From Myxococcaceae bacterium (lineage in GTDB: Bacteria; Myxococcota; Myxococcia; Myxococcales; Myxococcaceae), in assembly GCA_017881265.1 (NCBI GenBank), contig JADGRA010000066.1:1-64000 (forward strand): a stretch of 64,000 bases of DNA, read 5' to 3'. The notes beneath the pieces are model-generated. The model was not told where the DNA came from, searched no databases, and saw only the letters and a program-made list of their open reading frames with translations. Position 1 is the first letter of the stretch. Each line of letters begins with the position of its first letter. Positions 1 to 64,000 of the stretch are shown piece by piece. Position numbers and translations under genes: made by a program.

Positions 1-2
1 AA

Positions 3-398
3 GGCCAGTCGGCATCGGAGCTCATCTCGAAAAGAATCGCCGAACTCGGGGACTGGCGCGGGGAAACCCTCAGCAGAATGCGCAAGCTCATCAAGGAAGC
101 AGACCCGGACGTCGTCGAGGAGTGGAAATGGATGGGCACTCCGATTTGGTCGCACGACGGCATCATCTGCACTGGCGAATCCTACAAGAATGTCGTGAAG
201 CTTACCTTCATTAAGGGCGCGTCTCTGAGAGATCCGGCCCGTCTCTTCAACTCGAGTCTCGACGGAAACGCACGCCGCGCGATCGACATTTACGAAGGAG
301 AAGAAGTTGACGAGTCCGCCTTCAAGGCGCTCGTTCGCCAAGCGGTCGCCCTCAACAGTTCTGGCAAGTCAAAACCTTCGAAGAAAGCGAAGTCCTAA
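3..398 (+). CDS. DUF1801 domain protein, 5' end outside window
   Basis: The reading frame is open from the first bases of the window and runs to the stop at 396-398, so the true start lies upstream and this is the C-terminal ~131 residues. The fold is the DUF1801 / YdhG-like domain: the core has [14 protein letters not shown] followed by a GES-YK-VKLTF stretch, typical of this small family, whose biochemical function is not established. The last ~12 residues are Lys/Ser-rich ([12 protein letters not shown]), a basic tail common in these proteins. An internal ATG at 78 could be mistaken for the start, but the upstream residues continue the domain. It converges on the MoaD-like gene, with ~225 non-coding bases between them. 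Confidence 0.8.
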
Positions 399-624
399 GG
401 GATTCCGCCCTGAACAGGTCCGACATCGGGGTGGCGGAGGTGTCGTTTCGCCTGAGCGACCCAGGTTGAAGATGGCCTCGACCGTCGCAGGGCGCGAATC
501 GTGCATGCTTGGCAGACTGGCCAACCAGTCGGGCCGTCGAGCTGCGAGCGTTCGCGCGCGCCGGGCCTCGTGAGCCCCTAGCTGGCGCGAACCCACCCGG
601 GTTGGCCCGGGCACCGACCAACGG

Positions 625-882
625 CTAGCCCCCGCTCAGCGCCTGAACAAACTGGATGGCCTCGTCGGGCTGAAGCGTGCGCGTCGTGTCCAAGACCTGC
701 TGGCCGTTGATGAAGCAACGCATGTGCGGCCGCATATTACCTTGCTCGTCAATCAGGCGGAATCGCAGGCCTGGGTAGCGACGGTCGAGGTCAGCGAGTA
801 GTTCCGCCAGCGTCCTGCCGGTCGCGTCGACCTCGCGAACAGCGGTGTAAGAAAGCAGAGGACCGGGAATCAGCACTTTCAC
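625..882 (-). CDS. MoaD/ThiS-like ubiquitin-fold sulfur carrier protein
   Basis: A small beta-grasp protein of 85 residues. It ends in Ser-Gly-Gly, the di-glycine that MoaD/ThiS carriers use for adenylation and thiocarboxylation. The GTG at 882 is chosen as start because it gives the usual N-terminal strand (KVLIPGPLLSYT) and follows a GGGAG ribosome site. Longer starts upstream add an Arg/Gly-rich segment unlike the family. It lies 35 bases downstream of a BNR-repeat protein on the same strand, and this pairing is seen in other genomes. No E1-like or molybdopterin synthase gene is nearby, so its partner enzyme cannot be named. Confidence 0.8.
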   Translation of the reverse strand: MKVLIPGPLLSYTAVREVDATGRTLAELLADLDRRYPGLRFRLIDEQGNMRPHMRCFINGQQVLDTTRTLQPDEAIQFVQALSGG

Positions 883-917
883 GGCGGAACTCTCCCAATT
901 TCGGCAAACTCGTGGCG

Positions 918-2123
918 TCAACGCACCTCGGCGGCCTCCACCGCGTAAATTTCGGGGAGATTCCGGGCGACGCAATCCCATCGATTGCCCTCATCGCGGC
1001 TCATCCAGAGCTCTCCACTCGTCGTCCCGAAGTACAGCCCGGTTGGGTCCGCTGCGTCCGCACTCATCGCCTGTCGCTTCACCGTCCACCAGGCCTGACG
1101 TTCCGGCAAGCCAGAGTCGAGGCGCCGCCAGCTCGCCCCCGCGTTGCGCGTCACATAGACGGCTGGTGCGCCATCCGGGCTTGTGCGCGGCCATACGGTT
1201 GTTCCGTCCATCGGGAAGACCCACGCTGTGTTTGCCTCCCGGGGGTGGACCACCAGGGGGAAGCCAATGTCGCCGACTCGCTTGGGCATCTTCCTTCCGA
1301 TGCGTGTCCACTCCTTCGCCGGCCGGTCGAGTCGGTAGATGCCACAATGATTCTGCTGGTAGAGCCGGTCCGGGTCGCTCGGACAGATTCGAACGCAATG
1401 CGGGTCGTGGAAGCGGAGGTTGGCGGGGTCGAGGTCTTCCACGACTTCGAGACCTTGAACGAGCGGCGCCCACGTCCGGCCCCCATTGGTCGATTCGTGA
1501 ACTCCGCCGCTCGACATCGCGACGTAGAGATGGGCCGGATCTCGCGGGTCGACGATGACAGAGTGCAACTTCGGCCCGTCCGGTGTTCCATCCTGCTCAC
1601 CGCCCATCCACGCCCGATATTGCGCATCGTCATTGAGGCCGGGCAGCGGTTCCCATCTCGAGCCTCCGTCGTCGGAGCGGAACAGCCCTTGGGGCGAGGT
1701 TCCGGCGTACCACGCGTCGGGCTCGTTGGCGTGGCAAGGCGTCAGCCAGAACGTGTGGTCCACAACGCGTCCCTTCTCGCCGGCCGCCGCCTTTGGAAAA
1801 GCCGGTGGCCGCACTGCTTCCTTCCAGGTTCGTCCGAGATCGGTCGACCGAAAGACGGTTGGCCCGAGGTGACCGGTCTTCGCCGCCGCGAGGAGCGTGC
1901 GGGTGTCGCGGGGATCCAGCACGAGATGATTGACGATGTGACCGAGAAAATGTGGGCCGTCGACGCGCCACCTCCGTCGGGTCGAATCCCCATGAAACAG
2001 CCACGCGCCCTTTCGCGTCGCGACGAGAACTAGCACGCGAGGCGAATCGCGGAGGCCTGCTGCACCCTTGGGACGGGTGCTGCCTTTCGGCCGCCTCAAC
2101 TGCTTTCGGGTGGTGCGGCCCAT
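918..2123 (-). CDS. BNR-repeat / sialidase-like beta-propeller protein
   Basis: A 401-residue protein with recurring Asp-box-like motifs (FRSTDLGRTW, FRSDDGGSRW, HESTNGGRTW, VTRNAGASWRRL, SRDEGNRW), the signature of BNR/VPS10-type beta-propellers often labelled exo-alpha-sialidase or glycosyl hydrolase. The repeats predict a six- or seven-bladed propeller. The sialidase Arg triad cannot be confirmed by eye, so enzymatic sialidase activity is unproven. The ATG at 2123 is chosen because it is preceded by GGTGGAGGAG. Longer in-frame starts lack support. No signal peptide is evident, suggesting a cytoplasmic location. It probably forms an operon with the downstream MoaD-like gene. Confidence 0.8.
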   Translation of the reverse strand: MGRTTRKQLRRPKGSTRPKGAAGLRDSPRVLVLVATRKGAWLFHGDSTRRRWRVDGPHFLGHIVNHLVLDPRDTRTLLAAAKTGHLGPTVFRSTDLGRTWKEAVRPPAFPKAAAGEKGRVVDHTFWLTPCHANEPDAWYAGTSPQGLFRSDDGGSRWEPLPGLNDDAQYRAWMGGEQDGTPDGPKLHSVIVDPRDPAHLYVAMSSGGVHESTNGGRTWAPLVQGLEVVEDLDPANLRFHDPHCVRICPSDPDRLYQQNHCGIYRLDRPAKEWTRIGRKMPKRVGDIGFPLVVHPREANTAWVFPMDGTTVWPRTSPDGAPAVYVTRNAGASWRRLDSGLPERQAWWTVKRQAMSADAADPTGLYFGTTSGELWMSRDEGNRWDCVARNLPEIYAVEAAEVR

Positions 2124-2897
2124 GAGCGACTCCTCCACCTTCACGTGACACCACCCCTCCGCGAGCAAGCACCCGGCGAACACCACGCGGCGGGGCGCAT
2201 AGGCTACACGGAGGACCCGTCCCCGTACTTGCTTCCACCCTTCACGCTGCGTGAAACGTTGTCGTCGACGCTGCATTCTGCAGCCCCAGGCAGCGCGCGT
2301 CCGTGCATGGCGCAACGCCGGCCCAACCGAGAGCCTGTCTCTCCGCAGCTTTGCGAGGGCATGCCGGATGCTGTCTCGTCTGGCATGAATTCAATTCTCA
2401 AGCTGCTTCGACTCGGACAGGCGCCTGACGAGCCTCCGCCCCGACACCCCAAGGCTTTCGAGGCACTGAGTGTCGCAACGCTTCCGGAGGCCCGACATCG
2501 GGCCGACAAGGTTCTCGCAAGCGCGAAGCGATGCCAGCGCTGCAGGACGCTTTTGGCCCATGTCTTTGACTGCCTGGGGTCGACACTCTTTAATGACGAC
2601 GACCCGCACGCGTTGAGAAGCGCCTTCCAGCCCACCGACTGTGACCAGTTCAGCGAGCAGGTTCTGGCCGCCCTCATCGTACTCAACGGCCGCCCGCGGG
2701 CGCTTCCGCCCGACGCGTTTGTCGGCAGCTCGCAGCCTGCTTGACTGAGGTGGGCGCCGAAATCAACCTACTCTCACCCCTAAGGAACGCCCCGGCCGGT
2801 CCGAGTGGTCACGGCGTTCAACCTCTGCGCCCCTCCACGTCGAATTCACCAAAGGCTGTCACAGCCTCCCCTCAGGCCGAATGGTGCCGGCCCAGCC
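2124..2897. other. stretch without a confident gene
   Basis: About 770 bases between the BNR gene start and the transporter relic. It holds only the ambiguous two-strand open frames around 2361-2767. Codon bias is weaker than in neighbouring genes, which fits old, decayed sequence. No repeat or RNA gene was recognised. Confidence 0.5.
2361..2744 (+). CDS. doubtful hypothetical ORF in a poorly coding stretch
   Basis: This frame of ~127 codons from ATG 2361 reads somewhat like a protein (Cys-rich middle CQRCRTLL, then DPHALRSAF and SEQVLAALIVLNG), but codon third positions are less GC-rich than in neighbours and the start has only a weak GAGGG site. The opposite strand is also open over 2391-2767 and equally protein-like (EYDEGGQNLLAELV). 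I cannot decide which strand, if either, is coding. No family is recognised. Confidence 0.25.
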   Translation: MPDAVSSGMNSILKLLRLGQAPDEPPPRHPKAFEALSVATLPEARHRADKVLASAKRCQRCRTLLAHVFDCLGSTLFNDDDPHALRSAFQPTDCDQFSEQVLAALIVLNGRPRALPPDAFVGSSQPA

Positions 2898-3078
2898 TTA
2901 CGTCAGCAGCGCGCAGGCAATGTCGACGAAGAGAATCTTCACGATGGTCATCCCGGGGAAAATCATCGCGTAGCCCAGGTCTCGTCTGGTCGGTCGGCGC
3001 CAGCTTGTCAAAGTCGCGCCCGGGGGCGAGGCCGAAAGCCAGGGTGGCGTGTGGTGGCGGCGAGCCTCCGGCCTCCAT
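2898..3078 (-). pseudogene. C-terminal scrap of an AspT/YidE-type transporter
   Basis: Read on the minus strand, this stretch ends with DLGYAMIFPGMTIVKILF followed by a few residues and a TAA. The hydrophobic GYA-IFP-TIVKI pattern resembles the last transmembrane helix of the AspT/YidE/YbjL aspartate-alanine exchanger family. The segment just upstream (ATLAFGLAPGRDFDKL) is in another frame, so at least one frame break separates them, and the several hundred N-terminal residues of such a transporter are absent. The family assignment is from memory of the motif and needs a profile search. It directly follows the acetate kinase remnant, suggesting both lost their 5' parts. Confidence 0.35.
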
Positions 3079-3089
3079 GGCGACCTCTC

Positions 3090-3455
3090 CTAGTTCTGCA
3101 GAATCAGGCGCCGGGTATGACGCGCGATCATGAGTTCCTCGTTGGTCGGAACGACCCAGGCAGCGGTACGACTCTTTTCAGTGCTGACCCGAGGTCCGCC
3201 GGCAGCGTTGGCGGCGTCGTCGAGCGTGATGCCGAGCCACTCGGCTCCGCGGCAGACCTGCTCTCGAACCGGCGCGGCATGTTCGCCGATGCCGCCGGTG
3301 AAGACGAGCGCGTCGAGGCCGCCCATCGCCGCGGCAAGAGAACCGAGCTCGCGGCACACGCGGTAGATGAACAAATCCACCGCGAACCGGGCCCGCGGCG
3401 CATCGCTCGAGAGCAATGCCCGCATGTCGCTTGAGACGCCCGAGACGCCCAGCAC
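3090..3455 (-). pseudogene. ackA: acetate kinase, C-terminal fragment
   Basis: The ~121 residues match the end of acetate kinase: LGVSGVSSDMR, the VFTGGIGEHA nucleotide-binding motif, and the PTNEELMIARHT segment carrying the Mg-binding Glu. The full enzyme is ~400 residues. The N-terminal ~270, including the catalytic Arg, His and Asp, are missing. Its reading frame begins right at the stop of the phosphate acyltransferase, where the 5' part of ackA should be, so a deletion seems to have fused the pta end to the ackA end. A GTG at 3455 could start translation, but the product could not be an active kinase. Confidence 0.85.
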
Positions 3456-4396
3456 TACTCCACGACCCGTTTCGTGCTGGCCCGGCGCGCGCTGGCGACC
3501 AGGGCCGCCACGGCACAGGAGGCAAGCCGAGCGATGAGCGAGTCGGCTCTGCTGGTGAGGATGATGGGCACCCGCGCGCCCAGCACAATCCCCGCGGCAT
3601 CAGCACCGGCGAGGAATGTCAGGCTCTTGGCGAGCATGTTGCCGGCCTCGAGGTCCGGAACCACCAAGACATTGGCCCGGCCTGCCACTGGCGACGCGAG
3701 ATTCTTAATCTTCGCCGCCTCGGGGCTGATGGCGTTGTCCAGCGCCAGCGGCCCGTCGACCAGGGCGCCGGTGATTTGTCCGCGTTCGGCCATCTTGCAG
3801 AGTGCGGCGGCCTCCAGTGTCGAGGGGACGTCGGGGTTGACCGTCTCCATCGCCGAGAGGATTGCCACCCGGACTTCAGTGGCGCCCAGGTCATGCGCCA
3901 GGTCAATGGCGTTCTGGACGATGTCGACCTTGTCCTTCAGCGTGGGCGCGATGTTCACCACGGCGTCGGTGATGATGAGGGGTTCTGGGTGGCCGGGTAC
4001 GTCCATGACGAAGCAGTGGCTCAGGCGGCGCGCGGTGCGGAGTCCTGTCTCGCGCTTCACCACAGCGCCCATCAACTCGTCAGTGTGAAGGCTCCCCTTC
4101 ATCAGGGCCTCGACCTCGGCACTGCGGACCAGCTCCACTGCCTTGGCAGCGGACTCCTGGCTGTACGTGGCGTCCACGATTCGAAAGCCACCAATGTCGA
4201 GGCCGGCCTTGGCAGCGACGTCGCGGATGCGGGCAGTGGGGCCGACCAGCACCGGCACAATCAGCCCTGCGCGCGCGGCGTCGACGGCGCCTCTGAGCGA
4301 GGACTCATCACAGGGGTGAACGACTGCAGTTGGCGTGGGCGGCAACGACTTGCAGCGGTCAATCAACCGCTCGTACTTCTCGTGCGCGCGTTCCAT
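3455..4396 (-). CDS. phosphate acetyl/butyryltransferase (Pta_PTB family)
   Basis: A 313-residue member of the phosphate acyltransferase family that exchanges CoA for phosphate on acetyl- or butyryl-CoA, normally partnered with acetate or butyrate kinase. Visible hallmarks are LMKGSLHTDELMGAV, the SHCFVMDVP segment, the ITDAVVNIAP motif and GADAAGIVLGARVPIILTSRAD near the end (residues split across the conserved C-terminal block). Length equals that of the isolated Pta_PTB domain, so it appears complete. ATG 4396 is chosen for its GGAAGGAA ribosome site. Its usual partner, ackA, follows immediately but is truncated, so the acyl-phosphate cannot be used for ATP synthesis by a kinase from this locus. 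Confidence 0.85.
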   Translation of the reverse strand: MERAHEKYERLIDRCKSLPPTPTAVVHPCDESSLRGAVDAARAGLIVPVLVGPTARIRDVAAKAGLDIGGFRIVDATYSQESAAKAVELVRSAEVEALMKGSLHTDELMGAVVKRETGLRTARRLSHCFVMDVPGHPEPLIITDAVVNIAPTLKDKVDIVQNAIDLAHDLGATEVRVAILSAMETVNPDVPSTLEAAALCKMAERGQITGALVDGPLALDNAISPEAAKIKNLASPVAGRANVLVVPDLEAGNMLAKSLTFLAGADAAGIVLGARVPIILTSRADSLIARLASCAVAALVASARRASTKRVVE

Positions 4397-4771
4397 CGAG
4401 GGGTTCCTTCCGTGGACGCCGAGCACCGGCTTCGACTCGCCGCACTGGCAGTGCAAGAACCAAGCCCGCATTCGTGTTGGTCGGGGTGGTCCCGGTCCGA
4501 TTCAATTCGCCCGGCTATGGCTTTCATTCGCGGGCCCTTCACGGTGTGCGAGTCCCCCGTCATCCGGGCCTTGCGAAGCTGGGGCTCGCACAGTGTGGCC
4601 TTTACACGGCACCGTGTCCGCCCCCCCCGCAGCGGACGCCACGGCTTGCGTCACCCTCTGGCTGAGGGCACGCGGTTGCGCAACTCTTGCGTGCGCCGCA
4701 AGTCGCGCGCAGTAGACTTTGTTGCCAGGAACCGCCCCCAGGGCCGGCGGGAGCGACCCAGGAGGCTGGGG

Positions 4772-5965
4772 ATGAACTCCCGTGTGTCATCGGGGGAGGA
4801 CCTGCCGGCGCGTCTGCAGCGGTTGCCCTGGCTCAGCGTGGCGTGACCGACGTCGTTCTTGTCGACCGAGGCTGGTTCCCGCGCGACAAGACCTGCGGCT
4901 CTGGACTCTCCCCAGCGGCGCTTCAGCTGGCCGAGGCCCTCGGCGTCGGCGAGAAGGTGCGCGCGCGGGCGAACCCCGTCGACTGGGTCCGCATCGTGAC
5001 CCCAGGCAGGGAGGAACTTCTTCTTCCGGCCAACTCGGCGGCGGTCATTCTCCTCCGGAAGGACTTCAACCAGCTGCTCGTCGAGCGCGCTCGCGAACTG
5101 GGAGTCCGGTTTCATGCGGGCTTTCGTGCGTCGGAGCTCCTCCGGGACGGCGCGGGACGCGTGGTCGGCGTCCGGGGCTTCGACGGAGTGGAGCTCCGCG
5201 CCTCCTTCGTCCTCTGCGCGGATGGTGCCCATTACATATTCTCGCCGGACCGCCGCCCGAAGCGTTTCATCTCGACGCTGATGGGTTGGTGGGAGGGAGC
5301 CGAGCTGCCACCACGGCGGCTGAACATGGTCTTCGACCGCAACCTGGCGCCGCTGTACGGCTGGATGTTTCCCGAGACGGCGACCCGCGTGAACATCGGC
5401 ATCTGCGTGGATGGGCAGGACGCCCGCGGGCAACCGGCTGGACGAAACCTGAGGGCCCTCTTCGAGCGCTTCCGTGATGACCGCTACCGAGAGGCGCTCC
5501 GCGGCGCTCGCCCTCTGGGGAAGCTGAAAGGCCACTCCATTGTCTTCAGCACTTGGGTGTCGCAGTGCACGGCGCCCGGGGCACTCTGGGTCGGCGAGGC
5601 AGCGCGCGTGACCCACAACGCAACGGGAGAGGGCATTTCCCAGGCGATGCAGAGTGGAGTTTTCGCAGCCGATGCGGTCGCAGCGGTGGCAGGGCGAACG
5701 GACGGAGCGCTCAGCCTGGGCGCACTACGTCTGGCAACACCGCCGGCGCTTCACCGCCGGGTTCGCGGCCGGGTACCTGGTGAGAGCAATGGTGGCCTGC
5801 AGCGGTCTTGACCTCCTGGCACGGGCATACGGCAGCCCATGGGGTCAGCGCCTCATCGAGCGCTTGGTGGGCTCGGCCCTCACCGGAACCGCCACTCAAG
5901 AGGCGCCCAATGCGTACCAGCAGCCGTCCCGTCGTGACCTGATGACGCCGTCAGAGCGGGTCTAG
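4772..5965 (+). pseudogene. geranylgeranyl reductase family flavoprotein with two frame breaks
   Basis: The central reading frame encodes a FAD-dependent oxidoreductase of the geranylgeranyl reductase / halogenase-like group: VIGGGPAGASAA (FAD-binding GxGxxG), FPRDKTCGSGLSP, and the GD-like motif WVGEAARVTHNATGEGI. A perfect AGGAGG site precedes ATG 4772, but that ATG is one base out of frame with the GxGxxG motif; adding one G near 4786 gives MNSRVVIGGGPAG. Near 5712 the frame shifts again, and the next frame carries WAHYVWQHRRRF and the C-terminal helices to the stop at 5965. Either this is a recent pseudogene or two sequencing indels hit one gene. A TTG start at 4687 in the central frame is possible but has no ribosome site. 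Confidence 0.7.
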
Positions 5966-6083
5966 CTCCCTGGCCGCGGGCAATCGCGACGGGGTGGGAA
6001 CTCGGGGGACAAAAACCCACCCCGCTGAAGTCTCGGGAAATTCGACGGCGGCGCCAAGGGCGGGCCAAGCTCAGCTCTGACGG

Positions 6084-6656
6084 ATGGACCCGACGCGGGC
6101 ACAGCCAGCCAACCACGAGTTTCGGCCCGCTGGTCGCGCCCAACGGCTACCGAAGGGGCTGCGCCCGAAGCGCCAGGTGCTCCGAGCCCTGTCTGCCTCC
6201 CTCCTCTTGGCTGCTCAGCTCACCGCCGCGTCCGAGTGCCCCGCTGGCGACCCGTTGGTCGTCGTCGACACGGCGGCGCACAAGTTGAGGTTGTGCGAGA
6301 ACGGCACCGCCGTGAGGGCCTTCCATGTGGCGCTCGGGCGCGGTGGCACCCGCAAGCGGAAGGAGGGAGACAACAAGACTCCTCTCGGCGTTTACCCACT
6401 CGGGACGCCACAGCTCTCCACTCGCTTTGGCCTGTTCATCCCCATCGGCTACCCAACCAAGGAGCAGGCCGCTGCCGGCCTCACCGGGACGGATGTCGGA
6501 ATTCACGGACCGGACCAGCAATTCACCTGGCTTGGACGGGCCAGGTCCTGGTCCGACTGGACGGCCGGCTGTGTCGCCGTCGGCACCGAGGAGGCAATTC
6601 AGGCGATTGCGGCCTGGGTAACCACCAAGAAGGTTGACGTGGTTCAGTTGAAGTGA
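6084..6656 (+). CDS. L,D-transpeptidase (YkuD domain), exported
   Basis: A 190-residue protein with a basic N-terminus and a hydrophobic segment (RALSASLLLAAQLTAA, ~35-50) that reads as a signal peptide. The YkuD catalytic domain follows: VVDTAAHKLRLCENG, GRGGTRKRKEGDNKTPLG, HGP near 140 and the catalytic WTAGCVAV cysteine motif near 165. Such enzymes form 3-3 crosslinks in peptidoglycan or attach proteins to it, in the periplasm. Ser before the catalytic Gly-Cys is replaced by Thr-Ala, within family variation. The start may lie a little downstream, since the first ~30 residues are unusually long for a signal peptide. It is a single gene, convergent with the hypothetical at 6958. Confidence 0.85.
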   Translation: MDPTRAQPANHEFRPAGRAQRLPKGLRPKRQVLRALSASLLLAAQLTAASECPAGDPLVVVDTAAHKLRLCENGTAVRAFHVALGRGGTRKRKEGDNKTPLGVYPLGTPQLSTRFGLFIPIGYPTKEQAAAGLTGTDVGIHGPDQQFTWLGRARSWSDWTAGCVAVGTEEAIQAIAAWVTTKKVDVVQLK

Positions 6657-6689
6657 CGCTCGACAACTGACGCGTCTGACCCGGCGCCA

Positions 6690-6910
6690 GCTGAGAGCGC
6701 TTCATGCCACCACCGGCGGGCGTTCGGCCGGGGGACTTGGCAGACGACACGTCTGGAACTCCCGGCCTTCACCGCGCGCTTTCGCGGCCGCCGCATCGAG
6801 GGCACGCTGGACATGCGGCGTGTGTGTAGCCTTGGGATTTTAATTCCGCCCAGCCGGGCGCGTTCCGACTCGAATTGTCGACCATCAGCGCGGGGACAGC
6901 TCGCCAGAGG
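6690..6910 (+). pseudogene. relic of a CIA30-family (NDUFAF1-like) domain
   Basis: Frame-by-frame translation shows WQTTRLELPAF, then FRGRRIEG, RRVCSLGILI, and after a frame break near 6847, QPGAFRLELSTISA. In that order these match the C-terminal half of the CIA30 domain (typically WQ-VRLPL-F-P-FRGR ... RVRSLGLLI--QAGPFRLEL--I), known from complex I assembly factors and bacterial relatives. No start codon or N-terminal half is present and the frame is broken, so this is a decayed fragment. Assignment rests on remembered motif order. It fills most of the otherwise empty ~300 bases between the L,D-transpeptidase and the next gene. Confidence 0.5.
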
Positions 6911-6957
6911 GGGCTACGGGTCGCGTGGCGTCTGCTCCGGGCGAGGCTGGTGTCCGG

Positions 6958-7236
6958 TCACTTCCGGGCAACATCCGGAATCTGGTCCAGCAGGTTCTGC
7001 AAGCGCTTCGTCGTGAGCTCCACGAAGGCCGCGCAGGCCGACGGGCGGTTGGCGGGCGGAGCGGCCAGCAGGGGAACGCGCAAGACGGAGGCCAGCGGGA
7101 TGAGCGCCGCGCTCACCAGCGTACTGATGCGCTCGTTCGGCGTGACGCCCTCCAACTCCTTGTCGGCGCGCTGCATGAGCAACTCCCACAGCTCAACGCC
7201 CACGCGATTCATGAACTCGAACCCATCGGCCGCCAT
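6958..7236 (-). CDS. hypothetical protein, 92 residues
   Basis: A short gene with a strong ribosome site (GGAGGATGTC) before ATG 7236. The product (MAADGFEFMNRVG..., ending QIPDVARK) is predicted mostly helical, with a middle hydrophobic helix (LVSAALIPLASVL) and no signal peptide. Codon use matches neighbours. I do not recognise the family. It is transcribed toward the L,D-transpeptidase and the CIA30 relic and has no operon partner. Confidence 0.65.
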   Translation of the reverse strand: MAADGFEFMNRVGVELWELLMQRADKELEGVTPNERISTLVSAALIPLASVLRVPLLAAPPANRPSACAAFVELTTKRLQNLLDQIPDVARK

Positions 7237-7702
7237 GACATCCTCCGGTGGTCACGGGGCAGGACGCCCTGGCCCAACAACCGGTCCAGAAGTGCCTCAC
7301 GCCGCTCCTCGCTGTCCTAAAGGTAGCACCCGCCTCCTTGGCGCTGCGAGAAGGGCGCCTCACCCACCTGGACCCAGCGGCGGACGTGGAGGCTGCACCC
7401 AAGCGCACCGAAGCCCGGGCGTCGCCCAACTACTTCCCGAACGGGCGCGCCGGGCCGGTCGCCGATGCGCGCGTGGCCGACACCAGCATCAACCCTTCAC
7501 CCGGGGCCAACGAAGAGTATGGGGCCCGGGTCGCGAACCTCCTCGGGCTCGACACCGCCGAGGTGAAGACGCACTTGGCGCGGCCCTGGCCGCGGCCCCG
7601 GTCCAGCTGGCACGGGGGCCGCGACCATGCATTTGCCCCGCCGGGCGGCCCTTCTCGAAATCCCGCTTGACGCACGGGGGCCAAGTCGGAAAGGCCTGTG
7701 CC
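7237..7702. other. 466-base stretch without a confident gene
   Basis: The plus strand is open for long runs and includes protein-like text (NYFPNGRAGP, then EEYGARVANLLGLDTAEV), but no start with a ribosome site was found and no family is recognised. It may be another decayed gene. The promoter of the minus-strand gene ending at 7236 should also lie here. Confidence 0.4.
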
Positions 7703-9154
7703 ATGCACACACTGGCCCTTCTCCTTCTGGTCGCAGCCCCCAATCTGGAGCCCGTCTATGGGGAGATTCACAAGCGCCACGGAGAAGCTGTCGAGCGGCT
7801 CCAGAAGTGGATTGCCCTTCCCTCCATCGCGGCTGAGGGCCTGAACACTGAGGAGGGCGTCCAGCGGATGATGGAGCTGCTGAAGGACGCCGGGTTCCAG
7901 CACGTGGAGCGAATCCCCACGGACGGAAAGCCGGGCGTCTTCGCGACGCTCGACGCCGGCGCCAAGAAGACCGTCGGCGTGTACTTCATGTACGACGTGA
8001 AGCAGTTTGACGCGAAGGAATGGACATCACCGCCGCTCGAGGCGCGTCTCGTCGACCGGCCGGACCTCGGGAAGGTTGTCGTCGGGCGAGGAGCCGTCAA
8101 CCAGAAGGGCCCCGAGGCCGCATTCCTGGCCGCCCTACACGCCATCCGCGGGGCGGGGCAGAAGTCTCCAGTCAACCTGGTCCTGGTTGCCGAGGGCGAA
8201 GAGGAGATTGGCTCACCCCACATCGGCCAGCTCGTGCGAAACCCGCGGGTGCTGGCGGCCCTCTCGAAGTCGGTGGGCGTCTTCATGCCCGGCGCCTCCC
8301 AAGGCATCGATGGCGAGGTGAGTGTCTCCCTGGGCGCCAAGGGGGTGGTGGAGCTCGAGCTGGTTTCCAGCGGAGAGAAGTGGGGCAAGGGGCCGAGCAA
8401 GGACATCCACTCCGGCAACCGCGCGCGGGTGGACAGCCCCCCGTTCCACCTGGTGCAGGCACTCACGACGCTAGTGACCGCGGAGGGCGACCCGGCCATC
8501 GACGGCTTCGCGGACAAGGCCCGTCCGGTGGCGGACGCGGAAGTGAAGCTGGTCGACACTGCGGCACGGCGGCAGAGCGAGGCCGCTGCCAAGAAGTCCC
8601 TGGGCGTCACGCAGTGGGCCCACGACGCCTCCTGGCGAGACGCCCTGTTGGCCCTGGTGTCACGGCCGACGGTGAACATCGAAGGCCTGGTGGGCGGCTA
8701 CACCGGGCCGGGCGGCAAGACCGTTCTGCCGCACCGCGCCGTGGCGAAGATGGACCTCCGGCTGGTTCCGGACATGACGTACGACGGGGCCGTGGCTGCG
8801 CTGAAGGCCCACCTGGCTCGCCGAGGCTTCGGGGACATCGAGGTCAACCTCAGTGGTGGATATGACCCCACCGAGACGTCCGCCGACGCGGCCCTTATTC
8901 GGGCGCAGGTAGCGACGTACAAAACCTACGGGATTGACGCTTCGTTGTGGCCACGAAACGCCGGCTCTTACCCGGGCTACGTCTTCACGGGCCCGCCCCT
9001 GAAGCTGGCTGCTGGCCATTTCGGCCTCGGGCACGGAAGCGGCGCCCACGGTCCTGATGAGTACTACCTGATTGAAAGCACCAACCCGAGACTGCGTGGC
9101 TTTGACGATGCGGTGAAGTCCTTCGTCGACTACCTCTGGGAACTCGCCCAGTAG
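7703..9154 (+). CDS. M20-fold peptidase-like protein with altered metal site
   Basis: A 483-residue protein with a short signal-like N-terminus (MHTLALLLLVAAP). It has the M20 dipeptidase layout: catalytic half ~20-200, lid/dimerisation domain ~205-370 and catalytic C-terminus. Conserved parts are WTSPPLEA, GRGAV-QKGP, AEGEEEIGS (Glu167/168) and the final AHGPDE (His449). However the metal ligand of HxD is Met96 (FMYD), the bridging Asp of the usual GRG-x-DDKG is Asn133, and the Asp of the usual -SD- turn is Pro196. Three of five zinc ligands are therefore missing, so ordinary di-zinc peptidase activity is doubtful. ATG 7703 is preferred over the long upstream extension, which has no domain. 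It is a single gene. Confidence 0.85.
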   Translation: MHTLALLLLVAAPNLEPVYGEIHKRHGEAVERLQKWIALPSIAAEGLNTEEGVQRMMELLKDAGFQHVERIPTDGKPGVFATLDAGAKKTVGVYFMYDVKQFDAKEWTSPPLEARLVDRPDLGKVVVGRGAVNQKGPEAAFLAALHAIRGAGQKSPVNLVLVAEGEEEIGSPHIGQLVRNPRVLAALSKSVGVFMPGASQGIDGEVSVSLGAKGVVELELVSSGEKWGKGPSKDIHSGNRARVDSPPFHLVQALTTLVTAEGDPAIDGFADKARPVADAEVKLVDTAARRQSEAAAKKSLGVTQWAHDASWRDALLALVSRPTVNIEGLVGGYTGPGGKTVLPHRAVAKMDLRLVPDMTYDGAVAALKAHLARRGFGDIEVNLSGGYDPTETSADAALIRAQVATYKTYGIDASLWPRNAGSYPGYVFTGPPLKLAAGHFGLGHGSGAHGPDEYYLIESTNPRLRGFDDAVKSFVDYLWELAQ

Positions 9155-9292
9155 CTCTAGCCAGGCCCCAGCGGGCGGGCGCCGCCGCGGGCCCCGGCCG
9201 CATGTGTCCCGCGACCGCGTCGCTCGTGGCCGGGCCCCGGCGCTTCTCCTCGCTGCGCTGCCGGCCCCTGGTTGGGGCGCGCCTCCCCAACG

Positions 9293-9682
9293 CTACTTCG
9301 CTTTCTGTCCGGACGAGCGCTTGCCAAGTTGCCGGATGTAGGCGACGAGGCTTTGCAGGTCGGCCTTGGAGAGCTTCGGAAAGCCCGGCATGGATTCCGA
9401 AAGCCCCTGGGCTTGGCCGCCCTTGGTGATGACGGATGTCAGGAAGTCGTCACTCCGCTTGTCCAGAATCCCCTTGGTGAAGTCCTGGGGCCCTGGGGTG
9501 ATGTAGGTCGCCTGTTCCCCGTCGCCCTTCCCCTCGGGCCCGTGACAGGTCGCGCAGTCGCGGTCGTAGACGGTTTGCCCGGCCGTGGGCGTCGCCTTCT
9601 GTGCGGCGCCGACGGACCCAGAGGAGGCGAGGAAGGCAACAGCGGCAGCAACGGGGCCGATTGAGACGCGAAACTGCGGCAT
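9293..9682 (-). CDS. monoheme c-type cytochrome, periplasmic
   Basis: A 129-residue protein with an N-terminal signal peptide (VAAAVAFLASSGSVGA, cleavage ~26) and one CATCH heme c motif at ~43-47. The distal Met ligand is likely in ESMPGFPKL. The layout is the small class I cytochrome c domain, an electron carrier in the periplasm. ATG 9682 follows a strong GGGAGGAGAC site. The C-terminal tail is Lys-rich (GKRSSGQKAK). It is divergent from the cNMP-binding reductase-like gene across ~130 bases and convergent with the M20-like gene. No oxidase gene is adjacent, so its partner is unknown. Confidence 0.9.
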   Translation of the reverse strand: MPQFRVSIGPVAAAVAFLASSGSVGAAQKATPTAGQTVYDRDCATCHGPEGKGDGEQATYITPGPQDFTKGILDKRSDDFLTSVITKGGQAQGLSESMPGFPKLSKADLQSLVAYIRQLGKRSSGQKAK

Positions 9683-9762
9683 GTCTCCTCCCTGTGAGGT
9701 GGGACCCCATGGCTTAGAGGCAGTCGGGGGCAGACTTCAAGCCGCCGGCCTCCCAAAACGAC

Positions 9763-9780
9763 TTGACGCTCGGACGAGCG
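9763..9780. promoter_or_regulatory. possible operator palindrome upstream of the cNMP-reductase gene
   Basis: The sequence CGCTCG-GA-CGAGCG at 9767-9780 is a 6-base inverted repeat around a 2-base spacer, overlapping a TTGAC hexamer. It sits in the divergent region between the cytochrome and the cNMP-binding reductase-like gene (start 9814). A regulator site is plausible, but the repeat is short and GC-rich DNA produces such palindromes by chance. Confidence 0.25.
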
Positions 9781-9813
9781 GGCCGCACCTCGAGGGTTTA
9801 GGATTGGCCTCGC

Positions 9814-11481
9814 ATGGCAGACGCTCAGGACATCGTTTCTCAGCGCAGAGACCAGATTTTACCCCGGCTGACCGAGGAGCAGATTGCCCGCCTCCTTCCG
9901 CTGGGCAAACGGCGGGCCGTCCGGCGGGGCGACATCCTCTTCGAGCAGGGCTCGACCGACTCCCAGTTCTACGTCGTCCTCCGCGGGGCGTTGGAGGTCG
10001 TCCGGCCGAATCTCGGACGGGAGGAGCTGGTGGTCGTTCACGTCCCTGGGGAATTCACCGGCGAGACCAACCTCCTCACCGGTCGCAGGACCTTGGTGAG
10101 CTGCCGGGCAATCGAGGACGGCGAGGCGCTGGAACTCCATCGGGACGTCCTCAGGACCGTGGTGCTCACGGATTCCGAGCTCAGCGACGTCTTCATGCGG
10201 GCGTTCATCCTGCGGCGCGTCGCGCTCCTCAACGCTGGGTTTGGCGACGTGGTGCTCATCGGCTCCCGGCACTCCGCGGACACGTTGCGACTCCGCGAGT
10301 TCCTCGAGCGCAACGCCCACCCGTTGACGTACGTCGATGTGGAGAAGGACGCGGACGTGCAGGTGCTCCTCGACAAGTTCGAGGTGAAACTCGAGGAGAT
10401 TCCGGTTTTCATCTGTCGCGGCGAGCTGGTTCTCCGCAACCCGAGCAATCAGGAGGTGGCCGAGTGCCTCGGGTTGAATTCCGACATCGACACGGCGGTC
10501 GTTCGCGATTTGCTGGTGGTGGGCGCGGGGCCCGCCGGTCTCGCCGCTGCCGTGTACGGGGCTTCGGAGGGCTTGGACGTGCTCGTGCTCGAGGGCTACG
10601 CCCCGGGTGGACAGGCAGCGTCGAGCTCGAAAATCGAGAACTACCTCGGCTTTCCGACCGGCATCTCGGGCCAGGCGCTGGCGGGGCGCGCCTTCACCCA
10701 GGCAGAGAAGTTCGGAGCCCACATCGCCGTCGCCCGTTCGGCGACGAAACTGCTGTGCGAACGCAAGCCCTACGCCGTCGAGCTGTCAAACGGTGAGACC
10801 GTCCGGGCCCGGGCCATCATCGTCGCCTCCGGGGCCAAATACCGGAAGCTGGAACTGGAGAACCTCTCGCGCTTCGAGGGTGCCGGCGTCTACTACTCGG
10901 CGACCCAGATGGAAGCCCAAGCTTGTGAGAACCAGGAGGTCATCGTCGTTGGGGGCGGAAACTCGGCAGGACAGGCGGCCGTGTTCCTTGCGCGCTCGAT
11001 GAAGCACGTTCACGTCCTGGTCCGGTCGGAGGGACTGGCGGCGACCATGTCCCGCTACCTGATTCGACGCATCGAAGAGACCCCCAACATCACGCTTCGA
11101 ACGCGGACCGCCATCATCGCGCTGGAGGGGGAGAAGCACCTCGAACGTGTGACTTGGAAAAACTCGTCGACGGGCCAGGTCGAGGTCCGGTCCATCCGGC
11201 ATGTCTTTCTCATGACGGGCGCTGTGCCTTCCACCGACTGGCTCGAAGGCTGCCTGGTGCTCGACGACAAGGGCTTCGTCAAGACGGGTAGCGACATCAC
11301 TCAGGAAGAACGTCAGGAAGCCCGCTGGATCCGCCCGCGACAGCCGCTGCTGCTCGAGACCAGCCTCCCGGGAGTGTTTGCCGTGGGGGACGTCCGGTCG
11401 AGCAGCGTCAAGCGCGTCGCTTCGGCCGTGGGTGAGGGCTCCATCTGTGTACAACTCGTCCACAAGGTGCTCGCCGAATGA
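9814..11481 (+). CDS. cNMP-binding / glutaredoxin-like / thioredoxin-reductase-like fusion
   Basis: A 555-residue three-part protein. Residues ~15-130 form a cyclic-nucleotide-binding (Crp-like) domain (GDILFEQGSTDSQFYVVLRG, then PGEFTGETNLLTG). Residues ~144-222 look like a thioredoxin/glutaredoxin fold (VLIGSRHSADTLRLREFL, EEIPVFICRGE) without a CxxC. Residues ~230-555 are a pyridine nucleotide-disulfide reductase of thioredoxin-reductase type (VVGAGPAGLAAA for FAD, VVGGGNSAGQAA for NADPH, GVFAVGDVR). Where thioredoxin reductase has its redox CATC, this protein reads SATQ (362-365), so it cannot reduce thioredoxin by the standard route. The architecture suggests a ligand-gated flavin NADPH enzyme. 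No signal peptide is seen, so it is cytoplasmic. Confidence 0.9.
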   Translation: MADAQDIVSQRRDQILPRLTEEQIARLLPLGKRRAVRRGDILFEQGSTDSQFYVVLRGALEVVRPNLGREELVVVHVPGEFTGETNLLTGRRTLVSCRAIEDGEALELHRDVLRTVVLTDSELSDVFMRAFILRRVALLNAGFGDVVLIGSRHSADTLRLREFLERNAHPLTYVDVEKDADVQVLLDKFEVKLEEIPVFICRGELVLRNPSNQEVAECLGLNSDIDTAVVRDLLVVGAGPAGLAAAVYGASEGLDVLVLEGYAPGGQAASSSKIENYLGFPTGISGQALAGRAFTQAEKFGAHIAVARSATKLLCERKPYAVELSNGETVRARAIIVASGAKYRKLELENLSRFEGAGVYYSATQMEAQACENQEVIVVGGGNSAGQAAVFLARSMKHVHVLVRSEGLAATMSRYLIRRIEETPNITLRTRTAIIALEGEKHLERVTWKNSSTGQVEVRSIRHVFLMTGAVPSTDWLEGCLVLDDKGFVKTGSDITQEERQEARWIRPRQPLLLETSLPGVFAVGDVRSSSVKRVASAVGEGSICVQLVHKVLAE

Positions 11482-11609
11482 CGCTCGGGCGGACGGCACT
11501 GTGAACGCGACTGGCTTGCAAGGGGCACTGCCCACTGTCCTGTCTCTCTCGTCCCCGGCGAGCTGTCGCCCCGGCGTCGAAGGCGACGGCGACGGCGCGC
11601 CGCTGGACG

Positions 11610-11639
11610 AACGCCGCGCCTGTAGCTGACGCGGCGTTT
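11610..11639. terminator. bidirectional stem-loop terminator
   Basis: AACGCCGCG and CGCGGCGTT form a perfect 9-base stem around an 11-12 base loop, followed by a short T run on the plus strand. It lies between two convergent genes (stops at 11481 and 11663), the expected place for a shared terminator. The T tract is short, so strength is uncertain. Confidence 0.55.
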
Positions 11640-11662
11640 CCGACCGGGCCGCGCGCGGGAGA

Positions 11663-12211
11663 CTAGGCGGGCTTCTTCGCAACCAACTCCGCGTCGATTT
11701 GGAGCTTCACCTCTTCGCCGACGAGCACGCCGCCCGTCTCGAGGGGTGCATTCCAAGCCAGCCCCCAGTCCTTTCGGTTCAGCTTGCCGTGGGCGGAGAC
11801 GCCCCGGACCACCCGTCCATAGGGGTCCTTCGTCGCGGCCGACAGGGAATCCACCGTCAGCATGACCGGGTGGGTGACGCCGTGCATGGTCAGGTCCCCC
11901 GTGACCTTGAACTCGTCACCGGCGCGCTCGATGCGTGTCGAGCGGAAGCTGAGCTTCGGGAACTTCGCCACGTCAAAGAAGTCCGGCGACTTGAGGTGCG
12001 CGTCGCGCTTCGGCTCTCCGGTCTCGATGGAAGCGGCGTCCACCTCCACCTGCACGCGAGAGCGCGACGGGTCGGCCTCCTCAAAAGCGATGGTACCCGT
12101 CACGGTCTTGAACTGCCCCCGGACGGTAGAAACCATGAGGTGCTTCACACTGAAATGGGCTGCGGTGTGGGCAGAGTCAATTTCCCACTCGGTGGTGGCG
12201 GCGGTCGGCAT
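11663..12211 (-). CDS. YceI family protein, cytoplasmic form
   Basis: A 182-residue lipocalin-like YceI domain: WEIDSAHTAAHFSVKHLMVSTVRG at the start (split conserved block), VDAASIETGEPKRDAHLKS, and the GDLTMHGVTHPV motif. YceI proteins bind polyisoprenoids or related hydrophobic ligands. No signal peptide is visible, which is common for the cytosolic forms. ATG 12211 has a GGAGAGGC site. It lies downstream of, and on the same strand as, the M28 peptidase, ~120 bases away, so cotranscription is possible. Confidence 0.9.
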   Translation of the reverse strand: MPTAATTEWEIDSAHTAAHFSVKHLMVSTVRGQFKTVTGTIAFEEADPSRSRVQVEVDAASIETGEPKRDAHLKSPDFFDVAKFPKLSFRSTRIERAGDEFKVTGDLTMHGVTHPVMLTVDSLSAATKDPYGRVVRGVSAHGKLNRKDWGLAWNAPLETGGVLVGEEVKLQIDAELVAKKPA

Positions 12212-12332
12212 GGGGCCTCTCCTTTACGGTGAGGACCTAATGTGCGGCGCGCACGTCCCGCCCGCCACTCCCCTTTGGGGATTAGACTTTTCCAGGCCTA
12301 GAACGATGAAGTTGCCCCCGGGGACGGAGGCG

Positions 12333-14066
12333 TCACCGGGCCGGCTCAGTGGCTGTTTCGGGAGCCGCCTTCTTCGGAGGCATCGGACTGGGGAGGGGCT
12401 TGCGGGGGAGGCGCTCTGGGCGAATGGCCGCCTGGTAGACGAAGGCCGCCAGAATGGCGGACGCCTGCATGAGGTCTGCCGCTTGTAGATGGTCGTAGGT
12501 GTCGAGGTTGGAGTGGTGGGTACGCGTCGTGTAGTCGAGCGGGTCCTGGATGAACTGGAACCCGGGGAGCCCGACGCCGTCGAAGGACTCGTGGTCGGTG
12601 CCCCCCGTGTTCCGGATGGTGATGGTGTTCGCGCCCTGGTCCCGGAACGGGGCGAGCCACTGCTCGAAGATGGGCCGGACCATGTCATTGCCCTGTAGGT
12701 AGATGCCCCGAATCTTGCCGGTGCCATTGTCGAGGTTGAAGTACGCCGCCAGCTTGGCGTGCTCGGGCTTCAGCGCCATCGACACCGGGTCTCCGAAGTG
12801 CGCTTTCACGTAGCCAATCGAACCCAGGAGGCCCTGCTCCTCGCCGCTCCACAGCGCGAGACGCACGGTGCGGTCCATGGGGAGCTTGAGGGCCTTCAGG
12901 ATGCGGAAGGCCTCGAGCACGACGGCCGAACCGGCCGCATTGTCCGTCGCTCCGGTCGCCGCGTGCCAGGAGTCGAAGTGCGCTCCCAGCATGACGACTT
13001 CGTCCTGCTTCTTGCCACCGGGAATCTCGGCGACGACGTTGAAGCCGTCCGGATTGTCATCGTACGTCCGGACTTGAAGGTCGAGTTCCACCTTCACCGG
13101 CAGCTTCTTCTCGACGAGGCGCACCATCCGGTCGTACGGCTCCGGCGCGAGGACGATGACCGGGGGCGGCAGGCCCAGCTTCGGGTCCCTCCCGTTCACG
13201 CTCTCCACGAAGACCAGGCCCCCCTCGCCGCGGCGGTCGGTCATGAGGGTGGCGACCGCGCCCTCGGTGCGCAGAAACGCCCAGAGTGCATCGTAGGCGT
13301 GGCTTCGCCGCTCGAAGTAATCCTCGGCCACGGGGAGCGGGAGCGTGCTGAGGTACTCCCGTGCCTTCGCGGGGTCCCCTGGTAGCTTGGTGAGCGGCCA
13401 CTCCACCGGCGGTTCCGCCACGGGCTCCGGAGCGGCCACCAGCGCGGCCAGCTTCGCATCGTCGTAGCGCGAGCTCTGCGCCTCCTTGGGAAGTTCGAGG
13501 TCTCTGGCCTTCTCGAGCAGCACCACCTTGCCCCGAAGTTTCCCCTTGTGCTCCTCGATGAATTTGCGGATGTGCGCCTGAACCTTGTTGAGGTCCGACA
13601 TCTCGCTCCGTTCGCTGGGTTGAAACAGCGGCGCGAGCACCACCTCCGCCGTCACCGGCCCGTCCGTCCCGCCCGACCAGGCCTTGGGGACCGCCTGGAG
13701 CGGCACGTACACGGGGGTCACCATGCTCAGGGCGAAGCGCGACATGGACCATCCGCGCCCAAACGTCCCCCACTTCTCAAGATGGGGATTCGCCGCACCC
13801 CAACCCTGAAGCGTCTTAATCGCCCAGTCCTGCGCCGAACGCAGCCCGGGCGAGCCCGTCAGGCGGGGGCCGTTGGCGTCGGTCAGCCAGAACAGGTGGT
13901 CCATGACTTTGGAGCCGGCGAAAGCTTCCGACTTGATGCGGTGGATGGTGGCCAGGTCGACGCGCTCCTCGGCTGAGGCCGAAAGCGATGTGAGCAGGAC
14001 GGCGACTGGGATGCTGAGCAAGCGGGTGGCCACCGTGTGTCGGAAACTTCGGGCTGCGCTGTCCAT
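12333..14066 (-). CDS. M28 family zinc aminopeptidase, exported
   Basis: A 577-residue protein with a signal peptide (LLSIPVAVLLTSLSASA, cleavage ~32). An N-terminal and PA-like insert region (~60-330) is followed by the M28 catalytic domain. Metal and catalytic motifs are visible: GAHFDSWH (first His/Asp), ATGATDNAAGSA (bridging Asp), WSGEEQGLLGS (catalytic Glu and metal Glu), FNLDNGTG and the last His in YTTRTHHSNLDTYDH. It is predicted to be a secreted or periplasmic aminopeptidase or carboxypeptidase Q-like enzyme. The C-terminus is Pro/Lys-rich (KPLPSPMPPKKAAPETA). ATG 14066 follows an AAGGAGG site. The frame-disrupted ankyrin gene lies just upstream. Confidence 0.92.
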   Translation of the reverse strand: MDSAARSFRHTVATRLLSIPVAVLLTSLSASAEERVDLATIHRIKSEAFAGSKVMDHLFWLTDANGPRLTGSPGLRSAQDWAIKTLQGWGAANPHLEKWGTFGRGWSMSRFALSMVTPVYVPLQAVPKAWSGGTDGPVTAEVVLAPLFQPSERSEMSDLNKVQAHIRKFIEEHKGKLRGKVVLLEKARDLELPKEAQSSRYDDAKLAALVAAPEPVAEPPVEWPLTKLPGDPAKAREYLSTLPLPVAEDYFERRSHAYDALWAFLRTEGAVATLMTDRRGEGGLVFVESVNGRDPKLGLPPPVIVLAPEPYDRMVRLVEKKLPVKVELDLQVRTYDDNPDGFNVVAEIPGGKKQDEVVMLGAHFDSWHAATGATDNAAGSAVVLEAFRILKALKLPMDRTVRLALWSGEEQGLLGSIGYVKAHFGDPVSMALKPEHAKLAAYFNLDNGTGKIRGIYLQGNDMVRPIFEQWLAPFRDQGANTITIRNTGGTDHESFDGVGLPGFQFIQDPLDYTTRTHHSNLDTYDHLQAADLMQASAILAAFVYQAAIRPERLPRKPLPSPMPPKKAAPETATEPAR

Positions 14067-14144
14067 GAGCCTCCTTGTGGGGGACGCGAAACGACCACGG
14101 GCCTTCGGGCTGCGTCAAGCGCATCGGACCGCAATTGCCCCTGC

Positions 14145-14807
14145 TCAGCGCGGGCGACCAGCGGGCTGGATGCGCAGGCGTGCGGCCAGCTGCGGATGGC
14201 CGTTCTCCTCGGCGTAGCGTGCGGCGTCCTTCCCGTTGTCGTCGGCGACCAGGGGCGAAGCTCCGGCGTCGAGCAGGGCCGTCACGAGCGCCTCGTCGCC
14301 GTGCTGTGCTGCGGTGCAGCGCGGTGTAGCCCCCCTTCTGACGGGCGTCGGGGTCGGCACCCTGGGAGAGCAGGAAGGCGCAGATGTCCGCCCGGGGAGC
14401 GGCCGCCGCAGCGTGGAGGGGCCGGTTCTGAGGCGCATTGCGAGACTGCGCCTGCATGTCGGCCCCCTGCTGGACCAGCCACTGCGCGCAGACGAGGTGC
14501 CCGAAGAAGCAGGCGAGGTGGAGCGACGTCACCCATCGGCCGACCACTCGCGCAGGCTTGCCGGGGCCTGCTGCAGGGCCCGCTCGAGCGCCGGAAGCAT
14601 TCCCATCGCCGCCGCCTCGAAGGTGTCCAGGGCAGGCACGGCGGCAAGAAGCTCCTCCAGCACGCCCTGTTGACCCATGTACTTGGCGTACAGGACCGGG
14701 GTGGCGCCGTCCGGACTTCGCGCGAGGAGGGCGTCCGGTCGCTCCGCGAGCAGTGCACGAACGCGTTGCCGGTCTCCACCCTGGATGGCCGGGAAGAATT
14801 CCTGCAT
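14145..14807 (-). pseudogene. ankyrin-repeat protein with two frame breaks
   Basis: From ATG 14807 (AAGGAGAGG site) the frame gives ankyrin text (MQEFFPAIQGGDRQRVRALL, VLYAKYMGQQGVLEELL) and stops at 14529 just after REWSADG. The next frame continues with TSLHLACFFGHLVCAQWLV and a third with AAQHGDEALVTALLDAGASP, ending RIQPAGRPR at 14145. Adding one G at GGGTGACG (about 14530) and repairing ~14320 restores a single ~220-residue protein of about five ankyrin repeats. The repeats bind protein partners, and no catalytic domain is present. Both breaks lie in G/C-rich context, so sequencing error is as likely as decay. It sits upstream of the M28 gene on the same strand. Confidence 0.75.
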
Positions 14808-15007
14808 GGCGCCTCTCCTTGACACGGCAGCTGGCGAGTCACACCCGCGCGAGTTCCAAGCTTCACTACCCATCGGTGGGCGTTTTACGACGCTGCGGCG
14901 GCGCGCGCATGTCTTCCCAACGCAGCCTCGACGCGGCGCGCCAGGAAAAGACGGGGCCTGCCTTGTCGAGCAGAGGCTTTGACGGCAGGCGACAGGGGAA
15001 GCTGTGC

Positions 15008-15592
15008 ATGCTCGCCCGAATGCACCTCTCCGCAAACGCTTTCCCCCGGGCCCTCGCACTCGTGGCACTGGCGAGCTGCGCCAGCGCCAGCAGCACCGTC
15101 TCGACACCCGTCGAGACACTTCCCCCACGGCCGGAGGACGTGGCTTCCATCGACGGGATGATGAAGGCCTTCTATGAGGTGGTGAATGTCTCGCCGGACG
15201 CTCCACGCCAGTGGTCTCGCGACCGCACGCTGTACGCCCCGTGGATTCGCTTCGTCGCCATCGGACGCCCCTCGGCCGGACGGCCCACCATCGAGGTGTT
15301 GACCCATCAGGAGCTGGTGGAAGCCACCGAACCACTTGTCCGTGAAGGCTTCAGCGAGCGAGAGATTTTCCGCGCCACCAAGCGCTACGGTAACCTGGTG
15401 CACGTCGACTCGACGTACGAGTCGCTGGTTGGGAAGGCGAAGCCCGTGCCCTCGCGCGGCGTGAACAGCATCGAGATGTATTTCGACGGCCAGCGCTGGT
15501 GGATGGCGAGCGTGATTTGGCAAACCGAGGACGCTGAGCATCTCATCCCGAAGGAGTACCTCCCACCGGCCGAGGGCGCCTCGCATCCTTGA
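15008..15592 (+). CDS. lipoprotein with NTF2/SnoaL-like domain
   Basis: A 194-residue protein. The N-terminus has a lipobox (ALALVALASC, Cys ~23), predicting a lipid-anchored envelope protein. The remainder (SIDGMMKAFYEVVN, then YAPWIRFVAIGR, EVLTHQELVEAT, GVNSIEMYFDGQRWWM) has the strand/helix pattern of an NTF2-like cone fold, as in SnoaL-like proteins of unknown function. ATG 15008 is chosen; ATG 15020 is an alternative that shortens the signal peptide. It is a single gene convergent with emrB. No catalytic role can be assigned. Confidence 0.7.
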   Translation: MLARMHLSANAFPRALALVALASCASASSTVSTPVETLPPRPEDVASIDGMMKAFYEVVNVSPDAPRQWSRDRTLYAPWIRFVAIGRPSAGRPTIEVLTHQELVEATEPLVREGFSEREIFRATKRYGNLVHVDSTYESLVGKAKPVPSRGVNSIEMYFDGQRWWMASVIWQTEDAEHLIPKEYLPPAEGASHP

Positions 15593-15643
15593 GGCGGCCC
15601 TGGGGCACACGGCCCGCGCTTGCAGGACGCGACGCTTCCGTCC

Positions 15644-17236
15644 CTAGTGGGCTCCCACCGCGCCCTGCCCCGGGCGGTTCTTCTTGAGGAAGAGCAGGAT
15701 GAGCGGCACCAGCACCAGCGTCAGGATGGCAAACGTTCGGATGATGTCCACGTAGGAGAGCAGCGCCGCCTGTCGCTGGACCTGCTGGTAGAGCTGCGCG
15801 TAGGCGTGCTGCGTGGCTTGCGCCGCTCCGCCGGCGGAGTTCGCCAGGCCCCGCAAGCCATCCAGCCGTTCCTTCAGCAGGGGGTTGGAAGCATAGGTGT
15901 GGTCCACCAGGTAGTTCTGGTGAGTCTGCGCCCGGCGGGCGAGCATCGTCGTCAGGTAGGCAATGCCGACGCTTCCCCCGATGTTGCGGGCCAGGTTCAG
16001 TAGCCCTGAGACCTGGTTGTTCTGGTTCTGCGGGATGCCGACGTACGCCACCGTGTTGATGGGGACGAAGAGGAAGGCCAGAAACACGGCCTGAAAGACG
16101 CGGTACAGCGTGGCCGTCGGCATGTCGATGGCGAGGTTGAGGGTGCTCATGTGGAACAGCGCCGACGACAAACCAGCGAAGCCGAAGGCAATGAGGTACT
16201 TGGCCGGGACTCGGCTCACCAAGAAGCCCACCAGCGGCATCATCAGCATGGTGGCAAACCCACCCGGACTGAGCACCTCGCCCGCCCGCTCCGCGGTGTA
16301 GCCCATCAGCGTCTGCAGGTACTGCGGTAGAAGAACGGTCGAGCCGTACAGCGTTCCCCCCAGCACGAACATCAGCGTCGTCGAGGTGGCGAAGCTCGAG
16401 TTGCGCAACAGACGCACGTTGACGATGGGGTTGGGGTGGGCGGCTTCCCAGATGACGGTCGAGATGAGGCAGATGACCGTGGCCATCCCGAAGAGGACGA
16501 TGAGCGGGGAGGCGAGCCAGTCCTCTTGCTGGCCCTTGTCGAGCACGACCTGAAGCGAACCGAAGGCCACCGTCACCAGCAGCAGCCCTATCCAGTCCAC
16601 CCGGATGGTCCGCGACTCCACCCGCTGCTTCTCGAGGTAGGGCGGGTCCTCGACCATGATGCCGCTGAGCACCAGCGAGATGAGCCCCACCGGAACGTTG
16701 ATGTAGAAAATCCAGCGCCAGCTCGCGTGGTCGACGATGAGGCCGCCCAGCGTTGGGCCGATGGCCGGCGCGAAGACGACGGCCAGGCCATACATGGCGA
16801 AGGCCATGCCGCGCTTTGCCGGGGGGAAGGTGTCGGCCAGGATGGCCTGCTCACTCGGGGCGAGCCCCCCTCCGCCAACGCCCTGCAGCACCCGGAAGAA
16901 GATGAGCCAGGGCAGCGTCGGCGCGAAGCCACACAGAAAGCTGCTCGCGGTGAAGAGGGCGACGCACGTCATGTAGAACCGCTTGCGCCCGACGCGGGTG
17001 GACAGCCAGGCGCTGATGGGAAGCACCACCGCGTTGGACACCAGGTATGAGGTGAGGACCCACGTCGCCTCGTCCTGGCTCGCCGACAGCCCGCCGGAGA
17101 TGTGGGGGAGGGCCACGTTGGCGATGCTGGTGTCCAGTACCTCCATGAAGGTGGCGAGCGTGACGGTGATGGCGACGGCCCAGGGATTCCGCGTCGGCCG
17201 CCACGGGATGGGTGCCGCTGTCGCTGCCTCTGCCAT
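15644..17236 (-). CDS. emrB: EmrB/QacA-type MFS drug:H+ antiporter
   Basis: A 530-residue inner-membrane transporter of the 14-helix DHA2 family. Motifs are clear: TFMEVLDTSIANVALP at helix 1 (motif D1), WLSTRVGRKRFY (motif A), RVLQGVGGGGLAPSEQAI (motif B) and APAIGPTLGG (motif C). It exports hydrophobic or amphipathic toxicants using the proton gradient. It is the last gene of the marR/emrA/tolC/emrB set, 28 bases after the TolC-like gene, giving all three parts of a tripartite pump. Substrate cannot be told from sequence. Confidence 0.93.
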   Translation of the reverse strand: MAEAATAAPIPWRPTRNPWAVAITVTLATFMEVLDTSIANVALPHISGGLSASQDEATWVLTSYLVSNAVVLPISAWLSTRVGRKRFYMTCVALFTASSFLCGFAPTLPWLIFFRVLQGVGGGGLAPSEQAILADTFPPAKRGMAFAMYGLAVVFAPAIGPTLGGLIVDHASWRWIFYINVPVGLISLVLSGIMVEDPPYLEKQRVESRTIRVDWIGLLLVTVAFGSLQVVLDKGQQEDWLASPLIVLFGMATVICLISTVIWEAAHPNPIVNVRLLRNSSFATSTTLMFVLGGTLYGSTVLLPQYLQTLMGYTAERAGEVLSPGGFATMLMMPLVGFLVSRVPAKYLIAFGFAGLSSALFHMSTLNLAIDMPTATLYRVFQAVFLAFLFVPINTVAYVGIPQNQNNQVSGLLNLARNIGGSVGIAYLTTMLARRAQTHQNYLVDHTYASNPLLKERLDGLRGLANSAGGAAQATQHAYAQLYQQVQRQAALLSYVDIIRTFAILTLVLVPLILLFLKKNRPGQGAVGAH

Positions 17237-17264
17237 TCCGGCGGTTCCGTCCGTTCTCTCAGCG

Positions 17265-18584
17265 CTAGTTCGGCGCGCCGCCGACCGCGCGGTCCAGGGC
17301 GACGCGTGCGACGGCCCTCTCGAAGCGCGCGCGGGCCAGGTTGAGACGGGCGGTCGTCAAGGCTGACTGCGCATCCAAGAGGTCGGTCGTCGTGCCGATG
17401 CCGGCCCGCACCTGTGCGTCCGTCACCCGGTAGGCCTCCTCCGCGCTGGCGATGGCCGTCTCCGCCACCTGGACGGCGACGAATTGCGCCTTCAGCTGCG
17501 CGTAGCGGCTCGAGACCTCGTACGCCGCCTGCCGCCGCGCATCCTGGGACAGGGCCTCGGCGGCGTTCGCCTGCTGCTCGGCACTTCTCGCCGCGTAGTA
17601 GGTGGCCCCCCAGTTCCAGAACGGCCAGCTCACCAGGATACCGACGTACGCGCTGTTCTCCGGGAAGAAGAGCTGCCCCTTCGTCCACTGGTAGGCCAAC
17701 TGCACGTTCAGCTCGGGGAGGAGGGCCGCGTAGGCGGCCTTGTCCGTGTCCCGGGCGGCCTCCGCCTGGGACTGCGCGCGGTGGACCTCGGGACGCTCGG
17801 CGAGCGACTGGTTGATGAGGGTGTCCACCGGATGCGGGACGGGCTCCGCCGCCAGCCGCTCGAGCTCCTCCGGCTCCACGAACTCGATACTCGGGTCCTC
17901 GGGATTGCGCGCCAGGTAGGTGAGCAGCGCCTGGCGGTCGACCAGCGCTTCGGTCTGGGCCTGGATGAATTGCTGCTGGGCGTTGGCTTCGGCCGTCCGG
18001 AAGCGCAGCAGGTCGGCGTTGGTGATGGTGCCGGCGCGGTAGCGCGCCTCGGCATCCTGCACCTGCTTCTGCAGCTGCTCGACGCTGGTCTGGGCAATGC
18101 TTTGCTGCGCCAGCGCCTCGAACAGGCGGAGGTAGGTGGTGCGGACCTGCTCGCCCAGCGAGGCCGCGACTGCCTGCGCGTCCGAGTGGCTCGCATCGGC
18201 GGAATGGTTGGCCGAGGCAAGCCCAAACCCGAGGCGCACCAGCCCCAACAGCGGCTGGTTGGCGGCGACGCCCAGCGTGTTGGCGTTGATGTTTCGCGCG
18301 GTGATGCCCTGCCCCGGTTGCCCGCTCAGGTTGATGACGAAGGGGGCGTTGTAGTGCTGCCACTCCTCGGTCGCGCTCAGCGCCGGCAACAGGTTGCCGC
18401 GAGCGCTGCGAGAGGTGTCGGCGGCAGCCTCCGCCCGTGCCTGGGCGGCGCGGAGCTGGTCGTTGACCCGGAACGCCTCCTGCACGGCTTGCTCGACAGT
18501 GAGGCGGGTGACGCTCTGGGCGTGGGCCAGTCCAGCGGACAGAAGGACGACGGCAGCGACTCTCAACAGACGCGAAGGGCGCAT
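17265..18584 (-). CDS. TolC-family outer membrane efflux protein
   Basis: A 439-residue outer-membrane channel with a signal peptide (LLRVAAVVLLSAGLAHA, cleavage ~22). The two OEP repeats are seen as long Ala/Gln-rich helices: LTVEQAVQEAFRVNDQLRAA at the start, and the internal repeat with AGTITNADLLRFRTAEANAQ and AGIGTTTDLLDAQSALTTAR (split blocks typical of TolC/NodT). As a trimer it would form the outer-membrane duct for the pump. It begins 4 bases after the EmrA stop, so translation is coupled to the adaptor gene. Confidence 0.92.
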   Translation of the reverse strand: MRPSRLLRVAAVVLLSAGLAHAQSVTRLTVEQAVQEAFRVNDQLRAAQARAEAAADTSRSARGNLLPALSATEEWQHYNAPFVINLSGQPGQGITARNINANTLGVAANQPLLGLVRLGFGLASANHSADASHSDAQAVAASLGEQVRTTYLRLFEALAQQSIAQTSVEQLQKQVQDAEARYRAGTITNADLLRFRTAEANAQQQFIQAQTEALVDRQALLTYLARNPEDPSIEFVEPEELERLAAEPVPHPVDTLINQSLAERPEVHRAQSQAEAARDTDKAAYAALLPELNVQLAYQWTKGQLFFPENSAYVGILVSWPFWNWGATYYAARSAEQQANAAEALSQDARRQAAYEVSSRYAQLKAQFVAVQVAETAIASAEEAYRVTDAQVRAGIGTTTDLLDAQSALTTARLNLARARFERAVARVALDRAVGGAPN

Positions 18585-18588
18585 GGGG

Positions 18589-19806
18589 TCACTCGTTGAC
18601 GTGGACGGTGGCTTCCACCGACTGCCCGGCGCGAAGCATGAGGCCCGCGGGGATGGCGTCCAGCGTGATGCGCACCGGGATTCTCTGGGTGATTTTCACG
18701 AAGTTGCCGGTGGCGTTGTCCGGCGGCAGCAAGGAGAAGCGAGCACCCGTCCCGGCGGCGAGGCTCTCCACCTTGCCGGAGAGCGTCTTCCCGGTCCCGT
18801 CGATGGAGATGTCGGCCCGCTGGCCAGGGTGCATCTTCGCCACCTGCGTCTCCTTGAAGTTGGCCACGATGTACTTCTTGTCCGGCACGAAGCTGCCGAC
18901 CGTCTGCCCGGCCGAGAGGGTCGCGCCTGGGTAGGCCGTCAGCCGGCTCACCACGCCGTCCCCCGGGGCGAGCAGCCGTGTCCAGGCGAGGTTGAGGTTG
19001 GCAAGGGTGAGGGCTGCCTCGGCACTCTTGACGCGCGCATGCTGGTAGGCGGCATTGGCCCGGGCCGCAGCAATCAGCGCATCCACCGGCCGGGTCACCA
19101 CCACCCGCCCCTGGGCCTCGGTGACCTGCGCCTCGGAGCGGAGGAGCTGCTCCTCGGCCGCCGTCACGCTGGCCTGGGCCGCCTCCACACCGGCCTTGGC
19201 CGAGTCGAAGGTGGCGAAATACTGGTCCGCCTGCTGCTGGGAGATGGCGTTGTCCTTGAGAAGGCTGCGGGCCCGCTGCACGTTGGTCTCGGCCAGCTTG
19301 AAGTCGGCCCGGCGGCTCACCAGCGTCGCCCGGGCCTGTTCCACCTGGGCGCGCGCGTTGGAAACGGAACGGGCGGTTCCGGTGAGGCTCGCTTCCGCCT
19401 GGCTCAGCCCGCCCTTGGCGCCCGCCTCGGCGACGGCGGCTTGCGCATCGGCGGCGTCGGCTTGGGCCCGCGCGCTGTCCAGCTCGGCTTGGGCTTGCAG
19501 CACCTTGGCCTGGTAGTCGGCGTCGTCGAGCTGGAGGATGAGGTCCCCCTTCTTCACTAGCTGGTTCTCGGCCACGGAGACGTGCACCACCTGGCCGCCA
19601 ACCCGCAGCGCGAGCGGCACGACGTCTGCGTCCACCTCGGCGTCGTCGGTCGACTCCTTCCCGAGGCCGAGGAGGAAGACAATCAACCCGCCCAGCACGA
19701 CAGCTCCGGCCACCATGGCGATGAGCACCGGTGGCTTGAGTCGCCGCTTCGCCCCCGACTCGACCCCAGCAGCCTGTTTCGGCTGCGCCAGCGCGGCTTC
19801 GGCCAT
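18589..19806 (-). CDS. emrA: EmrA/HlyD-type membrane fusion adaptor
   Basis: A 405-residue periplasmic adaptor anchored by one N-terminal helix (VLIAMVAGAVVLGGLIVFLLG, ~28-48). It has the split biotinyl-lipoyl motif (VHVSVAENQLVKKGDLILQL and the later PGDGVVSRL), a long helical hairpin rich in Ala/Gln (~95-240) and a beta-barrel tail. It joins EmrB to the TolC-like channel. ATG 19806 has a GGGAGAGA site. It is the first gene of the emrA-tolC-emrB run, with a promoter candidate just upstream and marR before that. Confidence 0.92.
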   Translation of the reverse strand: MAEAALAQPKQAAGVESGAKRRLKPPVLIAMVAGAVVLGGLIVFLLGLGKESTDDAEVDADVVPLALRVGGQVVHVSVAENQLVKKGDLILQLDDADYQAKVLQAQAELDSARAQADAADAQAAVAEAGAKGGLSQAEASLTGTARSVSNARAQVEQARATLVSRRADFKLAETNVQRARSLLKDNAISQQQADQYFATFDSAKAGVEAAQASVTAAEEQLLRSEAQVTEAQGRVVVTRPVDALIAAARANAAYQHARVKSAEAALTLANLNLAWTRLLAPGDGVVSRLTAYPGATLSAGQTVGSFVPDKKYIVANFKETQVAKMHPGQRADISIDGTGKTLSGKVESLAAGTGARFSLLPPDNATGNFVKITQRIPVRITLDAIPAGLMLRAGQSVEATVHVNE

Positions 19807-19834
19807 GCCCGTCTCTCCCTCAGTGAAGGGCGGT

Positions 19835-19862
19835 GGTTTAACGGACGTCGTTTAGGTGTCAA
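19835..19862 (-). promoter_or_regulatory. sigma-70-like promoter of emrA with possible MarR site
   Basis: On the minus strand TTGACA (19857-19862) is separated by 16 bases from TAAACC (19835-19840), about 30 bases before emrA. The spacer holds GACGTC flanked by TAAAC and GTTAAAC-like arms, an imperfect palindrome suited to a MarR dimer. MarR proteins usually repress such promoters and release on drug binding. Location and shape support this; binding is inference. Confidence 0.45.
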
Positions 19863-19884
19863 CCAATTCTGTGTGAAAAATTGC

Positions 19885-20430
19885 TTAGCCGATGGCCGGC
19901 ACGCGCCCGCGCTGACGCGGCGCCCTGGACACGCTCAGCAGCGGGAGGGCGGCAAACAGCCGCCGAAGCGCACCGCCGAGGGATTGCCGCTCCCCGGGGG
20001 ACAGGACGGACATGTACGCGACGACGCGCTCCATGTAGCCGGGCAGCGCCTGGGCGATGAGACGGCGGCCTCGGGGGACGAGGGCAACGAAGTATTTCCG
20101 CCGGTCTGTTGGGTGCGGAACACGCCGCACCAGGCCGGCGCGATCGGCCCCGCGCACCAGGCCGGAGATGGCCCCCCGGGTGACGAGCAGACGGGAGGCC
20201 AGCGTGGACGGCAGCAGCCGGCCCGACGGCTCTGTGTACAGCTGCATCAGCAGCGCCCACTTGGCGTCGGTGAGGCCCAACTGTTCGAAGTTGGACTCGA
20301 GGATGGCGTAGGCATCCCGGGCGACGCGAAGCAGTTCGAGGAGCGTCAGGACGGCGTCAGCGTCAGAACGGCTGCCGAGGAGTTTCTCCACCCGGGCCGC
20401 ATCCGGCAGTTCTCGAAGCAACAGGGACAC
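19885..20430 (-). CDS. MarR family transcriptional regulator
   Basis: About 181 residues with a winged helix-turn-helix: LTDAKWALLMQLY, PSTLASRLLVTRGAISGLVR (recognition region) and the wing RVPHPTDRRKYFVALV. MarR regulators typically repress a nearby efflux operon and respond to its substrates. Here it lies directly upstream of, and on the same strand as, emrA-tolC-emrB. The GTG at 20430 is my preferred start (SLLLRELPDAARVEKLL follows), but its ribosome site is weak. Upstream the frame stays open by overlap with the VOC gene region, so the start is uncertain. Confidence 0.85.
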   Translation of the reverse strand: MSLLLRELPDAARVEKLLGSRSDADAVLTLLELLRVARDAYAILESNFEQLGLTDAKWALLMQLYTEPSGRLLPSTLASRLLVTRGAISGLVRGADRAGLVRRVPHPTDRRKYFVALVPRGRRLIAQALPGYMERVVAYMSVLSPGERQSLGGALRRLFAALPLLSVSRAPRQRGRVPAIG

Positions 20431-20509
20431 GCCAAGGACTGTGCCATAGCCAGGCTCCGGCGCGGGAGCCCCTTCCCAGGAAGTGGCGCGGGAGGGCCTG
20501 GCAGCAGCG

Positions 20510-20947
20510 CTACGTCGGCGGGTTTCGCAAGCGCTGGATGAACCACCAGTGGTGCCCTTCCACGTCCTCGGCCTCGTACCCCCGGTCCTGCCAGTACTCC
20601 GCGCCGTAGTCGACGGTGGTGGGCTCCGAGACAATCCTGGCCCCCGCGGCCCTCGCCTGTGCGCAGTGGGCTTCTACGTCGTCGACGTAAAGCATCAGGT
20701 TCTGGGTGTTGGCGCCGCCGAGGGCCCTCGGGCTGCGCCGGTAGGGGAACTTCTCCCGCGCCCTGCCCACCATGACCACGCCTCCGCCGTAGACAAGTTC
20801 GGAGTGCTCGATGGACCCATCCTGGCCCTCCACCTTGATTCGGACCTCGAAGCCGAAGGCGCGGCACAGCCAGTCGATGGCCGCCGCCGGGGCGTCGTAA
20901 TAGAGCGCCGCGGAGAGTCTCGGCCAACCGGGTGGGGTCTCTCGCAT
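20510..20947 (-). CDS. VOC family (glyoxalase/bleomycin resistance fold) protein
   Basis: A 145-residue vicinal-oxygen-chelate protein with two beta-alpha-beta-beta-beta modules: AAIDWLCRAFGFEVRIKVEG, SELVYGGGVVMVG, LYVDDVEAHCAQARAAGARI and the closing GYEAEDVEGHHWWF. Such proteins bind metals or small molecules, and many, such as the PhnB-like ones, have no known substrate. It starts 22 bases after the end of the molybdopterin oxidoreductase subunit on the same strand, so it may share the transcript. No direct functional link is evident. Confidence 0.85.
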   Translation of the reverse strand: MRETPPGWPRLSAALYYDAPAAAIDWLCRAFGFEVRIKVEGQDGSIEHSELVYGGGVVMVGRAREKFPYRRSPRALGGANTQNLMLYVDDVEAHCAQARAAGARIVSEPTTVDYGAEYWQDRGYEAEDVEGHHWWFIQRLRNPPT

Positions 20948-20969
20948 GGCGGACTCGGTGGGTGTTCCC

Positions 20970-23114
20970 TCAGACGAGCTTGAGGGGTAGCGAACGCAGG
21001 CGCTGCCCAGTCAGTGCGAAGACGGCATTGGCCACGGCGGCGTTGATGGGCGCCGTGGCCGGCTCACCGATGCCGCCCATCTTTGCCTTGCTCGGGACGA
21101 CGTGGACCTCGACCTTCGGCATCTCATCGAGGCGCAACACCACGTAGTCGGCAAAATTGCTCTCCTGGACGCGCCCCTGCTTGATGGAGAGCGCGCTGTG
21201 CAAGGTGGGGCCCAGCCCAAAGGAGATGCTGCTCTGGATTTGCGCCTCCAGGGATAGCGGATTCACCGCCAGCCCGCAGTCCACGGCACAGACGACGCGG
21301 CGGACGTGGATGTGCTTCTCCTCGTCGACCGAGACTTCCGCCACCTGGGCGACGATGCTGCCGAACGAGGCGTGCAGGGCGAGCCCCCGCGCTGTTCCGG
21401 GCGGGGGCGCTTTGCCCCAGCCCGCCTTCTCCGCGGCCAGCTGCAGGACGGCCAAGTGCCGCGGCTGCCCTTTCAGCAGCTGCACCCGGTAGGCCAGCGG
21501 GTCCACACGGGCGGCGTGGGCGAGCTCGTCCAGCATGCTTTCCATCGCGAAGGCGGTGTGGGTGTTCCCCACCGAGCGCCACCACAGGACGGGCACCGGG
21601 TTTCGTGGCGAATGAAGCGTCACCAGCTTCGCCCCCAGCGCTTGCAAGTAGGGGGAGTCGGTCACGCCTTCCACACTGGACTCGTCGATGCCGTTCTTCA
21701 CCATGGCTTCGAAGGGCGTGCCCGCCAGCAGGGACTGGCCGACGACGGTGTGCTTCCAGGCCGAGGGGAAGCCCTTGGCGTCCACACCGACTTCGACACG
21801 GTGCAGGAACATGGGCCGGTAGTACCCGCCCTGGGTGTCGTCCTCGCGCGTCCACTGCACCTTGACGGGGACGCCGCTCGCCTTGGCGACACTCACCGCC
21901 TCCGACACGAAGTCGGAGGTCGGGTTGGCGCGGCGCCCGAAGCCCCCTCCCAGGAAGGTGGTGTGGATGTTCACCTTGTCCGGCGGCAGCCCGGTCAGCT
22001 TGGCGGCCGTCGTCTGGTCGCCCGTCTGGAACTGCGTTCCCACAAAGATGTCGCAGCGGTCCTTCTCCAGACGCACCGTGCAATTCAGCGGTTCCATCGC
22101 CGCATGGGCGAGGTAGGGCACGTCGTATTCGGCGACGAGGCGCTGTTTGGACTTGGTCAGGGCGGCGTCGCAGTCGCCTTTTTTCAGCGCGACGGCGCCC
22201 GGCTTCGTCGCCAGGGCCCGAAAGCTTTCCAGGAGCTGGACGGTGTCCACGTCCTGGCCGGGCCCGAGGTCCCACTGCACATCGAGCGCGTCACGGCCCA
22301 ACCGTGCCGCCCAGAAGTTGCTCGCCACCACCGCGACGCCCGAGGGCACCTGCACCACCGTCTCCACGCCCGGCACCGCCCGGGCCTTGGTAGCGTCGAA
22401 GGACTTCACCTTCGCGCCGAACACCGGGGCCCGTGCCACCACCGCGGTGCGCAGGCCGGGGAAATGAACGTCGCTGCCGAACTGGGCCCGGCCGGTCACC
22501 TTTTCCGGGGTGTCGAGCCGGCGCACGGGCTTGCCGATGAGCGTCCATTGCGAGGGCGGCTTGAGGGTGACGGCCGTGGGGGGAGTCAACGCCTGCGCCG
22601 CCTCGGCCAGCGCCCCGAAGGACAGCCGCTCCTGGCCATTCACCACGAAACCCTTCTCGACCCGGAGGTGCTTCACGTCCACCTTCCAGCGGTCCGCCGC
22701 CGCGCGTAGCAGCATCTCGCGCGCCATGGCCCCCACCGTCCGGTAGCGGTCGAATTCGGACCAGGTGGTGCTCGAGCCGCCGGTCATCTGCATGCCGAAG
22801 CCGGTGTGGAAATAGGCCGGCGCCGCCGGCGCCGTCTCCACCCGAATGCTAGCCCAGTCACACTCCAGCTCCTCGGCAAGAAGCATCGGCAGGGTGGTCC
22901 AGATGCCCTGGCCCATCTCGGAGTGCGCGAGCTGGACGGTCACCGAATTGTCCGCCGCAATCCGCAGAAAGGCATTGGGTGCCGGCAGCGGATGCTTGGG
23001 CGCCGAGGCGAGCAAGAGAGCCTCCGCACGGCGCGGAACGTGGAAGGCGATGACCAGCGAGGCGCCGGACAGGGCCGAGGACTTCAGGAAGTCGCGTCGG
23101 GAAACGGCAGTCAT
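20970..23114 (-). CDS. Tat-exported molybdopterin-binding subunit (IorB-like aldehyde/isoquinoline oxidoreductase)
   Basis: A 714-residue large subunit of the xanthine dehydrogenase family. A twin-arginine signal opens it ([13 protein letters not shown]), so the folded enzyme is exported to the periplasm. Family marks include [23 protein letters not shown], the TGGSSTT loop, [10 protein letters not shown] and near the end [13 protein letters not shown] (the catalytic-Glu GxGE-type motif of IorB-like enzymes). It binds molybdenum cofactor and works with the small 2Fe-2S subunit encoded just upstream, whose stop overlaps this ATG (ATGA). No FAD subunit is present, as expected for isoquinoline 1-oxidoreductase-like enzymes that pass electrons to cytochromes. 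The substrate is unknown. Confidence 0.92.
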
Positions 23115-23569
23115 CGCGATGCCCTCAGCGCGGCGGCGCGATGCACCGCCTCGCGGATGCGCTGGTAGGTGCCACAGCGGCAAATGTTGCCAGCCAAGGC
23201 CTCGTCGATGTCGGCGTCGGTCGGGTTGGCGGTCTTGGCCAGCAGCGCGGCGGCGGCCATGATTTGGCCGGACTGGCAGTAGCCGCACTGCACCACGTCG
23301 ACCTCCGTCCAGGCCCGCTGCACCGGGTGGGTGCCGTCTGCAGACAGGCCCTCGATGGTGGTCACCTTGCGTGCTCCCACCGAAGCGATGGGGGTGACGC
23401 AGGAACGAACCGGCTGCCCGTCGAGGTGCACCGTGCAGGAGCCACACTGAGCGATGCCACAGCCATACTTGGTGCCCGTCAGCCCGAGCAGGTCCCGCAG
23501 CACCCAAAGCAGGGGCATGTCGGCCTGCGCAGAGACGTCGACTTCCTTGTCGTTGACGACCAGTTTCAA
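23111..23569 (-). CDS. (2Fe-2S) small subunit of molybdenum oxidoreductase (IorA-like)
   Basis: A 152-residue electron-transfer subunit with two 2Fe-2S domains: a plant-type ferredoxin N-terminus ([18 protein letters not shown], ~35-53) and a helical C-terminal domain ([11 protein letters not shown] and [11 protein letters not shown]). It passes electrons from the molybdenum site of the partner encoded downstream. The start is a TTG at 23569, supported by an AGGAGG site eight bases upstream and by alignment of the first strand ([11 protein letters not shown]). It carries no signal peptide and would ride out with the Tat-tagged large subunit. It is divergent from the membrane protein at 23659. 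Confidence 0.92.
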
Positions 23570-23658
23570 AGGGGTTTCCCTCCTGCCCGTCCGAGAAACC
23601 CGAACCGTAGATTCTTCTCCCCTTCCGGTTCCAGTCCCCCTGCGGTGATGATGGGCAG

Positions 23659-24567
23659 GTGACACCCCTGCCGCCGCTGTCACCCTTACTAAGGCTCTCT
23701 CACAGCGCGTTCGCCTGGCTTCACCGCTGGTGGGAGAGCCGGCGGGTGCAGCGCGCACTGGCCACTGGGCTGGTGGCCCTCTTCATCGGCGCTCTGCTGC
23801 TCATCGAGGCCCGGCGCCGGGGCTGGCTTCCGGACGCACTGGCGGCGCGGGTGCCCACCAACCACTTCTACTCGGTGCAGCTCGCCTTCACCCTGCTACT
23901 CGGCATCGAGGTCATCGGGTTGGTGTTCGGGCTCTCCGGAACCACGGGCAACACCATGGGGAGGCAGTTTGAAATCCTCTCGCTCATCTTGCTCCGGCAG
24001 TCCCTCAAGGAGCTGGTGCACTTCCCGGAACCCATCTACTGGGACGCGGTGCGGGATGCCATTCCCCGCATGGCGGCGGACGCGACAGCCGCCGTCCTCA
24101 TCTTCGCGCTGGTGGGCGTCTTCTACCGTCTGCAGCGGGTGACGGAGTCGCAACTTTCCGAGGAGGAGCGAGCAAACTTCACCGCCTCCAAGGAGGTGGT
24201 GGCCCTGGTGCTGCTGGCCATCTTCGCCTACCTGGCGCTGGAGACCGTGGGAGCGATGCCCGGGGGGGAACCGGCGTCGCTGCGCGCGGAGTACTTCTTC
24301 GAGCAGTTCTACACGGTGCTCGTCTTCGCCGACATCCTGGTGGTGCTGCTCGCGCTCCGCCACAGCTTTGCCTACGACTTGGTGCTCCGCAATTCCGGCT
24401 TCGCCGCCGCCACCGTCCTCATCCGCCTCGCCCTGACGGCCCCACCCTTCGTCAACGGGGTGCTGGGCGTAGGCGCCACCTTCTTGGGCATCGCCCTAAC
24501 CTGGGCGTACAACCGCAACGTCCCGGTCCAGCGGCCACCGGACCGCCTGGAGCCGGCCGTCCGCTGA
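23659..24567 (+). CDS. conserved-looking integral membrane protein of unknown function
   Basis: A 302-residue protein with about six or seven membrane helices (e.g. [17 protein letters not shown] ~33-50, [18 protein letters not shown] ~78-95, [51 protein letters not shown]). A soluble loop (~105-135) contains [13 protein letters not shown]. No known transporter or enzyme motif was found. The GTG start at 23659 lacks a strong ribosome site. It is divergent from the molybdenum oxidoreductase genes and followed after 22 bases by an SDR gene, so the two may be cotranscribed. Confidence 0.75.
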
Positions 24568-24589
24568 CGGCCGAGAACTGGAGAAGAGT

Positions 24590-25294
24590 GTGTCCAGCAC
24601 GCTTGCTCTCATCGGTGTCCGGGGCCTGGGTCGCGAGATTGCCCTGCACTTCGCGCGCGAGGGCTGGCGCGTGCTGTGCGGGGCGCGCACCCGCAGCGCC
24701 GTTGAGCAGCTCGCCCGGGACATCAGCGCGGCCGGGGGCACCGGCGTCCCGGTGGTGTGCGACATCACCAAGGCAGCTTCCCTGAAGCCGTTCGCGGCGG
24801 AGCCGGTGGATTTGGTGGTGGCCGCACAGACGTCCGGCGTGCGCTTCGGCCCCCTCCCGCTGCTCGAGCTGGAAGACAGCGAGCTGCCGCAGGGTTTTTC
24901 GAGCTACGTGCAGGGCACCTGGAACCTCCTGAAGACATTCGGTCCGGGGCTTCTGGAGCGGGGGCACGGCACCTTTTTGCAAATGGGGACCTCCTCGGGT
25001 CTCCGCACCAAGGAGGGGTTTGCCGCCCTGGGCGCCGTGCAGCACGGCCTGCGCGCGCTGGTGCAGGTGGCGGCCCGCGAGTGGCGGCCGAGAGGCGTCC
25101 ATGTCGCCTACGTCCCCATCGACGGCCCCATTGCCAGCGACGCCGCGCGCGCCCCACTACGTACTGCCGACCGTCTCCTGACGCCCGCGGCCATCGCGCG
25201 CGCCTGCGCCTACCTGCACGCCCAGACGCCGGACGCCTGGACGCACGAGCTGGTCCTCCGGCCGGCGGGAGGCGACTGGACGGCGTCCACGTGA
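24590..25294 (+). CDS. short-chain dehydrogenase-like protein lacking the catalytic Tyr/Lys
   Basis: A 234-residue Rossmann protein. The nucleotide motif is GVRGLGREIALHFAREGW and a VVAAQTSG segment stands where NNAG normally lies. The Ser region is present (GTSSG), but the usual YxxxK is AVQHGLR, so Tyr is replaced by Gln and Lys by Arg. This suggests a binding or regulatory SDR, or a divergent enzyme. The phrase VHVAYVPIDGPI is typical of one subgroup with this feature. GTG 24590 follows GGAGAAGAG. It lies 22 bases after the membrane protein gene. Confidence 0.82.
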   Translation: MSSTLALIGVRGLGREIALHFAREGWRVLCGARTRSAVEQLARDISAAGGTGVPVVCDITKAASLKPFAAEPVDLVVAAQTSGVRFGPLPLLELEDSELPQGFSSYVQGTWNLLKTFGPGLLERGHGTFLQMGTSSGLRTKEGFAALGAVQHGLRALVQVAAREWRPRGVHVAYVPIDGPIASDAARAPLRTADRLLTPAAIARACAYLHAQTPDAWTHELVLRPAGGDWTAST

Positions 25295-25472
25295 CCGCCG
25301 GCTGCCCGCCGGCGGTCTGGCCCACAGGCTTGCCGTCGCGTTGAACTCCGCCCCGGCGGACGGGATGTCCAGCTCCCCGGCTTCGTCTGACCGCCCGCCG
25401 GCCCCGCCTCGACGGGTGGCGCGACGCAAAAGCCGCTTGTGGCAGCGGCCGAAGGCGTTAAACAGCCGCCCT

Positions 25473-26525
25473 ATGATTGAGACCCGTGGCTACGCAGCCT
25501 TCGACGCCAAGAAGCCCCTCGGCCCCTTTGCCTTCTCGCGCCGCGAGCCGGGCGAGCACGACGTTCTCATCGACATCCTCTACTGCGGGGTGTGCCACTC
25601 CGACATCCACCAGGTCCGTAACGAGTGGAACAACGCGAAGTACCCCATGGTGCCCGGCCACGAGATTGTCGGCCGCGTCAGCCGGGTAGGGGCGAAGGTG
25701 ACGCGCTTCGCGGTCGGGGACCCGGTGGGCGTCGGCTGCTTCGTCGACTCCTGTCGGACCTGCCCATCCTGCCAGAAGGGCGAGGAGCAGTACTGCGACG
25801 GCCCCCTCGTCTTCACCTACAACAGCCTGGAGAAGGACGGCAAGACCCCGACGCAAGGCGGCTATTCCTCCAGCATCGTGGTGGACGAGAACTACGTGCT
25901 GCGCATCCAGAAGGGCGCCCCGCTGGACCGCGTCGCCCCGCTGCTCTGCGCCGGCATCACCACCTACTCTCCCTTGCGGCACTGGAACCTGGCCAAGGGC
26001 CAGCACGTGGCGGTGCTCGGCCTCGGCGGCCTGGGCCACATGGCGGTCAAGCTCGCCGCGGCCTTCGGCGCCGAGGTGACGCTCCTCAGCTCGAGCCCTT
26101 CCAAGAAGGCGGATGCACAGCGGCTGGGCGCCCACCACTTCCAGGTGACGTCGGATGAGGCGGCGCTTGGCAAGTTGAAGAATCACTTCCACATGCTCAT
26201 CGACACCGTGTCCGCGCCCCATGACATCGCCGGCTACGTCGAGTTGCTGGGCACGGACGGAGTGATGGTGCTGCTCGGCGTGCCCGAGACGCCGGCGCCG
26301 CTACCGGCCTTTGGACTCATTTCTCGGCGCCGGTCCATCGTCGGCTCGTTGATTGGCGGCATCGAGGAGACGCAGGAGATGCTCGACTTCTGCGCGGCCC
26401 GGTCCATCACCGCGGACGTCGAGACGATTGCGGTGCAAGACATCAACCGGGCGTACGACCGGATGCTGAAGAGCGACGTCCGGTACCGCTTTGTCATCGA
26501 CGCGGCCAGCCTGAAGCGGGATTGA
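25473..26525 (+). CDS. zinc-dependent NADP(H) alcohol dehydrogenase (YahK/CAD-like)
   Basis: A 350-residue medium-chain dehydrogenase. Catalytic zinc ligands are in CGVCHSDIH and PGHEIVG; structural zinc Cys residues are in CRTCPSCQKGEEQYC. The Rossmann motif GLGGLGHMAVKLA binds the cofactor, and the following SSSPSK suggests NADP(H) preference. Of known groups it is closest to the cinnamyl-alcohol/YahK aldehyde reductases, which reduce broad aldehydes to alcohols. ATG 25473 is chosen because it aligns with the family N-terminus; its ribosome site is weak. It is a single gene ~180 bases after the SDR. Confidence 0.92.
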   Translation: MIETRGYAAFDAKKPLGPFAFSRREPGEHDVLIDILYCGVCHSDIHQVRNEWNNAKYPMVPGHEIVGRVSRVGAKVTRFAVGDPVGVGCFVDSCRTCPSCQKGEEQYCDGPLVFTYNSLEKDGKTPTQGGYSSSIVVDENYVLRIQKGAPLDRVAPLLCAGITTYSPLRHWNLAKGQHVAVLGLGGLGHMAVKLAAAFGAEVTLLSSSPSKKADAQRLGAHHFQVTSDEAALGKLKNHFHMLIDTVSAPHDIAGYVELLGTDGVMVLLGVPETPAPLPAFGLISRRRSIVGSLIGGIEETQEMLDFCAARSITADVETIAVQDINRAYDRMLKSDVRYRFVIDAASLKRD

Positions 26526-26689
26526 AGGTGAGGACGGCGTCCCCATCCCGGCCGACGGACTGAGGAGCAATTCCGCAGCCCAGCGCCCCAAAGGCCTGGG
26601 ATTGCACATGGCACGCGGTGTGCCACTACCCGTCTCGACAAGCGGTGCATGCCGTACCGCCGTAGTGAAACCAAGGAGAAGCCCAAACC

Positions 26690-27049
26690 ATGAAGAACCT
26701 GATTGCCGCCGTTGCGTTTGCCACCTCCGCCGCTGGGTTCGCCCAAGCTCCCTCGAGCATGGACAACGCCATGCAGAAGGCCGGGGAGACCAAGGCCTCC
26801 GCGACCGACACGGGCGCGAAGGGGAATGAGGCCAAGGCCGCCGGGACCGACACCGCGAACAAGGCGACTTCCGCCGGCAAGGCCGCCTCGACGGGCGACG
26901 TGCAGGGCGCCACCACGAAGGGCACCGACGCGGCCTCCTCGGCGAAAACCACGACGCACAAGGCGAGCAGCACCCATAGCTCGGCCAAGACCACCACCAA
27001 GAAGGCCGGTGAGACCAAGGACGCGGTCGTCGGGACGCCAGCCAAGTAA
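26690..27049 (+). CDS. secreted low-complexity Ala/Thr/Lys-rich protein
   Basis: A 119-residue protein with a clear signal peptide (NLIAAVAFATSAAGFAQA, cleavage ~19). The mature part is built of Ala, Thr, Lys, Ser and Gly with loose repeats (GETKASATDT, GTDTANKAT, GTDAASSAKTTT, AKTTTKKAGETK) and no Cys or Trp. Such periplasmic proteins are often natively disordered. Their role is unknown, with stress protection sometimes proposed. A GGAG ribosome site precedes ATG 26690 and a strong terminator follows, so it is a well-defined single-gene unit. Confidence 0.75.
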   Translation: MKNLIAAVAFATSAAGFAQAPSSMDNAMQKAGETKASATDTGAKGNEAKAAGTDTANKATSAGKAASTGDVQGATTKGTDAASSAKTTTHKASSTHSSAKTTTKKAGETKDAVVGTPAK

Positions 27050-27109
27050 GTCGGCTTGAAAGTCGGCAGCACCGGGGGCGGTTCCCCCCAAGCGCTAACG
27101 CCGCCAGTC

Positions 27110-27147
27110 AACGCCTCCGGGGCCTCTGCCCGGGGGGCGTTTTTTTT
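27110..27147 (+). terminator. rho-independent terminator after the low-complexity gene
   Basis: AACGCC-TCCGGGG and CCCGGGG-GGCGTT form a long GC-rich stem around CCTCTG, followed by eight T residues (27140-27147). This is a textbook intrinsic terminator, 60 bases after the stop at 27049. Confidence 0.9.
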
Positions 27148-27252
27148 CGGCCCCGTGGCCTAAGGCCGGGCGACGCGCCGGAAGGACCACAAAGGCGGGC
27201 CCCGGCTGGGCGGACGGGCTATCTGCAGGAGAGCCCGGAGTTCTCCCCACCC

Positions 27253-28032
27253 GTGTCGCGCTCGTCCGTTTGCCTCCTCGTGGTCCTCGCCGTGGCCCTC
27301 GTGCCCGCAGGCGCGCTCGCCCAGGACAACTTCGAGATTCAGGTGTACGACAGCGAGACGGCGGGGCCCTGGCACGTGGGCCTCGAGACCCACCTCATCT
27401 ACGTCGCCACCGGGACAAGCTTGACGTCCCCGGACGGCCAGTCGCCCACCGAGCACCAGTTCCACCTGACGTTCGAGCCCCACCTGGGAATCGGCACCTG
27501 GGCCGAGCTCGGGATGTACCTGCAGACCGCCGTCGTCCCCAACGTCGGCTACGAGTACGCAGGGGTCAAGTTCCGCTGCAAGTTGCGACTCGACGAGAAG
27601 CTCGCCGGACATGTTGGCCTGGCCATCAACTTCGAGGTGTCCAGCGTTCCCCGGCGCTTTGAGCCAAACGTCTGGGGAGGGGAAATCCGGCCCATCGTCG
27701 ACGGGCGCTGGGGTTTCTTCTACGCCTCCTTCAATCCCATCATCGCCATCGACTTCAGCGGGGTCGACGCCGGGCTGCCCCAGTTCCAGCCCGCGGCGAA
27801 GGTGGCCTTCAACGTCCTCAGCTCGCTCGCGCTGGGCGCGGAGTACTACGGCGCCTTCGGGCCCATCACCAAGACGCTGCCCATCTCCGAGTCCACCAAC
27901 CGGCTCTTCCTGGCGCTCGACTTCGTCAGCGACTACTTCGATTTGAACTTCGGCGTCGGCTACGGCTTCACCGGGCCGGAACAGTGGCTCGTGAAAGCCA
28001 TCCTTGGCTTTCACGGGAAAGACGCTCCCTGA
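27253..28032 (+). CDS. predicted outer-membrane or periplasmic beta-rich protein
   Basis: A 259-residue protein with a signal peptide (VCLLVVLAVALVPAGALA, cleavage ~24). The mature part alternates strands rich in aromatic and Gly residues (HVGLETHLIYVATG, HQFHLTFEPHLGIG, WAELGMYLQTAV, GEIRPIVDGRWGFF, LFLALDFVSDYF), as in small beta-barrels. Its last residues include GYGFTGPEQWLVKAILG and do not end in the classic Phe. No enzyme motif was found. GTG 27253 is the start, with GGAG upstream. It is probably a single gene. Confidence 0.7.
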   Translation: MSRSSVCLLVVLAVALVPAGALAQDNFEIQVYDSETAGPWHVGLETHLIYVATGTSLTSPDGQSPTEHQFHLTFEPHLGIGTWAELGMYLQTAVVPNVGYEYAGVKFRCKLRLDEKLAGHVGLAINFEVSSVPRRFEPNVWGGEIRPIVDGRWGFFYASFNPIIAIDFSGVDAGLPQFQPAAKVAFNVLSSLALGAEYYGAFGPITKTLPISESTNRLFLALDFVSDYFDLNFGVGYGFTGPEQWLVKAILGFHGKDAP

Positions 28033-28068
28033 GAGGGCCGCCCGGGCACCGCCCTCCCGGGCGGGGGA

Positions 28069-28093
28069 GCCCTGGCAACGGTGTGTTGCCGGG
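28069..28093. repeat. hairpin-forming sequence, copy 1
   Basis: GGCAAC (28074-28079) pairs with GTTGCC (28085-28090) around five bases. The 25-base segment matches a second intergenic segment at 45873-45897 at 21 positions, with most differences in the loop. It could be a small dispersed element or a regulatory hairpin upstream of the pirin gene. Confidence 0.35.
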
Positions 28094-28136
28094 CCGACAA
28101 CGGGCTCCCGACGCCGGGGCGGTTAGCTTACCCTCC

Positions 28137-29015
28137 ATGAGCAAGCTTCGGACTGTCACCCGCGTCGTCACCGCCCACCGGCAGAAGGAAGGCGGTGGCT
28201 TCATCGTCCGTCGCCCCTACCCCACGGCTGGCCTGGACTTCGTCGACCCCTTCCTTCTCCTCGATGAGATGGGCCCGGTCGACTACCGGCCGGGAGAGGC
28301 CGTCGGGGCCCCCGACCACCCCCACCGGGGCTTCGAGACGGTGACGTACCTGCTGGAGGGGGAAAGCCACCACGAGGACTCCGCCGGGCACAAAGGGACG
28401 CTGCGCCCGGGCGACGTCCAGTGGATGACTGCGGGCGCGGGCGTGGTGCACTCGGAACTTCCCTCCGCCCGCATCCGCGAGCAGGGAGGCCGCGTCCATG
28501 GCTTCCAGGTCTGGGTCAACCTGCCACGGCGGGACAAGCTGATGGCGCCGCGTTACCAGGAGGTGCCGGCGGCGGGCATTCCCGTCGGACGCTCCGCGGA
28601 CGGCCTGGCCGAGGTGCGTGTGGTGGCTGGAGAGGCCCTCGGCGCACGCGCGGTCATCGAGACACGGACGCCGATTTTCTTCCAGGACTGGACCCTTCGC
28701 CCAGGCGCCCTGGTGACATTGCCGCTACCGGCGGAGCACCAGGCCGCCGCCTACCTCTTCGGCGGGGAGGCGCTGGTGGCGGGAACCGCTGTCCGTGACG
28801 GGCAGCTGGCGCTGCTCGGCCCGGGAGACGCCGTGGAACTCGGCGCGCCCAAGGCCGCCACGGCCCCGGCCCGTCTCCTCCTGCTGTCTGGCGTTCCGCT
28901 GCACGAGCCGGTGGCCCGCTACGGCCCCTTCGTCATGAATACGCCCGAGGAAATCCACCAGGCCATTCTCGACTTCCAGGCTGGCCGGATGGGCGAAATC
29001 CGCCGGTCGCCCTGA
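28137..29015 (+). CDS. pirin family bicupin protein
   Basis: A 292-residue pirin. The N-terminal cupin carries the metal motif HPHRGFETVTYLLEGE with later HHED and the second His/Glu set in AGAGVVHSE. The C-terminal cupin domain follows (~150-240). Pirins are Fe(II) proteins that act as redox sensors or quercetinase-like dioxygenases, and sequence does not tell which. ATG 28137 matches the family start. It is a single gene convergent with the small secreted protein at 29051. Confidence 0.92.
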   Translation: MSKLRTVTRVVTAHRQKEGGGFIVRRPYPTAGLDFVDPFLLLDEMGPVDYRPGEAVGAPDHPHRGFETVTYLLEGESHHEDSAGHKGTLRPGDVQWMTAGAGVVHSELPSARIREQGGRVHGFQVWVNLPRRDKLMAPRYQEVPAAGIPVGRSADGLAEVRVVAGEALGARAVIETRTPIFFQDWTLRPGALVTLPLPAEHQAAAYLFGGEALVAGTAVRDGQLALLGPGDAVELGAPKAATAPARLLLLSGVPLHEPVARYGPFVMNTPEEIHQAILDFQAGRMGEIRRSP

Positions 29016-29050
29016 AGGCGCCCCTTGTCCCTCACCGAAGGTGGCCCCGT

Positions 29051-29548
29051 TCAGGGGATGCGGATGGCGGCGGCTGCCGCCACCTGTGCCACTTTGCCCA
29101 GCGCGGGAAGCTGCTTCGCATTCGGGGCGAGCACCTCGAGGGTGACGGCCCGGCCCGCCTTGGAATGCAGAACACACCACGCCTTGAAGGCGCCGAACTT
29201 GCTGCCGCCCGAGGGAAGCAGCGAAGCGCAGCGGGTGTCCTTGAAGGTTGCCTCCTCGACGCGCCCCGCGGCACGCGCCCGGGCGAGGGATTGCTGGAAC
29301 TCCCCTTCGGAACCGAGCGCGCGGTCGGGCTCCAGGGTGTAGCTCAGCGTCACCTGTCCGCCGCCGGCCTGGGCGGCGCAACTCACCATGGCCGCCCCCA
29401 CCGTCGCCTTCGGCGGGCCGACCGGCAGGCGCAACACCGTCCTCACCTCGACGGCGTCGAATGGCTTGCACGGCGGCTTGGGGGCCGCTGCCTCCGCTGC
29501 CGAGGCGAACAGCAGCGCGGCCGCGCTGGCTGTGACGTTCCGGCGCAT
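29051..29548 (-). CDS. hypothetical secreted protein, 165 residues
   Basis: A signal peptide is seen (MRRNVTASAAALLFASAAEA, cleavage ~21). The mature part has four Cys (CKPF, SCAA, TRCA, WCVL) that could form two disulfides in the periplasm, and strand-like segments (VEVRTVLRLPVG, GGQVTLSYTLEP, RAVTLEVLAP). No family is recognised. It ends 25 bases upstream of nothing on its strand and begins close to the stop of the alpha/beta hydrolase, so it may be the tail of the TetR/hydrolase transcript. Confidence 0.65.
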   Translation of the reverse strand: MRRNVTASAAALLFASAAEAAAPKPPCKPFDAVEVRTVLRLPVGPPKATVGAAMVSCAAQAGGGQVTLSYTLEPDRALGSEGEFQQSLARARAAGRVEEATFKDTRCASLLPSGGSKFGAFKAWCVLHSKAGRAVTLEVLAPNAKQLPALGKVAQVAAAAAIRIP

Positions 29549-29572
29549 GGCTGCACCATAGCGCCGGTCGCG

Positions 29573-30484
29573 TCACCCGGAGGTGGCCACGCCTGGCGGA
29601 GCGGCCGCCGCAGCGAGGCCCTCCCTCAGGAAGGCGACGGTGGTTCGCACGACGGCTGCGTCCGCCAACAGGCGGGTGTGGCCCAGCCCGGCGAGCGGGA
29701 CGAGGCGCGCCGCAGGCCAGACCTCCGCAATGGCGCGACCGTGGGCAAAGGGGACCTCTCGGTCCGAGATGTCGTGGAGGATGAGAGCCGGCTGCCGCAA
29801 CCACCCGCCGATGCGCCGCAGGTCCAGCGACTCAAGGTGGGCTCCGACGTCGCGCTGCACCTGAGACAGCGTGCCCTCGGTGCGCTCGGCGGACAGGCCC
29901 AGGAAGGCGGCCAGCTTGCGGACGAAGTGTGGCGCGTCCGCCGGCGGCGCGATGAGGACGACGCGCGAGGCCGGCAGGTGGTCAAACAGGGCCAGCGTCG
30001 TGGCGGTGGCGCCCAGCGAGTGCGCGACCACGCCATGCAGGGGCCCGCTGGCGCGGGCGACGGACTGGAGCGCCTCGGCCATCCCCAGCACCGTGGTGCG
30101 GCGGCCGCTGGACTGGCCATGGGCCGGCTGGTCGAAGGCCACCACGCGGAAGCCCACGTCGACCAGCGGGCGGATGAAGCTGCTCATCTGGCCAGCGTGG
30201 CCACTCCAGCCGTGGGCCAGGACGACGGTGGGGCCGGCGCCCCAGGCCCAGGTGGCCAGCGCCTGCCCGCCGCTGGCCACCTGCAGGCGTCCCGCCCGAA
30301 GCCCGGGCGTCCCGGGCGCCGGGCGGCGCCGCCGGCGGGGACTGAGGAAGAGGGCCGCCGCAGTCCGGTCGGACGCGCGCGGAGCGAGGCGCGAGAGGAC
30401 GCGGAACGTCGCGCGCAGCGCGCTCTGCAATAAGCGACCGTTCGTGCTTTTCTTGGACAAAGGGACGACGCGGGGTGGGGCCAT
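29573..30484 (-). CDS. alpha/beta hydrolase
   Basis: A 303-residue hydrolase. The oxyanion region is VVLAHGWSGHAGQ, the nucleophile elbow is AHSLGA (catalytic Ser ~150), the acid is likely in HDISDREVPF and the catalytic His in LAGLGHTRLL. The N-terminal ~60 residues are basic (SRLAPRASDRT, SPRRRRRPAPG) and may be a membrane-associated segment. It is predicted to be an esterase/lipase-like enzyme of unknown substrate. It starts 12 bases after the TetR stop, so the two form an operon and TetR likely controls it. Confidence 0.88.
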   Translation of the reverse strand: MAPPRVVPLSKKSTNGRLLQSALRATFRVLSRLAPRASDRTAAALFLSPRRRRRPAPGTPGLRAGRLQVASGGQALATWAWGAGPTVVLAHGWSGHAGQMSSFIRPLVDVGFRVVAFDQPAHGQSSGRRTTVLGMAEALQSVARASGPLHGVVAHSLGATATTLALFDHLPASRVVLIAPPADAPHFVRKLAAFLGLSAERTEGTLSQVQRDVGAHLESLDLRRIGGWLRQPALILHDISDREVPFAHGRAIAEVWPAARLVPLAGLGHTRLLADAAVVRTTVAFLREGLAAAAAPPGVATSG

Positions 30485-30496
30485 GGACTTCCTCCT

Positions 30497-31093
30497 TCAG
30501 GACGGGGCGGCGGCGTCGGCCAAGAGCCGCTCGAAACCGGTCCGCAGCGCCCCCTCGGCGCGCGGGTCTCGAAACAGCCGCTTGGCGTGGTGGTAGCCGA
30601 GAAGCAGGCCGTAGAGCTCGAACGCAAATTGCCGGCAGTCCAGGTCCTTGCGGAAGTGGCCCGCCTCGATGGCCATCCGCGCCGAGCGCACGAGGGCCTC
30701 GTTCAGCTGCGCTTGTGTCTCCACCAGGAAGTCCCGGGGCCGGCCGGCCCGGTCATCCAGCTCCACCGCGGCGGTGACGAAGAGACAGCCGCCGCTGGAG
30801 TCCGGTGAGTTGGCCCAGCGGACCCAGTTTTCCAAGAGGTGGCGGATGCGGGGCGTCCCGCGAGGAGCCCGGAAGGCCGGGCGCACCACGCTGTCCTCGA
30901 AGCGCCGCGCCGCCGCGCGCAGGACCTCCACCTGTAGCTCCTCCTTGGAGCCGAAGTGGGCGAACAGTCCACTCTTCGACATGGCCAGCGACTCGGCCAG
31001 CCCGCCAATACTCAGCCCCTCGAGACCATCCCGGCTGGCCATGCGGAAGGCCCGCTCCAGAATCCGCTCGCGCGTGTCGTCGCCCTTGGACAT
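30497..31093 (-). CDS. TetR family transcriptional regulator
   Basis: A 198-residue regulator with an N-terminal helix-turn-helix (RERILERAFRMASRDG, then LSIGGLAESLAMSKSGLFAHF) and a C-terminal ligand domain containing GGCLFVTAAVELDDRAGRP, as in the TetR_C group near YcdC/AcrR-like repressors. It forms an operon with the downstream alpha/beta hydrolase. Its promoter holds a perfect 12-base palindrome, so it very likely represses itself and perhaps the divergent ferredoxin-CDGSH gene. Confidence 0.92.
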   Translation of the reverse strand: MSKGDDTRERILERAFRMASRDGLEGLSIGGLAESLAMSKSGLFAHFGSKEELQVEVLRAAARRFEDSVVRPAFRAPRGTPRIRHLLENWVRWANSPDSSGGCLFVTAAVELDDRAGRPRDFLVETQAQLNEALVRSARMAIEAGHFRKDLDCRQFAFELYGLLLGYHHAKRLFRDPRAEGALRTGFERLLADAAAPS

Positions 31094-31108
31094 GACTGTT
31101 GGCTGCCC

Positions 31109-31137
31109 TATTTACGAACGTTCGTGCGTTTTGTCAA
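31109..31137 (-). promoter_or_regulatory. strong promoter of tetR with TetR operator in the spacer
   Basis: On the minus strand TTGACA (31132-31137) is exactly 17 bases from TAAATA (31109-31114), near the sigma-70 optimum. Inside the spacer is ACGAACGTTCGT (31114-31125), a perfect 12-base palindrome of the kind TetR dimers bind. Occupancy would block the promoter, giving autorepression. The divergent gene at 31182 is 57 bases away and could be co-controlled. Confidence 0.8.
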
Positions 31138-31181
31138 ACCACCCCGCTGGACTAGCGTGCGCACTCCCACGGAGGGAATCC

Positions 31182-31826
31182 ATGGCGGGCGTCGATGAGG
31201 TGCGGGGGACCAAGGTGCTGGTGCGCTTCGAGGGCAAGCGCTGCATCCACTCCCGCGCCTGCGTCCTCGGCCGGCCCGACGTCTTCGTCCCCCATGCGAA
31301 GGGGGGGTGGATTCATCCCGACGCGGCAAGCCCGGAGACGGTGGTGGCCGTGGCCCAGGCCTGCCCCTCGGGAGCCATCAGCTACCAGCGCCTCGACGGC
31401 GGGGAGCAGGAGCAGGCGCCCCTGGTGAACGTCGTGCGCATCCGGGAAAACGGGCCGCTCGCCTTTCACGCGGAGCTGCGCGTCGAAAACGAGGCACCGC
31501 GGTTTCGCGCCACGCTGTGCCGCTGCGGCGCCTCCCGCAGCAAGCCCTTCTGCGACAGTGCGCACGCTGGGGCGGGCTTCACCGCCACCGGCGAGCCTGC
31601 CACGCAGGACAGCCCACCGCTGGCGCAGCGGAACGGGCCCCTCAGCGTCACGCCGCAGCCCAACGGGCCCCTCCTCGTCTCCGGCAACCTGGAGGTCGTC
31701 TCGGGCACCGGCCGCACAGTGCTCCGCACGCGCAAGGCGGCCTTCTGCCGGTGCGGCGCCTCTGCCAACAAGCCCTTCTGCGACGGCTCCCACGCCCACG
31801 TGGGGTTCCGCTCGGACTCCACCTAA
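31182..31826 (+). CDS. 4Fe-4S mono-cluster plus double CDGSH iron-sulfur protein
   Basis: A 214-residue protein. The N-terminal ~70 residues are a divergent single-cluster ferredoxin domain (KRCIHSRACV and ACPSGAISY, Cys21, 27 and 61). Two CDGSH/mitoNEET-type domains follow, each with the C-x-C...C-D-x-x-H ligands: Cys113, Cys115, Cys124 and His128, then Cys189, Cys191, Cys200 and His204. The first has CDSAH and the second the exact CDGSH. It is a cytoplasmic multi-cluster electron or cluster carrier. A GGAGGGA site precedes ATG 31182. It is divergent from tetR across an operator palindrome. Confidence 0.9.
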   Translation: MAGVDEVRGTKVLVRFEGKRCIHSRACVLGRPDVFVPHAKGGWIHPDAASPETVVAVAQACPSGAISYQRLDGGEQEQAPLVNVVRIRENGPLAFHAELRVENEAPRFRATLCRCGASRSKPFCDSAHAGAGFTATGEPATQDSPPLAQRNGPLSVTPQPNGPLLVSGNLEVVSGTGRTVLRTRKAAFCRCGASANKPFCDGSHAHVGFRSDST

Positions 31827-31866
31827 GGCCCACCGGCGCCCCGGGGGGGGAAGGCTTCCCGCAACC

Positions 31867-32769
31867 ATGCGCATCTTCGTCATCGGCGGAACGGGCTACA
31901 TCGGCAGCGCCGTCGTGCAGCACCTTGTGCGCTCGGGCCACGCCGTGACGGGGCTGGTCCGCTCCGCGGAGAAGCAGGCACAGCTGGCTGCCCTTGGCGC
32001 GCGTGCGGTGCTGGGCGACATGAAGCTGCCGTCCAGCTATGCGACCGAAGCTGGCGCCCACGACGCCGCCATCCACCTCGGCTTCGCCTCGAGCGAGGCG
32101 TCCGCGCTCGACAGGACGGTGGTCGACACCATTCTGGGCGCGGCGCGCGCGGCGGCCCGGCCCTACGGCTTCCTCTACACCTCGGGCGTCCTCGTCCTGG
32201 GACCGGCCGGCGCGAAACCGGCCGACGAGGAAGCCTCCACCGCGCACGCGGTGTTCAACACCTGGCGACCGGCGCACGAGCGACTGGTGCTGGCGGCCGC
32301 GTCTGCAGAGGTCGCCACCGCCGTCGTGCGCCCGGGCTGGGTGTACGGCGGCGAGGGTGGCCTCGTCGCCGGCTACTTCGAGAGCGCGCTGGCCGAGGGC
32401 GCCGCGGCCTTCGTCGGGGACGGACGGAACCGGATGCCCCAGGTGCACCGCGAGGACGTCGCGGAGCTGTACCGCCGGGTGCTGGAGCAGCGGGCGGGCG
32501 GCATCTTCCATGCGGTGGACGCCGGCACGGGGCGCGTCCGCGACTCGGCCGAGGCCGCCAGTCGGGCCGCCGGGCGGCAGGGGGCTGTCCGCAGCATCCC
32601 CCTGCCCGAAGCGATGCGGACCATGGGGCCGTTCGCCGAGGCGATGTGTGTCGACCAGTGGGCGGTCTCGCGACGGGCCCAGACCCTTGGCTGGCAGCCT
32701 CGACGGCCCTTCGTCGAGAGCGCAACCGAGGCGTTCGCCGAGTGGCAGGCCTCGCGCGGGCCCCGCTGA
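31867..32769 (+). CDS. NAD-dependent epimerase/dehydratase family protein
   Basis: A 300-residue extended SDR. The N-terminal GGTGYIGSAVVQHLV binds NAD(P). YTSGV and a downstream RPAHERLVLAA stand where the Tyr/Lys pair normally lies, but a clear YxxxK is not seen, so it belongs to the atypical NmrA/epimerase-like group. VVRPGWVYGGEGG is the usual strand-6 motif. Substrate is unknown. ATG 31867 lies 41 bases after the iron-sulfur protein and probably shares its transcript. Confidence 0.88.
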   Translation: MRIFVIGGTGYIGSAVVQHLVRSGHAVTGLVRSAEKQAQLAALGARAVLGDMKLPSSYATEAGAHDAAIHLGFASSEASALDRTVVDTILGAARAAARPYGFLYTSGVLVLGPAGAKPADEEASTAHAVFNTWRPAHERLVLAAASAEVATAVVRPGWVYGGEGGLVAGYFESALAEGAAAFVGDGRNRMPQVHREDVAELYRRVLEQRAGGIFHAVDAGTGRVRDSAEAASRAAGRQGAVRSIPLPEAMRTMGPFAEAMCVDQWAVSRRAQTLGWQPRRPFVESATEAFAEWQASRGPR

Positions 32770-32872
32770 CACCCCGTCCGGGGGGTGTCCAGCAAGTCGT
32801 TTCACTTGGGCCGGGCCGTCGTGCTAACCCCCGCCGGGCCAACGCTCGGCCTCAGAGGGAGACACCAACGCC

Positions 32873-33538
32873 ATGCTCCGAAAAGTGCTCATCGCAGTGG
32901 CTGCTCTGGTGGTGTTGCTGTTCATCGTCATCCTCACCCGCCCGTCCAGCTACACCGTGACGCGCAGCACCACCATCGCAGCCCCAGCCGCAGTGGTGTA
33001 CGCGCAGGTCGCCGACTTCCACCACTGGGACGCCTGGTCCCCCTGGGCGAAGCTCGACCCGGCCATGAAGGCAACGTTTTCAGGGCCCACCTCTGGACTG
33101 GGCGCGGCGTACGCCTGGACGGGCAACGACAAGGTGGGCGAGGGGAAGATGCTCATCACGGGCGCCAAGCCGAACCAGCAAATCGACATCAAGCTCGACC
33201 TCATCCGACCCTTCGAGGCGACATCCCCCACCAGCTTTGCTTTCGAGCCAGCCGGCGGCGGGACGAAGGTCACCTGGACGATGAGCGGCGAGAACGGCTT
33301 CATGGCGAAGGCCATCTCCCTCTTCCACAACTTCACCGCAGACATCGGCACCGACTTCGACAAGGGCTTGCTCGCCATGAAGACGGTCTCCGAAGCCGAG
33401 GCCAAGCGCCAGGCGGAGGAGGCGGCGAAGAAGGCCGCTGCGGATGCCGCCGCCGCGCAGGCGGCCGCCGACGCCGCAGCAGCGCAGGCCGCGGCCGCTG
33501 CCGCTGCTGCCAAGCCGCACCCCAAGGGCCACAAATAG
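32873..33538 (+). CDS. membrane-anchored SRPBCC protein with Ala-rich coiled tail
   Basis: A 221-residue protein. One N-terminal membrane helix (VLIAVAALVVLLFIVIL, ~5-21) anchors it. A START-like SRPBCC/polyketide-cyclase domain follows (~25-165: TRSTTIAAPAAVVYAQVADFH, WSPWAKLDPAMK, ending GFMAKAISLFHNF). The last ~50 residues are a heptad-like Ala/Glu/Lys tract (AEAKRQAEEAAKKAAADAAA, then Ala/Gln repeats) ending KPHPKGHK, a predicted long helix. The domain binds hydrophobic ligands, and the tail may mediate assembly. An AGGGAG site precedes ATG 32873. It is a single gene. Confidence 0.85.
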   Translation: MLRKVLIAVAALVVLLFIVILTRPSSYTVTRSTTIAAPAAVVYAQVADFHHWDAWSPWAKLDPAMKATFSGPTSGLGAAYAWTGNDKVGEGKMLITGAKPNQQIDIKLDLIRPFEATSPTSFAFEPAGGGTKVTWTMSGENGFMAKAISLFHNFTADIGTDFDKGLLAMKTVSEAEAKRQAEEAAKKAAADAAAAQAAADAAAAQAAAAAAAAKPHPKGHK

Positions 33539-33621
33539 GGCGCCCTTCCCCCCGGGGAGGGGGCCCGCCCCCCGCCGCGGTTTGCCCGCAGGCGGCCCAG
33601 GACGCTTAAGCTGTCTGTACT

Positions 33622-34161
33622 GTGGCGGACGTCCCGCACGAGAGTGGAACTGGCACACCGCGCACGACGGAAGTGCCCGAGGCGCTGGTGGACTGCCACC
33701 ATCGACTGCGGAAGGTGACGGCGCTGGCGGTGGCGCTCGGCCAGGGCCCAGCTGCCCCAGCGGAAGAAATCCGTGACGTGGTTTCCAAGGTGCACAAGTA
33801 CTTCACCGTGGCGCTCCCGCTGCACGAGGAGGACGAGGACCGTTCCCTCTTCCCGCGCCTCCTCGAAGCGGCGCCGGAGCTCGCACCCACCATCGCCCTG
33901 CTGCGAGCGGACCACCACCGGCTGGCGCCGCCGGTGGCGGCGCTGGTGGCCCTCTGCGGCCAGCTGCAAGGCGGGCAGGAGCTGCCGAGCCAGCTCGCCG
34001 GTGCGCTGGCCGCGACCGCGCAGGCCGTGGCGGCCAGCTGGCAGGACCACCTCGCCATCGAGGAGCGCGAGCTCTTCCCCGCGGCGCGCCGGCTGTCGTC
34101 CGCGGTGCGGACGGTTATTGCCGAGGAGATGCGGGCGCGCCGCGCCCATCTTCCTGCGTGA
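33622..34161 (+). CDS. hemerythrin-like domain protein
   Basis: A 179-residue four-helix protein with the spaced His/Glu ligands of a diiron site: CHHRLRK near 26, HKYFTVALPLHEEDED near 55-68, RADHHRL near 95 and WQDHLAIEERELFP near 140. Hemerythrin HHE domains bind or sense O2, NO or peroxide at iron. GTG 33622 starts it. The stop overlaps the GTG of the next gene (GTGA), so translation is coupled to a small membrane protein. Confidence 0.88.
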   Translation: MADVPHESGTGTPRTTEVPEALVDCHHRLRKVTALAVALGQGPAAPAEEIRDVVSKVHKYFTVALPLHEEDEDRSLFPRLLEAAPELAPTIALLRADHHRLAPPVAALVALCGQLQGGQELPSQLAGALAATAQAVAASWQDHLAIEERELFPAARRLSSAVRTVIAEEMRARRAHLPA

Positions 34162-34607
34162 GCACCACTCGCCGCCTGCCCTTCGCCGTCGTCTGCCTGC
34201 TCTGGGCGGGCATCGTCATCGGCATCTCCTTTATCGAGGCCCCGGTGAAATTCCGGGCGCCGACGCTCACCCGCACCGTTGCTTTCGACGTCGGGCGCAC
34301 CGTCTTCGCTGCCTCTCAGTGGGTCCAAGCGGCCCTGACCGCGCTCGCAGTGGGGACGGCACTCTTCGGCCGGGTGCCTCGCTGGGCGTGGGTGTGTCTC
34401 GTCCTCGGCGCCGGGGCGCTCGGCGTGCAGATGGGGTGGCTGTTCCCGGTGCTGGACGCCCGCGCCCAAACCGTCATCTCGGGCGGCGTCCCCACCGGCG
34501 CCAACCCCCATGCGGCCTACGGCGTCCTCGAGGTGCTGAAGCTGCTGGCGCTGGTGACGGGTGCGGTCCTGGCGCTGAGGACCGCCAGGCCGGGCGCGGC
34601 GGCCTGA
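34158..34607 (+). CDS. four-helix membrane protein coupled to the hemerythrin gene
   Basis: A 149-residue integral membrane protein with about four helices (FAVVCLLWAGIVIGISFI, WVQAALTALAVGTALFG, WAWVCLVLGAGALGVQMG, VLKLLALVTGAVLAL). The first loop EAPVKFRAPTLTRTVAFDVG is a distinctive motif seen in a family of unknown function. GTG 34158 overlaps the hemerythrin stop, implying the proteins act together or in fixed ratio. A membrane partner for an O2- or NO-binding hemerythrin is an attractive but unproven idea. Confidence 0.8.
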   Translation: MSTTRRLPFAVVCLLWAGIVIGISFIEAPVKFRAPTLTRTVAFDVGRTVFAASQWVQAALTALAVGTALFGRVPRWAWVCLVLGAGALGVQMGWLFPVLDARAQTVISGGVPTGANPHAAYGVLEVLKLLALVTGAVLALRTARPGAAA

Positions 34608-34661
34608 GGCGCGGGCGCCGTCTACAGGCTGCGGGCGCCGGCGTCGCCGGCGGAAGGCCTT

Positions 34662-35165
34662 CTACCGAGAGCGCCGCGCCTTCTTGCGCGCGGGACGCTT
34701 GGCGCCCCGGCGCGTCGCCGGCTTGGCCTTCGCCACCTTGCGACGCCGCTTGGCCGGCGCTGACTTCGCGGCGCTCTGGAAGTACTTCTTCATCGGCCGG
34801 AAGTAGAAGGCAGACCAACCCGCCTGGTAGTCGCCCTCCTGTCCGGAGGGAATCTGGGCGTGCACCACCGTCAGCCGCGTCCCCCCGCGTGCCGCCTCGA
34901 AGAGCACCTCCACCCGCGAGTCGGGCGCCCCGGCGGGAAAGTCGGTGGTGCGCCAGGCATGGACAATGCGCTCGCCGGGGACGAGCACCAGGTACGTCCC
35001 CTGGATGTAGCCCTCCCACGCGGTGAAGGCCCCTCCGGGGCGCGGCTCGGAGGTGGCCAAGCCGCCACCGGTGAAGGCCGCATGCCTCCGGGGGTCGAGC
35101 CAGGCGCGGTAGACGGTCTCCGGCTGGGCCGGCACCACGGTGGACAGTTTGAACCCGTTGGACAT
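34662..35165 (-). CDS. AHSA1/SRPBCC protein with histone-H1-like basic tail
   Basis: A 167-residue protein. Residues 1-~128 are an AHA1-type SRPBCC domain (STVVPAQPETVYRAWLDP, GGAFTAWEGYIQG, HAWRTTDFP, then GWSAFYFRPMKKYF). Residues 131-167 are almost only Lys, Arg, Ala and Pro (KRRRKVAKAKPATRRG and then a run to KKARRSR), like the AKP repeats of histone H1 and bacterial H1-like proteins. The tail could bind DNA, RNA or acidic partners. ATG 35165 follows GAGGAGG, and a longer start at 35222 is not needed. It is a single gene convergent with the membrane protein. Confidence 0.88.
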   Translation of the reverse strand: MSNGFKLSTVVPAQPETVYRAWLDPRRHAAFTGGGLATSEPRPGGAFTAWEGYIQGTYLVLVPGERIVHAWRTTDFPAGAPDSRVEVLFEAARGGTRLTVVHAQIPSGQEGDYQAGWSAFYFRPMKKYFQSAAKSAPAKRRRKVAKAKPATRRGAKRPARKKARRSR

Positions 35166-35288
35166 ATCCGCCTCCTCTCGGCGGAAGGACTCTAGCCCAA
35201 GCCGGCGGGCCCGCTCGCCCAAGGGGCCCGGGCGGGGTGCGACGCGCCCGCTTGGGAACGGCCCTTTGCGCTACCATGCGGAAGCAGA

Positions 35289-35798
35289 ATGGCTGCGCCC
35301 ATCCGCACCGAGCGCCTCGTCCTGCGGGAGCCCGAGGAGGCCGACCTCCCGAGCCTCGTCGCCATCCTGCGGGAGCCGGAGGTGGCCCGCTGGTGGCCCG
35401 GTTTCGACGAGGCGGAGGCGCGACGGTCCCTGCTCGGCCGGGACGACATCACCGTGCTCGCCATCGAGTACGAGGGGCGCCCCATCGGGGCTCTTCAATT
35501 CTACGAAATGACCGACCCCAGCTACCGCCATGCCGGGGTGGACCTCTTCCTCGCCTCCTCCTGGCAAGGGCAGGGCCTGGGCAGCGAGGCGGTGAAGGGC
35601 CTGGCGCGGCACCTGTTCGAGTCTCGCGGCCACCACCGCGTCGTGATTGACCCGGCCGCGGAGAATCTCCGTGCCATCCGCGCCTACGAGCGCGCCGGGT
35701 TCCGCCAGGTGGGCGTGATGCGCCAGTACGAGCGCGGCCCCGACGGCCGGTGGCACGACGGGGTGATGATGGAGCTGCTGAAGGACGACCTGCGCTGA
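35289..35798 (+). CDS. GNAT acetyltransferase, AAC(6')-like
   Basis: A 169-residue GNAT enzyme. The acetyl-CoA pyrophosphate loop is SSWQGQGLGSEAVKGL, and the C-terminal motif is ENLRAIRAYERAGF. The N-terminus RTERLVLREPEEADLPSL and substrate strand YRHAGVDLFLAS resemble aminoglycoside 6'-N-acetyltransferases of the AacA4/RimJ-like type. Resistance is possible, but many such proteins acetylate other amines. ATG 35289 is the start, with only weak ribosome-site support. It is a single gene convergent with the metal RND operon. Confidence 0.85.
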   Translation: MAAPIRTERLVLREPEEADLPSLVAILREPEVARWWPGFDEAEARRSLLGRDDITVLAIEYEGRPIGALQFYEMTDPSYRHAGVDLFLASSWQGQGLGSEAVKGLARHLFESRGHHRVVIDPAAENLRAIRAYERAGFRQVGVMRQYERGPDGRWHDGVMMELLKDDLR

Positions 35799-35802
35799 GG
35801 CG

Positions 35803-38800
35803 TCAGGGCGCAGCCGCCGGCTCGAGCGGAGGGGTGGCCGCGTCAGGTCCGGGCGCCGCCTCGCGCCGCCGATGGGCCAGCACCAGCAACGCCGGCTGAA
35901 GCAGGCGAGGCACCACCGCCAGGATGAGGGCCCCGCCGATGACGACGATGGCCAAGGGACGCTGGGTTTCCGAGCCGATGCCGTGCGACAGCGCGGCCGG
36001 CGTGAGTCCGAGCATCGCCACCGACGTCGTCATCAGCACCGGGCGCAGCCGGCGCTCCGCGGCCAGCAGGGCCCCGTCCTCGACGCTGTGGCCTTCGGCC
36101 CACAGCCGCTGGGCGTAGGTGACGACAATCAGCGCGTCCTGCACCGCGATGCCGAAGATGGAGATGAAACCCATGGCCGCGGAGATGGAGAAGTTGGTGC
36201 CACTGACGAGGAGCGCGAGCACCCCGCCACTGATGGCCACCGGCAGTCCCACCAGGACGATGAGGGTGTCCACCCAGCTCTTCACCGAGGTGTAGACGAG
36301 GAACGCGATGAGCAGGACGGTGAGCGGGACGATGACAGTCAGCCGCTGGTTGGTCTCCTTCAGCTCATTGATTTCGCCGGCCCACTCCAAGTGCGTGTCG
36401 TAGGGCAGACGCACCGACCGCTCGATGGCGGCCCGGGTCTCCTCGATGGTCGAGGCGAGGTCGCGGCCGCGCACCGAGAACTTGACTGGGACGTAGCGCT
36501 GCTGGTCCTCGCGGTAGATGAGGCTCGGCCCCTCCTCCTCGCTCACCTGCGCCACGGTGCCCAGCGGCACGGTGGTGCCGTCCGGGGTGGGCACCGGAAT
36601 GTTGCGGATGGCGGCCAGGTCCTTGCGGTCCTCCTGCCGCCAGCGAACCGTGAGGTCGAAGTGCCGCTCCCCCTCGTAGACCTGCGTCACCGCCTGGCCG
36701 CCGATGGCGGCCTGCACCACCGCGCCCACGTCGCCGGCGTTGATGCCATAGCGTCCACAGGCGGCGCGGTCCGGGGTGATGCGCACGTTGGGCTGCCCGA
36801 GGGAGCGGAAGATGCCTAGGTCCTCCACGCCTCGCACGCCCCGCATTACCTGGAGAATCTCCTGTGCCTTCTGCTCGTCGACCTTGATGTCGGGACCCAC
36901 CACCTTGATGGTGTTCTCCCCCTTCACCCCGCTCATCGCCTCCTCGACGTTGTCGGCGATGACCTGGCTGAAGTTGAAGACCACTCCGGGGAACGCCGAC
37001 CGCAGGGCGCTGGCGAGCTCGTCGGTGAGCTTGTCCTTCGTCATCCCCTTGCGCCACTGGGAGCTCGCGGCCAGAGGCGCGAAGAGCTCGATGTTGTAAA
37101 AGCCCACCGGGTCGGTGCCATCATCGGGGCGTCCGAGCTGCGACACCACCGTCGCAATCTCCGGCCGCCGGCGCCGCTCGGCGGTACACGCCTCCTCGGT
37201 GGTGCACCCAAGGACGAGCCGCCGCATCTTGCCCACCGCCCGCGCCGATTCGTCGAGGGAGACGGACACCGGCAGGGAGGCGCGAATCCAGAAGTTCCCC
37301 TCCTCCAGCTTGGGCATGAACTCCCGTCCCAGGGTCGGGCTGAGCAGCCCGGCCAGGAACACCGGAACCACCGCCACCGCGATGGCCCAGCCCTTGCGGC
37401 GGATGGCGAAGGCGAACAGCGGCCGGTAGACGCGGTCGAAGAAGCGCATCAACCAGTTGGAATGCATCTCCTCCTCGCTGAGGTGCGGTCGCGGCTCCAC
37501 CTTGAGAAAGCGCATGGCCAGCACGGGCGTCAGCGTCAGGGCCAGGCACAGGGCTCCACCGATGGCAAAGGCATAGGTGTGGGCCATCGGCGCGAAGATG
37601 ACGCCCGCTACGCCGTTGAGGGTGAAGAGGGGGACGAAGGCGGTGGCGATGATGAGCGTGGAGAAGAAGAGGGGCGAGCTGATTTCGCCGGCAGCGGCGG
37701 CGATGTTGCCCGCACGGTCCAGGCCCGGAAGGGGCTGGGACAGGCGGCGGAAGATGTTCTCGACCATGATGACTGTCGAGTCGACGACGATGCCGAAGTC
37801 GACCGCGCCCAGCGAGATGAGGTTGGCCGGCGTCCCGGTGGCCACCATGCCGATGAAGGCCACCAGCAGTGCCAGGGGGATGTTGATGGCCGTCACCAGG
37901 GCCGCCCGCACGTGCCCGAGGAACGCCCACAGGACGAGACTGACCAGCACCATCCCCACCAGCAGATTTTCGAGCACGGTGTGGGTGGTGGTCTCCACCA
38001 GGTGCGTCCGGTCGTAGTAGTTGACGATTTGCATCCCGGGCGGCAGCAGGTGCAGCGCGCGAATCCGCTCCACCCGCTCGTGAATGCCCTTCAGCGTGCT
38101 GAGCGACTCCCCGCCGTAGCGCATCAGCACCGTGCCCTGGACGATGTCCGGCTCGTCGTCGCGGCCGACGATGCCGAGCCGCGGAGCAGCACCAACCTGC
38201 ACGTGCGCCAGGTCCCCCACCCGCACCGGCGTCCCGTTCTTCTCGGCGACGGTAATCTCCTGGATGTCGCGCAGGTTGCGGATGAGTCCCGTCCCCCGCA
38301 CGTTGAAGGCCTGCGTGCCGACGTTGAGGGTGCCGCCCCCGACATTCTGGTTGGCGTTGCCGATGGCGTTGATGACTTGCGTCAGCGTGACGCCCTCGCC
38401 CTTCAACCGGAAGGGGTCGAGCTCCACCTGGTACTGCCGCGTCAGCCCTCCGAAGCTGACCACGTCGATGACGCCCGGGACCAGGCGCCACTGCTTCTCC
38501 ATTATCCAGTCCTGCGCCGTCTTGAGTTCCTCGAGCGAGTAGCCCGGTCCCTTCAGCTGGTAGCGGTAGAGCTCGCCGATGGCATTCCAGGGCGACAGCT
38601 GGGGGGTGAGGTTGCCCGGCAGGCTGACGAAGCTGAGGCGGTTGAGGACGCGCTGCTGGGCCGTGTAGTAGTCCGGCGTCCAGGTGAAATAGACCTTCAC
38701 GTCTGACAGGCCGAACAGCGACTGCGAGCGGATGTGGTCCAGGTCGACGATGCCGCTCAGCCCGACCTCCAGGGGGATGGTGACGTAGCGCTCGACCTCC

Positions 38801-38976
38801 TCGGCGCTCAGCCCGAAGGGCTGGGTGATGACCTCGACCATGGGCGCAACGGGGTTCGGGTAGGCCTCGACGTCGAGGCGGCGGTAGGCGAGCAGGCCCA
38901 CCACCACCAGCGCGATGGCCAGCACGACGATGATGGTCGACAGCCGCAACGAGGCGGCAACCAGTTTCTGAATCAT
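35803..38976 (-). CDS. heavy-metal efflux RND transporter (CzcA/CusA family)
   Basis: A 1057-residue inner-membrane RND pump with twelve helices and two large periplasmic loops. The start (IIVVLAIALVVVGLLAYRRL and the downstream VEAYPNPVAPMVEV) is typical of the HME subfamily. In helix 4 the proton-relay motif reads VDFGIVVDSTVIMVEN, keeping both Asp and the Glu of the divalent-cation pumps (CzcA/CnrA type), so Zn, Co, Ni or Cd are likelier than Cu. The periplasmic methionine pairs of CusA are not evident. It exports metal ions with the adaptor and channel encoded upstream, starting 12 bases after the adaptor stop. Confidence 0.93.
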   Translation of the reverse strand: MIQKLVAASLRLSTIIVVLAIALVVVGLLAYRRLDVEAYPNPVAPMVEVITQPFGLSAEEVERYVTIPLEVGLSGIVDLDHIRSQSLFGLSDVKVYFTWTPDYYTAQQRVLNRLSFVSLPGNLTPQLSPWNAIGELYRYQLKGPGYSLEELKTAQDWIMEKQWRLVPGVIDVVSFGGLTRQYQVELDPFRLKGEGVTLTQVINAIGNANQNVGGGTLNVGTQAFNVRGTGLIRNLRDIQEITVAEKNGTPVRVGDLAHVQVGAAPRLGIVGRDDEPDIVQGTVLMRYGGESLSTLKGIHERVERIRALHLLPPGMQIVNYYDRTHLVETTTHTVLENLLVGMVLVSLVLWAFLGHVRAALVTAINIPLALLVAFIGMVATGTPANLISLGAVDFGIVVDSTVIMVENIFRRLSQPLPGLDRAGNIAAAAGEISSPLFFSTLIIATAFVPLFTLNGVAGVIFAPMAHTYAFAIGGALCLALTLTPVLAMRFLKVEPRPHLSEEEMHSNWLMRFFDRVYRPLFAFAIRRKGWAIAVAVVPVFLAGLLSPTLGREFMPKLEEGNFWIRASLPVSVSLDESARAVGKMRRLVLGCTTEEACTAERRRRPEIATVVSQLGRPDDGTDPVGFYNIELFAPLAASSQWRKGMTKDKLTDELASALRSAFPGVVFNFSQVIADNVEEAMSGVKGENTIKVVGPDIKVDEQKAQEILQVMRGVRGVEDLGIFRSLGQPNVRITPDRAACGRYGINAGDVGAVVQAAIGGQAVTQVYEGERHFDLTVRWRQEDRKDLAAIRNIPVPTPDGTTVPLGTVAQVSEEEGPSLIYREDQQRYVPVKFSVRGRDLASTIEETRAAIERSVRLPYDTHLEWAGEINELKETNQRLTVIVPLTVLLIAFLVYTSVKSWVDTLIVLVGLPVAISGGVLALLVSGTNFSISAAMGFISIFGIAVQDALIVVTYAQRLWAEGHSVEDGALLAAERRLRPVLMTTSVAMLGLTPAALSHGIGSETQRPLAIVVIGGALILAVVPRLLQPALLVLAHRRREAAPGPDAATPPLEPAAAP

Positions 38977-38988
38977 CTGGCTTGCGCC

Positions 38989-40119
38989 CTAGGTCACACC
39001 GGAGAGGAGAAGCGCGCCGTCGACCACCACCGTCTCGCCTTCCTTGAGGCCCGACAGCACCGGGTAGAGGTCTCCCGAGACGTCCTCCTGCACCGACACC
39101 CGCCTCCGCTCGAAGCGCAGCCGGCGGTCGGGGGATTCGCCGAGCGCCACGTAGACGACGGTCTGGTCTCCCAGGTGCAAGAGCGCGTTCCGCGGAAGCG
39201 CCACCGCAGCCGGGAGCACCAGGGGGATGGAGACAGTGGCGTACATTTCGCCCTTGAGGAGGCGCTCCGGGTTGGCGACCCGGATGCGGACCTTGGCGGT
39301 GTGGGTGGTCGGGTCCAGCGCCGGGGACACCCAGTCCACCTTCCCCGAAAACACCTTGTCCGGCGCGCTCACCACGCGCACCTGCACCTCGACGCCAACC
39401 TTGACCGCCGGCACCTCCTGCTCGTGCAGGTCACCAATGACCAGGACCTGGTCCAGCTCCCCGACGGTGAACAGCTCGACCGCCGTCCCTCCGCCATACT
39501 GCCCCTGGACTTCCATGCCGGGGTTGGCGTTGCGCGCCACGACTTCGCCGTCGATGGGAGCCCGCAGCACATAGTCCTCGGCGCCGAGCTCGGTGCCTGC
39601 CCGCAACAGGCGTGCCTTGCCCTCTGCTCGCTGTAGCTCGGCCTTGGCTTGCTTGAAGTTGTTCTCGGCACCTTCCAGGTCCCGGAGCGGGCCGGCATGC
39701 GCCTCGTAGAGCTCCTTCTGCCGCTGGTACTCCCGCTGGCTCGCATCGACGTTGGCGCGCGCCTTCACCACGTCTGACCAGGCGGAGCCGATGTCCGGCG
39801 AGGAAATGAGCGCCAGGGGCGCCCCGCGCTGCAGCCGGTCCCCAGGCCCGGCGAGCAGCTTCACCACCCGGCCACTCACCGGGGAGAAGACGTGGCTGAT
39901 GCGCAAGTCGTCGAAGGCCACCCGGCCGCCGACGCGCAGCGCGTCCGGAATTTCTTGCGTGCGCATCACGGCGAGGCGAAGCGCGCTCGCCTGCTCGGCG
40001 GAGAGCCACACCTGGTTGTCCGGTGGCTGCAGGGCCGGCGTCTCGGCAGGCGCACGGTGGCAGCCCGGCGTGCCCAGTCCGAGCAGCAGTCCAGCGAGAA
40101 GCACGAACGAACCCTTCAT
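38989..40119 (-). CDS. RND metal efflux periplasmic adaptor, lipoprotein
   Basis: A 376-residue membrane fusion protein. The N-terminal lipobox (LLGLGTPGC, Cys ~20) predicts lipid anchoring. The barrel-sandwich halves are GRVAFDDLRISHVFSPVSGR and DYVLRAPIDGEVVA, separated by a helical hairpin (~105-175), and the beta-barrel part has VLVIGDLHEQEVPAV. The adaptor links the RND pump to the outer-membrane channel. Its ATG overlaps the stop of the TolC-like gene (ATGA), a tight three-gene operon of channel, adaptor and pump. Confidence 0.92.
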   Translation of the reverse strand: MKGSFVLLAGLLLGLGTPGCHRAPAETPALQPPDNQVWLSAEQASALRLAVMRTQEIPDALRVGGRVAFDDLRISHVFSPVSGRVVKLLAGPGDRLQRGAPLALISSPDIGSAWSDVVKARANVDASQREYQRQKELYEAHAGPLRDLEGAENNFKQAKAELQRAEGKARLLRAGTELGAEDYVLRAPIDGEVVARNANPGMEVQGQYGGGTAVELFTVGELDQVLVIGDLHEQEVPAVKVGVEVQVRVVSAPDKVFSGKVDWVSPALDPTTHTAKVRIRVANPERLLKGEMYATVSIPLVLPAAVALPRNALLHLGDQTVVYVALGESPDRRLRFERRRVSVQEDVSGDLYPVLSGLKEGETVVVDGALLLSGVT

Positions 40120-41453
40120 TGCAGCGTCCTTCCAACGGCCTGTTCGAGCCGGAAAACCGAGGTCCAGTAGTCCCCAAGGTTGGACTGAGCCTCGAAGGCG
40201 ATGGCGCGGAACGTCCGCTGCGCATCGAGCAACTCCAGAAGCGAGGCGGCGCCCTTCTGGTACTGAATCCCCACCAGGTCCCGCGCTCGCCGCGCACGGG
40301 CTAGGATGCCGCTGGTGCCCACCATGCGCTGGGCGCGCTCCAGCGCGATGCGGTAGCCGGCGAAGGCGGCTTCCACGTCCGACACCACCTGCGCTTGCGC
40401 TTTGGCCCGGCTGAGCGCTTGGGTGCGCGCGTCGGCCTCGGCGCGGCGAACCTCGCCCTGCTGCTGGTAGAAAATGGGCAGCGTCAGGCTGAGTCCGAAG
40501 GTGATGGTGGGCGGCGTGATGGCCGTCGGCCCAGTGCCCTGCTGCGCGTAGTTGACCGAAAGCGCAATGTCCGGGAAGACCAACCGGTACGCCAGGTGGA
40601 CGGAAGCCTCGGCCCGTTCCACCTGCGCCTTGGAGGCCTGCAAGTCGGGCCGTCCCTCCAGGGCGTCGGCCAGCAGCGTCTCGGCGGTGGCCCCCGACAG
40701 GCCGGGGAGTTCGACCGCCACCATTAGCTCCGGCGCCTCCACCCGGAAGTCCGGGACGGCGGAACGAACCCCGAGCAAGAAGGCCAAGCCCAGCTTGGCC
40801 GTGCGCAGCTGCAGCTGGGCCGTGGCCACCACCTGCTGCGCCTCCAGGGCGTCCGTCTCCACGCGCGCGACGTCGGCTTCGGAGACGGCGCCACTCCGGT
40901 AGCGGACGTTCATCAGCTCGCGCAGCTTGGCCGAGTCGTCGGCCGCCTCCTGGGCGGTGAGGAGGCTCTGCTGCGCGGTGAGTGTCTGCACGAATTGCTG
41001 CTTCACCAGGGCGATGCCGGTGCGTTCGGCGTCGGCCCGTCCAAGGTGCGCGGCCTTGAGCGCGGCGTGGGCAACGTCCAGGCGAAGCCCACGCTTTCCA
41101 GACAGCGAGTCCTCGATGGCATTCTGGTCCCCGAGGCCGACGCTGAAGGCGGCCGGGGGGATGAAGTTGCAGCCGTCGGTGCACACCCAGGACTTGCCGA
41201 ACGTCCCAAGCAGAGACGGGTTGGGAACGGCGCCGGCCACGTCCACGTCCCCCTCCGCGCTTTGCACGGCGGCCTCGGCCAAAAGGACGTCCAACCCCTG
41301 CCGCCGGAAGAGGGATGTGGCCTCGGCCAGCGTCAGCACGCTGGGCAGATTCGGCGGCGCAGGCGGGGGCACCGGCTCCGCGCCAAGCCCAGTACCGGCA
41401 GCAAGCAGCAGCGGGAGGCAAGGCCACAGCAATGTCTTGAGGCGGCGACGCAT
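40116..41453 (-). CDS. TolC/CzcC-like outer membrane channel of the metal efflux system
   Basis: A 445-residue outer-membrane efflux protein with a signal peptide (LLWPCLPLLLAAGTGLGA, cleavage ~25). OEP repeats are seen at LTLAEATSLFRRQGLDVLLA and VRYRSGAVSEADVARVETDA, then GRPDLQASKAQVERAEAS and KGAASLLELLDAQRTFRA. A four-Cys-free barrel and coiled-coil layout is expected; two nearby Cys (WVCTDGC) are unusual and could form a disulfide. ATG 41453 is chosen over an upstream start because the signal peptide begins there. It is the first gene of the metal operon, divergent from aquaporin. Confidence 0.9.
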   Translation of the reverse strand: MRRRLKTLLWPCLPLLLAAGTGLGAEPVPPPAPPNLPSVLTLAEATSLFRRQGLDVLLAEAAVQSAEGDVDVAGAVPNPSLLGTFGKSWVCTDGCNFIPPAAFSVGLGDQNAIEDSLSGKRGLRLDVAHAALKAAHLGRADAERTGIALVKQQFVQTLTAQQSLLTAQEAADDSAKLRELMNVRYRSGAVSEADVARVETDALEAQQVVATAQLQLRTAKLGLAFLLGVRSAVPDFRVEAPELMVAVELPGLSGATAETLLADALEGRPDLQASKAQVERAEASVHLAYRLVFPDIALSVNYAQQGTGPTAITPPTITFGLSLTLPIFYQQQGEVRRAEADARTQALSRAKAQAQVVSDVEAAFAGYRIALERAQRMVGTSGILARARRARDLVGIQYQKGAASLLELLDAQRTFRAIAFEAQSNLGDYWTSVFRLEQAVGRTLQ

Positions 41454-41669
41454 GGGGAAAGCATGGCAAGAGCAACGCCGGTGCCAGGCGGTCGCTCGAA
41501 TCCAACCCGCTGAAATCGCTACACCCAGTGCCGTCCGGGACACGGAGTGAAAGAAACTGCATTGCAAATTTCATGAAGTCCCCCGCCCGTCTTTCAGCGT
41601 GGCGTAGTTCGACGGTGCGGGGTAAGCCGAGCAGCGTCGCTGTCTTTTTCCGGGAGGGGGTTGCTCGCC

Positions 41670-42368
41670 ATGTCCATCAGCAAGCGTGCTGCGGCGGAGT
41701 TCATCGGAACGTTCTGGCTGGTGCTGGGTGGCTGCGGCAGCGCGGTCCTCGCTGGGGCCGTTCCCCTGGGCATTGCCTTCGCCGGCGTCTCGCTGGCCTT
41801 TGGCCTGACGGTGCTCACCGGCGTGTATGCCCTGGGCCACATCTCCGGGGGCCACTTCAACCCGGCCGTCTCGGTGGGCCTGTTGGTGGCGAAGCGCTTC
41901 CCCGGCAAGGACCTCGTCCCCTACATCATCGCCCAGGTGGCCGGCGCGGTGGCGGCCGCTGCCGTCCTCTACGTCATCGCCAGCGGCAAGCCCGGCTATG
42001 AGCTCGGACGCTTCGCTGCCAACGGCTACGGGGAGCACAGCCCGTTCAGTTACGCCCTCCCCGCCGCGCTGGTGTGCGAGGTGGTGATGACGTTCATGTT
42101 CCTCATCGTCATTCTTGGCGCCACCGACGCGCGGGCCCCCAAGGGCTTCGCCGGCCTGGCCATCGGCCTGGCCCTGACGCTCATCCACCTCATCAGCATC
42201 CCCGTCACCGCCACTTCGGTGAACCCCGCCCGCAGCACAGGGCCGGCCCTCTTCGTGGGCGGCTGGGCGCTCTCGCAGCTGTGGCTGTTCTGGGTGGCGC
42301 CTATCGTCGGGGCGGCTCTGGCGGGTGTCGTCTACCCGGCACTCGCCGGCGAGGACCGCAAAGGCTGA
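41670..42368 (+). CDS. aqpZ: aquaporin Z-type water channel
   Basis: A 232-residue six-helix channel with both half-helix NPA motifs: [18 protein letters not shown] near 62 and [15 protein letters not shown] near 187. The His (VYALGH...; LTLIHLIS) and Arg (NPAR) of the aromatic/Arg filter match AqpZ. It passes water for osmotic balance. ATG 41670 follows GGGAGGGGG. It is divergent from the metal efflux operon across ~215 bases, a region with A/T-rich patches (around 41560-41580) suited to promoters. Confidence 0.94.
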
Positions 42369-42531
42369 CGTCGCAGCGGGCCGTCCGCTGGCGCCCCGCC
42401 TGCGTTCTGAAACCGTTCCATCCCGCTGGCCGTAGTACGCCACGGGGCGGTGGTGCCCCCTGTGTTACCGTCCCGTAAGGGAGAGTCGGGCGCTCCGCGA
42501 GAGGCCGGCACCCTCCGCCAGAGGCAGGACG

Positions 42532-43008
42532 ATGCTCGACGTGCGGTCCCTCTTTCTGGCGCTCGCGCTGTCGGCGGCGTGCGCGGCGACGTCCCCCTCG
42601 CCAGACGGCCTCGCAGCCAAGGTGACGTCTGCCCCCCCGGCCGGGCCCACGCTGTACCAGCGCCTGGGCGGACGCGACGTCATCGACGCCTTCGTCGCCA
42701 CGATGGTGGCCAACGTCGGACGGGACCCCCGCATCCAGCTGCGGTTTGTCTTCACGGACCTCGACGGTCTGCGCGGCCACCTCTCCGAGCAAATCTGCGA
42801 AGCCACCGGAGGCCCATGCAAGTACAGCGGGAAGGCGATGAAGCCGCTGCACGCGGGCATGCACGTCCAGAACGCCGACTTCGACGCCATGGCCGAGGAC
42901 CTGGTGGCTGCTCTCAACGCGCACGGCATTGGAGCCGCCGAGCAGAAGGAGCTCCTCGCTGCGCTGGGCACCATGCGCCCGGACATCGTCGAGGCGCCCC
43001 CACCGTGA
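42532..43008 (+). CDS. group 1 truncated hemoglobin, lipoprotein-like
   Basis: A 158-residue globin. The signal sequence ends in a lipobox-like LSAAC (Cys ~17), predicting export and possible lipidation, unusual for a truncated globin. The domain shows YQRLGGRDVIDAFV, FTDLDGLRGHLSEQICEATGG, and the proximal-His region PLHAGMHVQNADFDAM. Group 1 globins bind O2 and NO. It is the first gene of three linked by overlapping stop/start codons (GTGA at 43005), so it is probably coexpressed with the RDD kinase and the YceI-cytochrome. Confidence 0.88.
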   Translation: MLDVRSLFLALALSAACAATSPSPDGLAAKVTSAPPAGPTLYQRLGGRDVIDAFVATMVANVGRDPRIQLRFVFTDLDGLRGHLSEQICEATGGPCKYSGKAMKPLHAGMHVQNADFDAMAEDLVAALNAHGIGAAEQKELLAALGTMRPDIVEAPPP

Positions 43009-44381
43009 GCGCCACCATTCCGCCCACCGTCGCGACGCCGGTGAAGCTCACCGAGGAGCTGGGCAGCGGGCCGCTTCCCCCGGGCGCAATGCTGCGGCAC
43101 TTCCGCGTCGACCGTCCGCTCGCGGCAGGAGGGATGGGCGAGGTCTACGCGGGCTTCGACACGTCCTTGAACCGGCCGGTGGCCCTGAAGACCATCCGGC
43201 CTGCACTGGCCCGGGACCGCTCTTTCCTGGTGCGCTTCGTCCGAGAAGCGCAGGCCCAGGCCAACGTCGTCCATCCGAGCGTGGTGCAAATCTACTTCGT
43301 CGGCGAGGACCAGGGCGTCTGGTTCATGGCCATGCAGCTGGTGGACGGCGGCTCGCTGCAGGACGAGGTGGAGGGGGGGAAACCGCTCAGCTGGCAACGG
43401 GTGGCCAACCACTTCGTAGGTCTGGCCGACGGGATGGCCGAGGCAGCGCGGCTCAACATCATCCACCGCGACATCAAGCCGGCGAACATCCTGGTCGACC
43501 GCTTCGGGCTGGCGCACCTTGCAGACTTCGGGCTGGCCACTGCACCCGGCGCTGCCAAGGAGACGTCGGGCACGTACGTGCGCGGGGCACTGGAGGGCAC
43601 CGAAAGCGTCACCCACGTCGGAACGGTGGTGGGTACGCTGCCCTACATGGCCCCGGAGCAACTGCGGGGCGAGGCGCTCGACCAGCGAGCAGACGTCTAC
43701 GGCCTGGGGGCCACCATGTACCACCTGCTCAGCGGGCAGCTGCCGCTGCAGGCGCGCATACCGGCCGAGGCCCTGCAGCTGCTCGGCTCGGGGCTTCCGC
43801 CATTGCGCACCCGCGCACCGGGCACGCCGCGAGCGCTGGCCCGCGTCGTCGACCGCTGCGTCGCCCTGGACGCGGGCGCGCGGTTTCAGACGCACAGCGA
43901 ACTCGCCCGGGCCCTGCGCAGTGTCGCCCCGCAGCCGGAGGTGCGTCCCGTCTTCCTGGTACGCCTTCTGGCGGCACTCTTGGACGTCCTGCCCTTCGCC
44001 GTGCTTCTGCGCTTCACCTACGCTTTTGCGCCCTGGGTGGCTCCGGCCGGCCTGCTCCTCTCGCAGCTGCTGGGCCACCTGCTGCTCGGCGCATCTCCCG
44101 GCCAGTGGCTGATGCGGCTCCGGGTGCGGACAGCCGACGACGGGGACGTCTCTGCCCTGAGGGCAGCAGCCCGGGCGCTGCTTCAGTACGGTGGCTTTTT
44201 CCCCCTGGCCTTCACGGTGTTCGCCCTGTACGCGCGCGGCGCCGCGGTGGTGAATGCCCTCGGGCTGCTGACGGTGCTCTGGGCCGGTCTGCCGCTGCTG
44301 GGGGCGCTGCCGGCACTTCTGCGGCGGCCGACGCTGGTGGACCGCGCCACCGGAACGCGCGTGCTGGTGGACGTGCGATGA
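43005..44381 (+). CDS. Ser/Thr protein kinase with C-terminal RDD membrane domain
   Basis: A 458-residue Hanks-type kinase. The Gly loop is AAGGMGEVYAGFD, the ATP Lys is K62 (VALKTIRP), the catalytic loop HRDIKPAN is at 154-161, DFGLA at 174-178 and APEQL near 217. From ~315 an RDD domain follows with about four membrane helices (LVRLLAALLDVLPFAVLLRF, LLLSQLLGHLLLG, GGFFPLAFTVFALYA, LGLLTVLWAGLPLLG). Kinase-RDD fusions are known in myxobacteria. GTG 43005 overlaps the globin stop and the stop overlaps the next ATG (ATGA), so all three proteins are translationally coupled. Confidence 0.92.
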   Translation: MSATIPPTVATPVKLTEELGSGPLPPGAMLRHFRVDRPLAAGGMGEVYAGFDTSLNRPVALKTIRPALARDRSFLVRFVREAQAQANVVHPSVVQIYFVGEDQGVWFMAMQLVDGGSLQDEVEGGKPLSWQRVANHFVGLADGMAEAARLNIIHRDIKPANILVDRFGLAHLADFGLATAPGAAKETSGTYVRGALEGTESVTHVGTVVGTLPYMAPEQLRGEALDQRADVYGLGATMYHLLSGQLPLQARIPAEALQLLGSGLPPLRTRAPGTPRALARVVDRCVALDAGARFQTHSELARALRSVAPQPEVRPVFLVRLLAALLDVLPFAVLLRFTYAFAPWVAPAGLLLSQLLGHLLLGASPGQWLMRLRVRTADDGDVSALRAAARALLQYGGFFPLAFTVFALYARGAAVVNALGLLTVLWAGLPLLGALPALLRRPTLVDRATGTRVLVDVR

Positions 44382-45823
44382 GATTCCGGCTTCTGGCCCT
44401 GTCCCTCCTCCTCCTCGGCCTGCGCGCTTCGGCCGAGCCTCGCGTCTGGACGCTGCTGAAGCCCTCGGCGCGCATTCGCTTCACCGTCGAGGCCCCGCTG
44501 GATGCCATCCACGGGGCGTCGACCGGGCTGGCGGGCACGCTCACCTTCGCCGAGGACGCCTGGGCCGGGGGGGGCGGACGCATCCGCATCGACCTCGGCG
44601 GCTTCACCACCGGGCTGTCGCTGCGCGACGAGGACCTGCGGGAGCAGTTTTTCCAGGCAGACAAGTTTCCCGAGGCCACGCTCATCCTCACCGGCCTGGA
44701 GCGGGTGTCGACTTCCGCACTCACCGCCGAGGCCGATGCCCAGGCGGATGCGGTGGGGACGCTGTCGCTGCATGGGCAGACCCACCCGACCAGAATCCCC
44801 ATCACCGCCCGGTTGAGTGAAGCAGGTGGCCAGCGAAGCCTCCAGGTGCGCGGGACCTTCGACGTCACGCTGGCCGACTACGGCATCCCCCGGCCGGCGC
44901 GTCTCTTCCTCAAGCTGGGCGCGGTGGCGCGGGTCAGCTTCGAGGCGACCTTTCAGGCGTCCGCCCCCGCCTCGGTGTCGCAGGCGGTGGCGGCGGGCGC
45001 GCCTGCCCGTGCCCAGGGGGCGGCTCCGGCGCCGGGGACGCTTGGCCCACCGCTGTCGCTCAACGTGGTGGTGGCGCGACGGCCCAAGACGGCGGCGCGC
45101 GCGCCGGCTTGGGACTTCGCCCTCACCTCGGCCGAGGGGCGAGGGGAGCGGCTCTTCCATGACCCGAGCGTCGGCAGTGAAGTCAACGCCAACACCTGCT
45201 GGTCTTGCCACAACGTGCGGGATGAGCGGACCGGCTTCTTCGACACGGCCGGCCACGTGAAGTCCAACTCCACCCTCTGGGACAGTGGCCGGCGCCCCAC
45301 CTACTGGCGGGGCTTCGCCGAGACGCTGGAGAAGGCCATCGACATCTGCGTCCGGAAATTCATGCTGAAGCCGGGCGGCGCCCCACCGGAACAGCTGGCC
45401 GACCTGGCCACCTACCTGCGGCGCATCTCGCCGGACGCCCAGGCCGCCGAGGACTACGCCCCCATCGTCCTCGGTCGGCAGACGGCCATCGACCGGCCCA
45501 GCGGTGGGAATGCCGAGCGCGGAGCCCTCCTCACCGAGCGCTTCTGCGCGTCCTGTCACGCCGAGGGCGCGCTGCGGCCGCCGCTGACGCCCGGCCTGTA
45601 TGAGGCGGACTACTTGGTGAAGCGCGTCCGGTGGATTCCCGGGCATGACGCCAAGCAGATGCCTCCCATGGGCATGGACCGCCTGCGCGATGCCGAGCTG
45701 CGGGACATCGTCACCTACCTGGTCGGCGATGACGCGACGCGCATCTTCCGGCGGAAGCCCAAGCCCGTCGTGGCTCCACGCTCCGAAGCGCCGCACCGGG
45801 CCCCACCCGTCGCCGCCCGCTAG
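44378..45823 (+). CDS. exported fusion of YceI domain and diheme cytochrome c
   Basis: A 481-residue protein with a signal peptide (LLALSLLLLGLRASA, cleavage ~19). Residues ~20-192 are a YceI domain (FTVEAPLDAIHGAST, SLRDEDLREQFFQADKFPEA, GTLSLHGQTHPTRI). After an Ala/Pro-rich linker (~193-245) comes a diheme cytochrome region with CWSCH at 274-278 and CASCH at 390-394 and likely Met ligands near KQMPPMGM. It resembles the cytochrome-peroxidase-like domain of methylamine-utilisation relatives. The fusion suggests a lipid- or quinone-like ligand beside a redox path. It is the last gene of the globin/kinase operon. Confidence 0.9.
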   Translation: MRFRLLALSLLLLGLRASAEPRVWTLLKPSARIRFTVEAPLDAIHGASTGLAGTLTFAEDAWAGGGGRIRIDLGGFTTGLSLRDEDLREQFFQADKFPEATLILTGLERVSTSALTAEADAQADAVGTLSLHGQTHPTRIPITARLSEAGGQRSLQVRGTFDVTLADYGIPRPARLFLKLGAVARVSFEATFQASAPASVSQAVAAGAPARAQGAAPAPGTLGPPLSLNVVVARRPKTAARAPAWDFALTSAEGRGERLFHDPSVGSEVNANTCWSCHNVRDERTGFFDTAGHVKSNSTLWDSGRRPTYWRGFAETLEKAIDICVRKFMLKPGGAPPEQLADLATYLRRISPDAQAAEDYAPIVLGRQTAIDRPSGGNAERGALLTERFCASCHAEGALRPPLTPGLYEADYLVKRVRWIPGHDAKQMPPMGMDRLRDAELRDIVTYLVGDDATRIFRRKPKPVVAPRSEAPHRAPPVAAR

Positions 45824-45872
45824 AGGGGCCGTCCCGGCGCCCCGGGCCGGCGCCCCCTGTGTCGGAATGCGG

Positions 45873-45897
45873 CCCTGGCAACTGTGCCTTGCCGGAC
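45873..45897. repeat. hairpin-forming sequence, copy 2
   Basis: GGCAA (45877-45881) pairs with TTGCC (45889-45893), with a short loop. This segment matches the one at 28069-28093 at 21 of 25 positions. It lies 50 bases after the YceI-cytochrome stop, so it may be a weak terminator or a small dispersed element. Confidence 0.35.
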
Positions 45898-46014
45898 AGG
45901 GTGCCGTCCGTAAGAAGCTCTCTCACAATCCGTCCGGCCATGGTGGCCGAACGTCGGCGCAATCAGGTATGCCGGCAGTTGCCGGAGACCTGCCGGACGC
46001 CCGAGGAGCCGCCG

Positions 46015-47073
46015 ATGTCGCTGGACATCTCCATCACCCGGTCCACGAAGCCGCGTCCGAAGCCGCCCGCCAATGACCTCGGGTTCGGGCGTTTCTTCAC
46101 TGACCACATGTTCCTCGCGGACTGCGACGCCGGCACGTGGAGCAACGGCCGCGTCATCCCATATGGACCCCTGGCCCTGGACCCGGCCGCGGCCGCCCTC
46201 CATTATGGCCAGACCCTCTTCGAGGGGATGAAGGCCTACCGGGCGAAGAATGGCCGGGCGATGGTGTTTCGGCCCCAACTGCATGCCGCGCGGCTCAACG
46301 CCAGCGCGGAGCGACTGTGCATGCCCAGCCTGCCGGAGGAGGATTTCCATCGGGCGCTGCGGGCCTTGCTCGAGTTGGACCGCGACTGGATTCCCGGAGC
46401 AACCGGGACCGCGCTCTACCTTCGCCCGGCGATGGTGGCCACCGAGCCCTTCCTGGGCGTCCGGCCGGCCCGCCGCTACACCTTCTTCATCATCGCCTCG
46501 CCGGTCGGGAACTACTGGGGTCCGAAGCCCTCCGCCCTCCGGCTGTGGGTCGAGACGAAGGCTGTACGCGCGGCCCAGGGTGGCATCGGCGCCGCGAAGG
46601 CTGGCGCCAACTACGTCGCCAGCCTCCTCACGGCCGAACAGGCGAAGGCGCACGGGTACAGCCAGGTGCTGTGGCTAGACTCTACGCACACCCATGTCGA
46701 GGAGGTGGGGACGATGAATGTCTTCTTCCGCTTCGGCGAGACCGTCGTCACGCCCCCCCTGGACGGCTCCTTCCTCCCCGGCGTCACCCGCGATTCGGTG
46801 CTGCAGCTTCTGCGACGGTGGAAGGTCCCGGTGGAGGAACGGCCGGTCGCCATGTCCGAAGTGGCCGAGGCCTATGACAGGGGCGAGCTGAAGGAAGTCT
46901 TCGGCACGGGGACGGCGGCCGTCATCTCCCCGGTGAGCGAGCTCACCTGGGGAAGCAGGTCGCTGCGTCTTGAAGACCGGCGCGGCGCGGTGGCCGAGCG
47001 TGCCTTCCAGGCGCTGACCGAGCTCACCCATCGCGGCGAGCCGGACGCCGAGGGCTGGCTGGTCGAGATGTGA
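46015..47073 (+). CDS. ilvE: branched-chain amino acid aminotransferase (BCAT, class IV)
   Basis: A 352-residue PLP enzyme of fold type IV. Family marks are HYGQTLFEGMKAYR, RPQLHAARLNASAERL, YLRPAMVATEPFLGV, the catalytic Lys region GGIGAAKAGANYVAS, and DSTHTHVEEVGTMNVFF, ending with FGTGTAAVISPV for the PLP phosphate. It makes or degrades Leu, Ile and Val with 2-oxoglutarate. The usual AAKCGGNY is AAKAGANY here, a mild change. ATG 46015 follows GAGGAG. Its stop overlaps the GTG of the next flavoprotein, so the two are coupled. Confidence 0.93.
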   Translation: MSLDISITRSTKPRPKPPANDLGFGRFFTDHMFLADCDAGTWSNGRVIPYGPLALDPAAAALHYGQTLFEGMKAYRAKNGRAMVFRPQLHAARLNASAERLCMPSLPEEDFHRALRALLELDRDWIPGATGTALYLRPAMVATEPFLGVRPARRYTFFIIASPVGNYWGPKPSALRLWVETKAVRAAQGGIGAAKAGANYVASLLTAEQAKAHGYSQVLWLDSTHTHVEEVGTMNVFFRFGETVVTPPLDGSFLPGVTRDSVLQLLRRWKVPVEERPVAMSEVAEAYDRGELKEVFGTGTAAVISPVSELTWGSRSLRLEDRRGAVAERAFQALTELTHRGEPDAEGWLVEM

Positions 47074-48416
47074 CGCGGGCGCCGCCCTTCGACGTCGCCA
47101 TCGTCGGAGGCGGTGCGAGCGGCACCCTGCTCGCCATTCAGCTGCTGCGCAGGGCGGCGCCTGGCGGTCGCTTCGTCATGCTCGACCGGGCGGGCGACTT
47201 CGCGCGAGGCATCGCCTACCGCACCGAAGAGTCCAGCCATGTGCTGAACGTCCCGGCGGCGAGGATGAGCGCCCTGGCCGACGAGGAGGAACACTTCCTC
47301 GCCTGGCTGCGGCAGCACGAACCCGCCGCGGGAAGAGACAGCTACGCTCCCCGCCGTCGCTACGGCGACTACCTGAGCGAGCTCCTCAGCGAGACCGAGG
47401 GGCGCGCCGGCGCGGTGCTGGAGCGCCGCACGGCGGAGGTCCGGGACTTGGAGGCGGACGCGGCCGGCGTGCGACTCCACCTGGACTCGGGCGAGGCCCT
47501 GTTCGTCCGGCACGCCGCGCTCGCGCTGGGAAACCTGCCGCCCATTCCCCTCGAGGCCTCCCCGGACGCGCGCACTCGCGTCTGGCAGTCGCCATGGAGT
47601 CCAGACGCGGCCTGGCCCGCCCCCGGGACCAGTGTCCTCCTGGTCGGCGCCGGCCTCACCGCCATCGATGTGCTGCTCTCTCTGGCCGCGCGCGGGCATG
47701 CAGGGCCCTGGCACATGCTCTCGCGCCACGGGCTGCTGCCGAATGCGCATGGGCCACGGACGCTGCCTCCTCTTGCCGTCGAGCTTCCCCGGGGGAGGCT
47801 TCGCCCGCTGGTGCGGGTGTTGCGCGAGGCCTCCGCGGCGCCCGGTGCGGATTGGCGGCCCGTCATCGACACCGTTCGACAACAGGCACATGCCCTGTGG
47901 CCCTCCTTGGGCGACGAGGAGCAGCGGCGATTCATCCGGCACGCAAGGACGCTGTGGGAGGTGCACCGCCACCGCGTCGCCCCGGAGGTGGGCCGGCAGC
48001 TGCAGAGCTTCCTCCAGTCGGGCCAGCTGCAGGTGCACGCTGGCCGCCTTCGCCGCCTCGCCTCCGCAGGCGCCAGACTGGAAGCGACGTTTCAGCCCCG
48101 GGGGACGGCGCGCGAGGAGACACTCCTGGTCGACCTGGCGGTGAACTGCACCGGCCCGGCAAGCCACGCCGCCACCGCGGACGTCCTAGTCAACGCATTG
48201 CTTCGTCGCGGACTGGTGCGCCCCGGCCCGTTTCAGCTGGGCCTGGCGACGGACAGCCGGGGCGCACTGCTGGACGCGCGCGGCCGAGCCGGCGGCACGC
48301 TCTGGACGCTGGGCTCCGTGCGCCGCGGGCAGCTTTGGGAGTCGACGGCCATTCCAGACATCCGGATGCAGGCCGCCGAACTCGCCTCCCACCTGGTTCC
48401 ACCCGGCGCAGGCTGA
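47070..48416 (+). CDS. FAD/NAD(P)-binding protein (NAD_binding_9 type)
   Basis: A 448-residue flavoprotein. The N-terminal FAD motif is VAIVGGGASGTLLAIQLLRR, followed by RGIAYRTEESSHVLNVPAARM (typical of this NAD_binding_9 group, conserved block in two parts). A second Rossmann site is VLLVGAGLTAIDVLLSLAARG. The C-terminus has LLVDLAVNCTGP and LGSVRRGQLWESTAIPDIRMQA. The reaction is unknown; relatives are often annotated as hydroxyacylglutathione-linked or siderophore oxidoreductases. GTG 47070 overlaps the aminotransferase stop, so its job may relate to amino-acid-derived metabolites. Confidence 0.85.
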   Translation: MTRAPPFDVAIVGGGASGTLLAIQLLRRAAPGGRFVMLDRAGDFARGIAYRTEESSHVLNVPAARMSALADEEEHFLAWLRQHEPAAGRDSYAPRRRYGDYLSELLSETEGRAGAVLERRTAEVRDLEADAAGVRLHLDSGEALFVRHAALALGNLPPIPLEASPDARTRVWQSPWSPDAAWPAPGTSVLLVGAGLTAIDVLLSLAARGHAGPWHMLSRHGLLPNAHGPRTLPPLAVELPRGRLRPLVRVLREASAAPGADWRPVIDTVRQQAHALWPSLGDEEQRRFIRHARTLWEVHRHRVAPEVGRQLQSFLQSGQLQVHAGRLRRLASAGARLEATFQPRGTAREETLLVDLAVNCTGPASHAATADVLVNALLRRGLVRPGPFQLGLATDSRGALLDARGRAGGTLWTLGSVRRGQLWESTAIPDIRMQAAELASHLVPPGAG

Positions 48417-48435
48417 GCCACCAGTGGCCCCCGGG

Positions 48436-48675
48436 CTACGGCGCGGGAGGCGTGGACACGTCGGGACGCCTGTTCGTCTCCCGGACGTCTGCCGGGCGAA
48501 CGGCATGCACCGGAGTCCGCCGGACTGCACCCTCGAGTGCTCGCACCATGTCCCAAGCCAAGGCAGTACTAAGCGCGTCGAAAGCCAGCGCCAGCACCAG
48601 CGCAAGCAGCGTCAGTCGCAGCAGCGACCCCTCGCCACGGCTCGTGTGCTCCAGGGCTGTTCGTGCGTGTGCCAT
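48436..48675 (-). CDS. small single-helix membrane protein, hypothetical
   Basis: A 79-residue protein with one membrane helix (RLTLLALVLALAFDALSTALAW, ~20-41 in two adjoining halves) and a short hydrophilic tail (RRTPVHAVRPADVRETNR). A GGTGGGTGGT run precedes ATG 48675. No family is recognised. It is convergent with the FAD-binding gene, only 19 bases from its stop, and has no operon partner. Confidence 0.5.
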   Translation of the reverse strand: MAHARTALEHTSRGEGSLLRLTLLALVLALAFDALSTALAWDMVRALEGAVRRTPVHAVRPADVRETNRRPDVSTPPAP

Positions 48676-48716
48676 ACCACCCACCTAATTCTAAGACGCC
48701 CAAACGCCTCCGCTAT

Positions 48717-48908
48717 TTACCGATCGGATGTTTTCCCGCATTCCTCGCAAACAGCGGGCCACCGCCTCCAAGGAAACCCTTGGCCGTCTCTCGGGTTGCG
48801 CTGCGTTCGCTCGTCCAGTCTGACCAAAACCTTCGCGCAGGCCTGGTTAGAAGAGGCGCTGTTCGCTGCCTCAAGTGCCGTACCGTCGAAAACGTCCACG
48901 CTCAGCAA
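48717..48908 (-). CDS. short hypothetical ORF
   Basis: This 63-codon frame reads MLSVDVFDGTALEAAN and ends WPAVCEECGKTSDR, with a Cys-x-x-Cys near the stop that might bind zinc. Codon third positions are less GC-biased than in neighbours. The sequence is less GC-rich than the flanks (about 48690-49000), which could mean decay or transfer. No family or ribosome site supports it strongly. Confidence 0.3.
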   Translation of the reverse strand: MLSVDVFDGTALEAANSASSNQACAKVLVRLDERTQRNPRDGQGFPWRRWPAVCEECGKTSDR

Positions 48909-49003
48909 AGGCGGGTCTCCCGAGGGGCGGTCTGGAGCGACTCAGGGGACTGCAAAAAGTGTCCAGACGTTGGCGGGCTTGGGCAGTCCCCTGGGAGCTC
49001 CTC

Positions 49004-49351
49004 TCACCGAGCCGGTTGGTAGAGATGCGCTCGTGCGAAGCGCACGCACTCCTCATCGCACTCGGGAAAGTTGAGTAGCAACTCGAGATGCCGGCGGCAC
49101 TCTTCCTCGAAGGGGGGCTCGTGCCGGGCGCAGAGGATGTCCGCTTCGGCACGTGTCCGCCGGAAGAGTTCGGCGCGCTCCGCGGGCTGCATCCGAATAA
49201 CCGCCCGGCGCGTCGCCGTCGCCTTGAACCACCAGGTTGCGGTCAGCGCCACCACAACGACGACGACGCTGGCGAGGAGCAGCAGTTCGCGGCGACGGAA
49301 GGGACGCGGTCCAGCGGTCACCCGACCCCGTCGTCGCATCTCCCATGCCAA
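49004..49351 (-). CDS. hypothetical membrane-anchored small protein
   Basis: A 115-residue protein. An Arg-rich N-terminus (MRRRGRVTAGPRPFRRREL) precedes one membrane helix (LLLASVVVVVVALTATWWF, ~24-42), then a helical periplasmic domain with four Cys (DILCARHE, EEECRRHL, FPECDEECVRF) likely forming disulfides. The Cys spacing is regular and suggests a real folded domain. The family is not recognised. Starts at 49351 or 49339 are both possible. It is divergent from the porin-like gene at 49568. Confidence 0.65.
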   Translation of the reverse strand: MAWEMRRRGRVTAGPRPFRRRELLLLASVVVVVVALTATWWFKATATRRAVIRMQPAERAELFRRTRAEADILCARHEPPFEEECRRHLELLLNFPECDEECVRFARAHLYQPAR

Positions 49352-49567
49352 GCCCTTCCGCTTCGAGAAGCGGAGCCTTCATTGCATTCTGCAACGTGGA
49401 GCGCGCGCCGCAGTTGCGCCACCAGCGTTGACGACGCGCGGTAAACATCACTCCCTGTCGCCTTCCGCAAAGGCTCCCTTGGCACACCCTTGCCATGCTT
49501 CACTGCCCGTCAAACGAGCAAGACGCCATGACCAGCTGTCCCTCCCTCCCTGAGACCTGGACCCTCA

Positions 49568-51058
49568 ATGCCTCCGACGACGCTGCTCCTCACTGTGCTC
49601 TGCGCAACCCTCGACGCTGGGGCCTCTTCCAGCGAAGGGCTTGCGCCGACGGCCACCAGCGAAGCGGGCGCAGCGGCTGCCGCCGCCGCGGTTGGCGATG
49701 CAGGCGTCCCGGCCACGAGCCAGGACTTCTTCAGCCGCTTGGGCAGCGCCTACTGGCAGGACTGGACGGGCACCCTGCCGAGTGCGCCGGAGGCGCCCTT
49801 TCGAGGCGACCCTCCGCCGGTCAGTAACCCGCCCTTCCCCTTCGACTATTGGCCGTACGGCGGTTCACCCACCATCGGTGCTCCCAATAATTCTTGGACA
49901 CCGCTGATGGCCGCCATCTACGGCGGCTCGGGCGGCGACGCGTGGAAGGCGAGCGGGGTCCGAATTTATGGCTGGCTTGCTGGGGGCTTCAACCTCAGCA
50001 GCTCGCGGGCCAGCGGTTTCTCCAACGCACCGGCGGCGTACTACGCGCTTCCAAACACGTGGATGCTCGACCAGTTCACTCTCTACATCGAGCGAAAGCC
50101 GGACACGGTCCAGACCGACCATTTCGACTGGGGCTTCCGACTCGCGCAGCTGGTTGGATTCGACTACCGGTACACCACCATGAATGGCATCTTCAGCAAC
50201 CAACTCTTGGTCGACAACAATCACATCGGTTACGACCCGGTGATGTTTTACGTTGATCTTTACTTCCCGGTTCTCGCCGGCTTCAACATTCGCATTGGGC
50301 GTTACATTTCGACTCCGGACATCGAGGCCCAACTCGCACCCGACAACTACTCCTACAGCCACTCCCTGCTTTATACGTATGACGCCTATACCCAGATGGG
50401 CGTCCTGTTGACATTGAAGTTAGACGACCACTGGCTATTCCAGGCCGGCATCTCCGCCGGGAACGACATTGCCCCGTGGGTGCAGAACGCCGGGGCACAG
50501 CCAACGGCGACCCTCTGCGTCTCCTACACATGGACGCAAGGCAAGGACAACGTCTACCTCTGCGCGAACTCCATCAACAACGGGCAGTACGGCTACAACA
50601 ACGTTCAAGCGTACTACGCGACCTGGTACCACAAGTTTGGCGACGGACCCTTCCACATGGCCACGGAAGCCTGGTTCCAATACGAGGACAATGTCCCCAG
50701 CATTTTCGTGCCGCACAACTCGGCATTGATTACTGGCGCCAACGGGGCGTGGTGCGGCACAGGGCAGACCAAGTGCTTCGCGCCGGAGTGGGCCGTCGTC
50801 AATTACCTCGAGTGGAAAGTGACCGACCACGACGCCCTGACCTGGCGGAACGAATTCGTCGACGACATCCAGGGACAGCGCACCGGCTACCAGACCCAGT
50901 ACTTCGAGACGATGCTGGGCTGGGCGCACTGGATTGGAAGCACCATCATCATGCGCCCGGAGATTCGCTTCGAGCGTTCCTTCGCACGTCCCGCCTACAA
51001 CAACGGGACGTCGCAGAACCAGTTCGTCACCGCGATGGATTTCATCTTCAAATACTGA
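49568..51058 (+). CDS. outer-membrane beta-barrel protein, porin-like
   Basis: A 496-residue protein with a signal-like start (TLLLTVLCATLDAGASS). After an Ala-rich segment (~32-48), it is rich in aromatic alternating strands (GVRIYGWLAGGFN, FTLYIERKPD, FDWGFRLAQLVGFDYRYT, MFYVDLYFPVLAGFNIRIG, HMATEAWFQYEDN, TIIMRPEIRFERSF) and ends IFKY, an aromatic C-terminal strand. The pattern matches the DUF1597/BBP2 type of outer-membrane porin-like proteins. It lies ~1.6 kb upstream of the kdp genes, facing the related barrel gene, and may be a K+- or osmotic-stress outer-membrane partner. Confidence 0.82.
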   Translation: MPPTTLLLTVLCATLDAGASSSEGLAPTATSEAGAAAAAAAVGDAGVPATSQDFFSRLGSAYWQDWTGTLPSAPEAPFRGDPPPVSNPPFPFDYWPYGGSPTIGAPNNSWTPLMAAIYGGSGGDAWKASGVRIYGWLAGGFNLSSSRASGFSNAPAAYYALPNTWMLDQFTLYIERKPDTVQTDHFDWGFRLAQLVGFDYRYTTMNGIFSNQLLVDNNHIGYDPVMFYVDLYFPVLAGFNIRIGRYISTPDIEAQLAPDNYSYSHSLLYTYDAYTQMGVLLTLKLDDHWLFQAGISAGNDIAPWVQNAGAQPTATLCVSYTWTQGKDNVYLCANSINNGQYGYNNVQAYYATWYHKFGDGPFHMATEAWFQYEDNVPSIFVPHNSALITGANGAWCGTGQTKCFAPEWAVVNYLEWKVTDHDALTWRNEFVDDIQGQRTGYQTQYFETMLGWAHWIGSTIIMRPEIRFERSFARPAYNNGTSQNQFVTAMDFIFKY

Positions 51059-51067
51059 GGAGGTCCC

Positions 51068-52468
51068 TCACAGTCGGATGAGCAGCGCGACGTTCATTCG
51101 GTTTTCGAACGTGGCGAGGTCCGGGCTCCAACCGGTCACCGCGCTGCCAGCCGGACCCTGGTTGCCGCCGGGGGGAGTCACGCCACCAGCTCCAGCGAAG
51201 TAGGGCACGTTCGCGCCGCGGTGGATGTACTCGATTCGCAACGTCGTGAACTGCGTTGGCATGAAGTCGAACGTCACCGACGTGTCCCAGGCTTTGAAGG
51301 GGTCGCCTGGGTTTGCCGTGAAGTAGGGCGTCCCCGAGGATGCCGTGGCTCCATTGATGGGCGGCAGCAGGACGAGATACCGGCCCGGGTTGTTGATGGC
51401 ACCCACCCCGAGCGTCAGGGCAAAGACGTCATGCAAGAACCAGAAGCGATTGTAGAACATGAAGCCGATGAAGAACTGCGATGGGGCGGCGGCGTTTCCC
51501 CCGAAGCAGGACACACCACCGCCCGCCTCGCAGCCCGCGTCGATGGTGAGGGAAAACGCTGCCTTGCTAAGAAAGGATTTCGGCTGGTCGAGATACTTGA
51601 CTTGGGCACTGGTGTCGGTGTGCAACCTCCACCGGTTGGGGTTGTTGAGCGTGTCCGTCCCGAAGTACTCGTTGGTCACAAAAGAGAACCACTCTGTCGG
51701 GCGCCAAAGAATTTCCCAACCGAATCCCGGAACTTCGTTGAATCGACCGTAGGACTGCCAACCGTTGATGAGCCAGAGCTCGACCTTGAGCGTTTCCGTG
51801 GGGAACATCTGGATGCGTACCCCATTGAAGAACCACGGCGTGTTCGCTGACACGTAAGACATCTGGTACACCCAGTTCTCGAAATTGTAATAGCTACAAA
51901 GACCGACGTAGGACATAAAGATGCCGACGTCGACATTGAGGCCGTACCAGACGTCGAAGTGGTAGCCGCCGTATGCTTCGGAGACGTAGCGAAATGCGTC
52001 GGACAGGTTCCACTGGCCGCGCGACGGACTGGCGTCGTTGCGCGGGGTCATCGTCGCGTAGAGCCCGAACTGGGTGAGCAGACGACCCCGGACACCCTTC
52101 CAGTGGAAATCACCTCCGACGCCGAATTGCTCGACCTGAAATTCGTACGTTCGGCCAGAGTTGGTCGAGCCAACGAGCGTGTCGTCTTTGGGGTGGGCAA
52201 AGTCAAAAATGTAATTCGCGTCGAATGAGAACTCGCCCGTGAACGGCCCCGCGGTCAGCGGAAAATCCACCTGGCGGCTGTTGCCATTCAGCCAGGTGAA
52301 GTCTGCGAAGGAGAACGGTTCAGGCTTTGCCTCGGCGTTGACGACCGTGGTCGTGGCCGGAGGAGTTGGCGCGGCGGGAGCGATGACCGGCGTGGCAGGC
52401 GTCGGCTCCTGCGCGAGCGCAAGGGATGCAGTCAGCGTGCACAGCCCCGCAAGTTGTGGGAATCGCAT
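51068..52468 (-). CDS. outer-membrane beta-barrel protein, related to the preceding one
   Basis: A 466-residue barrel with a signal peptide (FPQLAGLCTLTASLALAQ, cleavage ~20), a Pro/Ala/Thr-rich linker (~22-45) and alternating aromatic strands (FSFDANYIFDFAHP, YEFQVEQFGVGGDFHW, RLLTQFGLYATM, WYGLNVDVGIFMSYVGL, VELWLINGWQSYG). A Cys pair (AGCEAGGGVSCFGG) is unusual for a barrel. It converges with the other porin-like gene (9 bases apart) and diverges from the kdp operon across ~220 bases. Its ATG at 52468 has no ribosome site, and a sigma-54-like sequence lies only 4 bases upstream of the implied transcription start. Confidence 0.82.
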   Translation of the reverse strand: MRFPQLAGLCTLTASLALAQEPTPATPVIAPAAPTPPATTTVVNAEAKPEPFSFADFTWLNGNSRQVDFPLTAGPFTGEFSFDANYIFDFAHPKDDTLVGSTNSGRTYEFQVEQFGVGGDFHWKGVRGRLLTQFGLYATMTPRNDASPSRGQWNLSDAFRYVSEAYGGYHFDVWYGLNVDVGIFMSYVGLCSYYNFENWVYQMSYVSANTPWFFNGVRIQMFPTETLKVELWLINGWQSYGRFNEVPGFGWEILWRPTEWFSFVTNEYFGTDTLNNPNRWRLHTDTSAQVKYLDQPKSFLSKAAFSLTIDAGCEAGGGVSCFGGNAAAPSQFFIGFMFYNRFWFLHDVFALTLGVGAINNPGRYLVLLPPINGATASSGTPYFTANPGDPFKAWDTSVTFDFMPTQFTTLRIEYIHRGANVPYFAGAGGVTPPGGNQGPAGSAVTGWSPDLATFENRMNVALLIRL

Positions 52469-52482
52469 GCTGTGGGCCGGCT

Positions 52483-52498
52483 AGCAAAGGAAGCGCCA
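52483..52498 (-). promoter_or_regulatory. sigma-54-like -24/-12 element facing the outer-membrane gene
   Basis: On the minus strand this reads TGGCGCTTCCTTTGCT: GG and GC are 10 bases apart and both TGGC and TTGCT match the sigma-54 consensus. Transcription would start near 52472, only 4 bases before ATG 52468, so the mRNA would be leaderless or the true start differs. A sigma-54 activator lies at the far end of the locus (60342-61727). This is a candidate only. Confidence 0.35.
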
Positions 52499-52532
52499 TG
52501 GCACAGATGCCCGAGGACTCGGACGAGCCGTG

Positions 52533-52548
52533 TGGCCAGCGTCGTGCA
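52533..52548 (+). promoter_or_regulatory. weak sigma-54-like element upstream of kdp
   Basis: TGGCCAGCGTCGTGCA has the invariant GG and GC exactly 10 bases apart and a TGGC/GTGCA match (consensus TGGCAC...TTGCA). It would start transcription ~130 bases before the first small kdp gene. The core is imperfect and GC-rich DNA yields chance matches, so confidence is low. It is noted because the kdp regulator looks like a sigma-54 activator. Confidence 0.25.
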
Positions 52549-52692
52549 GCCTGCAGGGCTAGCGGCCTTCCGGATTTGCAACGCGCACGACAAGGGCCCC
52601 GGGGTTGGGCCTAGCGCCGTCAGCCGGTCGAGGACGCATGGCTGGCGCGGGCCGTGCAGCGGTGCGGGCGCCCTCTCTCGGGAGTTCCAGCC

Positions 52693-52776
52693 ATGTTGGA
52701 CCTGATTTTCGTCGTCGCCACGATTGCCTTCTTCGCCGCAGCCCTCGGGTACGTCCGGGCCTGCGACAGGGTGTGA
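52693..52776 (+). CDS. 27-residue membrane peptide at the head of the kdp operon
   Basis: The peptide MLDLIFVVATIAFFAAALGYV plus a short tail (RACDRV) is a single hydrophobic helix. It starts at ATG 52693 and stops 10 bases before the KdpF start. A GGGAGTTCC ribosome site lies upstream. Similar tiny peptides occur before kdpF in other kdp operons, from memory, and the name is not settled. It may help assemble or stabilise the KdpFABC complex. Confidence 0.75.
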   Translation: MLDLIFVVATIAFFAAALGYVRACDRV

Positions 52777-52786
52777 GGAGTTCCAC

Positions 52787-52876
52787 GTGACTCTCGACTA
52801 CTGGGTGGGCGCTGGCGTCTCGCTGCTGCTCGCCGTCTATCTCGTCTACGCGCTGCTACGACCGGAGCGCTTCTAG
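52787..52876 (+). CDS. kdpF: KdpF, small subunit of the K+-transporting ATPase
   Basis: A 29-residue peptide, [20 protein letters not shown] plus YALLRPERF: one membrane helix ending in the LLRPE(R/K)F motif typical of KdpF. GTG 52787 follows GAGGAG, and the stop is 7 bases before kdpA. KdpF stabilises the KdpFABC complex in the inner membrane. Confidence 0.88.
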
Positions 52877-52883
52877 GGCTGCC

Positions 52884-54605
52884 ATGACATTCGTTGGTTG
52901 GATTCAGACGCTGGCCTTCGCAGGAGTCATCCTCGCGTTGACGCGGCCGCTCGGCGCTTTCCTCTATCGCGTGTACGAGGGCGAGCAGCAGCCGCTGCCG
53001 AAGCTGCTCGGCCCGCTGGAACGAGGGGTCTACCGCCTGTCCGGCGTCGACCCCCGCCGTGAGCAAACGTGGGTCGAATACGCCTTCGCGGTCCTCGCCT
53101 TCAGCGCGCTGAGCCTGCTCGGCACCTACGCCATTGAACGACTCCAGCATGTCCTGCCGTTCAACCCTCAGAAGCTCGCAGCCGTGCCGGCGGACCTTGC
53201 GTTCAACACCGCTGCCAGTTTTACCACCAACACCAACTGGCAGTCCTACAGCGGCGAGTCGACGATGAGCTACCTGACCCAAATGGCGGGTCTGGCCTGG
53301 CACAACTTCACCTCCGCCGCGGTGGGCATCGCGGTGGCCATCGCCGTGGCCCGCGGGCTCACACGTCGTCTTGCGCCCGGCGCGCCGAAGCTCATCGGCA
53401 ACTTCTGGGTCGACCTGTGGCGGGGGCTCCTTTACGTGCTTCTGCCGGTAAGCATCCTGCTCGCCCTGGTGCTGGTGAGCCAAGGCGTCATCCAAACCCT
53501 CTCCGCCTACCGCGACGTCACCACGCTGGAGGGGGGCAAGCAGCTGGTGGCGCTCGGCCCGGTCGCCTCACAGGAGGTCATCAAGGAACTGGGGACCAAC
53601 GGCGGAGGCTTCTTCAACGCCAACAGTGCTCATCCCTTCGAGAGCCCGACGCCCTTCACCAACTTCCTCGAGATGGTGCTCATCTTCGCCATCCCGGCGG
53701 CGCTCACCTACACCTATGGACGCATGGCGCGGAACCAACGGCAGGGGTGGGCCATTCTCGCCGCCATGGGGGTGCTGTTCCTCGTCGGAGTGACTTCGGC
53801 GTACTGGGCCGAGGCCCACCCGAATCCGGCACTCGCCCCCCTCGCCGTGTCGCAAGCGCGCGGAAACATGGAAGGCAAGGAGGTGCGCTTCGGCGTGGCC
53901 GCTTCTGCCCTGTTCGCCACCGTCACCACCGGCGCCTCCTGTGGCGCTGTCAACTCAATGCACGACAGCTTCACGCCGCTCGGGGGTCTGGTCCCACTGG
54001 TCAACATCCAGCTGGGCGAGGTGGTGTTCGGCGGCGTCGGTGCCGGGCTCTACGGAATGCTGGTCTTCGTCGTTCTCAGCGTCTTCATCGCCGGGCTGAT
54101 GGTGGGACGCACGCCCGAGTACCTTGGCAAGAAAATCGAGGCCCGGGAGATGAAGCTGGCCATGCTGTACGTCCTCATCTTCCCGTTGATTATTCTCGGG
54201 TTCTCCGCCTGGGCGGTGGTGTCGCCCCTTGGCATCGCCGGGCTGAGCAACGCTGGGCCGCACGGGCTGAGCGAGATTCTCTACGCCTTCACCAGCGGAG
54301 CCGGAAACAACGGTTCGGCGTTTGCTGGCCTCAATGCCAACACTCCCTTCTGGAACGTCACGCTCGCCGTGACGATGCTGGCTGGAAGGTTTCTCATGCT
54401 GATTCCGGCGTTGGCCATCGCCGGCTCCATGGTGGGGAAGAAGGTGGTCCCGGCCGGCCCAGGCACGTTCCCCACAGACGGCGCGCTCTTCACCGGGCTT
54501 CTGGTCTCCGTCGTCCTCATCGTCGGGGCGCTGACGTTCTTCCCGGCGGACAGTCTCGGCCCCATCGTCGAGCACTTCCTTGCCAGCGCCGGAAAGGTGT
54601 TCTGA
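52884..54605 (+). CDS. kdpA: KdpA, K+-translocating subunit of KdpFABC
   Basis: A 573-residue membrane protein of the superfamily of K+ transporters, with ten or so helices and four pore regions. Selectivity-filter loops are seen: [39 protein letters not shown] and [13 protein letters not shown]. It binds and channels K+ to KdpB. ATG 52884 lies 7 bases after the kdpF stop. Its TGA overlaps the kdpB ATG (TGATG). The length fits the family (~560-590). Confidence 0.96.
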
Positions 54606-56653
54606 TGTCGAATCCCAACACCAAGTCACTCTCGCTCTTCGACCCAACCATCCTCGGGCCGGCCGTCAAGGAGAGTTTCCGGAAGCTGTCCCCTCGCCTG
54701 GTGGCGAAGAATCCCGTCATGTTCGTGGTGGAGGTGGGCTCGGTTCTCACCACGGTTCTGTGGGCGCGCGACTTGTTTGCAGCGCACCGCGCCGCGCCGC
54801 TGTGGTTCACCGGACTGACCAGTCTCTGGCTGTGGTTCACCGTGCTGTTCGCGAACTTCGCAGAGGCAATTGCAGAAGGACGCGGGAAAGCGCAGGCGGA
54901 TTCGCTTCGGCGGATGCGCAAGGACACCACGGCGCGCAAGCTGGTGGGGACGCGCGAGGAGAGTATCCCGGCGTCGTCGCTCCGGAAAGGCGACTTGGTG
55001 GTGGTGGAGGCGGGCCAATTCATTCCCGGCGACGGCGAGGTCACCCAGGGCATCGCCTCCGTCGACGAGAGTGCCATCACCGGCGAGTCCGCGCCGGTCA
55101 TCCGGGAAAGCGGGGGCGACCGCTCGGCGGTCACCGGAGGCACCAAGGTGCTTTCCGACCGGATTGTGGTGCGGATTACCGCCAACCCGGGCGAGTCGTT
55201 CCTCGACCGGATGATTGCGCTGGTGGAGGGCGCCGCGCGCCAGAAGACGCCCAACGAGATTGCGCTGCACATCCTCCTCGTCGGACTGACCCTCATCTTC
55301 CTCTTCGCCTGCGTGACGTTGGTCCCCTTCGGGCTGTACAGCGGGGTCGGCCTGTCCGCGACGACCATCGTCGCCTTGCTGGTGTGCCTCATCCCGACCA
55401 CCATCGGCGGCCTTCTCTCTGCCATCGGCATCGCCGGGATGGACCGGCTGTTGCGCAAGAATGTCATCGCCATGAGTGGGCGCGCGGTGGAGGCCGCCGG
55501 CGACGTGGACACGCTGCTCCTCGACAAAACCGGGACCATCACCCTCGGAAACCGGATGGCCACCGAGTTCCTGCCTCTGGCCGGGGTGCGCGTCGAGGAC
55601 CTGGCGGATGCGGCCCAACTGAGCAGCCTCGCCGACGAGACCCCCGAGGGCCGCAGCGTCGTGGTGCTGGCCAAGGAGCGCTACCGGTTGCGCGGCCGGG
55701 AGGTGGCGGAACCGGGGACGCACTTCATCGCCTTCAGCGCGCACACGCGCATGAGCGGCTGCGACATTGGCGGACGCTCCGTGCGGAAGGGGGCGGTGGA
55801 CGCCATCGGCGCCTACGTGCGCGGGCTGGGTGGCGCGGTCCCGGCCGAGCTCGAGACCATCGCCCATCGCATCGGGGATTCGGGCGGCACGCCGCTCGCC
55901 GTGGCCTCCGGTGCCCGCGTGCTGGGCCTCATCCATCTCAAGGACGTCGTCAAAGGGGGCATCAAGGAGCGCTTCGACCGCTTCCGGGCGATGGGCATCC
56001 GGACGGTGATGATTACCGGTGACAACCCCCGCACGGCCGCGGCCATCGCGCGCGAGTCGGGCGTGGACGACTTCCTCGCCGAAGCGACGCCGGAAGCCAA
56101 GCTCCAACTCATCAAGGACGAACAGGCCAAGGGCAAGCTGGTGGCGATGACCGGCGATGGCACCAACGACGCTCCCGCGCTGGCGCAGGCCGATGTCGGG
56201 GTGGCCATGAATACGGGGACCCAGGCCGCCAAGGAGGCGGGGAACATGGTGGATTTGGACTCCAATCCCACCAAGCTCCTCGAGGTGGTCGAGGTCGGCA
56301 AGCAGCTGCTGATGACGCGGGGCACGCTGACCACGTTTTCCATCGCCAACGACGTCGCCAAGTACTTCGCCATCCTCCCGGCGATGTTCGTCGGCGTCTT
56401 TCCGGAAATTGCCCCGCTCAACGTGATGCGGCTGGCCTCGCCCAACTCGGCAATTCTGTCCGCGGTCATCTTCAACGCGCTCATCATCGTGGCCCTCATC
56501 CCGCTGGCGCTCCGCGGCGTGCGCTACCGGGCCATCGGGGCGGCGGCGCTGCTTCGGCGCTCGCTGCTCATCTATGGCGCGGGCGGCATTGTCGTGCCGT
56601 TCTTCGGAATCAAGGCCATCGACCTGTTGCTCCAGGCCACGGGCCTGGTCTGA
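54605..56653 (+). CDS. kdpB: KdpB, P-type ATPase subunit
   Basis: A 682-residue P-type ATPase. The phosphorylation motif [10 protein letters not shown] is near 308, the actuator TGES near 157, and the hinge [17 protein letters not shown] near 518. ATP hydrolysis here drives K+ uptake through KdpA. Helices flank residues ~35-75, 220-285 and 585-680. ATG 54605 overlaps the kdpA stop by one base. The length is normal. Expression is expected only at very low K+ or osmotic stress. Confidence 0.97.
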
Positions 56654-56663
56654 GGCATTCCCC

Positions 56664-57302
56664 ATGCGCTCCCTCCTGACAGTGGCTCTCCGCGTCACGT
56701 TGCTCACCTTGGTCGTGACCGGCCTTGTCTACCCGCTGGTCGTCACTGGACTTGCAGCCGTGCTGTTTCCAGGACGCGCCGAGGGCAGCTGGGTCACCGA
56801 TGAGCGCGGTCAGGTGGTCGGCTCGGAGCTCATCGCTCAGGGGTTCTCTTCGCCGAGCTACTTCCAGCCTCGACCTTCTGCAGCGGGAACAACCGGGTAT
56901 GACGCCGCCGGCTCGTCCGGAAGCAACCTCGGCCCCACCAGCAAGAAGTTGAGGGACGGCGCCGCCGACGTCTTGAAGAAGCTCGAGGCGGAGAACCCCA
57001 ACGCACCCCGCCCCATCCCTGCGGAGCTGGTGACCGCGTCGGCCAGTGGGCTCGACCCCCACCTGTCGCCGGAGGCCGCACTGTGGCAGGTGCGCCGCGT
57101 GGCGGCCGCCCGCGGGTTGAGCGAGGAGCGTGTCCGGGCCGTCGTCACGGCCCATACCGAGGACCGCACCTGGGGCTTCCTGGGTGAGCCGCGTGTCAAC
57201 GTCCTGCTCCTCAACCTCGCGCTCGACCGTCAGTTCGGCAGGCCCACCCTGCAGCCGCCAGCGGCAACGTCCACGCAGACGCCTCTCCCGCCAGCCCACT
57301 GA
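56664..57302 (+). CDS. kdpC: KdpC, K+-transporting ATPase C chain
   Basis: A 212-residue subunit with one N-terminal membrane helix (LLTLVVTGLVYPLVVTGLAAV, two adjoining halves) and a periplasmic domain: GSELIAQGFSSPSYFQPRPS, SSGSNLGPTSKKL, ASASGLDPHLSPEAALWQ and the end GEPRVNVLLLNLALD. These are KdpC hallmarks. It caps the complex and raises K+ affinity. ATG 56664 lies 10 bases after kdpB. A Pro/Thr-rich tail (~195-212) extends slightly past the usual end. Confidence 0.95.
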   Translation: MRSLLTVALRVTLLTLVVTGLVYPLVVTGLAAVLFPGRAEGSWVTDERGQVVGSELIAQGFSSPSYFQPRPSAAGTTGYDAAGSSGSNLGPTSKKLRDGAADVLKKLEAENPNAPRPIPAELVTASASGLDPHLSPEAALWQVRRVAAARGLSEERVRAVVTAHTEDRTWGFLGEPRVNVLLLNLALDRQFGRPTLQPPAATSTQTPLPPAH

Positions 57303-57319
57303 AGTAGCCTTCTCGGCGG

Positions 57320-58486
57320 ATGGCTCCCTCCCCGTCGCGCCTTGGGCAGCTCCGCCAGCGGCCTGAAGACTTCCTCACCCTGCTGGAACGGGGGAAGCGG
57401 GGGCGCCTCAAGCTCTACATCGGCTTCGCCGCCGGCGTCGGCAAGACGTACCGGATGCTCGAGGAAGCCCATGACCTGCTCGCCCGGGGCATCGACGTGG
57501 TGGTCGGCTACGTGGAGACGCACGGGCGCGCGGAGACCGCGGCTCTGGTCGAGGGACTTCCCGTCATTCCACGCCGGTCGGTCACCTACCGCGGTGTCAC
57601 CGTGGAGGAGATGGACGTCGATGCCATCCTGTTCCGCAAGCCCGCGGTGGCGGTGGTGGATGAGATGGCCCACACCAACCTCCCCGTCTGCCGGAACCGC
57701 AAGCGCTACCAGGACGTGCAGGAGCTGTTGAGCGCAGGCATCAGCGTCATCGGCGCCTTCAACGTGCAGCACCTCGAGTCGCTCAACGACCTAGTGGAGC
57801 GCGCCACCGGCGTCGAGGTGCGGGAAACCATCCCCGACTCCTTCCTGCAGCTCGCCGACCAGGTGGTGAACCTGGACTTGGCCGTGGAGGACCTGCAGGA
57901 GCGGCTCCGCGCCGGGAAAATCTACCACGCGGAGAAGGTGCCCCAGGCGCTGGAGCGCTTCTTCCAGCACGACAATCTGGTCACCCTCCGGGAGCTAGCT
58001 CTCCGGGAGGTGGCCGAGAGCCTCGAGCGGACCGCAGCGGCGGGACGGCCCGCGACCGACTCCACGGCCCACCCCGCCGCCGGCCGGGTGATGGTGTGCC
58101 TGTCGTCCTTTCCGCCGCATGCCGCGGCCCTCCTCCGGCGGGGGTCCCGCGCCGCCGGACGCCTCAACACCGACTGGTTCGTGGTGTACGTGGAGACGCC
58201 GTCGGAAGCGCCCAACCTCATCGACGCGGAGGCACAGCGGCACCTGCTGGCCAACATCGAGAAGGCACGCGAGGCCGGCGCGGAGGTGGTGCGGCTGCGA
58301 GCCAGGAATCCGGTGCCGGCCTTGCTCGACTTCGCCCACAGCCATGGGGTGGGCCTCATTCTCATCGGCCGCTCCCAGGCCGGGGGCTGGCGAAAGTGGC
58401 TGGGACTCACCACCGACCTCCGCCTGGTGCGCCAGGCCAATGACCTCGACGTGCAGGTGGTGGCCTTCCCGGAGACGCGCGGATGA
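57320..58486 (+). CDS. KdpD-type sensor without kinase (KdpD plus Usp domains only)
   Basis: A 388-residue protein. Residues ~28-235 are the KdpD N-terminal domain with Walker A GFAAGVGKT (35-43) and the VVDEMAHTN motif, then SAGISVIGAFNVQHLESLND. Residues ~250-385 are a universal-stress-protein domain (VMVCLSSFPPHAAALLRRGS, later LILIGRSQAGGWRKWLGL), the c-di-AMP- or nucleotide-binding type. The membrane helices, GAF and histidine kinase parts of full KdpD (~900 residues) are absent. It overlaps the next gene (ATGA), whose product supplies the kinase. Confidence 0.92.
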   Translation: MAPSPSRLGQLRQRPEDFLTLLERGKRGRLKLYIGFAAGVGKTYRMLEEAHDLLARGIDVVVGYVETHGRAETAALVEGLPVIPRRSVTYRGVTVEEMDVDAILFRKPAVAVVDEMAHTNLPVCRNRKRYQDVQELLSAGISVIGAFNVQHLESLNDLVERATGVEVRETIPDSFLQLADQVVNLDLAVEDLQERLRAGKIYHAEKVPQALERFFQHDNLVTLRELALREVAESLERTAAAGRPATDSTAHPAAGRVMVCLSSFPPHAAALLRRGSRAAGRLNTDWFVVYVETPSEAPNLIDAEAQRHLLANIEKAREAGAEVVRLRARNPVPALLDFAHSHGVGLILIGRSQAGGWRKWLGLTTDLRLVRQANDLDVQVVAFPETRG

Positions 58487-60324
58487 CGCTGCGCACCCGG
58501 CTCCTCATCGCCCAGGGCCCGCTGGCGCTGGCCCTGGCGCTCGTCGGCGGGCTGGCCGTTGTGACGCTGGCGGACGTCGGCAAGAGCGGCGAACGCATCC
58601 TCGCTGACAACTACCGCAGCGTCCTGGCTGCGCAGCGGATGAAGGAGGCCATCGAGCGCATCGACAGCGCCGCGCTCTTCCTGCTCATCGGCGAGGACAT
58701 TCGCGGCGTGAGCCAGGCTACGGAGAACCGGCCTCGCTTCGAATCCGAACTCAAGGTGGAGGAGCAAAACATCACCGAGCCGGGGGAGCAGGAGGCGGCC
58801 GATGCGTTGCGACGGAACTGGACCGACTACCAGCGAGCCTTCGACGCCTTCGTCCAGCTGTCCAGCCGGGAGCAGCGCCGCGACCGGTACGTCCAGGTGC
58901 TGTCCCCAGCCTTTGTCCGGGTAAAGGACAGCGCCGACAGCATTCTCGCCATCAACCAGGACGCCATGGTGCAACGCAGCGAGCAGCTGCGTCGCAAGGG
59001 CGACGTGGCGAGGACGCTCACCGTCTTCGCGGTGCTGGGCGCTTTGCTGGCCGGGCTGCTGGCCTCGGGTTCCTTGGTAACCCGGGCCTTGCGCCCGGTC
59101 GGGGTGCTGGGCCAGGCGGTCCGCCGCCTGGGCGAGGGAGACCTGGACACGCGGGTCCGCGTCGACGACAGCGGGGAGATTGGCCAGCTGGCGCGCGACT
59201 TCAACGCCATGGCCGACAGCCTCCGCAGCTACCGCCAGAGCAGCCTGGGAGAGCTGCTGCAGGCTCAGGCCAGCGCCCAGGCGGCCATCGACAGCCTGCC
59301 CGACGCGGTGCTGGTCTTTGGCGCGGACGGCGCCCTGGTGAACGCCAACCGCATCGCCGAGGCCCTGCTCGGCGTGCGGCTGGACGCCGAGGCCCCGCTG
59401 GCGCCGATGCCGCCCGAGGTGCGCGCAGTGGTGGACCGCGTCCGCAGCCACGTGCTGGCGGGCGAGGGCCCCTACGTGCCGCGAGGCTTTGATGAGGCGG
59501 TGCTGGTGTCCTCCGCCGACGGCGCGCTGGCCCTGCTGCCGCGCGCCTCGCCGGTGCTAGGGGAGGAAGGCGGTCTCATCGGCGCCACGGTGGTGCTGCA
59601 GGACGTGACGCGGCTGCGCCGCTTTGACGAGCTGAAGAATGACCTGGTGGCCACCGTCGCCCACGAGTTCCGGACGCCCCTCACCAGCCTGCGCATGGCC
59701 ATCCACCTGTGCGTTGAGGGCGCGGTCGGGCCGGTGACGGAGCAGCAGCTCGACCTTCTCACTGCCGCCCGGGACGACTGCGAGCGTCTGCAGCGGATTG
59801 TCGACGACTTGCTGGACCTGGCGCGCATCCGGGCCGGGCTGTTGGAACTCAGCCCCGCTGCAGTGGACGTTGCCGCCCTCGTCGAGCAGGCACTGGCGGA
59901 CGTGCGGGCCGCCGCCGAGCAGGGCGGCGTGCGGTTGGAAGGGCAGTCCGAGACGCTGGCGGAACCGCTGGTGGCGGACCGGGAGCGGCTGGCCCTGGCC
60001 CTGCAGAACCTCCTCTCCAACGCCATCCGCCACACGGCGCGCGACGGCAGCGTCGTGCTGCGCGCCGCTCCGGACGAGGCCGGCGTGCGCTTCAGCGTCC
60101 AGGACACCGGCGAGGGCATCCCCAAGGAGTACCTGCCCCGTCTCTTCGACCGCTTCTTCCGCGTCCCGGGCGGCCAAGGGGGCAGCGCCGGCCTCGGGCT
60201 GTCCATCGTCAAGGATGTGGCCGAGGCCCACGGCGGCACGGTGGGCGTGGAAAGCGTCCCGGAGCAGGGCAGCACCTTCTGGCTCACCGTGCCTGCATCT
60301 CCCCGGGGCGCAGGCGCCGCCTAG
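58483..60324 (+). CDS. membrane histidine kinase coupled to the kdp operon
   Basis: A 613-residue sensor kinase. Two membrane helices (~8-30 and ~178-200) frame a helical periplasmic domain of ~145 residues. A HAMP domain (~205-255), a PAS-like domain (~275-380), the dimerisation H-box (VAHEFRTPLTSL) and the ATPase domain (NLLSNAIRHT, DTGEGIPKEYLPRLF, GLGLSIVKD) follow. The mechanism is ATP-dependent autophosphorylation then transfer to a regulator. It starts inside the KdpD-like stop (ATGA). It replaces the kinase half of KdpD and likely signals to the convergent sigma-54 regulator. Confidence 0.93.
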   Translation: MTLRTRLLIAQGPLALALALVGGLAVVTLADVGKSGERILADNYRSVLAAQRMKEAIERIDSAALFLLIGEDIRGVSQATENRPRFESELKVEEQNITEPGEQEAADALRRNWTDYQRAFDAFVQLSSREQRRDRYVQVLSPAFVRVKDSADSILAINQDAMVQRSEQLRRKGDVARTLTVFAVLGALLAGLLASGSLVTRALRPVGVLGQAVRRLGEGDLDTRVRVDDSGEIGQLARDFNAMADSLRSYRQSSLGELLQAQASAQAAIDSLPDAVLVFGADGALVNANRIAEALLGVRLDAEAPLAPMPPEVRAVVDRVRSHVLAGEGPYVPRGFDEAVLVSSADGALALLPRASPVLGEEGGLIGATVVLQDVTRLRRFDELKNDLVATVAHEFRTPLTSLRMAIHLCVEGAVGPVTEQQLDLLTAARDDCERLQRIVDDLLDLARIRAGLLELSPAAVDVAALVEQALADVRAAAEQGGVRLEGQSETLAEPLVADRERLALALQNLLSNAIRHTARDGSVVLRAAPDEAGVRFSVQDTGEGIPKEYLPRLFDRFFRVPGGQGGSAGLGLSIVKDVAEAHGGTVGVESVPEQGSTFWLTVPASPRGAGAA

Positions 60325-60341
60325 CGGCCGCTTGGCCGGCG

Positions 60342-61727
60342 TCAGCCGCCGTCGTACTTCTTGCGCCGGCGCCATAGCGTGGAGGCGTCGATGCCGAGGA
60401 TGTGCGCGGCCTCCTCCAGCGTCGGCGAGGTCGCCAGCACGCGCAGCGTGTGCTCGCGCTCGATGGACTCGAGGGTGAAGGGCCCGCCGAGGGTGAGGGT
60501 GCGACTGGTGGCCTCGGTGATGCGCTCCGGAAGGGCCTCCGGGTCAATCCGCTGCGCCGGCCACACAATCAGGGCCCGCTCGACGGCGTTCCGGAGCTCA
60601 CGCACATTGCCCGGCCAGGCGTAGCCCTGCAGGACGGCCTCGGTCTCCGGAGCAAAGGCGACACCCGGGCGCTTGGCGGCCCGCGCCAGCGCCTCCAGCA
60701 GGCGCCGGGCGAGGGGGAGAATGTCCTCTGGACGCTGGCGGAGGGCTGGCAGGGCAATCTCGACGACGTTGAGGCGGTAGAGGAGGTCCTCGCGGAAGCG
60801 CCCGGAGCGCACGTCCTCCTCCAAGTCTCGGTTGGTGGCCGCCACCACCCGCACGTCGGCCACCCGCGTCCGGCCCTCGCCGAGGCGCTCGAAGCGCTTC
60901 TCCTGCAGAAAGCGTAACAGCTGCACCTGCACAGCGGGCCCCAGCTCGCCCACCTCGTCCAGAAACAGGGTGCCCCCTTCTGCAGACTCGACGCGGCCGG
61001 GCTGGTCGCGGACCGCCCCGGTGAAGGCGCCCCGCGCATGGCCAAACAGTTCGCTCGTCAAGAGCTGCTCGGACAGCGTCGGACAGTTCACCGTGACGAA
61101 GGGGCGGGAGGCCCGTGAGGACAGGGCGTGCAGCGCGCGGGCAAGGACGCTCTTGCCGGTGCCACTCTCTCCGCGCAGCAGCACCGCGGCCTCGGAGGTC
61201 GCCGCACGGCGCACCAGGCCCAGCGCGGACTGCATAGCCGGCGATTTCGTCTCGAGGGAGGCCTCGGGGGCCGTCTCCGCGAGACGGCCCTCCAGCTCGC
61301 TCAGCCGCGTGCGCAAACTGCGGCGCTCGGCCAGCCGCGCCACCACAGCGCGAATCTGCGCAGGGGTGAAGGGCTTCGGCAGGTAGTCGCGTGCCCCGCG
61401 CTGGATGGCCTCCACCGCCGTGTCGAAGGTGGCGTAGGCGGTCACCACCACCACGTCCAGCCCGGCGTCCTCGGCCAGAAGCTGCGGCAGCAAGTCGAGT
61501 CCGCTGCCAAGCCCCAGGCGGAGGTCGACGAAGGCCAAGTCGAAGGGCCGCTGCGCCAGCGCCGCCAGGGCCGCCTCGGGCGTCGCTGCCTCCGCCACCT
61601 CGCAGCCGGCCTGCTCCATGCATACCCGAAGCGCCGAACGGATGTTCCGCTCGTCATCCACGACAAGAATGCGCAGCCCCTCAAAACGCTGCGCAACCGT
61701 TTCCGTCCCATGCGTTTCCACGCCCAC
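60342..61727 (-). CDS. NtrC-family sigma-54 response regulator near kdp
   Basis: A 461-residue three-domain regulator. The receiver domain has the acidic pair DDE at 24-26, phospho-acceptor D68 (FVDLR) and K118 (PKPF). The AAA+ domain (~155-390) has Walker A GESGTGKS (186-193), the sigma-54-contacting GAFTGA (233-238), and LFLDEVGELG. A Fis-type helix-turn-helix ends it (LEEAAHILGIDASTLWRRR). It lies tail-to-tail with the histidine kinase, 17 bases apart. An OmpR-type KdpE is absent from this window, so this is the likely partner. Confidence 0.95.
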   Translation of the reverse strand: MGVETHGTETVAQRFEGLRILVVDDERNIRSALRVCMEQAGCEVAEAATPEAALAALAQRPFDLAFVDLRLGLGSGLDLLPQLLAEDAGLDVVVVTAYATFDTAVEAIQRGARDYLPKPFTPAQIRAVVARLAERRSLRTRLSELEGRLAETAPEASLETKSPAMQSALGLVRRAATSEAAVLLRGESGTGKSVLARALHALSSRASRPFVTVNCPTLSEQLLTSELFGHARGAFTGAVRDQPGRVESAEGGTLFLDEVGELGPAVQVQLLRFLQEKRFERLGEGRTRVADVRVVAATNRDLEEDVRSGRFREDLLYRLNVVEIALPALRQRPEDILPLARRLLEALARAAKRPGVAFAPETEAVLQGYAWPGNVRELRNAVERALIVWPAQRIDPEALPERITEATSRTLTLGGPFTLESIEREHTLRVLATSPTLEEAAHILGIDASTLWRRRKKYDGG

Positions 61728-61874
61728 CTCAGCTTGCCTCGAGCCCTGAGCTTTCAGGGGGTTGCGCTTGGCTACAGGTCCGGGTTTCCGTCACCAAGCT
61801 GTCACTTGCGACTGCCAGCCACGCGGATACTCCTTCCGCCGGCGCCAGGCCAATGCGCGGGGTGCTGAGGGCCG

Positions 61875-62453
61875 ATGAACACACGGAAAGACCGTTTGGT
61901 TGTTCCCGTCAGCTCCGACGACTACGTCCTCGGTAACCCCCACGCCAAGCTCACGCTGGTGGAGTATGGGGACTATGCCTGCCCTTACAGCCGGCATGCC
62001 TTCGGCACGGTGGCCGCCCTCCGGCGGCGGCTGGGCCACCAGCTGCGCTACGTCTTCCGGCACTTTCCGGTGGTGGACCGGGACCCGCTTTCCCAGGAGG
62101 CCGCCGAGGCGGCGCTGGCCGCCGGCGCCCAGGGGCGCTTCTGGGAAGCGCATGAAGAGCTCTTCTCCAGGGACCTGGACACGCTACTTGCGGACCCTGC
62201 CGCGCTGGCCACGGACTTGAAGCTGGATGTCGGGCGCTTCACCAGCGACTTGCGCGAGGGCACCTTCCGCAGCCGCGTCGCCGACGAGGCCGATGGCGGA
62301 CTGAGGAGCGGCATCCACGGCACTCCCACCTTCTTCATCAACGGCACGCGCTTCATCGGCAGCTGGGAGCTGCAGAGCCTGGTGCATGCCCTGCGGGCGC
62401 GCATGCGCGCGCTGCCCGCCGAGCGGGCCTCGCAGGGCGCCGCGACGTTGTAA
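61875..62453 (+). CDS. DsbA-like thioredoxin-fold protein with CPYS active site
   Basis: A 192-residue thioredoxin-fold protein of the DsbA/FrnE group. The active site reads YACPYSRH (C36, S39): the second Cys of CxxC is Ser. The cis-Pro loop IHGTPTFFINGTRF is intact. No signal peptide is visible, so it may act in the cytoplasm. A CxxS site can bind but not fully reduce disulfides, suggesting a trapping, glutathionylation or chaperone-like role. ATG 61875 lies in the divergent region with the regulator gene. Its stop overlaps the next ATG (TAATG). Confidence 0.88.
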   Translation: MNTRKDRLVVPVSSDDYVLGNPHAKLTLVEYGDYACPYSRHAFGTVAALRRRLGHQLRYVFRHFPVVDRDPLSQEAAEAALAAGAQGRFWEAHEELFSRDLDTLLADPAALATDLKLDVGRFTSDLREGTFRSRVADEADGGLRSGIHGTPTFFINGTRFIGSWELQSLVHALRARMRALPAERASQGAATL

Positions 62454-63442
62454 TGCGCGTCGTCCAGTTCGACCGTTTCGGCGAGCCGGCGGACGTGCTG
62501 CACGTGGTGGACGCGGACGTCCCGGTGCCAGCCGCCGGCGAAGTCCGGGTGCGTCTGACGGCCCGGGCCATCCACCCCTCGGACCTCCAGAATGTGCGCG
62601 GCCGCTACGGGCGGCCACCGCCGCTGCCGGCCACCCCGGGGAATGACGCTGCCGGCGTGGTGGAGGCGCTGGGTGCGGGCGTGAAGGCGCCAACGGCAGG
62701 GACGCGGGTGGCGCTGCTGCTCGGGGCCAACGCCGGCCGCGGCACCTGGCGCGAGCAGGTGTGCGTCCCGGCGCAGCTGGTGGTGCCGACGCCTGCCGCG
62801 CTGAGTGACGCCCAGGCCGGGGCGCTGTGGGTCAACTACCTCAGCATCCTCGTCATGGTGGACGATGTGCTTCATCTCCAGCCAGGGGACGTCCTCATCC
62901 AGACCGCGGCCGGGAGCCAGCTGGGGCGGGCCATGCTGGAGTTCGCCCGGGTGCGGGGCCTGGTCCTGGTCAACGTGGTGCGTCGCGCCGAGCAGGCCGA
63001 GGAGCTGCGCCAGCACGGGGCAACGCACGTCGTGGTGGTGCCTGGAGTTGACTTGGTGGCCGCGGTGCGGGCGGTGACGGGGGGCAAGGGGGCCACTGCC
63101 GCCATCGACTCCGTCGGCGGGGACACCGGTGCGGAGGTGCTGGGCGCGCTGCAGGCCGGAGGCACCTGCCTCCTCTTCGGTGCCCTGGATGGCCGGCCGG
63201 TGCCCGTCCACCCGGGCCCCTTCCTTTTCCGCGAGCTCCTCCTGCAGGGCTTCTGGTTGACGCGCTGGCTGCAGCGGGTGCCTCCGGACAGGGTGCGCAC
63301 CGCGGTGGCGGCCATCCTCGCCGGCGCCGAGCGGGGTGACTTCCGTCCAGCCGTCGACTCCACCTACCCGCTGTCCGACGTCCGCGCCGCCGTCCAGAGA
63401 GCGGAGACGCCCGGACGCACCGGCGCCGTGGTTCTCGTCTAG
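62453..63442 (+). CDS. zinc-free quinone-oxidoreductase-like MDR reductase
   Basis: A 329-residue medium-chain dehydrogenase of the QOR/enoyl reductase (MECR) type. The substrate domain has ARAIHPSDLQNVRGRYG, the Rossmann motif is TAAGSQLGRAMLEFARVRG (AxGxxG), and there are no structural-zinc Cys. The usual reaction is NADPH-dependent reduction of a quinone or enoyl group. ATG 62453 overlaps the DsbA-like stop, so the two are translationally coupled, hinting at a shared redox role. Confidence 0.9.
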   Translation: MRVVQFDRFGEPADVLHVVDADVPVPAAGEVRVRLTARAIHPSDLQNVRGRYGRPPPLPATPGNDAAGVVEALGAGVKAPTAGTRVALLLGANAGRGTWREQVCVPAQLVVPTPAALSDAQAGALWVNYLSILVMVDDVLHLQPGDVLIQTAAGSQLGRAMLEFARVRGLVLVNVVRRAEQAEELRQHGATHVVVVPGVDLVAAVRAVTGGKGATAAIDSVGGDTGAEVLGALQAGGTCLLFGALDGRPVPVHPGPFLFRELLLQGFWLTRWLQRVPPDRVRTAVAAILAGAERGDFRPAVDSTYPLSDVRAAVQRAETPGRTGAVVLV

Positions 63443-63505
63443 GGGCCTTGCGCCGGCTTCGGCCCGTTGACGGGCCCGGGCAAGTCCAGGCAGCGTCCAC
63501 CTCCG

Positions 63506-63991
63506 GTGAGCGCCTCTCGCCACGTGGTTGTGCTGTGCGCCCTCGCCATCGCCTCGGGGTGTGCGCACGCCGGCGCGGGGACGGAGGCCGACGCGCAGGC
63601 CGCGGTGGCGGAGGGCGTCCGGGCGGCGCTCAAGCTGTACCTGCCGCCAGACCAACCGCAGGGCGGCGCGGTGTGCGTCGAGGTGGTGTCGCTGGCCGAC
63701 TTCGAGCGGGGCGTGGTGGAGGCCCTCGCCAGCACGGGCATCCCCGCCGTGGGGATGGCCGACTGCGCGCGGGCAGGACCGACCGTCGTGCTGCTGGTGA
63801 AGGTGCAGTCCTACGAGTGGACAGACTGGCTGACGCACGGCGCGCTGGCGATGCAAGGGACGGTGGAGACCCGTCCCGACGAGCGGCGCAACTTCCGTCT
63901 TTCCTGGTGGAGGGCGACGTTTCGGGCGACCCTGGCCTTCCGCGACGGCCATTGGTTAGCCGTCTCGGCGGACGAACTGGGCCGCATCTGA
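63506..63991 (+). CDS. hypothetical lipoprotein
   Basis: A 161-residue protein with a lipobox (LCALAIASGC, Cys ~18) and a mature region of mixed strands and helices (AALKLYLPPDQPQGGAVCVE, VVLLVKVQSYEWTDW, RLSWWRATFRATLAF). GTG 63506 is preferred because the lipoprotein signal begins there. The family is not recognised. It follows the MDR reductase by ~63 bases. Confidence 0.65.
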   Translation: MSASRHVVVLCALAIASGCAHAGAGTEADAQAAVAEGVRAALKLYLPPDQPQGGAVCVEVVSLADFERGVVEALASTGIPAVGMADCARAGPTVVLLVKVQSYEWTDWLTHGALAMQGTVETRPDERRNFRLSWWRATFRATLAFRDGHWLAVSADELGRI

Positions 63992-64000
63992 GCAGGGCGG

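Follow-up and report, generated by a model that had tools for sequence, protein, structure and literature searches.

A globin and a YceI-diheme cytochrome fusion, with an optional RDD kinase, form a predicted envelope operon in uncultured relatives of Myxococcus

Two described systems come closest to the locus considered here. The first is Cbp2D of Cellvibrio japonicus, in which a CBM2 module is followed by YceI/X158, FN3 and two c-type haem domains, X183 and X132 (PMC8981238). The second is BcnA/LcoA, a lipocalin and a cytochrome b561 in peroxyl-radical detoxification; YceI proteins have also been reported with Q8 and a cytochrome partner (PMC9113575). We analysed a window of DNA spanning 64,000 nucleotides from a Myxococcaceae bacterium (assembly GCA_017881265.1, contig JADGRA010000066.1, positions 1 to 64,000 of the forward strand). 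Three overlapping genes in the window encode a truncated globin, a Ser/Thr kinase and a YceI-diheme cytochrome c fusion. Like Cbp2D, the fusion is a predicted secreted protein, with a YceI quinone-binding-type domain and two single-CxxCH haem domains in one polypeptide. Unlike Cbp2D, it has neither CBM2 (no Pfam match) nor FN3, carries haem 1 in a domain like the N-domain of cytochrome c peroxidases, and is paired with a globin (and with a kinase). This comparison was made by published domain order, not by direct alignment. The resemblance to BcnA/LcoA lies in a YceI lipocalin genetically tied to an envelope cytochrome. However, BcnA/LcoA has its cytochrome as a protein of its own, a b561 in the membrane, whereas here a diheme cytochrome c is fused to the lipocalin and a globin is added.

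The globin gene occupies positions 42532..43008 (158 aa ORF), the kinase gene 43005..44381 (GTG start, 458 aa) and the fusion gene 44378..45823 (481 aa; Pfam YceI and Cytochrome_CBB3). These and all other operon features given below lie on the + strand. Reading the sequence, the globin stop and kinase start share GTGA at 43005..43008, and the kinase stop and fusion start share ATGA at 44378..44381. The ORFs, overlaps and domains are all as the original prediction had claimed. The same 4-bp overlaps, GTGA at the first junction and ATGA at the second, recur in genomes G081 and G082 and at the second copy of the locus in G087. In G153, globin and kinase genes are joined by ATGA instead. Overlapping stop and start codons are a very common operon junction. 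Hence, it does not follow from them that the products are made in fixed proportion, as had been proposed. The operon is not a chance arrangement; 15 other loci carry the globin and YceI-diheme genes as a pair, with the kinase gene between them in 5 of the 15. A promoter scan found no sigma-70-like site, an uninformative outcome in this GC-rich DNA. Downstream (46012-48416), genes for a branched-chain aminotransferase and a FAD/NAD(P)-binding protein overlap at 47070 as a coupled pair. The aminotransferase gene likewise follows the operon in G082.

We searched 96 genomes of the window's family for the YceI-diheme fusion. Full-length fusions numbered 15, including that of the window, with the other members at 64-37% identity. 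An extra, partial second copy in G087 is ended by a contig edge. A profile search of the phylum (195 genomes) added one more fusion, in G153, from another family of the same order. The total is 17 loci in 16 Myxococcota genomes, with 16 of the 17 fusions full length. A pattern-based scan of 84,980 species genomes, which reaches close relatives only, gave matches solely in Myxococcota, all metagenome-assembled. A plasmid search for the fusion gave no match.

Every globin of the operon type (16) adjoins a YceI-diheme gene. The reverse is true wherever the contig permits; in G013 the contig ends before the globin position. Within the family, a globin profile search returned 15 matches above 215 bits, all 15 adjacent to the fusion, and the next match scored 119 bits. 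G153 supplies one further pair. The well-supported groups of the globin and cytochrome trees agree. Judged by gene order, the pair is an invariant and genetically inseparable core, a conserved gene unit carried by some uncultured relatives of Myxococcus. The expectation of conserved synteny thus held for the pair in related Myxococcota; it was too strict for the trio, the kinase being missing from 10 of the 17 loci. The kinase-less loci L023, L024, L026, L027, L028 and L030 have a wider neighbourhood in common: immediately 5' of the globin gene stands a TPR gene, and DUF4331 and a TPR-HupE/UreJ pair in divergent orientation also belong to it.

The window globin matches Bac_globin (Pfam, 1.5e-12) and has the fold and proximal His (F8) of a group-1 truncated globin. 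Structures of HbN and related trHbs are the closest to its AlphaFold model (TM to target 0.84-0.91). The best match is 2gl3, the TyrB10Phe/GlnE11Val double mutant of HbN. The hydrophobic leader contains a lipobox-like S-A-A-C17 (Cys codon 42580-42582), and a leader Cys in such a context is found in nearly all 16 globins; the first copy in G087 is the clear exception. The globin is probably exported and lipid-anchored, which agrees with the original prediction. Cys89 and Cys96, at the end of helix E (codons within 42796..42819, from the globin alignment), are present in 14 of the 16 proteins. They are lost together in G089 and G094, the pattern that a disulfide in an exported protein would give, and are a candidate disulfide. 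With HbN, a group-1 truncated haemoglobin and NO dioxygenase, the protein shares its fold, the proximal His (His107, codon 42850..42852, by alignment to HbN) and the GGP and Y-T/S-G motifs. Unlike HbN, it is predicted to be exported and probably lipidated, has the Cys pair, and is without Tyr-B10 and Gln-E11.

The distal pocket was read from an alignment to HbN, using a reference sequence identical to PDB 1idr. In the window globin, B10 is Val59, E7 is Leu80 and E11 is Leu84. Across all 16 globins, B10 is V, L, M or F, E11 is L or F, and F8 is His. Hence, the Tyr-B10 (and Gln-E11) of an HbN-type NO dioxygenase is absent from every one. A non-Tyr B10 is not a general trait of these bacteria; among other trHbs sampled in the same family, most have Tyr-B10 and many have Gln-E11. 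The subfamily L104-L107 has Ile at B10, in an uncertain pocket alignment, so absence of Tyr-B10 is not unique to the operon globin. In trHbs, hydrogen-bond donors such as Tyr-B10 and Gln-E11 are reported to set O2 off-rates, with values as high as 1e4 per s where the pocket is highly hydrophobic (PMC4720485). In flavohaemoglobin, TyrB10 leaves NO binding unaffected, unlike O2 binding (reviewed in PMC3820574). Since Tyr-B10 and Gln-E11 are missing here, O2 should be held poorly and dissociate fast, with NO and CO still bound. NO/CO handling or electron transfer is more likely than O2 carriage for such a pocket. The trio had been proposed as a system that binds O2 or NO; the O2 part fits this pocket badly, and NO, CO or another function is likelier. 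As possible support for NO, we compared the occurrence of nirK, which is present in 5 of 15 carriers vs 10 of 81 other genomes, a weak association (p 0.055). The window genome has no nirK above the cut-off. Two other globin arrangements were seen. In genus g6 (L114:1492-3372, also L113), one gene combines a truncated globin with PAS and MCP signalling domains and lies beside a CheW-like gene; its product is a putative trHb-based chemoreceptor. At L105:675-1896 (G043), another type of globin gene and a stand-alone YceI gene are arranged divergently.

The fusion contains a YceI lipocalin domain (44447..44950; Pfam 4.8e-19). The model of this domain has the YceI beta-barrel fold (TM 0.82 against 1y0g by target length) and matches isoprenoid/quinone-binding lipocalins, among them 1y0g, 1wub and BcnA (5ixh). 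From its relatives (PMC9113575, PMC8981238), we infer that the domain may bind an isoprenoid or quinone. The AlphaFold model is good for YceI and of low confidence for the haem domains, and haem ligands were not taken from it. Pfam also reports Cytochrome_CBB3 (5.7e-14), with CCP_MauG below the cut-off. Two CxxCH motifs, CWSCH (haem 1, 45197..45211) and CASCH (haem 2, 45545..45559), complete the diheme architecture originally described for this exported protein. The cytochrome half by itself had no significant match when searched directly against the PDB, but separate profiles of the two haem domains did match.

The haem-1 profile matches the N-domains of di-haem cytochrome c peroxidases (best 9e-7), and haem 2 lies in a class I cytochrome c domain nearest bc1 cytochrome c subunits (4e-8). 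In alignments, Cys324 (45347..45349) is invariant in 14 fusion proteins and in 16 haem-1 domains that include stand-alone diheme relatives. This Cys, 46 residues after the haem-1 His, is a possible distal ligand of haem 1. With such a ligand, haem 1 would be a His/Cys haem of the SoxA/TsdA type; SoxA-TsdA Pfam matches are weak and occur in 4 of 16 members. Met428 (QMPP, 45659..45661) is near-invariant and the probable sixth ligand of haem 2; only in G013 is it replaced by Cys. In the G013 fusion (L034:462-1832), the Met after Cys324 is also changed, to Val. The likeness to di-haem cytochrome c peroxidase/MauG stops at the N-domain-type match. Unlike those enzymes, the fusion does not have both CCP domains at full length; its second domain is of class I and it has the extra invariant Cys. 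The wider family of the haem-1 domain occurs near beta-propeller proteins in Myxococcus-type genomes, and a related diheme cytochrome at L089:6205-7230 has a DM13 electron-transfer domain as its fusion partner.

Our preferred, though tentative, reading is of an envelope redox unit. A quinone-linked diheme cytochrome would exchange electrons with an O2-poor, NO/CO-prone globin, the kinase being an accessory. The YceI domain would hold isoprenoid quinone and the two c-haems would relay electrons between this quinone and the globin; we infer a contact between globin and cytochrome. The relay may keep the globin haem ferrous, or may take electrons from it. Ferrous globin could then be a site at the envelope where NO (or CO/peroxide) is bound or converted. 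Genetic linkage, tree agreement, the apolar pocket, the YceI fold and the Cbp2D precedent support this reading. It is weakened by the low confidence of the model in the cytochrome half, by the weak nirK association and the missing nirK of the window genome, and by the many kinase-less loci whose DUF4331/TPR/HupE neighbourhood has no NO link. In a bolder and unlikely form, an O2-discriminating globin and a quinone-loaded YceI-diheme protein with Cys-ligated haem 1 would be an obligate pair that reduces or senses NO at the envelope, coupled to the RDD kinase in part of the lineage.

The YceI fold also suits a defence against lipid-peroxyl or oxidative damage of the BcnA/LcoA kind, which we consider doubtful. 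Peroxyl radicals in the membrane would receive quinol from YceI, with the diheme part recycling the quinol and the globin as a haem peroxidase or radical sink. The match of the YceI model to 5ixh, the action of BcnA with a cytochrome in peroxyl-radical detoxification (PMC9113575) and the likeness of the haem-1 domain to peroxidase N-domains all fit. However, the BcnA/LcoA partner is a membrane cytochrome b561 and not a globin. Furthermore, the catalytic residues of di-haem peroxidases are not evidently conserved in the fusion.

The third gene encodes a Hanks-type Ser/Thr kinase (Pkinase, 1.2e-36), as first described. Its catalytic part (~43107-43889) has intact GGMG, VALK, HRDIKP, DFG and APE motifs, so that the G-loop, VAIK Lys, HRD and DFG elements are all present. 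The membrane tail (~43950-44378) has three hydrophobic segments after residue 316. Its RDD match is borderline (24.1 bits at a Pfam cut-off of 24.1), and an RDD-type tail is conserved across the trio loci. The catalytic part comes before the first membrane segment and so should lie on the cytoplasmic side, apart from the operon partners. Both partners have export signals; hence, the kinase is unlikely to phosphorylate globin or cytochrome directly.

An RDD kinase gene is present in 7 of the 17 loci, one of them in another family of the order. The globin-kinase-fusion order is found in G000, G081, G082, G050, G087 (second copy) and G153; G013 has kinase and fusion genes at a contig edge. At the 10 loci without a kinase, the globin gene is directly 5' of the fusion gene. 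In the unrooted trees, a single branch (support 71/91 and 90/96) separates these loci from the rest. As the distant groups of G153 and G000 both have the kinase, this suggests a single loss as the simplest history. The kinase is, from its distribution, a gene of deep branches and yet a dispensable third member. Five genomes have a related kinase elsewhere, away from the pair. In genus g26 (L131-L135), a 41-44% identical RDD kinase stands alone among unrelated genes.

These data bear on an improbable alternative, namely that the kinase is governed by globin and cytochrome as part of an envelope gas/redox sensor. The 7 kinase-containing loci, distant family included, speak for it, as does the presence of the fusion in 10 of 11 family genomes with a kinase-RDD protein (p 3e-9, ignoring kinship). 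Conversely, 10 loci keep the pair without the kinase, the related g26 kinase has other neighbours, and the kinase has no extracytoplasmic sensor domain. In the envelope redox unit that we prefer, the kinase, where present, would probably report membrane or redox state inward rather than phosphorylate exported proteins.

It is also improbable that the fusion passes electrons to an extracellular oxidase or monooxygenase, the role put forward for Cbp2D, and that the globin serves as an O2/NO buffer or regulator. Cbp2D does join YceI (X158) to two c-haem domains, and X183 reduces LPMOs (PMC8981238), but no carbohydrate-binding module was found in the fusion by Pfam, no LPMO was seen beside the locus, and the constant partner is a globin. 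Very improbable is haem handling, in which the exported globin would chaperone or store haem for the maturation of the diheme cytochrome; a c-type cytochrome and an exported haem protein linked one to one would suit it, but cytochrome c maturation normally runs via Ccm/Ccs systems and the conserved pocket with its proximal His suggests ligand chemistry.

All parts of the operon belong to established families, and Cbp2D already offers YceI together with two c-haems (PMC8981238). The obligate pairing with an exported globin, and the optional RDD kinase, were not found in the literature searched. A search for YceI with globin (and cytochrome c) gave no paper in a full-text literature with few subscription papers; to that extent the original prediction that the trio is undescribed stands. 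The operon appears to be a module of the cell envelope, for redox chemistry or gas handling, that has not been described before. If our reading is true, its globin is a natural counterpart to the B10/E11 double-mutant pocket of HbN. The reduction or sensing of NO by the pair, if true, would make it a globin reductase system of a new kind, and one that works beyond the cytoplasm. Bacterial globins are generally placed in the cytoplasm, and for many of them no electron donor is known. A lipidated globin in constant company with its own YceI-diheme cytochrome would be half of a defined donor-acceptor pair on the outer side of the cytoplasmic boundary.
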